A stretch of DNA of 33,303 nt. Origin: Bacteroidota bacterium (GTDB taxonomy: Bacteria; Bacteroidota; Bacteroidia; Bacteroidales; Prolixibacteraceae). The stretch spans positions 1 to 33,303 of the forward strand of contig JAUXUF010000352.1 of the NCBI GenBank assembly GCA_030684645.1, given 5' to 3'. This document shows positions 1 to 33,303 of this stretch, piece after piece. Positions within the stretch are counted from its first letter, which is position 1, and each line of letters opens with the position of its first letter. The translations under genes and the position numbers were made by a program. The notes beneath the pieces are model-generated. The model was not told where the DNA came from. It saw only the letters and a list, made by a program, of their open reading frames with translations, and did no database searches.

Positions 1-1094
1 CGCGGATAAACTTCGCGGACACCTTGTGTGTTTGTCAGGTTGTAAGTTGATCCGTTTTCAGCAGGAATCGAGAATATATCACCCCGGGCCGAAATCAACG
101 CACGTTTGGCCGTCGGTGAAACTTCAAAACTCTGCACAAAATCCTTTACATTTTTGTAGTAAGGCACCGTGTTCGGATTATCGAAATGAATGCTGATAGT
201 TACTTTTTCTTCCTTACCGGTTTGCAGGTTCAATTTATACAAATAGCCACCATTTTCGAAAACCACCTGTCCGTTTTCTCCGGAAGGCCACATACAATCA
301 AAATCTGTGTGTGTGGTAAGCTGTTTCAACGCTTTGGTTTTGGTATTGTATTCAAAAATGTTCAATTTCAGGTCGCGGTCGGAAGCAAAATAAATATTGT
401 CGCCAAACCAGGTTGGAATCTGGTCGGTCCCTTTAAAATCGGTAATTTGCTCCGAAGTATTTTTATTCAGATCGTAAATCCACAAATCAGATGCACGCCC
501 ACCTTTGTATCGTTTCCAGGTGCGGAACTCACGGTCAACCGGTGTGAAACAGATTTTCTGATCGTCCGGAGACAGAACAGCAATACCTCCGTTAACAATC
601 GGTAAGGGTTTTTCAAGGCCACCATCAAGGCTAACCAGGAAATATTTTCCGTTCCGGTCGCCAAATGGAGTCCGGTTCGCACGGATCAGGATATTCTTAC
701 TGTCCGAAGTCCAGTCGAGCGCCACATTGTCGTAACCTCCGCGGGGGGGCATCACGCCAACAGAATTGTAATAGGTCAGCTGACGCGGTGTCCCTCCGTT
801 AGAGGGAATCACGAAAATCTGGCGGCTTCCGGAGTATTCGCCCGAAAAAGCGATCCATTTTCCGTCAGGAGAAATTTTAGGAAAAAGCTCCATTCCTGAA
901 TGGGAAGTCAATCGGCGGGCCTCGCCACCATTGGAATCGACCGACCAGATATCACCGGCATATACAAATGCGATCAGGTTTTTATTGATGTCCGGAAAAC
1001 GCATTAGCCGGGCTTCGTCCTGAGCTATTGCACAGAAGGTGAAAGTCATTCCAAAAATAGCCAATGCCATCAGTTTGAAAGGTAGTTTTTGCAT
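1..1094 (-). CDS. Tricorn-like S41 protease, N-terminal part (partial at window start)
   Basis: The minus-strand frame is open from an ATG at 1094 to the window edge, giving about 364 residues with no stop. It starts with a basic and hydrophobic signal peptide ending near CAIAQ, so the product is exported. After it come repeated beta-propeller blades of the TolB/PD40 type, for example GDIWSVDSNGGEARRLTSHS, ISPDGKWIAFSG and RQIFVIPSNGGTPRQLT, and further blades to the edge. This is the typical N-terminus of bacterial tricorn-protease homologues, which degrade peptides and carry a PDZ and an S41 serine protease domain further on. The catalytic half lies outside the window, so the protease call rests on the propeller and on the characteristic early sequence. 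A TolB-like protein without a protease domain remains possible. Confidence 0.75.
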   Translation of the reverse strand, partial: MQKLPFKLMALAIFGMTFTFCAIAQDEARLMRFPDINKNLIAFVYAGDIWSVDSNGGEARRLTSHSGMELFPKISPDGKWIAFSGEYSGSRQIFVIPSNGGTPRQLTYYNSVGVMPPRGGYDNVALDWTSDSKNILIRANRTPFGDRNGKYFLVSLDGGLEKPLPIVNGGIAVLSPDDQKICFTPVDREFRTWKRYKGGRASDLWIYDLNKNTSEQITDFKGTDQIPTWFGDNIYFASDRDLKLNIFEYNTKTKALKQLTTHTDFDCMWPSGENGQVVFENGGYLYKLNLQTGKEEKVTISIHFDNPNTVPYYKNVKDFVQSFEVSPTAKRALISARGDIFSIPAENGSTYNLTNTQGVREVYP

Positions 1095-1188
1095 AGTTTT
1101 ATAATTTGAAATGAATGGTTTTTGAACTTAATAGGTTGCATTTTTGATTAGGAAATTACAGTTCAGTTCAAACAATCTTAAAATTGTT

Positions 1189-1230
1189 TATATTTGAAAA
1201 AAGCTATCCGGTTTATTAGACTTATCTTTG
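1189..1230 (+). promoter_or_regulatory. Two candidate -7 boxes upstream of cmk
   Basis: Two perfect matches to the Bacteroidetes -7 consensus TAnnTTTG lie ahead of cmk: TATATTTG at 1189-1196 and TATCTTTG at 1223-1230. The second would start transcription roughly 10 nt before the cmk ATG, giving a very short leader. The TTTG ending the first box lies 26 nt before the second, a little further than the usual 19-21 nt, so neither has an ideal -33 partner. Confidence 0.5.
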
Positions 1231-1246
1231 CCGCAAACCTTGAAAA

Positions 1247-1948
1247 ATGACCAATCATAAAATAGTTATAGCCATCGACGGGCATTCGTCGTGCGGAAAA
1301 AGTACAATTGCCAAAGCATTGGCCACCCGGTTCGGATATGTTTTTATCGACAGCGGGGCCATGTACCGGGCTGTTACCTTATTTGTGCTGCGCCACAATC
1401 TAATGGTTGACGGTGAAGTGAACCGGGAAGAATTGCTCCATTCTCTTCCGGAAATTAAAATCGAATTCCGATATAATCCTGAACGGCAATCGAGTGATAC
1501 TTATCTGAATGGTGAAAATGTGGAAGATGAAATCAGGCAATTGCACGTATCTCAAAATGTAAGCCCGGTAGCAGCCATTCCCGAAGTTCGTGAGTCAATG
1601 GTTCGGTTGCAGAAGGAAATGGGCAAAAACAAGGGTATCGTAATGGATGGCCGCGACATTGGCACAGTGGTTTTTCCGGATGCCGAGCTGAAATTTTTTG
1701 TTACCGCGTCAGCTGAAATCCGCGCCAGACGACGATTTGATGAACAAACAGCGAAGGGGGAGATGGTGTCTCTGGCCGAAATCCTGGAAAATGTACTGGA
1801 GCGCGATCACATCGACTCAACCCGCGAAGCCAGTCCGCTACGAAAAGCAGGTGATGCTTTGGTATTGGATAACAGTAACATGACCCGCGAAGAACAATTG
1901 GAATGGGTGATCAAAAAAGTGAAGGAAACGTTAGGAAATCCAGAGTAG
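1247..1948 (+). CDS. cmk: Cytidylate kinase
   Basis: This 233-residue protein phosphorylates CMP and dCMP to the diphosphates with ATP, in cytoplasmic pyrimidine nucleotide metabolism. The P-loop GHSSCGKSTIAK sits at about residues 12-23. It is followed by the CMP-binding segment FIDSGAMYRAVT and the conserved DGRDIGTVVFPDAELKFFV block, then the arginine-rich lid RARRRFDEQ. Length and motif order are those of bacterial Cmk. No Shine-Dalgarno is present; the ATG follows an A-rich stretch 17 nt after a perfect TAnnTTTG box. ispH follows on the same strand, a common neighbour in Bacteroidetes, but a strong terminator that includes the cmk stop codon separates them. The short ORF that overlaps the gene end is a shadow. 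Confidence 0.96.
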   Translation: MTNHKIVIAIDGHSSCGKSTIAKALATRFGYVFIDSGAMYRAVTLFVLRHNLMVDGEVNREELLHSLPEIKIEFRYNPERQSSDTYLNGENVEDEIRQLHVSQNVSPVAAIPEVRESMVRLQKEMGKNKGIVMDGRDIGTVVFPDAELKFFVTASAEIRARRRFDEQTAKGEMVSLAEILENVLERDHIDSTREASPLRKAGDALVLDNSNMTREEQLEWVIKKVKETLGNPE

Positions 1949-1980
1949 TGGTAATTATTGATTACCACTACTCCTTTTTT
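1943..1980 (+). terminator. Strong intrinsic terminator overlapping the cmk stop codon
   Basis: A perfect 13-bp inverted repeat (GAGTAGTGGTAAT at 1943-1955, ATTACCACTACTC at 1961-1973) encloses the 5-nt loop TATTG. It is followed by CTTTTTT. The cmk stop codon TAG at 1946-1948 lies inside the left arm, so a terminating ribosome would cover the stem until release. Confidence 0.85.
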
Positions 1981-2086
1981 GACAAACTTGCCATGAATAC
2001 AGAAAATGCATGGTCATTGAAATTAAAAAAGGAATTTGACATACCTTCATCCCGATTAATTCGACGGATAACTAATTTACAACAAA

Positions 2087-2941
2087 GTGATCATAGAGAT
2101 TGACCAGAAATCAGGGTTTTGTTTTGGTGTGGTGAATGCCATCGGAAAAGCTGAGGCAGCGCTGGAAACTGAAGAAATGCTTTATTCGCTGGGTCACATC
2201 GTGCATAATGAGTTAGAAGAAAAACGGCTCCAGAAACTTGGTTTAAAAACAATTAGTCATGAAGAGTTTTTTAAACTTTCAGCGTGTAAGGTGCTAATCC
2301 GTGCCCATGGAGAGCCCCCATCAACCTATGAATATGCCCGTCAAAACAATATTACGCTGATTGATGCAACCTGCCCGGTTGTTTTAAAGCTTCAGCAACG
2401 GGTCAGAAAAGCTGCCGAAATGATGGAAAAAGAAAATGGGCAGGTAGTGATTTTCGGTCATCAGGGACATGCTGAAGTCACCGGACTGTCAGGTCAGACG
2501 GATCATTCAGCATTGATTATTGAGCATCCGGAAGATATTAAAAGAATTGATCCTTCGCGTCCTGTAATCGTTTTTTCACAGACGACCAAATCGGTAGATG
2601 ACTTCAGAAAACTTAGCAAAAATATTCAGGAACAATCGCAAACAGGCAGGGTAGAGACCCACGATACTGTTTGCCGGCAGGTTTCGAATCGGGTTCCGCA
2701 TCTGCAAAAGTTCGCGATCAGGTTTGATTTGGTTGTATTTGTTGGTGGTCGCCAGAGTTCCAATGCCAGGGTTTTGTTCGATGTCTGTAAAGAGCAGAAT
2801 ATACGCAGCTATTTTGTGTCTTCTCCGGAAGATCTGCAGCCGGAATGGTTTTCAGGAATAGAATCTGTTGGTATTTGTGGCGCAACTTCAACACCACATT
2901 GGCTAATGGAAAAGGTCTCCGACAAGATTAAACAATTTTAG
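2087..2941 (+). CDS. ispH: 4-hydroxy-3-methylbut-2-enyl diphosphate reductase
   Basis: The product (LytB, 284 residues) is the last enzyme of the MEP isoprenoid pathway. It reduces HMBPP to IPP and DMAPP with an Fe-S cluster. The three cluster cysteines are present as C12 (GFCFGV), C96 (DATCPV) and C196 (DTVCRQ). Also visible are H40 and H74 for the diphosphate, the active-site glutamate in GHQGHAEVTG (E130), SQTT, and the phosphate-binding SSNA and TSTP segments. The start is a GTG at 2087, the only initiation codon that places C12 at the family position; no Shine-Dalgarno is seen. The 138 nt after the cmk terminator (1949-2086) must hold the ispH promoter. TTGACA at 2036-2041 is the only box that stands out, without a good -7 partner. 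The gene converges with the chemoreceptor gene 15 nt further on. Confidence 0.96.
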   Translation: MIIEIDQKSGFCFGVVNAIGKAEAALETEEMLYSLGHIVHNELEEKRLQKLGLKTISHEEFFKLSACKVLIRAHGEPPSTYEYARQNNITLIDATCPVVLKLQQRVRKAAEMMEKENGQVVIFGHQGHAEVTGLSGQTDHSALIIEHPEDIKRIDPSRPVIVFSQTTKSVDDFRKLSKNIQEQSQTGRVETHDTVCRQVSNRVPHLQKFAIRFDLVVFVGGRQSSNARVLFDVCKEQNIRSYFVSSPEDLQPEWFSGIESVGICGATSTPHWLMEKVSDKIKQF

Positions 2942-2956
2942 TCTTCATTTAAGACT
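2940..2956. terminator. Small hairpin between convergent ispH and chemoreceptor genes
   Basis: AGTCTT (2940-2945) and AAGACT (2951-2956) form a 6-bp stem with a 5-nt loop, exactly filling the gap between the two convergent stop codons. The T tracts on either side are weak (TTTAGTTT on plus, TAAAATT on minus). It may act as a weak bidirectional terminator. Confidence 0.35.
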
Positions 2957-4864
2957 TTAGTTTAAGCCTTCAATCCTGAAATAGGATATCAGCTTTTTCA
3001 GGTTTTCAGCTTGTTTGGATAAGTTTTTGGAATTGATTGATAACTCAAACGAGGATTCGGCATTTTGTTGGGTTACAATATTCAACTGCTGAATTCCCTG
3101 GTTGATTTCTTCCGAACTTATTTTTTGTTCAAGACTTGATGCAGCAATCTGTTTGACCAGCCTGGCCGTGTGTTCGATATCAGGAATAATATCAAGCAGC
3201 TTATTGCCGGTTTCTCTGGCATGGAACAATCCTGTAGTTGATAATTCATTGATTTCTTTTGCTGCCAGTTGTGATTTTTCAGCCAGTTTTTTTACTTCGG
3301 CAGCTACAACAGCAAACCCCTTACCCTGAATTCCGTATCTCGAAGCTTCGATGGCCGCGTTGATGGCCAGTAAGTTGGTCTGCTTGGCAATTTCGCCAAC
3401 GATCGATATTTTTTGGACAATGTTATTCATCGATTGAATCAATGCTTTGGTCGATTCATTCCCATCCTGAATTCCCAAAACTGCCTTTATCGCAATTTTT
3501 TCAGTCTCCTGCGCATTTTTAGTGTTTTGCTGAATTCTGGTTAGCATGAGTTCCATCGAAGTAGATATTTCTTCCGAAGAAGCAGCCTGATTATTGGCTC
3601 CTTCCGAAAATTTCACTGATGATTCCATCAATTCCAGGCTGCTTTCAGCAATAGTATCCGAACTTTGCATGATTTCAGACATGATTGTTGTCAGTTTCGC
3701 AGCCATAATGGACAACGATTCGGCCAAATCGCCAATTTCATCGTTTTGGTCAATCTCGAGCTTGGTATTCAGGTTGCCTGTTGAGATTGATTTGGCAAAG
3801 CCGACACTTTTGACAATCGGGGTACTGATTTTTACGGCAATCAATGAAACGATGAGATACATCAGTATAAAACCAAACAGGACGGCCAGGAGGGATTCCA
3901 TCACCACACTCCTGGCTTCTTTGGTAATAACACTGGTTTTAACTTCCAGAAAAATCATCCAGTTGGAAGGAATGCCATTGATTGTTATGGGTTCAAACGA
4001 AACGAAATACTCTCCCTTATTTTTAGAATTTTTGTAGGTGAACGTATTCTCGGATTTCATTTTCGCATTTTCAAAATTAGCTTTGAATTCCGTGCTGTCA
4101 GCAGCTAAAGTTTTGTAAAAATTCTGTCCTGTAAGCGCCTGGTCAGTATGTGCAATAAGCATTCCAGTCCCTGCAACAAGGTAAGAAACCGATCCTTCGA
4201 AAGGATTTATTTCAGCAATCAGTTTATTCATTTGTGTTAACGAAATATCAATGCCAACCATGCCATCAAATTGACCGGCTGAATTTTGAATCGGAACTAA
4301 AAGAGCCGTCATCAGAACTCCGGCCAATTCTTTGGTTACCACATCGTAATACGGATCCAAAATCATTTCCCTGTTCAATTCCCTGGCTTCGTAGTACTTT
4401 CCTTTCACTTCGGCATTGGTCGTGTCAACCACTGCCTTTTGGGTCATAATCTGATGATTTGCCCGGTATGCGACATCTCTGATACGACCGTTTTTTTTCT
4501 TGTAATTTTTATCGAGGGTCTTCATTTCCCAATAAAGGCCAATCGATAAAAATTTCGGATTCTTTTCTAGATTACTGTATATAATGTTTTCGAAAAATGC
4601 ATCACGCTGATCCGGTTTGTATTTTTGGTGGGAAGCAAATATATTTCGCATTGTTCGTGCCGATTCCATCATGACTTCCAGATCATCTGAAATTTTGTTA
4701 CGGTATTCGCGTGTTGAAACTTTCACGATTTCGACCGAAGATGAATAGGCGATTTTTTCGAGTCGATAACTAATGTATCCGACTACAGCAATGCAAGCTA
4801 AAGCAGCTGCACCCAGAATATATACTTTCATCTTAAGTTTCAGATTGAATCTTCTTCGGCTCAT
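2957..4864 (-). CDS. Methyl-accepting chemotaxis protein with dCache sensor
   Basis: This 635-residue chemoreceptor has a first membrane helix at about 13-32 and a large periplasmic domain at 35-310. That domain ends in the dCache-like pattern [27 protein letters not shown] second membrane helix lies at 320-344, HAMP at about 345-398, and the coiled-coil signalling domain to the C-terminus. The hairpin tip reads [20 protein letters not shown] followed by [14 protein letters not shown]. The glutamate usual in the RAGEQGRGF part of the tip is isoleucine here, and the first alanine-arginine pair is serine-arginine. No cheA, cheW or flagellar gene is in the window, so the signalling partner is unknown. 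It should sense an unknown small molecule in the periplasm and act on a CheA-CheW array, or on a gliding or biofilm pathway. Confidence 0.92.
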
Positions 4865-4982
4865 AACTGTAGATAATTAATTGTTTTTGAATACACCAAC
4901 TGATACTTCCATAAAGTAATGAATCCGGACTAAGGTATAATTATAATTTGAAATCAGAAATCTTTTTCAGTATTTTGCACCA

Positions 4983-7469
4983 ATGAAGGAAGACCTGCTT
5001 CTTGCCGATGTTATTTTGCCATTACCGCTCGATTACCACTTTACTTATCGGGTGCCTGCTGCTTTCCAGATGCGCATAAAAACCGGAATACGCGTTATCG
5101 TGCAGTTCGGAAAACGTAAGTTCTTCTCGGCCCTGGTGTATAAACTTCATCAAAACATGCCGGCAGGCGATTTCGAAATCAAGGACATCGATGCCATCCT
5201 GGACGAAGAACCCATCATCGGTGAAAAGCAGCTTCAACTTTGGGAATGGATCGCCAATTATTATTGCTGCACCCTCGGCGAAGTTTTTAAAGCTGCTCTT
5301 CCGTCAGGCCTGAAGCTGGAGAGCCAGACCAAAATCAGTATTAACCGTGAGACAAATCTTCCGGAAAATTTAAGTGAGAAGGAAAATTTGGTTTTGTTGC
5401 TGCTTGAAAGCCGGAAAACGGCGAGTGTTCAGGAATTAAACCAGTTTTTGGGACAACAATCGTCGTATGCCATTTTGAAAATGCTGCTCGAAAAAAATGC
5501 GGTGATTGTGGAGGAACAACTTCGCGAAAGCTACAAACCCAAGCTGGTCAGTTACATCAGGCTTAATCCGGAATACGATTCGGAAGAAAAATTGAATGCC
5601 ACGCTTGATTCGCTCAAAAAGGCTAAAAAACAGGAACATCTCCTGAAGATATTTTTGGATGAAATCCTGTTTGGAGTTTCAGTCCAGACCGAAATAAGCA
5701 AGAAAGAATTATTGGAAATTGCTGATGCTTCAGAATCTGCCTTGAAGGGACTGGAAGATAAAAATATACTGGAAGTGTTCCAGAAAGAAACCGGCCGGAT
5801 TGACAGGATTCTGGATACCGATCTTCTGATTAAAGAACTTTCTGAACCACAGCAAAAGGCGCATGATGAAATACTGACCCAGTTTGAAACTCAGCAAACC
5901 GTTCTGCTGAATGGCGTGACTTCGAGCGGTAAAACCGAAATTTACATCCGGCTGATTGAAGAGCAGATGAAACTTGGCAAGCAGGTTTTGTACCTTGTTC
6001 CTGAAATCGGGCTGACCACTCAGATCATCACCCGGCTGAAAACCGCTTTTGGCGATCTGGCCGGAATTTATCACTCCAAATTTAACGATGCCGAACGGGT
6101 CGAAATCTGGTTTAATGTGCTGAACGAAAAAACCGGTAAAACCGGTCAGCAGTATAAAGTGGTTTTGGGGGCGCGGTCGGCTATTTTTCTGCCGTTTAAA
6201 AACCTGGGGTTGATCATTGTTGACGAAGAACACGAGAATTCGTACAAGCAATTCGATCCGGCGCCTCGCTATAACGCCCGTGATATGGCCATTCTGATGG
6301 GAAATATTCACGGTGCAAAAGTTCTTTTGGGTTCGGCCACACCATCTTACGAAACGTATTTCAATGCCCGCAGCAACAAGTATGGTCTGGTTAATTTAAA
6401 TGAACGGTTTCTGGGTATTGAAATGCCCGAACTGGTCCCTGCAAATACACAGGAAGCATACAAGCGTAAACAGATGCGCTCTGTTTTTACTCCCGAACTT
6501 TATGACGAAATCGCAACCGCCCTGGCCAATAAAGAACAGGTGATCCTTTTTCAGAACCGGCGTGGTTTTGCGCCTTTCGTTCAGTGCGGAAAATGTGGCT
6601 GGATACCCAAATGCAAATATTGCGATGTGAGCAAAACTTACCACAAAAACCGCTCAAGCCTGATTTGCCATTATTGCGGAAGCTCCACTTCGCTGGTTAC
6701 CAAATGCGAAGAATGTGGCTCGGAAGAGATTAAAACGCGAGGTTTTGGTACCGAAAAAATTGAGGATGAAATTCAGCTTCTTTTTCCTGAAGCCCGTGTG
6801 GCCCGGATGGATTTGGATACGACCCGTGCAAAAAAAGCCTACGAACAGCTGATCTTGCAGTTTGAAACCGGGAAAATCGACATTCTGGTTGGGACACAAA
6901 TGGTAACCAAAGGATTGGACTTTGACCATGTTCGGGTGGTTGGCGTACTAAATGCCGATAACCTGTTGAATTATCCTGATTTTCGTTCGTATGAGCGAAG
7001 TTTCCAGCTAATCATGCAAGTGAGCGGCAGAGCTGGCCGCAAAAATAATCGCGGAAAAGTGATTGTTCAGACGACACAGCCCAATCATCCGGTGATTCAG
7101 GATGTGATTGCCAATGATTTTATCCGGCTTTTTAACCGCCAAATGGCCGAGCGGAAGATGTTCCGGTATCCGCCTTACTACAGGCTCATAAAAATTGTGG
7201 TCAAGCATCAGAACAAAGACCGGCTCGATCTGGCTGCACAACATTTGGCTGCAGCGTTTAAAAACCATTTCAATAAAAATGTACTTGGACCGGAATATCC
7301 GGTGGTGGGACGAATTCAGATGTGGTTTCAAAAGGAAATACTGATTAAACTGCCACGGGACGGGAAAATTCAGGAAGCAAAGGAGAAAATCATGGGAATC
7401 ATCAATCATGCCAAATCACAGCCCAATAATTCGAGCCTGATTGTTTATGCCGATGTGGATCCGATGTAA
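4983..7469 (+). CDS. priA: Primosomal protein N' (PriA helicase)
   Basis: PriA reloads the replicative helicase at collapsed forks. The 828-residue protein starts with the 3'-end-binding domain (YRVPAAFQMRIKTGIRVIVQ FGKRK region), followed by a winged-helix part. The helicase core has Walker A GVTSSGKTEIY (K317) and the DEEH box (D414 to H417). The zinc-binding insert between the helicase lobes has cysteine pairs in CGKCGW, CKYC, CHYC and CEEC. The later motifs GTQMVTKGLDFD and QVSGRAGRKN (motif VI) are intact. The ATG is 5 nt after TATTTTGC, which lies 20 nt downstream of TTTG, so the mRNA may be nearly leaderless. The gene converges with the acyltransferase gene after only 8 nt and no terminator is visible there. 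Confidence 0.97.
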   Translation: MKEDLLLADVILPLPLDYHFTYRVPAAFQMRIKTGIRVIVQFGKRKFFSALVYKLHQNMPAGDFEIKDIDAILDEEPIIGEKQLQLWEWIANYYCCTLGEVFKAALPSGLKLESQTKISINRETNLPENLSEKENLVLLLLESRKTASVQELNQFLGQQSSYAILKMLLEKNAVIVEEQLRESYKPKLVSYIRLNPEYDSEEKLNATLDSLKKAKKQEHLLKIFLDEILFGVSVQTEISKKELLEIADASESALKGLEDKNILEVFQKETGRIDRILDTDLLIKELSEPQQKAHDEILTQFETQQTVLLNGVTSSGKTEIYIRLIEEQMKLGKQVLYLVPEIGLTTQIITRLKTAFGDLAGIYHSKFNDAERVEIWFNVLNEKTGKTGQQYKVVLGARSAIFLPFKNLGLIIVDEEHENSYKQFDPAPRYNARDMAILMGNIHGAKVLLGSATPSYETYFNARSNKYGLVNLNERFLGIEMPELVPANTQEAYKRKQMRSVFTPELYDEIATALANKEQVILFQNRRGFAPFVQCGKCGWIPKCKYCDVSKTYHKNRSSLICHYCGSSTSLVTKCEECGSEEIKTRGFGTEKIEDEIQLLFPEARVARMDLDTTRAKKAYEQLILQFETGKIDILVGTQMVTKGLDFDHVRVVGVLNADNLLNYPDFRSYERSFQLIMQVSGRAGRKNNRGKVIVQTTQPNHPVIQDVIANDFIRLFNRQMAERKMFRYPPYYRLIKIVVKHQNKDRLDLAAQHLAAAFKNHFNKNVLGPEYPVVGRIQMWFQKEILIKLPRDGKIQEAKEKIMGIINHAKSQPNNSSLIVYADVDPM

Positions 7470-7477
7470 ACTTGAAA

Positions 7478-8365
7478 TTACTTCATCGGAATGTATTCCG
7501 GCCGGACATGTTTCCAGCGTTTGTGCGACCAAAGCCATAATTCAGGTCGTTTCCTGATGATGTCTTCGAGAAATTTAGTGTGCGCTTTGGTCACTTCAAA
7601 CGGTTTGGTTTGGGAGGCATCGTCGAAAAGTTTCGTAAATTCGACTTCGTAATATCCTCTGCGTACCTTTTGAATGTCCATAAAAACCACCGCCTGTTTA
7701 AACCGGGAAGCCACTTTTTCAGGCCCGGGGAATACGGCCGATTCCTGATTCAGAAAAGTGATCCAGTAGTCGGTGTCCTTCAGGGCTGTTTGATCGGTCA
7801 GGTAATACGTGGCTGTTAATTGACCAGTTTTCTCCTGTTCAAGCATGGTGCGCAGTGAAATCCGGGCTGGCATCAAAAACATTCCGAACCTGGACCGGAC
7901 CTTTTTCATGTAATTGTCAAAAATTTCATTCTGCAAGGGGCGGTAAATAACGTTCACCTGATGTTTAATCATTTTGGGAAGCGCCGTGGTCCATTCCCAG
8001 TTCCCATAATGGCCTGAAAGCAAGGCTACGCTTTTCCCCTGGTCATACAATTCGTCTAAAACTTCCGGATTTTTATATCGAAATCGTTGCTTAAAATTCT
8101 CTTCTGAAATTTGAAAAGCTTTCAATGATTCAACTATCAGATCAGAGAAATGGTGATAAAAGGCCATGGATATTTTCATTATTTCCTTATCAGTCTTTTC
8201 AGGAAACGAATTTTTCAGATTCTCAATAACTTTCTTTTTCCGGTAGCCAATCAGATGGTAATTCAGAAAATAGAAAATATCGGCCCAAAGGTAAATCAAC
8301 CAGAAAGGGGTATGGCCAAGGATTTTCAATAGAGAAACACCGGTCTTTGCCAACAATTTTTTCAT
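7478..8365 (-). CDS. LpxL/HtrB-family lipid acyltransferase (downstream paralogue)
   Basis: This 295-residue protein of the lysophospholipid/lipid A late acyltransferase family transfers a fatty acyl chain from acyl-ACP to a lipid A precursor or similar lipid at the inner membrane. An N-terminal hydrophobic segment (about 15-40) anchors it. The catalytic HX4E motif is GHYGNWEW with H119 and E124. The later conserved block YYLTDQTALKDTDYWITFLN and the FPGPEKVA segment match the family. Its ATG overlaps the stop of the upstream paralogue by ATGA, so the two are translationally coupled. It resembles that neighbour throughout, which points to tandem duplication. Which lipid and which position it acylates cannot be told from sequence. 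Confidence 0.88.
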   Translation of the reverse strand: MKKLLAKTGVSLLKILGHTPFWLIYLWADIFYFLNYHLIGYRKKKVIENLKNSFPEKTDKEIMKISMAFYHHFSDLIVESLKAFQISEENFKQRFRYKNPEVLDELYDQGKSVALLSGHYGNWEWTTALPKMIKHQVNVIYRPLQNEIFDNYMKKVRSRFGMFLMPARISLRTMLEQEKTGQLTATYYLTDQTALKDTDYWITFLNQESAVFPGPEKVASRFKQAVVFMDIQKVRRGYYEVEFTKLFDDASQTKPFEVTKAHTKFLEDIIRKRPELWLWSHKRWKHVRPEYIPMK

Positions 8366-9270
8366 TTCACAGGCTCATAAAGTTCAATATTCGCAGGTCG
8401 TTTATGTTTCCATCTTCGGTGAGACCATAACCAGTATTCAGGTTCAGCCCGAATAATTTCTTCGAGTTTGCAGACATAAGCCATCATAATTTCTTCGGGT
8501 TCAACCTGAGCCGGATTTTCAATGAGTTTGTAATGGAACACCTCGTAGCGTCCTCGTCCGGTTTTGCGGGTATGGTGCAATATAACCGGCTGATTGGTTT
8601 TCACCGCAATTTTCATCGGGCCGGAGAAAAAGGCCGTTTCCTGATTCAGAAAAATAGTCCAGAATTGCGATTTGGCATTTGGAGTCTGGTCGGCAGCCAA
8701 TACCAGTGCCCCGGGTCGCGCAACATGGTTAAATTCCATTGCTGTGCGGTTTGCACGGTTAACCGGAATGGATATTGCCCCAAAACGTTCCCGGGTTTGA
8801 CAGATAAATTTTTCGAGTTCCTTGTTGTTTCTGACAGGATTGTAAACCACCAGAAACTGCGCTTTAATTAGCCGTTGAATGGAACCGCTCCATTCCCAGT
8901 TGTTGTGATGCATGCCCAGTAAAATGATGCTTTTCCCCTGATTATAGTACTCTTCATAAATTTCGAGATCGTGAACTTTAAACCGGTCAGCAATTTGCTT
9001 TTCAGTCATCCGATTAAATTTGAGAGTTTCCAATCCCAGATCGCACAGATGATGGTAGAATTTTTTGGTGATCTTCCTGATTTCCTCCGGACTTTTTTCA
9101 GGAAACGACAAGATGAGGTTTTTGTGAACAATTTTCCGCCGATATCTGGCGACGTAAAAAAGCAGCACATAAAAAATGTCGGCCAGACCGTAAATTGCCC
9201 AAAAAGGAAGACGGGCTGTGAGTTTGCACAAAAAGACAACGAAACGATTAATTATAGTGTTCATATGCAT
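8362..9270 (-). CDS. LpxL/HtrB-family lipid acyltransferase (upstream paralogue)
   Basis: The first gene of the acyltransferase pair encodes 302 residues. It has an N-terminal hydrophobic anchor (about 10-42) and the HX4E catalytic motif MHHNNWEW with H121 and E126. The ADQTPNAKSQFWTIFLNQET block follows, where lipid A late acyltransferases have their conserved DQ and FLNQ residues, and the C-terminal WLWSHRRWK motif. ATGs at 9270 and 9264 are both possible starts, differing by two residues. A perfect TAAATTTG box lies 17 nt upstream of the first. The function is probably secondary acylation of lipid A. The paralogue downstream may have a different acyl or lipid preference. Confidence 0.88.
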   Translation of the reverse strand: MHMNTIINRFVVFLCKLTARLPFWAIYGLADIFYVLLFYVARYRRKIVHKNLILSFPEKSPEEIRKITKKFYHHLCDLGLETLKFNRMTEKQIADRFKVHDLEIYEEYYNQGKSIILLGMHHNNWEWSGSIQRLIKAQFLVVYNPVRNNKELEKFICQTRERFGAISIPVNRANRTAMEFNHVARPGALVLAADQTPNAKSQFWTIFLNQETAFFSGPMKIAVKTNQPVILHHTRKTGRGRYEVFHYKLIENPAQVEPEEIMMAYVCKLEEIIRAEPEYWLWSHRRWKHKRPANIELYEPVK

Positions 9271-9286
9271 TTCAGATTGAAAGCTG

Positions 9287-9294
9287 CAAATTTA
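9287..9294 (-). promoter_or_regulatory. Candidate -7 box for the acyltransferase pair
   Basis: On the minus strand TAAATTTG, a perfect TAnnTTTG, ends 16 nt before the start codon at 9270. No TTTG is found about 19 nt further upstream, so support comes from the -7 box and its position only. Confidence 0.4.
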
Positions 9295-9335
9295 ACAAAA
9301 ACGTCTTCGTATCTATAAATGTGCATGCCATGAAA

Positions 9336-10202
9336 CTAAAACACTGGACGTGCAATCATGATTCCATTATTGGATGATCCAGGCTTGATAAAGTCGGTGA
9401 TCGGGCCTTCAGAAATTAATACTTTTTTACCACTGAGCGGGGCATGTAACAGATGAAACTGATTATCCTTCCAAATAATGATTCCAACATGGTTAACATC
9501 GACTCCTTCAATTCCTGAAGTTAGACCTATGATATCGCCATGATGCAGTGATTTGAGCAGGTTTTCCGGATTGTTTTTCGGGAAGTAATAAAATCCGGAT
9601 GAAGATAGTTGTTTCTCCTGCTCAGCAATTGCTGGAATAAGTTCCGGATGTGCTTTCAGTACCGGATATTCCTCCGGATGTTGACTCATGTAGTCAATGG
9701 ATTTGCCCTGCTTTTCCCCCTCAAGGTTTGGCTCTTCAGAAATTATTTTCTTTTGGGCATTGTCGTGAATCCATTCACTGAAATAATGAAGTCGCGAAGG
9801 ATATTGGTCGCGAATTCCATTTCGGTACCTGATATGCTCTAATTCGGAAACGAACGATCCAAAATCGGTTTTCCCCAGTTTGACTGTCCGGGCGAGTGCC
9901 AGGCAGTTTTCGGCAAAAGTGGTACAATCCAACTCACGGAGGTTAATAACCATCTTTTCTTCCAGCCCATTCTCCAATGTGGCAGCAACGTATGTTGTTC
10001 CCAAAAACGATAATCCTATTTCTACCACCAGGTCGGGCATGGATAAGTTGCTCTTCGACGAAAAGTCAGCTAGTTTTTCTTCTGCAATGCGAATGTCCTC
10101 AGGCTGGAAGATGCAGTCCTTCAAGGTTACCTGTGATTGAGCCTTGAAAATATTCGGGCCCAACGAAAAAAACAAAATCAATATTCCAATCCTGATTTTC
10201 AT
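9336..10202 (-). CDS. DUF1460 family secreted N-acetylmuramoyl-L-alanine amidase-like protein
   Basis: This 288-residue exported protein has a signal peptide of about 22 residues ending near FKAQS. It belongs to the DUF1460 group, an NlpC/P60-like cysteine hydrolase fold thought to cleave peptidoglycan peptides or amides. The probable nucleophile is C93 in RELDCTTFAENC and the catalytic histidine H238 in DVNHVGIIIW. HYFSEWIHDN and GDIIGLTSG are further family segments. It is monocistronic. On the minus strand TAACTTTA (10228-10235) resembles a -7 box (7 of 8). The gene is divergent from the C1 peptidase gene. The biochemical activity is inferred from family; the periplasmic location is well supported. 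Confidence 0.85.
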   Translation of the reverse strand: MKIRIGILILFFSLGPNIFKAQSQVTLKDCIFQPEDIRIAEEKLADFSSKSNLSMPDLVVEIGLSFLGTTYVAATLENGLEEKMVINLRELDCTTFAENCLALARTVKLGKTDFGSFVSELEHIRYRNGIRDQYPSRLHYFSEWIHDNAQKKIISEEPNLEGEKQGKSIDYMSQHPEEYPVLKAHPELIPAIAEQEKQLSSSGFYYFPKNNPENLLKSLHHGDIIGLTSGIEGVDVNHVGIIIWKDNQFHLLHAPLSGKKVLISEGPITDFIKPGSSNNGIMIARPVF

Positions 10203-10471
10203 ATTTGCTGTCTTATTTTGTGAGCGATAAAGTTAGAAAAGTTTCATCATTCCCGGTAGTTTCCGGAGTAGATTTGGTTTTGGTTTGGAAAATACATTGT
10301 TCTACAACATATTTTTATTGGTTCAAGGTTATTCAGATGTTATTTAAATCTGCGGAAGACATTCTGATTCAGAGGAAAAGAAAAGAATTTATTCCTGACT
10401 GACAAAGAAAAATCCTGATCCTATCTGTCTGGATTATTGAGCGTAAGATGTCTGTTAACTTATAAATTCAG

Positions 10472-10479
10472 TATATTCG
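10472..10479 (+). promoter_or_regulatory. Candidate -7 box for the C1 peptidase gene
   Basis: TATATTCG matches TAnnTTTG at all but one base and lies 38 nt before the ATG. No TTG is seen about 19 nt upstream. The rest of the gap 10203-10517 holds the divergent promoter of the DUF1460 gene and no convincing gene. Confidence 0.4.
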
Positions 10480-10517
10480 CACTCCAAATTAATTAGGATA
10501 TCTGTTAAGAAATTACT

Positions 10518-11720
10518 ATGTATAAATTAAGAAATCTTTTCCTTGCGGGTTTGGTCATAACGTCGTTTGTCGTTTCTGCGCAGGAGAATAAGGAAGAGGA
10601 GAAAGGTTATCAGTTTACATCAATTAAGGAAATTCCCTGTACTTCAGTTAAAGATCAAGGTCGCTCCGGAACTTGTTGGTCATTTTCAGGATTAGGATTT
10701 ATAGAAGCAGAAATGCTTCGAATCGGAAAGCCGGAAGTTGATTTATCTGAAATGTTTGTGGTTCATCACGCCTATTCAGATAAAGCGACAAAATATGTCA
10801 GGTTGCATGGAAGTCTAAACTTCGGTCCTGGTGGAGCATTTCATGATGTAACCAATGTGATTCGGCAATACGGTATTGTTCCTGAAGAAGTCTATAACGG
10901 GCTGAATTACGGGGAAGACAAGCATGTTCACGGAGAAATGGACCGTACTTTACTTGATCAGGTAAAAGTGGTAGTTGATAACTCGAATAAAAAACCTACC
11001 ACAGCCTGGCACGACGCCTTGAACGGGATTCTTGATTCTTATCTGGGTAAATTGCCCGAAAAATTTAAATATCAGGATAAAGAATATACTCCTCAGAGTT
11101 TTGTTCAGGAATTTGTTGGCTTGAATCTCGACGACTATGTTGAAATTTCATCATATACAAATCATCCTTTCTACTCCAAATTTATCATCGAAGTTCCTGA
11201 TAACTGGTCGTGGGATGAAGTTTATAATGTTCCGATAAACGAATTGGCAGAAATCATCGACAATTCCATCAATTCTGGTTATACTGTTGCATGGGCTGCT
11301 GATGTAAGCGAAAAAGGATTTTCCACTTCTAAGAAAGGTATTGCTGTAATCCCGGCGGTTGACAAAGCGAACATGACTGATGCTGAAATTGCCAAATGGG
11401 AAAAATTGAGTGAGGAGGAAAAAAACGAAGAGCTTTATAAATTAACCAAACCCAGTACTGAAAGGGTTATTACCCAGGAAATGCGCCAGATCGATTACGA
11501 TAATTATCAAACTACTGACGATCATGGAATGCTGATTGTCGGTACAGCAAAAGATCAGATTGGAAATATGTATTATAAAGTGAAAAACTCCTGGGGCGAT
11601 TATAACGATTTTCAGGGCTATTTTTATGCATCAAAACCTTATGTGACATTTAAAACGATGTCGATCATGGTAAACAAGAATGCTATTCCGAAGAATATCC
11701 GAAAGAAACTGAATCTGTAA
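10518..11720 (+). CDS. Secreted C1 family aminopeptidase (bleomycin hydrolase / PepC-like)
   Basis: This 400-residue papain-fold cysteine peptidase carries an N-terminal signal peptide ending at about SFVVSAQ, unlike cytoplasmic PepC. The catalytic cysteine is C53 in QGRSGTCWSF. The histidine is H336 in DDHGMLIVG and the asparagine is N357 in KNSWGD, in the order and spacing of the bleomycin-hydrolase branch. The middle region SWDEVYNVPINEL and the WAADVSEKGFS segment also match that branch. It should trim peptides outside the cytoplasm. A terminator follows, and the gene stands alone. Confidence 0.9.
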   Translation: MYKLRNLFLAGLVITSFVVSAQENKEEEKGYQFTSIKEIPCTSVKDQGRSGTCWSFSGLGFIEAEMLRIGKPEVDLSEMFVVHHAYSDKATKYVRLHGSLNFGPGGAFHDVTNVIRQYGIVPEEVYNGLNYGEDKHVHGEMDRTLLDQVKVVVDNSNKKPTTAWHDALNGILDSYLGKLPEKFKYQDKEYTPQSFVQEFVGLNLDDYVEISSYTNHPFYSKFIIEVPDNWSWDEVYNVPINELAEIIDNSINSGYTVAWAADVSEKGFSTSKKGIAVIPAVDKANMTDAEIAKWEKLSEEEKNEELYKLTKPSTERVITQEMRQIDYDNYQTTDDHGMLIVGTAKDQIGNMYYKVKNSWGDYNDFQGYFYASKPYVTFKTMSIMVNKNAIPKNIRKKLNL

Positions 11721-11726
11721 GATCTA

Positions 11727-11751
11727 AACCTCGTCACCCGGCGGGTTTTTT
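11727..11751 (+). terminator. Intrinsic terminator after the C1 peptidase gene
   Basis: AACC, a bulged T, CGTC, the loop ACCC, then GGCG and GGTT form an 8-bp stem with one G-U pair. T6 (11746-11751) follows directly. It ends the transcript 6 nt after the peptidase stop codon. Confidence 0.75.
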
Positions 11752-11913
11752 ATTAAAAAAAAGAAAATATTTGTTGCAAAAGGATGCAAAAAAATAGCTA
11801 AAGTTATAGTGTCCAAATTGTTTGATGTTCAAATAAAATTTGTCTCGAAATCTCTATCTTTAGTCCACATTAGGCATTAATCTGTAACTAATTAATCATT
11901 AAAAAATCCGGTT

Positions 11914-12798
11914 ATGGGCAAAATAATTCAGGAAATACTAAAAGGCAGGGTTCTGGTTTCTGACGGGGCCTGGGGGACTTTTCTTCAAAAAAAAGGATTG
12001 AAACCCGGCGAATGTCCTGAAGAATGGAATATCACCCGGACTGAAGATGTTTACGATATTGCCCGAAGTTACATCGAAGCCGGAGCCGATATGATCGAAA
12101 CCAACAGTTTCGGTGGAAGTAGGTATAAGCTTGCAAACTATGGTCTTGAAGCTCAGGTTTTCGAACTGAATAAAGCTGCTGCAGAAATCAGCCGGAAAGC
12201 TGCCGGAACAGATCGTTTTGTGTTGGGATCGGTTGGCCCGACCGGAAAATTACTGATGATGGAAGAAGTCACTGAAGATGAGTTGTACGAGGCTTTTAAG
12301 GAACAGTCGATGGCTCTTGAAGCCGGTGGCGCTGATGCTATCGTGATTGAAACCATGACTGACCTGGATGAAGCCAGGATTGCAGTAAAAGCTGCCAAAG
12401 AGAATACAGCCTGCGAGGTGATCTGTACCATGACCTTTGATAAAATCCTCGGTGGCGAATACCGCACGATGATGGGTATTTCACCAACCGAAATGACTCA
12501 GGTCCTCGCTGAAGCGGGCGCATCAATTATCGGAGCCAATTGCGGAAACGGAATGGCCAACATGATTGGTATTGTAAAGGAAATCAGACAGGCAAATCCA
12601 ACTGTTCCGATTCTGATTCATGCCAATGCCGGTATGCCTCAATACTGCAACGGTGAAACTACCTTTCCTGAAACTCCCGCAGATATGTCAGGACAGGTAA
12701 AGGAAATGATTGAGGCCGGGGCAAATATTATTGGCGGTTGTTGTGGAACTACGCCTGATCACATTTATGAAGTGGGTCGTGTCGTGAAATCAATGTAA
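11914..12798 (+). CDS. Homocysteine S-methyltransferase domain protein (MetH N-terminal module alone)
   Basis: This 294-residue protein has the fold of the homocysteine-binding module of cobalamin-dependent methionine synthase. It starts with SDGAWGTFLQKKG, the family's DGAMGT region. The zinc ligands are C210 in IGANCGNG and the pair C276-C277 in GGCCGTTP. It is only this module: no pterin-binding, cobalamin-binding or activation domain follows in the same chain. The activation domain is encoded 4 nt downstream as a separate gene, so the two are probably translated together and functionally linked. Alternatives are a methyltransferase using a different methyl donor. A possible -7 box TATCTTTA lies at 11855-11862. 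No cobalamin riboswitch was recognised in the 193-nt gap upstream. Confidence 0.88.
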   Translation: MGKIIQEILKGRVLVSDGAWGTFLQKKGLKPGECPEEWNITRTEDVYDIARSYIEAGADMIETNSFGGSRYKLANYGLEAQVFELNKAAAEISRKAAGTDRFVLGSVGPTGKLLMMEEVTEDELYEAFKEQSMALEAGGADAIVIETMTDLDEARIAVKAAKENTACEVICTMTFDKILGGEYRTMMGISPTEMTQVLAEAGASIIGANCGNGMANMIGIVKEIRQANPTVPILIHANAGMPQYCNGETTFPETPADMSGQVKEMIEAGANIIGGCCGTTPDHIYEVGRVVKSM

Positions 12799-12802
12799 TT
12801 TC

Positions 12803-13498
12803 ATGATTAAGGAATTTTCATACTCATTCAACGAACTTTCAGTAAATCAGTCAGAGATTGCCGTTCTTCTCGGATATCCGGTTGGTATTCTTCCTGAACC
12901 TTTTTCAGATTACCTTGAAGAAGCCATCATCGAAGCAGATCATTTATGTGACATAAAAGGAGCGATCTATAGAACTCATGATGTCCGGTTCTCAGAAAAA
13001 AAACACCAGATCATTGTTGAAGGGAAAGAATTTGGAATTGGGAAAACCATTGCCAAAGAATTGCGGCATTCAGATTCCATTGTGTTTTTTTTATGTACTG
13101 CCGGAAAAGGAATCAGTGAGCTTTCCCGCGATTTACTATCTGGAGATAATCCTGTCCTGGGCTATGTTTATGATGTTTTAGGATCGGTGATCGTAGAAGC
13201 AGCCAGTCATAAAATTCATCAGGAAATCAGGAATTTGGCTGATATTTCAGGGCAATTGATAACCAATCGTTACAGTCCGGGCTATTGCCAGTGGAGTGTT
13301 GACGACCAGCATCGATTATTTTCTTTCTTTCCGGAAAATTGCTGCGGAATAAGTCTGACCGATTCAGCATTGATGCATCCGGTCAAATCGGTAAGTGGAA
13401 TAGTCGGTATGGGCAAGGAAGTTAAGTTCAGGGAATATACCTGCGATTTATGCAGCCTCACCAACTGTTTTTACCGAAATAGCCAAAAGGAGAAATGA
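12803..13498 (+). CDS. Stand-alone MetH reactivation (vitamin B12-dependent methionine synthase activation) domain protein
   Basis: This 231-residue protein resembles the C-terminal S-adenosylmethionine-binding activation domain of MetH, which reductively remethylates inactivated cob(II)alamin. The SAM-binding motif is NRYSPGYCQWSV at about residues 154-165. The C-terminus carries the cysteine cluster YTCDLCSLTNCFYR (CxxCx4C), as in stand-alone members such as the one that serves the shortened MetH of Thermotoga. It begins 4 nt after the homocysteine methyltransferase gene and belongs to that operon. A cobalamin-binding protein must be supplied from elsewhere. The function is inferred from the domain family and the neighbour. 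Confidence 0.85.
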   Translation: MIKEFSYSFNELSVNQSEIAVLLGYPVGILPEPFSDYLEEAIIEADHLCDIKGAIYRTHDVRFSEKKHQIIVEGKEFGIGKTIAKELRHSDSIVFFLCTAGKGISELSRDLLSGDNPVLGYVYDVLGSVIVEAASHKIHQEIRNLADISGQLITNRYSPGYCQWSVDDQHRLFSFFPENCCGISLTDSALMHPVKSVSGIVGMGKEVKFREYTCDLCSLTNCFYRNSQKEK

Positions 13499-13559
13499 AT
13501 CCGTATTGATTAACTGCATTTTTTCAATTTCCTTTGCCTTATATTTAAACTGATAAACA

Positions 13560-14516
13560 TTGAAAATAGTAGTTTTAGACGGATATGCCCTGAATCCGGG
13601 CGACCTGTCATGGAATCAATTAAAAAATATGGGCGATTGCCAGATTTACGATCGTACCAAACCAGAGGAAATATTCGGCAGAATTGGCGATGCAGAACTT
13701 GTCATCACCAATAAAGTGGTGCTTGATAAATCGTTGATTGATAAACTGCCAGATCTCCGATACATTGGGGTGACTGCTACCGGGTACAATGTGGTTGATG
13801 TAAAAGCTGCCACTGATCGAAATATCACAGTAACCAATATTCCGGCTTACAGCACTGATTCGGTGGCGCAACTTGTTTTTTCACATATCCTGAATATGGC
13901 CAATCGTGTTGAATTGCATGCCAATTCGGTAAGAGAAGGTGCATGGACCAGAAATACGGATTTCTCGTACTGGAAAACCCCACAGACGGAACTGGCCGGT
14001 AAAACAATTGGGATTGTGGGATTTGGAAGGATTGGCCGGAAGGTAGCTGAAATTGCACTGGCTTTCGGGATGAAGGTAATCTTTCAAAACCGTTCGATAA
14101 AAGCTGACATTCCGGAAGGTTTCATTCAAAAAAGTCTTGAAGAAGTTTTTACTGAGAGTGATTTTGTAAGCCTCAACTGTCCTTTCACCAACGAAAACAA
14201 TGCATTTGTAAACCAAAGCCTGATTAAAACCATGAAGTCCACGGCAGTTTTAATCAATACCGGCAGGGGAGGACTGATCAATGAGCAGGATCTGGCCAAA
14301 GCGCTGAATTCAGGCCAAATAGCCGCAGCCTGTTTGGATGTCTTGTCAACAGAACCCCCTTTGCCTGATAATCCGTTAATTTCAGCTAAAAATTGTTTTA
14401 TCACTCCACATGTCGCCTGGGCAACATTGGAGGCGCGCGAACGTTTAATGAATGTAGTTCTTGATAATTTGAGGCTCTTTATTTTGGGCAGACCCCAAAA
14501 TGTGGTGAAGGCATAA
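13560..14516 (+). CDS. D-2-hydroxyacid dehydrogenase (glycerate dehydrogenase / hydroxypyruvate reductase-like)
   Basis: This 318-residue NAD(P)-dependent oxidoreductase has the Rossmann motif GIVGFGRIGR at about 152-161. The catalytic triad is R236 (NTGRGG), E265 (STEPP) and H284 (TPHVAWAT). It probably reduces hydroxypyruvate or glyoxylate, or oxidises D-glycerate; the substrate is not fixed by the sequence. The best start is TTG at 13560: it gives the family N-terminus MKIVVLDGYALNPGDLSW, and no ATG lies nearby. It sits 61 nt after the activation-domain gene on the same strand and may be part of its operon. A link to one-carbon and serine metabolism is only an inference. Confidence 0.88.
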   Translation: MKIVVLDGYALNPGDLSWNQLKNMGDCQIYDRTKPEEIFGRIGDAELVITNKVVLDKSLIDKLPDLRYIGVTATGYNVVDVKAATDRNITVTNIPAYSTDSVAQLVFSHILNMANRVELHANSVREGAWTRNTDFSYWKTPQTELAGKTIGIVGFGRIGRKVAEIALAFGMKVIFQNRSIKADIPEGFIQKSLEEVFTESDFVSLNCPFTNENNAFVNQSLIKTMKSTAVLINTGRGGLINEQDLAKALNSGQIAAACLDVLSTEPPLPDNPLISAKNCFITPHVAWATLEARERLMNVVLDNLRLFILGRPQNVVKA

Positions 14517-14588
14517 TTTACCGGAATTTGGGGCAATCAGCTTTTTGGGATTCAGTAAGTGAAGTACAACTTTCAACATCAGGTAGAA

Positions 14589-14786
14589 ATGAAAAAGTTC
14601 ATCGTGCTTGCTATAGTTGTCATTTTTTTAGGGATAACATTCCGTATTTCGGGGTAGCTTATTCAGTATCTGACAACCGGTCTGGATGGATATGCAGATC
14701 TGAAGATCAATTTTCGCAACCGTCAATGGATCAGTTATTCCGGAACAATTGAAAAAAGTGAGTCGGAAAAGAAACGGATAAATTAA
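14589..14786 (+). pseudogene. Small membrane-anchored protein gene broken by an amber codon
   Basis: An ATG at 14589 opens a frame of 65 codons that would be intact except for one in-frame TAG at 14655-14657. It starts as a basic-hydrophobic signal or anchor helix (MKKFIVLAIVVIFLGITFR). After the TAG comes a plausible soluble tail (LIQYLTTGLDGY...NFRNRQWISYSG) with a lysine-rich end, stopping at TAA 14784-14786. A palindromic terminator follows immediately. The composition on both sides of the TAG looks coding. Reading TGG for TAG would repair it with a single G-to-A change. It may be a real pseudogene, a sequencing error, or a readthrough product; I do not recognise the family. Confidence 0.5.
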
Positions 14787-14813
14787 AAAGGACCGGAATA
14801 TTCCGGTCCTTTT
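14786..14813. terminator. Palindromic bidirectional terminator
   Basis: A perfect 28-nt palindrome centred between 14799 and 14800 (arm AAAAGGACCGGAAT) has AAAA on one side and TTTT then AATTTTG on the other. It can terminate transcripts from the dehydrogenase/small gene on plus and from the small acidic gene on minus. Confidence 0.8.
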
Positions 14814-14870
14814 AATTTTGATCTTAAATGTCTTCCCCTTGGGAATCATTTTTATTTTAGAATTTGTTTT

Positions 14871-15068
14871 TTATTCATCATCAAATTGATCGTCTAAAAA
14901 GTTATAATCCAAGTTGTCAGGATTTTCATCCGCAAAATCGTCATAAATAGATAATCTTCTTTTTGTACTCTTATCCTTATGCAATTTGGGGTTCTTAACA
15001 GAGTCACCATCAGTTCGTAAAAGATCGATGCCTCTGGTTGTAATTTTCAGATTCTTGTTTGTTTTCAT
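14871..15068 (-). CDS. Small acidic-tailed hypothetical protein
   Basis: A 65-residue frame starting at ATG 15068 encodes a basic N-terminal part (MKTNKNLKITTRGIDLLR), a lysine-rich middle and a very acidic C-terminus with many Asp residues. It has no signal peptide or membrane helix, so it should be cytoplasmic. The upstream sequence on minus contains TAGATTTT (7 of 8 to the -7 consensus) shortly before the ATG. The palindromic terminator at 14786-14813 lies just downstream. I do not recognise a family, and no function is proposed. Its isolated position between a terminator and a divergent gene with its own promoter supports it being real. Confidence 0.6.
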   Translation of the reverse strand: MKTNKNLKITTRGIDLLRTDGDSVKNPKLHKDKSTKRRLSIYDDFADENPDNLDYNFLDDQFDDE

Positions 15069-15196
15069 CTCGAAAAATCTAAAAGATTGATAATTAAGTT
15101 TTTAAAAGTTAATAAATGACATTTATATTTGTTCGTTAATCTATGAAAAAAAGATTAAATATTTCAATGTAATTTTCTAAAAAAAACATTCGTGAT

Positions 15197-15225
15197 TTTA
15201 TATCCACTGATATTCCGGATATAAA
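15197..15225. repeat. Perfect inverted repeat in a divergent intergenic region
   Basis: TTTATATCC (15197-15205) and GGATATAAA (15217-15225) are perfect 9-nt arms separated by 11 nt. They lie between the divergent small acidic gene and the OmpA gene. No T tract follows, so an operator or RNA hairpin is as likely as a terminator. Nothing else is seen in the 263-nt gap except the promoter for the OmpA gene. Confidence 0.4.
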
Positions 15226-15285
15226 GCCTTATCATTGAAAACGATTTTAAATACGATAAAATTTATTTAAATGTTCCTTCTCAAA

Positions 15286-15314
15286 TTGAAAAATTGGAAT
15301 TAATCATACATTAG
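15286..15314 (+). promoter_or_regulatory. Candidate promoter for the PorE-like gene
   Basis: TTG at 15286-15288 is followed after 18 nt by TACATTAG at 15307-15314, one base off TAnnTTTG. The ATG is 17 nt further on. Confidence 0.45.
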
Positions 15315-15331
15315 CAAAGCAATTCATTAGG

Positions 15332-17269
15332 ATGAAAAAATATCTTGCCTTATTATTTATGTTGATTTACAGTTTGGCATATGGACAAAGTTTTTCCTCA
15401 GGTGAGAAAAAAGCTTTAAAACTGTTTGAACAGGCAACATTTGCTTACGAGAGCAAACTTTTCGGTAAATCGTTGCGAATTCTGGATGAGGTATTGGCTA
15501 TAGATTCCAGTTTCCTTGAGGTATATCTTATGAAATCGGACATCTATCAGGAGATGGATTCTATACCTCTTCAGATTAAATCTATCGAAGCTGCCCTTAA
15601 GCTAAATCCCATAAAAAATCCAAAACTGTATTACGTATTGGGAAATGCGTTTTACCGTTCAGGATCCTATCAGAAAGCCAGCGATGCGTATGAGAATTAC
15701 CTTGCAAGGGTTAATGAAACAGCCACTTTTGTTGCACGGGCCCGGCAAACTTTGGAGAAGTGTTCAGGAGCGGTAAATTTACTGAAACATCCGGTTCCTT
15801 TTGAATCCATTAACCTGGGCGAAAATATCAATTCTGAAGATGACGAATACTGGCCAAGCATTACCGTTGATGGAAAAACAATCATATTTACCCGTCTTGT
15901 TGGGTCAAATCGTCCACTTAGCCAGAGGAATTCCCTTGCGCAAGAAGATTTCTATTTTTCCCGGTTCGAAAACAATATCTGGCAACCCAGCGAACCACTT
16001 TCGTCTATCAATACTGTTTATAACGAAGGTGCACAAACTATTTCGACTGATGGGAAACTTCTGTTTTTTACGGCCTGTACCCGTAACGACGGAAAAGGCA
16101 GTTGTGACATTTATTTTTCGCGAAACAGGGAAGGAGAATGGTCGGTTCCTCAAAATGCAGGAGAACCGGTAAACTCCCCGTCATGGGAATCTCAGCCTTC
16201 AATCTCGGCCAATGGTGAAACCCTGTATTTTGTGAGCAACCGCAAGGGAGGCAAAGGTGGCATGGATATCTGGAAATGTAATTTAAAAGGATTTTCTGAA
16301 TGGGGAACGCCAATCTGGGGTTATCCGGTAAACCTTGGAGATTCGGTCAATACTCCTGGAAATGAAATGTCACCATTCATCCATTCAGATGGGAAAACAC
16401 TCTATTTTGCATCAGACCATTGGCCTGGAATGGGCGGTTTTGATATTTTTTATTGCCGCCAGAAAAATGATTCAGTTTGGACTCAACCTCAAAATATCGG
16501 ATATCCGATCAATTCGTACAAGGATGAACAAGGACTGGTGGTTGATGCCTCCGGAAAAAATGCGTATTATTCATCTGACCGGCCAGGCTCAAAAGGCATG
16601 GATATCTATTCTTTTAAATTGCATAAGAATGCGAGGCCAAGCCCGGTTTCGTATATTAAGGGAAAGGTTATCGACGAAGAAACCGGGGCGCCTGTTTGTG
16701 CCAAAGTGGAACTGATTGATTTGGAAAACCCAAAATCGGTAATTAAAGGTGAGTCGTGTTGGGAAAAAGGTGAATTCCTGATGTGTCTTCCTCTAGGTAA
16801 GGAATACGCATTTAATGTATCTAGGGAAGGATATTTGTTTTATTCTGACAACTTTCAGTTAAAAGAAAGAAAAGAGATTATTGATCCTTATATTCTTGTG
16901 ATAAAGATGAAGAAGATCAAAATTGGAGGCTCTGTTGTTCTCCGGAATGTCTTTTTCAATACCGGATCTTTCGAATTGCTTCCTGAATCAAAAATTGAAC
17001 TTCAAAAATTGACTGATTTTCTAAAACTGAACGGGACTCTTATTATTGAAATAGGGGGACATACCGATAATATCGGAAGTGCAGAATATAATCAGGGACT
17101 TTCTGAATCAAGGGCAAAAGAGGTGTATAAATATCTGGTCAGTAACGGAATAGATGAAACCCGTATGAAATTTAACGGATATGGTTTGTCAATGCCTGTT
17201 AGTTCGAACGATACTTTTGAAGGTCGTGCATTGAACCGAAGGACAGAATTCAGGATAATTAAAAAGTAA
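15332..17269 (+). CDS. PorE-like OmpA family protein with TPR, PD40 propeller and regulatory domain
   Basis: This 645-residue exported protein has, in order, a signal peptide (1-19, ending AYGQS) and TPR-like repeats (about 25-145). Next comes a PD40/WD40-like propeller (about 155-430), with blades such as DGKTIIFTR, DGKLLFFTA, NGETLYFVSNRKGGKGGMDI and DGKTLYFASDHWPG. A carboxypeptidase-regulatory-like fold follows (about 440-520, IKGKVIDEETGAPV), and then an OmpA C-terminal peptidoglycan-binding domain (about 530-645). In the last, GHTDNIGSAEYN and SESRAKEVY carry the Asp and Arg that hold diaminopimelate. This order and size match PorE, a T9SS component that binds peptidoglycan. Bacteroidetes encode several related OmpA-PD40 proteins, so PorE-like is the safe name. 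It converges with metA after 4 nt. Confidence 0.85.
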   Translation: MKKYLALLFMLIYSLAYGQSFSSGEKKALKLFEQATFAYESKLFGKSLRILDEVLAIDSSFLEVYLMKSDIYQEMDSIPLQIKSIEAALKLNPIKNPKLYYVLGNAFYRSGSYQKASDAYENYLARVNETATFVARARQTLEKCSGAVNLLKHPVPFESINLGENINSEDDEYWPSITVDGKTIIFTRLVGSNRPLSQRNSLAQEDFYFSRFENNIWQPSEPLSSINTVYNEGAQTISTDGKLLFFTACTRNDGKGSCDIYFSRNREGEWSVPQNAGEPVNSPSWESQPSISANGETLYFVSNRKGGKGGMDIWKCNLKGFSEWGTPIWGYPVNLGDSVNTPGNEMSPFIHSDGKTLYFASDHWPGMGGFDIFYCRQKNDSVWTQPQNIGYPINSYKDEQGLVVDASGKNAYYSSDRPGSKGMDIYSFKLHKNARPSPVSYIKGKVIDEETGAPVCAKVELIDLENPKSVIKGESCWEKGEFLMCLPLGKEYAFNVSREGYLFYSDNFQLKERKEIIDPYILVIKMKKIKIGGSVVLRNVFFNTGSFELLPESKIELQKLTDFLKLNGTLIIEIGGHTDNIGSAEYNQGLSESRAKEVYKYLVSNGIDETRMKFNGYGLSMPVSSNDTFEGRALNRRTEFRIIKK

Positions 17270-17273
17270 TCGT

Positions 17274-18200
17274 TTAAATCACAAAATCCATCGCTTCCAA
17301 ATTAAACGGGGTCTGCTGATACACATAGTAATTTAGCCAGTTGGTAATCAACAGGTTAGCATGTCCTCTCCATCGCATTAATGGTTCTTTATCCGAATTG
17401 TCGTTTGGATAATAATTTACCGGTATTTCAATAGGTAATTTTTTCTTCAAATCCCTTTTGTATTCGGTATCCAATGTAAATCTTGAGTATTCGGCATGTC
17501 CGGTAATAAAAAACTGACGGCCTTCCTGCGACATGACCATATTTACCCCCGATTCGTCTGATTTGGAAATTACATCCAAATCAGGAACTTTCCGGATGTC
17601 CTTCTCTAAAACTTCGGTATGCCGGGAGTGAGGAATAAAATATTCATCATCGAAGCCCCTGAAAATAGACAAGGTATCATTGGTATTCCGGTGCTTGAAA
17701 ACACCAAACATTTTTTTACTGAGTGGATATTTTGGTATCCCGTAGAAATGAAACATACCGGCTTGAGCAGCCCAGCATATAAAGAGCGTTGATGTTACGT
17801 GTTTTTGCGACCAGTCAAAAATGGCGGTAAGTTCCTTCCAGTAGGTCACTTTTTCGAAGGGCAGTAATTCAACAGGAGCACCGGTAATAATCATCCCGTC
17901 ATAATTCCTGGATTTCAATTGGTCAAAGGTTTTGTAGAAGGCCTTCATGTGCACTTCGGGCGTGTTTTTTGATTCATGGCCTTTCATCCTCAGAAACTCA
18001 ATCTCCACCTGCAACGGGCTGTTTGAAAGCAATCGGATCAGATCGGTTTCCGTAGTAATTTTCACAGGCATTAAATTGACTATGATTATCTTTAACGGAC
18101 GGATATCCTGGTGCGCCGCCCGCGATTCATTCATGATAAAGATATTTTCTTTCTGCAGCAGTTCGATCGCCGGTAACTGGTCTGGAACGTTAATAGGCAT
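17274..18200 (-). CDS. metA: Homoserine O-acetyltransferase
   Basis: MetA activates homoserine for methionine synthesis by acylating its hydroxyl. The 308-residue protein keeps the family numbering exactly: nucleophile C142 in LFICWAAQAG, H235 and E237 in GHAEYSR. Position 111, which decides the acyl donor, is Glu (GAPVELL), the acetyl-CoA type, instead of the Gly of the succinyl-CoA enzymes. This fits the upstream metY, which uses O-acetylhomoserine. It is the last gene of the minus-strand methionine operon, 77 nt after metY, with a large hairpin in the gap. It has no clear promoter of its own. It converges with the OmpA gene with only 4 nt between stops. Confidence 0.95.
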   Translation of the reverse strand: MPINVPDQLPAIELLQKENIFIMNESRAAHQDIRPLKIIIVNLMPVKITTETDLIRLLSNSPLQVEIEFLRMKGHESKNTPEVHMKAFYKTFDQLKSRNYDGMIITGAPVELLPFEKVTYWKELTAIFDWSQKHVTSTLFICWAAQAGMFHFYGIPKYPLSKKMFGVFKHRNTNDTLSIFRGFDDEYFIPHSRHTEVLEKDIRKVPDLDVISKSDESGVNMVMSQEGRQFFITGHAEYSRFTLDTEYKRDLKKKLPIEIPVNYYPNDNSDKEPLMRWRGHANLLITNWLNYYVYQQTPFNLEAMDFVI

Positions 18201-18226
18201 GATTTCAGTCGTTTAGTTGAATATGA

Positions 18227-18264
18227 ATTCCGGAACTCCAGTTTCTAAACTGAAATTCCGGAAT
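18227..18264 (-). other. Two-tier hairpin between metY and metA
   Basis: Outer arms ATTCCGGAA (18227-18235) and TTCCGGAAT (18256-18264), and inner arms CAGTTT (18239-18244) and AAACTG (18247-18252), are perfect inverted repeats separated by 3-nt internal loops. No T tract follows on minus. It may stabilise the metY transcript or tune metA expression rather than stop transcription. Confidence 0.6.
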
Positions 18265-18277
18265 AAGGAGGATAAAA

Positions 18278-19606
<1,329 letters not shown>

Positions 19607-20950
19607 TCAATTAAAAAATGTGCTGTGAATTTCGGTAATGGCTTTCCGGGTATCTTTCTGGTCAACGATCAGGTAGCTTACCAGGTCTGAAGCTCCGGAA
19701 CCACTCAGTAAAACGTTAATTTTATGTTGGGCAACGGCAGTAAATAGTTTGGCCGATACACCATGGTGCTGCTGCATCCCATGACCGACTACCGCAATTA
19801 GTGAAACCTGATCTTCAATAATGATTTCGCTGACCGAACTAAGTTGCAGTTGCCTGCAGATTTGGCGTGCCTGTTCAATTTCATTTTTATTTAGAATTAT
19901 ATTGATGCTTACCTGTGAGGTAATTACTGAGCGAATGTTGATTCCGGAACCATGAAAAGCAGTAGTTACTTTAGCCAGAATCCCGGGTTTAAAACCTACC
20001 CCGGGGCCATTCAGTTTTAGTATGGCAATTTCTTCGGTATGAACAACACTTTTGACTACATTGGGAGATACAAACGATTCGGAATTAATGATAGTGGCCA
20101 GTTCTTTTCCCTGGTTCACCAGCCGGTAAACGTGAATTGGAATGTGGGTGCTGATCAAAGGTTCAACAATCCGCGGGTGAATGGAAAGTTCGCTGAAATA
20201 AGACAATTCAGATGCTTCATCATAGGTCAACCGCGGAATGAGTTTCGCATCGGGAATAAATTCTGAATCAGAGGTTTTGAATTCCTTGTCCAGTTCCCAC
20301 AATTCCAACGAATCTGCTTCGGTTAGGCGTGCAATTGCGGCAGCCGAATAATCAGCCGACTGTTTCCCAAGCCTGGCAATTTTTCCAGCTGAAGTGATGC
20401 CATATGAACCAGGAATCAGACTAATTCCTGCCGGAACAGAATTTTTCAGATGGATGGATTCATCAAACAATACAGAAGCATTTCCGAATTCCTCGGTGAC
20501 AATAAGTCCAATATCTTCAGGAAAAATCAGACTTGAAGTGATTAGCTTTTGGGTTAGAAATACGTTAAGAATACCCGCAGTGATTCGCTCTGAATAACTA
20601 ATGACCTGATCTTTGAGAGTCAGTGAAAAATCGCCGGTATATTCAATTCCCTTTAGCAAATTATGGAGGTTTTTCAATTCCTTCTTCAGGTTTTCATCGG
20701 GTTCTCCTCCCTCAAATACCTGCAATCGTTGGGTAATGATATGATTGATCTGGTTGATTACCTGTTTAGAAGTGGCAGCATTATTAATCAACAAATTAAT
20801 GCCTTGTTCAATGGTTTGCTGTATTTCTGGAACGGCGGAAATCACCACAGTTACGTTTTTTCCTGATTCGGACAAGAGGCCGGCAAAAGCTTCCAGAACC
20901 TGAAATTTCGATAAACTGTTTCCGCCAAATCGTACGGTACAATTTGACAT
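19607..20950 (-). CDS. Divergent aspartate kinase-like protein with ACT domains
   Basis: This 447-residue protein has an amino-acid-kinase domain (about 1-290) and two C-terminal ACT domains (about 300-447, for example KLNGPGVGFKPGILAKVTTA and GHGMQQHHGVSAKLF). Aspartate kinase makes aspartyl phosphate, the precursor of homoserine. Key sites differ from the usual: the N-terminal KFGGTS is RFGGNS, so the phosphate-binding Lys is Arg. The GRGGSD loop reads LGKQSADYSAA, keeping the Asp but not the Arg. A glutamate in YSERITAG is kept. It could be a weak or methionine-dedicated kinase, a regulatory subunit, or a pseudo-enzyme. It is the first gene of the met operon. The ATG is about 26 nt after the U tract of the attenuator. 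Confidence 0.82.
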   Translation of the reverse strand: MSNCTVRFGGNSLSKFQVLEAFAGLLSESGKNVTVVISAVPEIQQTIEQGINLLINNAATSKQVINQINHIITQRLQVFEGGEPDENLKKELKNLHNLLKGIEYTGDFSLTLKDQVISYSERITAGILNVFLTQKLITSSLIFPEDIGLIVTEEFGNASVLFDESIHLKNSVPAGISLIPGSYGITSAGKIARLGKQSADYSAAAIARLTEADSLELWELDKEFKTSDSEFIPDAKLIPRLTYDEASELSYFSELSIHPRIVEPLISTHIPIHVYRLVNQGKELATIINSESFVSPNVVKSVVHTEEIAILKLNGPGVGFKPGILAKVTTAFHGSGINIRSVITSQVSINIILNKNEIEQARQICRQLQLSSVSEIIIEDQVSLIAVVGHGMQQHHGVSAKLFTAVAQHKINVLLSGSGASDLVSYLIVDQKDTRKAITEIHSTFFN

Positions 20951-20975
20951 GATAATATTTTAAAATGAAATTTGG

Positions 20976-21081
20976 AAAAAATAATGGGTTGAGCCTTCAA
21001 ACAATATGAACATACACACCGCCTGAAGGCTCGTGCATTATCATAGGCATGACAGACATCATAGAATCATTGCAACCCATT
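20976..21081 (-). promoter_or_regulatory. Putative methionine attenuator: nested hairpin and U tract
   Basis: On minus, an inner helix is formed by GAGCCTTCA (21024-21032 on plus coordinates) and TGAAGGCTC (20991-20999), with a loop of 24 nt. An outer helix pairs AATGGGTT (21074-21081) with AACCCATT (20983-20990), directly adjacent to the inner right arm. After AACCCATT come A and then six T (20976-20981), so the U tract abuts the outer helix. The inner left arm starts 4 nt after the last Met codon of the leader ORF; the inner right arm contains its stop codon. The elements are perfect complements. The role as a transcription attenuator is inferred. Confidence 0.65.
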
Positions 21082-21125
21082 GGAAGGGATACACAGGAAG
21101 TGATATTTTTTGCTGAATGATTCAT
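20997..21125 (-). CDS. Methionine-rich leader peptide of the met operon
   Basis: A 42-codon frame starts at ATG 21125, about 20 nt after the expected transcription start, and ends at TGA 20997-20999. Seven of 42 residues are Met: 1, 16, 22, 23, 26, 28 and 30. Residues 21-30 read SMMSVMPMIM. The start is preceded by an A-rich stretch (AATAAAA), as in other genes of this genome, with no Shine-Dalgarno. It lies between a strong promoter and the aspartate kinase-metY-metA genes. This placement and the Met cluster directly before a hairpin are those of an amino-acid leader peptide that senses charged tRNA. It has no expected function as a protein. Ribosome profiling would show a stall at codons 22-30 under methionine limitation. 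Confidence 0.7.
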   Translation of the reverse strand: MNHSAKNITSCVSLPMGCNDSMMSVMPMIMHEPSGGVYVHIV

Positions 21126-21151
21126 TTTTATTGATCTTATACAATTGAGTG

Positions 21152-21182
21152 CAAACATAAACAGATTTTCAAAATAGACAAA
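21152..21182 (-). promoter_or_regulatory. Promoter of the methionine operon
   Basis: On minus, TTTG (21179-21182) is followed after exactly 19 nt by TATGTTTG (21152-21159), the full Bacteroidetes -33/-7 consensus. The -33 TTTG is itself the end of another perfect box, TATCTTTG (21179-21186). Transcription should begin near 21146, giving a leader of about 196 nt before the first gene. Confidence 0.8.
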
Positions 21183-21368
21183 GATATATCGGAAATGTTT
21201 AAATAAAATCAGGTTAAATAATTGTTAAGGGCTGGTGTTTGAAGTTCAATGCTTTTATATGCTGATAGTTATTGGATGCATGCCGCATCGTTTCCGAAAT
21301 GAAAATATCCTTTCTCCAAAGCAAAAATCTGAATTTTAAACTTAAATGCGGAGATATTTAATACATTT

Positions 21369-21449
21369 ATGCCGATAAGACAAAACAGATTCAGGATTAA
21401 GCCGCATTCAAATCCTGGTGATTATGATGATCGGGGCGGACCAAAATAG
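21369..21449 (+). CDS. Possible 26-residue small ORF upstream of the methyltransferase
   Basis: ATG 21369 opens 26 codons encoding a very hydrophilic peptide (MPIRQNRFRIKPHSNPGDYD then a short DRGGPK end), with stop TAG at 21447-21449, 23 nt before the methyltransferase ATG. The rest of the 21183-21472 gap shows nothing else. It could be a leader, a small protein or chance; nothing in the sequence decides. Confidence 0.3.
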   Translation: MPIRQNRFRIKPHSNPGDYDDRGGPK

Positions 21450-21472
21450 AAGTCAAATAAGGCAGGAATACC

Positions 21473-22537
21473 ATGAAAGCAGATGCTAGAATTAATGAGG
21501 CCATTGATAAATTATTCGCAAAGATTCAATTGCTCAATTTCAGAAATCTTAATATTTCAGAATACAACCGAAATTACCTGATAAAGTATATCGACAATTA
21601 TTCCTATTTCATGTCCTTCTATGCTCAGCTCCTGCAAAAGGCCTTAAAAAAATTGAATAAACCTGTTTCTGAAAGCACGTTCATCGATTACGGTGGAGGT
21701 TGTGGAATGCTGTCCTATTTGGCAAAAGAAATTGGATTCAAGACTGTAGTTTATACCGATATATATGAAGTTTCAGCGAATGACGCGCAAACTATTTCAA
21801 AAAGTCTGGACATTGCAATTGATTATTTTATGTGTGGTGATGTTGAAGCGTTTTGTAAGGAAATAAACCGCTTTAACCTAAAACCTGATTTAATTTGTTC
21901 GTTCGATGTATTGGAACATATTTATGACCTGGAAGCCTGGATTAAGACGATTAATCAGCTAAAAAGCGAGTTTTCGCTGCTATTTATGACAAGTGCAAAT
22001 TCAAATAATCCGTTTGTTTCAAACCGTCTTAAAAAACTACATCTGAAATCTGAATTGAAAGGATCTGAAAAAACAACCGGATGGAAGGGTATAGACTTAA
22101 ATACTTCATATTTAGAGGAAAGAAAAAATATAATCCGGAGAAAATTTCCTGAATTAAATGACAGTGACCTTAATCTGCTATCAATAAAAAGCAGAGGGTT
22201 GAGAAAAGATGACATCGAAAAAGTAGTTTACGAATACATTAAAACCGGAAAGATCTCCTACGAAATAAAACATTCCACAAATACATGTGACCCATATACC
22301 GGTAACTGGACTGAGAATCTAATCGATTTAAAAGAGTTGAAAATATTCATCAGGAGAAATAATCTTCATGTTGTTTTGAGTAATTCATTTCATGTCTATT
22401 CTAAGAATAAACTATTAAATGCACCTAAATATCTATTAAATCAACTTATTAGAGTGCTTGGCCCTCAAAACTTGTTTTTTTCTCCGACATATACTTTGGA
22501 AATACAAAAGTCACAAACACAAATTGGACTTGATTAA
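21473..22537 (+). CDS. SAM-dependent methyltransferase of unknown substrate
   Basis: This 354-residue class I methyltransferase has motif I TFIDYGGGCGMLSYLAKE (GGGCG at 74-78), the acidic loop VYTDIYE after strand 2, and the DLICSFDVLEHIYDLE signature (DVLEH at 145-149). N-terminal residues 1-65 are helical. A C-terminal part (about 190-354) is lysine- and asparagine-rich and has no match I recognise. The gene is more AT-rich than its neighbours and stands alone between the met promoter and tatD, which suggests acquired DNA or a surface-polysaccharide-type accessory gene. The substrate cannot be told. It converges with the TatD gene, with a gap of 39 nt. Confidence 0.75.
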   Translation: MKADARINEAIDKLFAKIQLLNFRNLNISEYNRNYLIKYIDNYSYFMSFYAQLLQKALKKLNKPVSESTFIDYGGGCGMLSYLAKEIGFKTVVYTDIYEVSANDAQTISKSLDIAIDYFMCGDVEAFCKEINRFNLKPDLICSFDVLEHIYDLEAWIKTINQLKSEFSLLFMTSANSNNPFVSNRLKKLHLKSELKGSEKTTGWKGIDLNTSYLEERKNIIRRKFPELNDSDLNLLSIKSRGLRKDDIEKVVYEYIKTGKISYEIKHSTNTCDPYTGNWTENLIDLKELKIFIRRNNLHVVLSNSFHVYSKNKLLNAPKYLLNQLIRVLGPQNLFFSPTYTLEIQKSQTQIGLD

Positions 22538-22576
22538 AATAGGCCCTTGTTAAACCTACTGCATTACTGTTTTCAG

Positions 22577-23233
22577 TCATTTGCCGTTCCCGAAAATAGT
22601 TCTAAAATTGCTGAAAATAGCCTCATTGAGCAGTTGAGTATCCATTTTAAGTATTTGGGCTGCTGATAAATAGATTTCTCCGATTGAAATTTCACTATCA
22701 TCGGTTTCAAGGAACAATCGCTCAAGTGGTATATTTCTGAAAACGGGATGTCTGGCTTCATTTTTCAATAGAAATTCGCCTACCGAAAAGTAGAGCCCAT
22801 GCCTGATCAGACTCAAGGTTGTTTCCAGATTGCCCCCAAAACCATGAATAATCCAAGGCACCTCTGATTTTGTTTCTTTTTTCAATTCAAGTAGGTCTGA
22901 ATAGGCCCGTACACAATGGATAATCAGTGGTTTTGAATGTTTTTCTGCCAATTGAATTTGCTTTCCAAAAAATAATTTTTGTAGTGCGAAGTCTGTTGAA
23001 ATTGATCGGTCGAGTCCGCATTCGCCTATGGCAAGCATGTTTTTTTGATGTGTTGCCTGTTCAATTGCCCGAATACATTCCTCCGGATTTACTTTGCCAA
23101 CGTGCCAGGGATGCAGTCCGGCTGAAAAAAGCGATTTCGGTTCAAATCCTGGCAAATCCTGGGCAAAAACATTGAGGATTTGAATGTTCTCGTCACCTTT
23201 GATCTGATGTGTATGAAAATTAATTTGTTGCAT
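22577..23233 (-). CDS. TatD family metal-dependent hydrolase
   Basis: This TatD-type amidohydrolase fold of about 218 residues acts as a metal-dependent deoxyribonuclease or a related hydrolase. Metal ligands and motifs are FHTHQ near the start, GLHPWHVG, AIGECGLDR, LIIHCVRAYSDLLE, IIHGFGGN and FLETDDSE. The frame is open 13 codons further upstream, to an ATG at 23272. Start 23233 is chosen because MQQINFHTHQ gives the compact family N-terminus with the HTH motif at residues 7-9. It is shorter than E. coli TatD, which has about 260 residues; short members are common in Bacteroidetes. It is transcribed convergently with the methyltransferase gene. No clear promoter was found. Confidence 0.85.
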   Translation of the reverse strand: MQQINFHTHQIKGDENIQILNVFAQDLPGFEPKSLFSAGLHPWHVGKVNPEECIRAIEQATHQKNMLAIGECGLDRSISTDFALQKLFFGKQIQLAEKHSKPLIIHCVRAYSDLLELKKETKSEVPWIIHGFGGNLETTLSLIRHGLYFSVGEFLLKNEARHPVFRNIPLERLFLETDDSEISIGEIYLSAAQILKMDTQLLNEAIFSNFRTIFGNGK

Positions 23234-23367
23234 CGTTATAAACTTGTTCAGATTTGTGCCAGCGAAATTCATCTACAAACATCGTTAGTACTTTCACTGT
23301 TCGCATTTTTTAATTATTCAAATTTAATTGCTTTTGCCGGAAGTATGCACTGATAAATTATTTATCT

Positions 23368-23375
23368 TAAATTTG
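23368..23375 (+). promoter_or_regulatory. Candidate -7 box for the T9SS protease gene
   Basis: TAAATTTG is a perfect TAnnTTTG ending 20 nt before the ATG at 23396. No TTG is found at the expected distance upstream. Confidence 0.4.
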
Positions 23376-23395
23376 AATTTCAATGATAGCTTAAA

Positions 23396-25603
23396 ATGAA
23401 TGCAAAGACCATATACCGACTGGTATTTTTCCTGTTGATTTTGTTCCACTTTGAAGTAAGTGGACAGATTTCACAGGGAGGAATACCTATTCAAATTCAA
23501 ATTCAAAAACTAAAAACATCTTCCTCCGGTACTGCTGATCTGGTAGTTATGCCAGCTATTGACAATCAGAAGATGCGGTACATGTACAGCCAAACTAATC
23601 AAAACAGGCTGAAACCGTTTCGTTTTGCCCATTCGTTCGAAGTTTCGCTTACACCTCAAAATTCAGGAAAATGGTACTCCGATGGTGAGGTAAATGTCTG
23701 GCAGTTGCGTATCCGCTCTTCCGGCGCCTATTCTCTTAACCTGATTCTGGAACATTACAGCCTGCCTGATGGAGCCAGGTTGTTTCTGATCAGTACGAAA
23801 ACAGGTGAAACAAAAGGTGCATATACTTCTGCAAATAATTCAGACAGTCAGGTACTTGCTATTGAACCTGTATCAGGCGACGAACTCATGGTACAATATG
23901 AAGAACCTGTTAAATCAATTTCTCGCGGCGAATTTCGAATAATCAAGGTTTCACATGATTTTATTGGAATAACTGCCAAAGATCATCGGCCTTTGGGAAT
24001 TTCAGGTTCGTGTAATGTCAATATTAATTGCGATGCCGCCAACGGATCGGAAGATAACCGTGATGCTGTTTGCCGGATAATCATTGAAGGTACTGAAATT
24101 TGTACGGGAACTTTAATGAATAATACTTATTTGGATGGAATTCCATATGTTCTGACAGCTTACCATTGTATTAACAGTGAAATACAGGCTCAGTCATCTG
24201 TTTTTCTATTCAATTACGAGTCGCCATACTGTGCTTCGATTGATGCGGATGTAAGCCGATCATTGTCTGGAAGTGCATTAAAAGCTTCATTCGACAGTCT
24301 TGATTTTGCTTTGGTCCGGTTAAATACTATTCCTCCATATAATTACCGGACCTACCTGGCCGGTTGGAACCGTAAAAACGTAGCGCCAACCACTTCGATG
24401 AGTATTCATCATCCTCTTGGCGATATTAAAAAAGTTGCTATTGACCAGGATGCCGCAGTAACAGCTAATTTTAATGGCAGCTATCGATCCAATGGATTCT
24501 GGAAAATTAACAGGTGGGAAAAGGGCGTTACTGAATCAGGATCTTCAGGTGGACCACTTTTTGACCAAAATAAACAGCTTGTAGGTACGCTTACAGGTGG
24601 TTCTGCGACCTGTACTTTACCCACCAACGATTATTTTGAAAAGTTTGCCCTGGCCTGGAATTACCGTAAGGAAACCAATAAACAATTAAAAGCCTGGCTC
24701 GATCCGCTGAATTCAAGTGTAGAAAAGCTGAACGGAATGTCGTTGAATTCAGGCGTAAATCGATGTAAGCCATTTACTAATTTTAAGGATAACGATACGT
24801 ATTTAGCTTCTCAAATACTGGATGGGGGATCAAAAAAAGGTTACTGGACCGGATCAAACACGGCTGGATTTACCGATTTCGCAGAGCAATATAAATTTTC
24901 AAAAAACTGTGAAGTTCAGGGAGTTACTCTGGCTATTGGCAGGCTCAAAATTAATCCGCTGTATCCAAATTCGTACATTGATGTCCAGGTTTATGAAGGA
25001 AAAGATAGTCCCGAAACCCTGTTGTATTCCGAGAAGTTTGAAATCAATAAGTTTTATAATGATGCCATGAATTATTTACCGTTTAAGAGTCCTGTAAAAA
25101 CGGTGGGGAACTTTTTTATTTCGTACAACATTTCGCAATTAAATCCAGGTGATACGCTTGCTGTTTACATGGCAAACCGGAAAGCAGATTTCACTAACAG
25201 CTTTTACCTGAAAAATCAGCAAGGCTGGTCAAGCTACATTCAAACTTACAATACTCAAAACCCATACGGCTATGGTTCTGCCTTACTTACTGAGCTGATT
25301 GCCTGTAATATCGATGATCCGTTAGGTACAAAACAAATTGTTTTTGATTCTCCGGAGGCCCGCTTTTTCCCAAATCCGATTTCCGGAGGCTCAATGCTAA
25401 GCATCCAAACAATCGATCCGATTGATTGCCCGGAAGAAATTGCTGTCTTTGATCTTTTGGGGAAAAAGCAAAAAATTCCGTTCACACAAAGTGGACAAAA
25501 CAATCTGAGCCTCGATTTTGCTGGTAAAAGACCGGGAATCTATTTGATTCATCTGGATTCCGGAGGTCGAACGGTGATTGGAAAAGTTGCCTATATACCC
25601 TAA
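23396..25603 (+). CDS. Secreted lysyl-endopeptidase-like serine protease with T9SS sorting tail
   Basis: This 735-residue protein has a signal peptide (1-24, ending EVSGQ), an N-terminal pro-region (about 25-205), and a trypsin-like S1 domain of the lysyl endopeptidase type (about 208-450). The triad is H257 in LTAYHC, D303 in SLDFALV and S384 in ESGSSGGP. Paired cysteines include CNVNINC and C in GGSATC. A beta-sandwich region follows. The last 80 residues form a type A T9SS C-terminal signal: FPNPISGG, VFDLLGK and GIYLIHLDSGGRTVIGKV. It should be exported by Sec, carried across the outer membrane by T9SS and anchored or released outside. Its exact cleavage specificity is not certain. Confidence 0.9.
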   Translation: MNAKTIYRLVFFLLILFHFEVSGQISQGGIPIQIQIQKLKTSSSGTADLVVMPAIDNQKMRYMYSQTNQNRLKPFRFAHSFEVSLTPQNSGKWYSDGEVNVWQLRIRSSGAYSLNLILEHYSLPDGARLFLISTKTGETKGAYTSANNSDSQVLAIEPVSGDELMVQYEEPVKSISRGEFRIIKVSHDFIGITAKDHRPLGISGSCNVNINCDAANGSEDNRDAVCRIIIEGTEICTGTLMNNTYLDGIPYVLTAYHCINSEIQAQSSVFLFNYESPYCASIDADVSRSLSGSALKASFDSLDFALVRLNTIPPYNYRTYLAGWNRKNVAPTTSMSIHHPLGDIKKVAIDQDAAVTANFNGSYRSNGFWKINRWEKGVTESGSSGGPLFDQNKQLVGTLTGGSATCTLPTNDYFEKFALAWNYRKETNKQLKAWLDPLNSSVEKLNGMSLNSGVNRCKPFTNFKDNDTYLASQILDGGSKKGYWTGSNTAGFTDFAEQYKFSKNCEVQGVTLAIGRLKINPLYPNSYIDVQVYEGKDSPETLLYSEKFEINKFYNDAMNYLPFKSPVKTVGNFFISYNISQLNPGDTLAVYMANRKADFTNSFYLKNQQGWSSYIQTYNTQNPYGYGSALLTELIACNIDDPLGTKQIVFDSPEARFFPNPISGGSMLSIQTIDPIDCPEEIAVFDLLGKKQKIPFTQSGQNNLSLDFAGKRPGIYLIHLDSGGRTVIGKVAYIP

Positions 25604-25613
25604 AAATGAGTGA

Positions 25614-26411
25614 TTATTTGGTTACTTCAAAGAATTCGGCCATCCGTATGGCTTCCGAAGTGTTAATAAAATCAACCTTTGATGTTTGAATCAGGTCGGC
25701 TATGGTTTTGTTACACGGACAATTTATTACACTAATTTTTTTATTCTGAGCATGAACCTTGGTCACAAGCTCCTTAATTTTCATAAAATCCTCAAACGGA
25801 ATATTTCCGGTTCCTTTCCAGCTCGTTATTTCATCAAAATTCACTTCAATCAGAGGCATTTGGCCGGAGTCAATATTCTGATCGATATCGCTCAGGTTAC
25901 CTACTAAACCGAGAAAGCTTGGCTTAATGCTGTTAATTTTATCCAACTGATTTTTGTCTTTTATCAAGATACGTAATTTCCCCTGGTGTTCATTACCTTC
26001 AACTTTGTAAGTGAGCATATCTGAAAAAGGACGAATTTCAGTAGCAAGTTCCTTGTAAACCTGCATAGGTTGACCCATAAAATTAAGGATCAGAAACACA
26101 TCTCCGATATAGCCGGGAATTATTTCATCCTTGTTCTTCTTATACTGATTGTAAAGAGGGTAGAGGTAGGCCTCGGTAAGTGTTGGAAGTTTATGATTGG
26201 AACTATCAGGCATCACGGGAGTTGCATATATATTTCCGTAGATGTACATTACATCTGCTTGAAAATTAAGTATTCCTTTTCCGATTGATTCCCATAATTC
26301 CGTTTTGTTACTCAGATTTCGCGACGAAATAATTGGTTTTGCATTCTTTTGCGAATATGAAAGTTGAATTGAAATACATGCAATAATGCCAATGAGTATA
26401 GCCTTTTTCAT
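25614..26411 (-). CDS. Secreted AIM6 / PLC-like phosphodiesterase family protein, probably catalytically degenerate
   Basis: This 265-residue protein has a signal peptide (1-20, ending LSYSQK). The segment ESIGKGILNFQADVMYIYGN followed by LPTLTEAYLYPLYNQYKK resembles the AIM6-like branch of the PLC/GDPD TIM barrel. There the corresponding region reads as a G..IEAD..-type strand, then T-LYL-PL. The usual catalytic SHNDY-type histidine segment is not seen; ISSRNLSN stands in its place, and the ADVMY acidic residue is single. The end, KVDFINTSEAIRMAEFF, fits the last barrel strand. It is probably a non-enzymatic or altered periplasmic protein. The family call is moderate. It converges with the protease gene 10 nt away. 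Confidence 0.5.
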   Translation of the reverse strand: MKKAILIGIIACISIQLSYSQKNAKPIISSRNLSNKTELWESIGKGILNFQADVMYIYGNIYATPVMPDSSNHKLPTLTEAYLYPLYNQYKKNKDEIIPGYIGDVFLILNFMGQPMQVYKELATEIRPFSDMLTYKVEGNEHQGKLRILIKDKNQLDKINSIKPSFLGLVGNLSDIDQNIDSGQMPLIEVNFDEITSWKGTGNIPFEDFMKIKELVTKVHAQNKKISVINCPCNKTIADLIQTSKVDFINTSEAIRMAEFFEVTK

Positions 26412-26943
26412 ATCATTGAATCTAAATTTTCCTTTGAAAGTCAGTAAAATTAATCTTTTTAGAGGTTAAACCTAAATGCCCATGATTTTTTTTTCGGTGA
26501 CGACAATTGTTAATGCCTGAATACTTCTAAATCCAAGTTAAATGCCCAATTGATTTTGATTCAGGAAAGATGTTTTTTCTGAAATTGGGAAAATAATGGT
26601 CAATTAACGAAAGTTTCGAAAAGGAGAATCTCATCACCAAATTCAATCAATTATTGGTCGATTTCATTCATGTTTATGAATTCCATCCTGGCCTTATTTT
26701 CTTTCTGATTTTAACTCAAAAGTACGACTGTTATTCCGGATTTGGGTGATAATATTTAAACAGAATGTCATTTCCCCAAACAGCTGTCAGACATTATTGC
26801 TGATTTAATGGTAGTTATTTCGATAATTACGACAATTCTGGCCGATCTCCGCCTTGGCATGATAATCGTAAAAACCAATTCAAGATTTAAACATTATAAC
26901 TACATTTGTGGTTTTCAAATTTTGATCAATTAAAATCCATATA
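26412..26943. other. 532-nt intergenic region between the AIM6-like gene and secA
   Basis: The two flanking genes diverge, so this region should hold both promoters. A perfect TACATTTG box for secA lies at 26901-26908. An imperfect direct repeat is present: TAAATGCCCA at 26473-26482 followed by TGATTTT, and TAAATGCCCA at 26539-26548 followed by a TGATTTT two bases further on. A 50-codon open stretch (26597-26749) on plus has no start codon and no recognisable family. Nothing else is supported. Confidence 0.5.
26901..26908 (+). promoter_or_regulatory. Candidate -7 box for secA
   Basis: TACATTTG is a perfect TAnnTTTG, 35 nt before the secA ATG. No clear -33 TTG is seen at the usual distance. 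Confidence 0.5.
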
Positions 26944-29900
26944 ATGGCATTTCTAAACAAAATTCTAGGCAAGATTATCGGCTCGAAAGCAGATAAAGAT
27001 ATGACCGAGATAGCACCTTTTCTTGAAAAAATCAAAAAGGAATACGAGCGCATTAGGCTGCTGTCGAACGATGAACTGAGAACTGAATCAAGCCGGATAA
27101 AAGCAGTGATTCAGGAACGGATTAAACCAGAGCAAGACCGGATAAACGAACTAAACGAACTTGCTGAAACAGTTGATATTCAGGAAAGTGAGAAAATCTA
27201 TCAGGAAATTGATAAACTTGAGGAAAAAATTAATGATAAGCTGGAGGAAGTTCTGAATGAAATTCTTCCGATCGCTTTCTCAATAGTAAAAGCAACTGCC
27301 AGACTGTTCAATGATAATGAACGTGTTATCGTTCAGGCCAGCGACTTCGACCGCGATCTGGCTGCTGTGAGAAGTAGTATTCTGATCGACGGTGAAAAAG
27401 CGATATGGCTGAACAAATGGATTGCCGGAGGAAACCAGATAACCTGGGACATGGTTCATTACGATGTGCAGCTCATTGGTGGAATCGTCCTGCATCAGGG
27501 TAAAGTTGCTGAAATGGGAACTGGTGAAGGAAAAACATTGGTCGCAACGCTCGCCGTTTTCTTAAATGCTTTGACCGGAAGAGGAGTTCACCTGGTTACG
27601 GTGAATGACTACCTTTCAAAACGTGACTCGGAATGGATGGGGCCGATCTTTGAATTTCACGGGTTGAGTGTGGATTGCATCGATAAACATCAGCCAAACT
27701 CCGACGGACGGCGCAAGGCATATTTGGCTGATGTGACCTATGGAACAAACAATGAGTTCGGCTTCGACTATTTGCGCGATAATATGGCCATTAGTGAGCG
27801 CGACCTGGTTCAGCGAAAACATCACTTCTCGATTGTGGATGAGGTTGACTCGGTATTGATCGATGATGCCCGGACTCCTTTGATTATTTCAGGCCCAATA
27901 CCAAAAGGTGAAATACAGAAGTTTGAGGAATTGAAACCCAAAGTTGAAAAGCTATATGCTGCACAACGAAACCTGGCTAATCAATACCTTTCTGACGCTA
28001 AACGAATCCTGAATAACCCAAATGCCACCAAGGAAGAAAAAGAGGAAGGTTCGATGTTGCTGCTTCGGGCACAAAAAGGCCTTCCCAAAAGCAAGCCGTT
28101 GATTAAATTCCTGAGTGAAGAGGGCATCAAGGCGATGATGACCAAAACTGAGAATTACCATATGCAGGACAATAACAAGCTCATGTATATTGTAACCGAT
28201 CCTCTGTATTTTGTAATTGATGAAAAACAAAATTCAGTTGAATTAACCGACAAGGGGATTGATTTAATTTCGGATGATGTAGATGATCCGACCTTCTTTG
28301 TTTTGCCGGATGTTGGTTCTGAAATTGCTGAAATTGAAAACAATAAAGAGCTTAACAAGGAACAGGTACTGGAGAAAAAAGATGAATTGCTGACTAATTA
28401 TGCCATCAAATCTGAACGTGTTCATACGATAAACCAGTTGCTGAAAGCATATACCATGTTTGAAAAAGATGTGGAATATGTGGTCATCGAAAATAAGGTA
28501 AAAATTGTGGATGAACAAACCGGCCGTATCATGGAAGGCCGTCGTTATTCCGATGGTTTGCATCAGGCCATTGAAGCCAAAGAACATGTCAAGGTAGAAG
28601 CGGCAACCCAGACTTTTGCAACCATTACGCTTCAAAATTACTTCAGGATGTACCACAAGCTGGCTGGTATGACTGGTACGGCTGAAACAGAAGCCGGTGA
28701 ATTGTGGGACATCTATAAACTCGATGTGGTGGTTATCCCAACCAACCGGAAAGTGATTCGTGACGACCGTGAAGATCTCGTGTATAAAACCAAACGTGAA
28801 AAATATAATGCGGTAGTTGAAGAAATTGCTGACCTGAATAAAATCGGAAGGCCGGTTCTGGTGGGTACAACTTCGGTTGAAATCTCAGAACTGTTAAGCC
28901 GTTACCTGAAAATGAGGGGCATTAAACACAATGTGTTGAACGCCAAAATGCATGCCCGCGAAGCTGAAATTGTGGCTGATGCCGGGTTGAAAGGAATGGT
29001 GACCATTGCAACAAACATGGCTGGTCGTGGAACCGACATCAAGTTAACTCCTGAAGTGAAAGAAATGGGCGGTTTAGCTATCGTTGGTACCGAGCGCCAC
29101 GAATCTCGTCGGGTCGATCGCCAGTTACGAGGACGTTCAGGACGTCAGGGAGATCCGGGTTCTTCACAGTTCTTTGTTTCTCTGGAAGACGATTTAATGC
29201 GCCTTTTTGGTTCAGACCGCATTACCGGAATCATGGATAAAATTGGATTGAAGGAAGGCGAAATGATTCAGCACTCGATGATTACCAAATCGATTGAACG
29301 TGCACAGCGGAAAGTGGAAGAAAACAACTTTGGTATTCGTAAGCGTTTGCTCGAATATGATGATGTAATGAATTCACAACGTGAGGTCATTTATAAAAAA
29401 CGTCGTCATGCCCTGTTTGGAGAACGGGTGGAAGTTGATATTCTGAATACCATGTACGATACCATCGATAACCTGGTGAATGAATATCAGGAAGGCGGCA
29501 TGTTTGATGAGTTTAACCTTGAGCTGATCCGGCTGATGTCAATTGAATCTCCTGTTTCGGCGAAGGAATTCCAAAGCATGAAAGCTGAAGATCTGCTGGA
29601 TAGGGTTTATCAGGAGATGGTTGCAACTTATACCCGAAGAATGGAAATTATTGCCAAACAAGCCTATCCGGTCATTCGCGATGTTTATGAGCAAAAAGCA
29701 CATCTGTACCAGAATATTGTGGTGCCTATTTCAGATGGAAAACACATTTTCCAGATTATTACCAATCTGGAAAAAGCCTATAAAAATCAAGGGAAAGAGT
29801 TGGTTAAATCTTACCAGAAACAAACCGTGCTGTCAACCATCGACGAAGCCTGGAAAGAGCAGCTTCGGGAAATGGACGATTTGAAACAGTCGGTACAGAA

Positions 29901-30267
29901 TGCAACCTACGAACAAAAAGACCCGCTGCTCATCTATAAATTTGAATCGTTCAATCTGTTCAAAATCATGATCAGCAAGGTAAACAAACAGATTGTTTCC
30001 ATTCTGGCCAAAGGACATATCCCGACCACCGAACCACAACAGGTACGCGAAGGATTTGAACGCAGAGGACTTGACTTAAGTAAATTATCTACTTCGAAAC
30101 AGGAAGTTCGGGGAAGTTCAATCAGTTCCGACCGACCCGAAGCGCCAAGCGAACCCAAACACATTCAACCAGTTCGGGTTGAAAAGAAGGTAGGGAGAAA
30201 CGATCCTTGTCCTTGCGGAAGTGGCAAGAAGTTCAAAGCCTGTCACGGAAAAGATCTGGCTGATTAA
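26944..30267 (+). CDS. secA: Preprotein translocase ATPase SecA
   Basis: SecA drives Sec-dependent export of unfolded proteins through SecYEG. The 1107-residue length, with the extra insertions in the first nucleotide-binding domain, is usual for Bacteroidetes. Walker A is GTGEGKTL with K197. The DEAD-type box is [16 protein letters not shown]. The translocation motifs [13 protein letters not shown] and [17 protein letters not shown] (motif VI) are intact. The C-terminus ends with the zinc-binding, SecB/ribosome-contact motif [17 protein letters not shown]. The start ATG at 26944 gives the normal [19 protein letters not shown]. lgt follows 78 nt downstream behind a hairpin. All exported proteins in the window would use this system. 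Confidence 0.98.
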
Positions 30268-30279
30268 TGAAGTTATTTA

Positions 30280-30316
30280 ATATCCCTGTCGAGGTTTTAA
30301 ATCCTGGCAGGGATAT
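30280..30316 (+). terminator. Hairpin between secA and lgt
   Basis: ATATCCCTG (30280-30288) and CAGGGATAT (30308-30316) are perfect arms around a 19-nt loop, inside which AGG and CCT can pair. GCTTTT follows, only four T. It probably acts as a weak terminator or processing site between secA and lgt. Confidence 0.6.
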
Positions 30317-30345
30317 GCTTTTATGAATACCAAATATTCGATATT

Positions 30346-31176
30346 ATGGACATTCTTGCTTTTATTCATTGGAACGTTAGCCCTGAGATCTTTTCTTTAG
30401 GTTCTGTGCATGTCCGGTGGTACGGACTCCTTTTTGCCGTTGGTTTTCTTTTTGGCTATAGCCACGTCGAGAAGATGTTCAAACATGAAAATGAGGATCT
30501 GAAATGGCTCGAAAGTTTGTTTATTTACCTGATTGTGGCCACTATTGTTGGTGCACGCCTGGGACATGTTTTCTTTTACGGATGGGATTATTATTCACAG
30601 CATCCCCTTGAAATTCTGTATGTTTGGCAAGGTGGGCTGGCCAGTCACGGAGGAGTTATCGGTATTTTAATTGCACTGTCATACTGGAGCAAGACCGTAT
30701 CGAAACGGAACTTGCTTTGGGTTCTTGACCGGATTGTTGTTCCATCAGCTTTGGTTGCAGCCTTAATTCGTTTCGGTAACCTGATGAATTCTGAAATTTA
30801 CGGGATCCCAACTTCACTGCCCTGGGGTATTATCTTCGAACGAAATCATGAAACAGTGGCGAAACATCCGACACAGATTTACGAATCGCTGAGTTACCTG
30901 TTTACCTTTGCAGTCTTGATTTACATGTACTGGAAAACCAAAGCTAAAGACTACCAGGGACTCTTGGTCGGGGTATTTTTTGTTCTCGTTTTCAGCGCCC
31001 GTTTCCTGGTCGAATTTATTAAAGAAGTTCAGGAACCTTTTGAAACTGGTATGACCTTAAATATGGGGCAATGGCTTAGCATTCCGTTTGTGCTGACCGG
31101 TATTATTTTGATTGTTCTGGCGATCAGGAAAGGACCGGTTTATTACAAGAAAGAGGAAAGTTTGGGTAAAAAATAG
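30346..31176 (+). CDS. lgt: Prolipoprotein diacylglyceryl transferase
   Basis: Lgt adds diacylglyceryl from phosphatidylglycerol to the lipobox cysteine of prolipoproteins, the first step of lipoprotein maturation. The 276-residue integral membrane protein has about seven hydrophobic segments. The family motifs are VRWYGLLFAVGF near the N-terminus, GGLASHGGVIGILI, the signature RFGNLMNSEIYG with R142, and the KHPTQIYE block. No lspA or lnt is in the window. The downstream DUF6340-like gene encodes a lipoprotein that would be an Lgt substrate, on the opposite strand. A large hairpin lies 20 nt after the stop. Confidence 0.97.
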   Translation: MDILAFIHWNVSPEIFSLGSVHVRWYGLLFAVGFLFGYSHVEKMFKHENEDLKWLESLFIYLIVATIVGARLGHVFFYGWDYYSQHPLEILYVWQGGLASHGGVIGILIALSYWSKTVSKRNLLWVLDRIVVPSALVAALIRFGNLMNSEIYGIPTSLPWGIIFERNHETVAKHPTQIYESLSYLFTFAVLIYMYWKTKAKDYQGLLVGVFFVLVFSARFLVEFIKEVQEPFETGMTLNMGQWLSIPFVLTGIILIVLAIRKGPVYYKKEESLGKK

Positions 31177-31195
31177 TGATATTTTCTTATTCAGG

Positions 31196-31238
31196 AAACC
31201 CTGAAATGGTAAGCAAAAATGCTGCGATTTCAGGGTTT
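31196..31238. terminator. Large hairpin after lgt
   Basis: AAACCCTGAAAT (31196-31207) and ATTTCAGGGTTT (31227-31238) are perfect 12-nt arms. The loop contains a second inner stem AGCA/TGCT (31212-31215 and 31220-31223). Neither strand has a proper T tract after it. It may end lgt transcripts or protect the RNA end. The rest of the gap from here to 31268 holds nothing recognised. Confidence 0.55.
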
Positions 31239-31267
31239 ATTGTTGGTGATATCAAACTGCATTCAGT

Positions 31268-31485
31268 CTAATTTTCCCCTATTTCCTTATTCTTTTTTTG
31301 TTCGATTTGTTTGGCATTTAGTTTGGTTACCACTTTTTTACCAGTTGTATTTTCGAGTTGCATACGAGCGGCTTTTGCAACGTTGCCTCCCTTTTTGCAA
31401 CGATCTTGTTCTCGTTGAATGTCTTAGGCTTTTTGTCTTTTGAAATTTAGGTTGTTGATGCCTCTGCAAGCATCTGAAGAGTTAT
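31268..31485 (-). pseudogene. Degraded C-terminal remnant of a DinD/BRO-type protein
   Basis: Read on minus from 31485, the frame encodes ITLQMLAEASTT, then a TAA stop (31447-31449), then ISKDKKPKTFNENKIVAK. A frameshift then falls in an A run (T run 31392-31396 on plus; one base short). After it the other frame continues GGNVAKAARMQLENTTGKKV, then VTKLNAKQIEQKKNKEIGEN, and stops at TAG 31268-31270. The order MLAEASTT, KTF.EN, GG.VA.AAR, TGKKVVT matches the C-terminal part of DNA-damage-inducible protein D and BRO-N phage antirepressor-type proteins as I know them. With one stop and one frameshift and no N-terminal half, it is dead. The remnant begins within a few bases of the stop of the neighbouring lipoprotein gene. 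Confidence 0.65.
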
Positions 31486-31486
31486 T

Positions 31487-32494
31487 TCAAATGGACTTTG
31501 AGTTTTGTTTCGTAACTTGTTTTTCCAACTTTTTTATTTCGATTATCCGCATCGCTAAAATATTGATGTAGCGCTGACAATTGGCTTTATGCTCTTCATT
31601 ATTTTTGGTCAGTACTGAATAGGATTTGACAAGCCAGTCGATGGCAACTTTTGGGTTTCCTTCCATTTCGCAGGCTAAGGCCATGTTGTAGCAGGCCTTG
31701 GCAGCAATCCTTGGATTTTTATTTTTGGTTTCTTTGTTCCATATTTCAGCAGCTTTAAGCCATTCGCCGTTTAAAGCAAATCTTTCGGCTATAATCATGT
31801 CAGGATTGTATGACTGGTAATAAAGTCGATCAACAGTGACACCTGATGGAATTAATTTAGCGCCAAAAGATCGACCCAGGTATTCGGACGCATTAATCAG
31901 AGTTGACTTTATTACTTTCTTCGAATTGGGATTAAATGCGGGGACTTCATAGGTCAGAGTGTCCACCTGATGATAAATATAGGAAGATGTATCTCCTTTT
32001 AGAACAATTGTCCATAATAGATGAGCATTGGTATTCAGCATCTGGTAGGAATAAATACTTGACTTATCCAAATTGAAATAATCCAGGAAAATGCAAACAT
32101 CAGATTTTGTTTTATTAAATAATTCATCGGTACTGGTTAAGCTGGCTATACCAGACCACTGGTAATTTAAACTGTCACGATAATTGTTGATTTGTTGAAA
32201 ATATCCATCTCTTTCAATAGATTTTGCAAAGGCATCGACGCAGATATCCGACAGATCACGGTATTTAATTGTCGAATATGATACTACTTTATGATTGGAA
32301 TACATGGAAAAACAGGAGTCTGTTTGGGCCATATCATGTTTGAATACAGCTACTTTATTTAGGTCGGCAGGAATAATAATAATCCCGGGCTTCATGATTT
32401 CTACCTGAACAGTCAGTGCACTATTTGTTATCAGGCAGGATGTCAGGCTAAAGAGAATCAGAAAAAGAGGCAGAAAATTTCTAGTGGATCTCAT
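31487..32494 (-). CDS. DUF6340-like lipoprotein
   Basis: This 335-residue lipoprotein has a hydrophobic signal ending in the lipobox LTSC with C20 as lipidation site, so Lgt processes it. The beta-rich body starts with VQVEIMKPGIIIIPADLNKV and carries a conserved-looking DVCIFLDYFNLD segment. The C-terminal part (about 225-310) looks like helical TPR pairs: GEWLKAAEIWNKETKN and AAKACYNMALACEMEGN. The product resembles the uncharacterised DUF6340 group of Bacteroidetes outer-membrane lipoproteins; the function is unknown. Its start overlaps the end of the upstream paralogue by 14 nt, so the two are co-translated. The downstream end abuts the DinD-type remnant. Confidence 0.7.
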   Translation of the reverse strand: MRSTRNFLPLFLILFSLTSCLITNSALTVQVEIMKPGIIIIPADLNKVAVFKHDMAQTDSCFSMYSNHKVVSYSTIKYRDLSDICVDAFAKSIERDGYFQQINNYRDSLNYQWSGIASLTSTDELFNKTKSDVCIFLDYFNLDKSSIYSYQMLNTNAHLLWTIVLKGDTSSYIYHQVDTLTYEVPAFNPNSKKVIKSTLINASEYLGRSFGAKLIPSGVTVDRLYYQSYNPDMIIAERFALNGEWLKAAEIWNKETKNKNPRIAAKACYNMALACEMEGNPKVAIDWLVKSYSVLTKNNEEHKANCQRYINILAMRIIEIKKLEKQVTKQNSKSI

Positions 32495-33303
32495 GCTGGG
32501 TATCTAATTTTTTAATATCGATTTTCCGCTGGTAAAGCACTGCCGAGTATTTCCTGACAGACTCATTTACTGACTCCATGAATGCGCCAGAACTTGCTTT
32601 TGCCGCCTGATCGGTCAGTTCAATGGCCTGAACCACATCTCCGTTCATTTCGCTTGCAAGTGACATGTTGTATAGTGCAATGACCCGATTCCGTTTATTT
32701 TTGCTTTCAGTGTAATTCTGCCAGATCGCGACAGCCTCTTCCCACTTGCTTTTCTGTGCAAGTTGAGCAGCTTTTTTTAAATCAGCATTGCCATTTGACA
32801 TGATATCCCGGTAAGCCATTGACCAGGCAGGTAATACGTGTTTCGAATAGTTTTCACCAATAACTCCGGAAGCAAGGATAATAGCTTCTCTTTTTTCCGG
32901 TATCCGAAGTTTTCTGTATTGTCCGTTTTCATCCGTATCATTCCAGTAAAGGGTGTCAATCTGAGTGAAACGATCGATAATTTTATGGGTTTTTGAATTA
33001 TAAACCGACCAGATATTGGAAGTTACCACATCGACGGTCGGGGAGGAGTTGTCATTGATCAGGCTATAAAAACACGAAAACATATCCAATACGATGAGTC
33101 CGTCAGCGCCGGTTTGTTCAGAAATTTTGGCATACCATTCACTTTTGTCAGGGCTGATCTCTTTTACGCGTTTTTCGGGAAAAGAACCGACGGGTAAAAT
33201 CGTGATACTGTCGAACCGGTTTTGTGCCGCTAATTTGACCGAAAGGCTATCCAGACAAGTCTTAATGGCCAAGCTATCCGTATTAAACCTGAATTTATCT
33301 TTT
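32481..33303 (-). CDS. DUF6340-like protein, paralogue of its neighbour (partial at window end)
   Basis: The frame is open from the window edge to the TAG at 32481, about 274 codons, so the N-terminus, including any lipobox, lies outside. It resembles the downstream lipoprotein: both have a GLIVLDMFS / VCIFLDYFN-type strand. Both then have a C-terminal helical region with KWEEAVAIWQNYTES followed by ALYNMSLASEMNGDVVQAIE, as in the neighbour's AAEIWNKE and CYNMALACEMEGN. This indicates tandem duplication. It overlaps the next gene by 14 nt. Function is unknown. A TTG at 33272 could be read as a start, but the frame continues upstream of it, so it is not chosen. Confidence 0.7.
   Translation of the reverse strand, partial: KDKFRFNTDSLAIKTCLDSLSVKLAAQNRFDSITILPVGSFPEKRVKEISPDKSEWYAKISEQTGADGLIVLDMFSCFYSLINDNSSPTVDVVTSNIWSVYNSKTHKIIDRFTQIDTLYWNDTDENGQYRKLRIPEKREAIILASGVIGENYSKHVLPAWSMAYRDIMSNGNADLKKAAQLAQKSKWEEAVAIWQNYTESKNKRNRVIALYNMSLASEMNGDVVQAIELTDQAAKASSGAFMESVNESVRKYSAVLYQRKIDIKKLDTQHEIH

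Follow-up and report, generated by a model that had tools for sequence, protein, structure and literature searches.

Methionine genes are known for control by repressors, SAM riboswitches, and T boxes. In the classical attenuators of the trp, his, thr, and leu operons of Proteobacteria, a leader peptide immediately downstream of the promoter has a run of codons for the regulated amino acid near a hairpin. The locus presented in this study has the same layout, whereas it has no U-tract terminator, its residue is Met, and it belongs to Bacteroidota. The S boxes (SAM-I) act on a terminator or on a ribosome site in P1 according to the excerpts of PMC2258182, and small ORFs reminiscent of leader peptides are reported from B. 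thetaiotaomicron, with no met case seen in the excerpts of PMC7366714. The cys-operon leaders of Mycobacterium, as the excerpts of PMC1262725 describe them, have a short ORF with codons for the regulated sulfur amino acid near its stop, in front of sulfur amino acid genes, and have no conserved terminator hairpin; the authors suggest Rho as a possibility. Here we describe an element before an aspartate kinase-metY-metA operon that is probably, judging from sequence comparison, a methionine-responsive, translation-dependent leader, i.e., a ribosome-mediated attenuator in the broad sense.

The window, i.e., the whole stretch of 33,303 nucleotides that was analyzed, comes from a genome of 5.2 Mb. 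On its minus strand a promoter, a Met leader ORF, a hairpin, a T6 run, and the genes for aspartate kinase, MetY, and MetA follow one another, as given below.

21152..21182, minus strand: Bacteroidota-type promoter TTTG-N19-TATGTTTG (motif match; recurs in relatives)
20997..21125, minus strand: leader ORF of 42 codons (MNHSAKNITSCVSLPMGCNDSMMSVMPMIMHEPSGGVYVHIV) (ORF translation; conserved in relatives)
21036..21062, minus strand: Met run, codons 22-30, with Met at 22, 23, 26, 28, and 30 (translation)
21030..21032, minus strand: GAG in place of the leader stop, which is TAG at 27 of 31 loci (comparison of 31 loci)
20991..21032, minus strand: 18-bp hairpin, arms 21032-21015 and 21008-20991, loop 21014-21009 (fold; covariation)
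20951..20990, minus strand: G-free spacer from the hairpin to the first gene (base composition)
20976..20981, minus strand: six-T run, 9 nt past the hairpin, mostly not conserved (not a recognized terminator)
19607..20950, minus strand: aspartate kinase with AA_kinase and ACT domains (domain matches)
18278..19582, minus strand: metY, O-acetylhomoserine sulfhydrylase (TIGR01326 over cut-off)
17274..18200, minus strand: metA, homoserine O-acetyltransferase type (NF047918 over cut-off)

The leader ORF runs from the ATG at 21125 to the TGA at 20999..20997 (42 aa). Its length, its five Met codons at positions 22-30, and the location of its stop codon in the right arm of the hairpin are as given in the preliminary description. 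The ORF is unusually long, by 11 codons, because GAG replaces the usual TAG stop. An alternative, longer ORF in the same frame begins at 21158 and is unlikely to be transcribed, since this start falls inside the -7 box of the promoter. The promoter motif, which we take to be the Bacteroidota consensus, has one match in the window (21182..21152) against 0.84 expected by chance, so the match is weak taken alone; the complete motif with a spacing of 18-22 is found at 23 of the 31 kinase loci described below, and the promoter proposed earlier is retained. At gathering score the window contains no match to Rfam families (five chance-level matches appear at E up to 10), including known leader families such as Bacteroid-trp, and a tRNA scan of the window found none. 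The SAM-I covariance model (RF00162) has no match over gathering score in the window or in its genome.

The 50 related loci comprise the best 30 of the kinase matches from a search of 61 genomes, together with L001 and 19 named loci; of these, 31 are non-identical, window included, and the survey covers stand-alone kinases as distinct from those of bifunctional size. At all 31 the kinase is preceded by a leader that ends in Met codons and has the hairpin at its end, and at 26 the leader ends in M-x-M-R-TAG. The orthologous leaders have thus kept the ORF and its Met codons, though among four further stand-alone kinase loci only G028, G029, and G033 carry a leader (with few Met in G033), and G052 has none. 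The last 12 codons contain 2-6 Met over the 31 loci and 4-6 in the window's genus; the two found in L026, L027, and L028 are few for a classical codon run. The row alignment was made without L026, where the leader stop comes one codon sooner. All 30 rows have Met at -4 and -2 relative to the stop, which confirms the anticipated constancy of the Met-run position, and residue -1 is Arg in 28 rows and His in 2. One such end in the window's family is FIMPSMPMIMR (L024). The usual stop position lies at the foot of the left arm of the hairpin, which the preliminary description had not foreseen, and is occupied by TAG at 27 of the 31 loci. The exceptions are the window (GAG) and L009 and L022 (CAG), all of which read through the hairpin for 11 codons more, and L026, where CAG lies behind an earlier TGA. 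Over the last 8 leader codons pN/pS is 0.52 in frame vs 0.90 and 1.02 in the other frames, i.e., synonymous changes are relatively more frequent in the leader frame, as had been predicted; over the first 8 codons no such difference between frames is seen in the genus. Ahead of the Met run, leaders of different genera diverge widely, with some N-terminal similarity inside the genus. These comparisons show that the conserved Met leader of the window's family is real, and the leader in the window, judged by its conservation in relatives, exceeds chance.

The hairpin (GAGCCTTCA/TGAAGGCTC) has a predicted stability of -27.8 kcal/mol (z -6.76), which none of 200 shuffled sequences equaled. It was previously taken for a perfect 9-bp hairpin; those arms are present, and the stem is longer, because G-U pairs extend it to 18 bp. 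A covariance model of the Met run plus the hairpin (R1) finds one strong copy in 33 of the 61 genomes, the window's included (E 9.8e-23 to 8.8e-8); all are in the window's family, and the copy lies before the kinase in 32 genomes and before metY in G027. Weak matches (E 0.002-0.05) were followed up in three cases: two fall on the reverse strand of hairpins already known, and the third, in G033, is a real leader. In the structure-fitted alignment (41 matches, two of them the opposite strand of a known hairpin; 38 distinct rows), 91.7% of cells are paired, and 10 of 17 pairs show double changes vs 4.1 ± 1.3 in shuffled alignments and at most 6 in slid controls. Although an alignment of this kind leans towards the structure, double changes also occur in 4 of 13 predicted pairs of a MAFFT alignment. 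The compensatory changes expected in both arms are present. In predicted folds the Met run can pair with the upper part of the hairpin in the window's genus, and distant relatives inspected by eye lack this pairing. A long-range pairing, AATGGGTTG:CAACCCATT, is perfect in the window; over 21 loci of the genus the cognate energy was -6.96 vs -7.63 kcal/mol for non-cognate combinations, and this candidate was rejected as not conserved.

Leaders of the same layout occur in other families before metY, metX, metH, and the kinase. The ends FTMPLMPMCMR, FTMPLLPMCMR, and FIMPLMPMCMR come from two other families of the order, and ends of the form MP-[LM]-[LM]-PMCMR, or nearly so, are seen repeatedly outside the window's family. 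A search for P-M-C-M-R-TAG in 395 genomes of the phylum gave one match, which is not at a met gene, and M-C-M-R-TAG gave 11 matches in 295 genomes of the order, 4 of them leaders before met genes and 7 not. In the same 295 genomes R1 at E <= 0.01 matched 27 places, spread over 26 genomes, two of which places (window, G032) were already known. Of 14 further places opened, 7 lie before met genes and 7 do not (one, L084, is cut by the contig end); two more, G132 and G147, proved to be leaders. Folding behind the stop reached z below -1.5 for 8 of the 23 leaders examined in the order, 4 of the 9 in the class, and 14 of 14 loci of the window's family, the last chosen as diverse; strong structure behind the stop is not general outside this family.

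The second feature that was not foreseen is a coupling to SAM-I riboswitches in relatives. SAM-I scored over gathering at 8 of 16 loci scanned and lies just upstream of the leader in seven of them, i.e., G182, G317, G246, G132, and G257 and, in the window's family, G028 and G033; at G052 it precedes the kinase with no Met leader. In the order, SAM-I is present in 43 of 149 genomes at 48 places, all over cut-off, and a fixed rule finds a short ORF behind P1 at 36 of the 48, with the ATG 9-15 nt past P1 in 28 of the 36. The end of P1 was taken from the model match where coordinates gave it and otherwise 26 nt after a conserved motif. The rule takes the first ATG behind P1, and counts were left as they fell, although it chose a frame other than the preferred one in L152 (SMRMR) and L272 (MACCCR) and, in the metB locus L132, included a chance ORF that precedes a terminator. 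The last 12 residues of the 36 ORFs contain 66 Met vs 5.7 ± 2.3 in 300 shuffles, M-x-M occurs in 19 of them vs 0.04 expected, and Cys numbers 18 vs 10.0 ± 3.3, a count reached in 6 of the 300 shuffles. Four order loci have the first gene less than 25 nt from P1 (at 12, 13, 15, and 20 nt), all of them metH; leader ORFs begin at this same distance, which puts the aptamer in a position from which leader initiation could be controlled. From this spacing, the SAM-I aptamer could control the start codon of the leader itself.

The survey genes were assigned by short sequence motifs, with ten representative proteins from various loci checked by Pfam, and are tallied here as places, places with an ORF, and places with at least two Met plus Cys in the last 12 residues. 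The order tallies are 17/16/11 for metY, 5/4/4 for the kinase, 3/3/2 for metX, 16/7/4 for metH, 4/2/1 for metB, and 3/3/2 for others; the metH figures, with 9 Met vs 1.3 expected, show that some order metH loci carry such leaders too. In the class, SAM-I at E <= 0.001 is present in 177 of 247 genomes, 175 over cut-off, with at least 150 places, of which the 150 listed were examined. Among the places listed, the tally for metY is 13/12/10 (Met 15 vs 2.0 ± 1.3, Cys 47 vs 4.2 ± 1.9), for metX 5/3/3 (Met 8 vs 0.5, Cys 15 vs 0.9), and for hom 1/1/1. The negative control among them, metH, gives 89/11/1 (Met 1 vs 1.9, Cys 4 vs 2.9) and metB 15/2/0, so that metH and metB together have such leaders at 1 of 104 listed places; of the other places listed, those without a gene assignment give 24/3/0, and 3 have no ORF. 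Exceptions were kept in the counts: at metY, L215 and L278 have an ORF without Met/Cys enrichment and L240 has none, and at metX, L217 and L230 have no ORF. Typical codon runs at the ends of the class leaders are DCMCMCCCCC, CCMCICCPCC, and CCCMTCCCMH, and the leader of L227 has 7 Cys among its last 9 codons.

Closer to the window, SAM-I is present in 26 of the 61 genomes, including 11 of the 23 of the window's genus, the window's own not among them. Its family has 17 SAM-I places, of which 12 were opened, with G033 treated separately. At 9 of the 12 a leader begins at about +7 to +9 and precedes an hcyBio-like gene, e.g., MKKQANLYFLSFMYFSNMCMC followed by the stop, with ends such as FSNMCMC. 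The remaining three are L331, where the gene follows directly, L332, which is cut by the contig end, and the kinase locus G028. The hcyBio assignment was made by Pfam in L330 (PF01837, E 4.3e-78) and by sequence likeness at the other loci, and a search of the window's genome, for which there was no positive control, gave no match. One genus therefore carries the same C-terminal signature both ways, behind SAM-I before hcyBio and without SAM-I before the kinase. On a midpoint-rooted tree of 39 kinase sequences the aptamer label needs two changes: G029, with a leader and no aptamer, stands beside G028 and G033, which have the aptamer (support 90/67, which is not strong), and the other 31 rows without an aptamer fall on one side. 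The simplest reading would be that the window's lineage lost the aptamer. On balance, we favor the view that SAM-I before metY, metX, the aspartate kinase, and hcyBio in Bacteroidota gates translation of the Met/Cys leader and not the gene directly, so that SAM and then charged Met- or Cys-tRNA would be read in series; the window's lineage would have lost the first sensor and kept the leader, with a hairpin at its stop in place of a terminator.

The best reading of the window element is accordingly worded as a putative sulfur-amino-acid leader attenuator, which elsewhere stands in tandem with SAM-I and here lacks the aptamer. When charged Met-tRNA is scarce, a ribosome would stall on the Met codons beside the hairpin, keep its left arm open, and shield the G-free spacer, and the operon would be expressed. 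When Met is plentiful, the ribosome would finish the leader, the hairpin would close, and the spacer would be left naked, leading to early termination, probably Rho-dependent, or to inefficient translation initiation. Where relatives have the aptamer, translation of the leader would depend on SAM in the first place, and charged Met/Cys-tRNA would be sensed second, which makes two serial sensors, whereas in the window's lineage, with no aptamer at the kinase locus, the leader would act alone. Our first choice of readout is Rho-dependent termination, by analogy with the Mycobacterium leaders as the excerpts of PMC1262725 present them, and our second is translation initiation. The spacer between hairpin and gene averages 4.7% G and 19.4% C across the 31 loci; G-poor 5' regions may be usual in these bacteria, and the spacer would then not speak directly for Rho.

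The sensing step has a rival in nascent-peptide arrest of the TnaC or CGS1 type, in which M-x-M-R would stall the ribosome at the stop with Met, SAM, or a precursor as the signal. The M-x-M-R end is more constant than codon sensing needs and would fit a nascent-peptide effect too: Met at -4 and -2 is invariant and Arg at -1 nearly so in the rows aligned (again without L026), and the MP-[LM]-[LM]-PMCMR forms extend to other families. On the other hand, the window and two more loci have no stop at that position and continue for 11 codons, Arg is replaced by His, Gln, Cys, or Leu in some loci, and the Cys runs of other orders, such as that of L227, are hard to fit to one arrest motif. As these runs replace Met runs, they argue for sensing of codons, i.e., of tRNA charging, and together with the three missing stops they make arrest at the stop the less likely reading; we regard it as unlikely.

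Classical intrinsic attenuation, in which the hairpin and U6 form a terminator that a stalled ribosome prevents, appears more doubtful still. Both parts are in the window, and at least 5 consecutive T occur within 25 nt after the hairpin at 8 of the 31 loci. The six-U tract of the preliminary description is indeed present at 20981..20976, but at 9 nt from the stem it is too far for a canonical intrinsic terminator, and a terminator scan of 20900..21250 found none. Under a strict rule (a stem followed, no more than 2 nt on, by 8 nt with 6 or more T) none of the 31 family loci passes. Among SAM-I loci with a Met/Cys ORF, the same rule finds terminators at 1 of 9 in the class and 5 of 25 in the order; one of these five is a metB locus in which a chance ORF precedes a real terminator. 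In the class controls (an 80-place set; loci without a Met/Cys leader and not "direct"), it detects terminators at 6 of 6 metB and 26 of 44 metH SAM-I loci, and in the order controls without such an ORF at 2 of 2 metB but only 1 of 8 metH loci; order metY loci with another ORF have 2 of 5. The rule thus detects terminators where they are usual, and the window's family is without them, the contrast being less sharp in the order. A lax rule gave hits at 24 of the 31 loci of the family; most of these came from a tail of the TTGTTTGA type within the hairpin, and the rule was dropped as too loose. The stalling attenuator proposed earlier thus stands in its conserved Met leader and covarying hairpin, and its intrinsic-terminator step, by which hairpin formation itself would stop transcription, is not supported.

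It is very improbable that the ORF is incidental to an RNA that binds a ligand or protein by itself, since the strong conservation of the hairpin is accompanied by frame-specific synonymous change, by the same amino-acid pattern in different nucleotide contexts, and by no Rfam match at gathering score. There is hardly any likelihood that the ORF encodes a small functional protein, for which some N-terminal similarity within the genus speaks, but not the unconstrained first codons, the divergence between genera before the Met run, or the fixed position before met genes.

If the leader reading is true, a Met (and Cys) leader system would extend across a bacterial class, and together with SAM-I it would form a natural RNA circuit with two inputs, which would explain what many terminator-less SAM-I riboswitches of Bacteroidota control. 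Bacteroidota make little use of Shine-Dalgarno sequences, and the reading raises the question of how leader peptides work there with so little of it and without intrinsic terminators.

In the open-license PMC literature we found no description of a Met/Cys leader peptide, or of SAM-I with such a leader, in Bacteroidota; the excerpts of PMC2965389 contain no word beginning "Bacteroid", and those of PMC12121620 hold nothing relevant to Met/Cys leaders. Leader-peptide attenuation and SAM-I are both known kinds of control, and this search suggests that the Met/Cys leader and its tandem with SAM-I in Bacteroidota are apparently undescribed.

The proposal resembles the TnaC leader in that a ribosome is held at the end of the leader peptide with a Rho-dependent readout; however, in TnaC the nascent chain mediates the sensing of a free amino acid, whereas codon sensing is preferred here. 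In relatives the S box (RF00162) is found in front of the same genes, its aptamer immediately preceding the leader ORF; the window has none. As described in the excerpts of PMC2258182, S boxes do not act on a Met/Cys leader ORF, unlike the arrangement in these relatives. The SAM-II metA leader of Sinorhizobium meliloti likewise has a SAM riboswitch in front of a met gene, together with a terminator and two candidate start codons; it belongs to another riboswitch class and phylum, and the abstract names no Met/Cys leader peptide (PMC9373788). The met operon 5' UTR of Xanthomonas, from a Gram-negative bacterium, answers to methionine and in part resembles the SAM-I aptamer, but the word "peptide" is absent from its text and the authors favor control of translation initiation (PMC6230763). 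The Mycobacterium cys leaders differ in using Cys only, in belonging to Actinobacteria, and in having no conserved hairpin, and the excerpts of PMC1262725 mention no SAM-I aptamer. With Met/Cys codons near the stop, no conserved terminator, and sulfur amino acid genes downstream, the leader described here shares their layout, a likeness of layout only.

In predicted folds of the window (21045-21008) and of its relatives within the genus, the Met codons of the leader, the short ORF preceding aspartate kinase-metY-metA (TATGATAATGCGC in the relatives), are complementary to the upper part of the 18-bp hairpin (GTGATTATCATG), with which they can form an alternative or pseudoknot pairing. This pairing was not found in the distant relatives whose folds were inspected by eye. 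At two further loci, L246 and L311, the leader contains consecutive Cys codons (TGTTGTTGT or TGTTGT), and the predicted folds place an AACAACA motif complementary to this run approximately 20 nt past the leader stop, a possible attenuator-type pairing.

In G033, a relative within the family of the window, the leader that lies behind the SAM-I riboswitch aptamer and upstream of aspartate kinase (L120, about 396-443) reads MITMTTITRTSISML*, in which Thr and Ile are abundant besides Met, and it has the same hairpin at its stop. Among loci from the genus and family of the window, SAM-I and a leader also precede an hcyBio-like (homocysteine biosynthesis) gene (L327, L330, L333, L335, and L337-L341), and these leaders end in NMCMC*, NGCMC*, MCMR*, or similar. 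At L188, L207, and L261, all of genus g371, the SAM-I aptamers are followed by odd, partly alike ORFs that look like intergenic repeats and include, for example, the segments NGEWS and PFTIH.

Upstream of metB or metH, the SAM-I loci L132, L133, L140, and L141, from the same order as the window (Bacteroidales), carry a hairpin and a T-run, which are ordinary intrinsic terminators; two or three expression platforms therefore coexist there.
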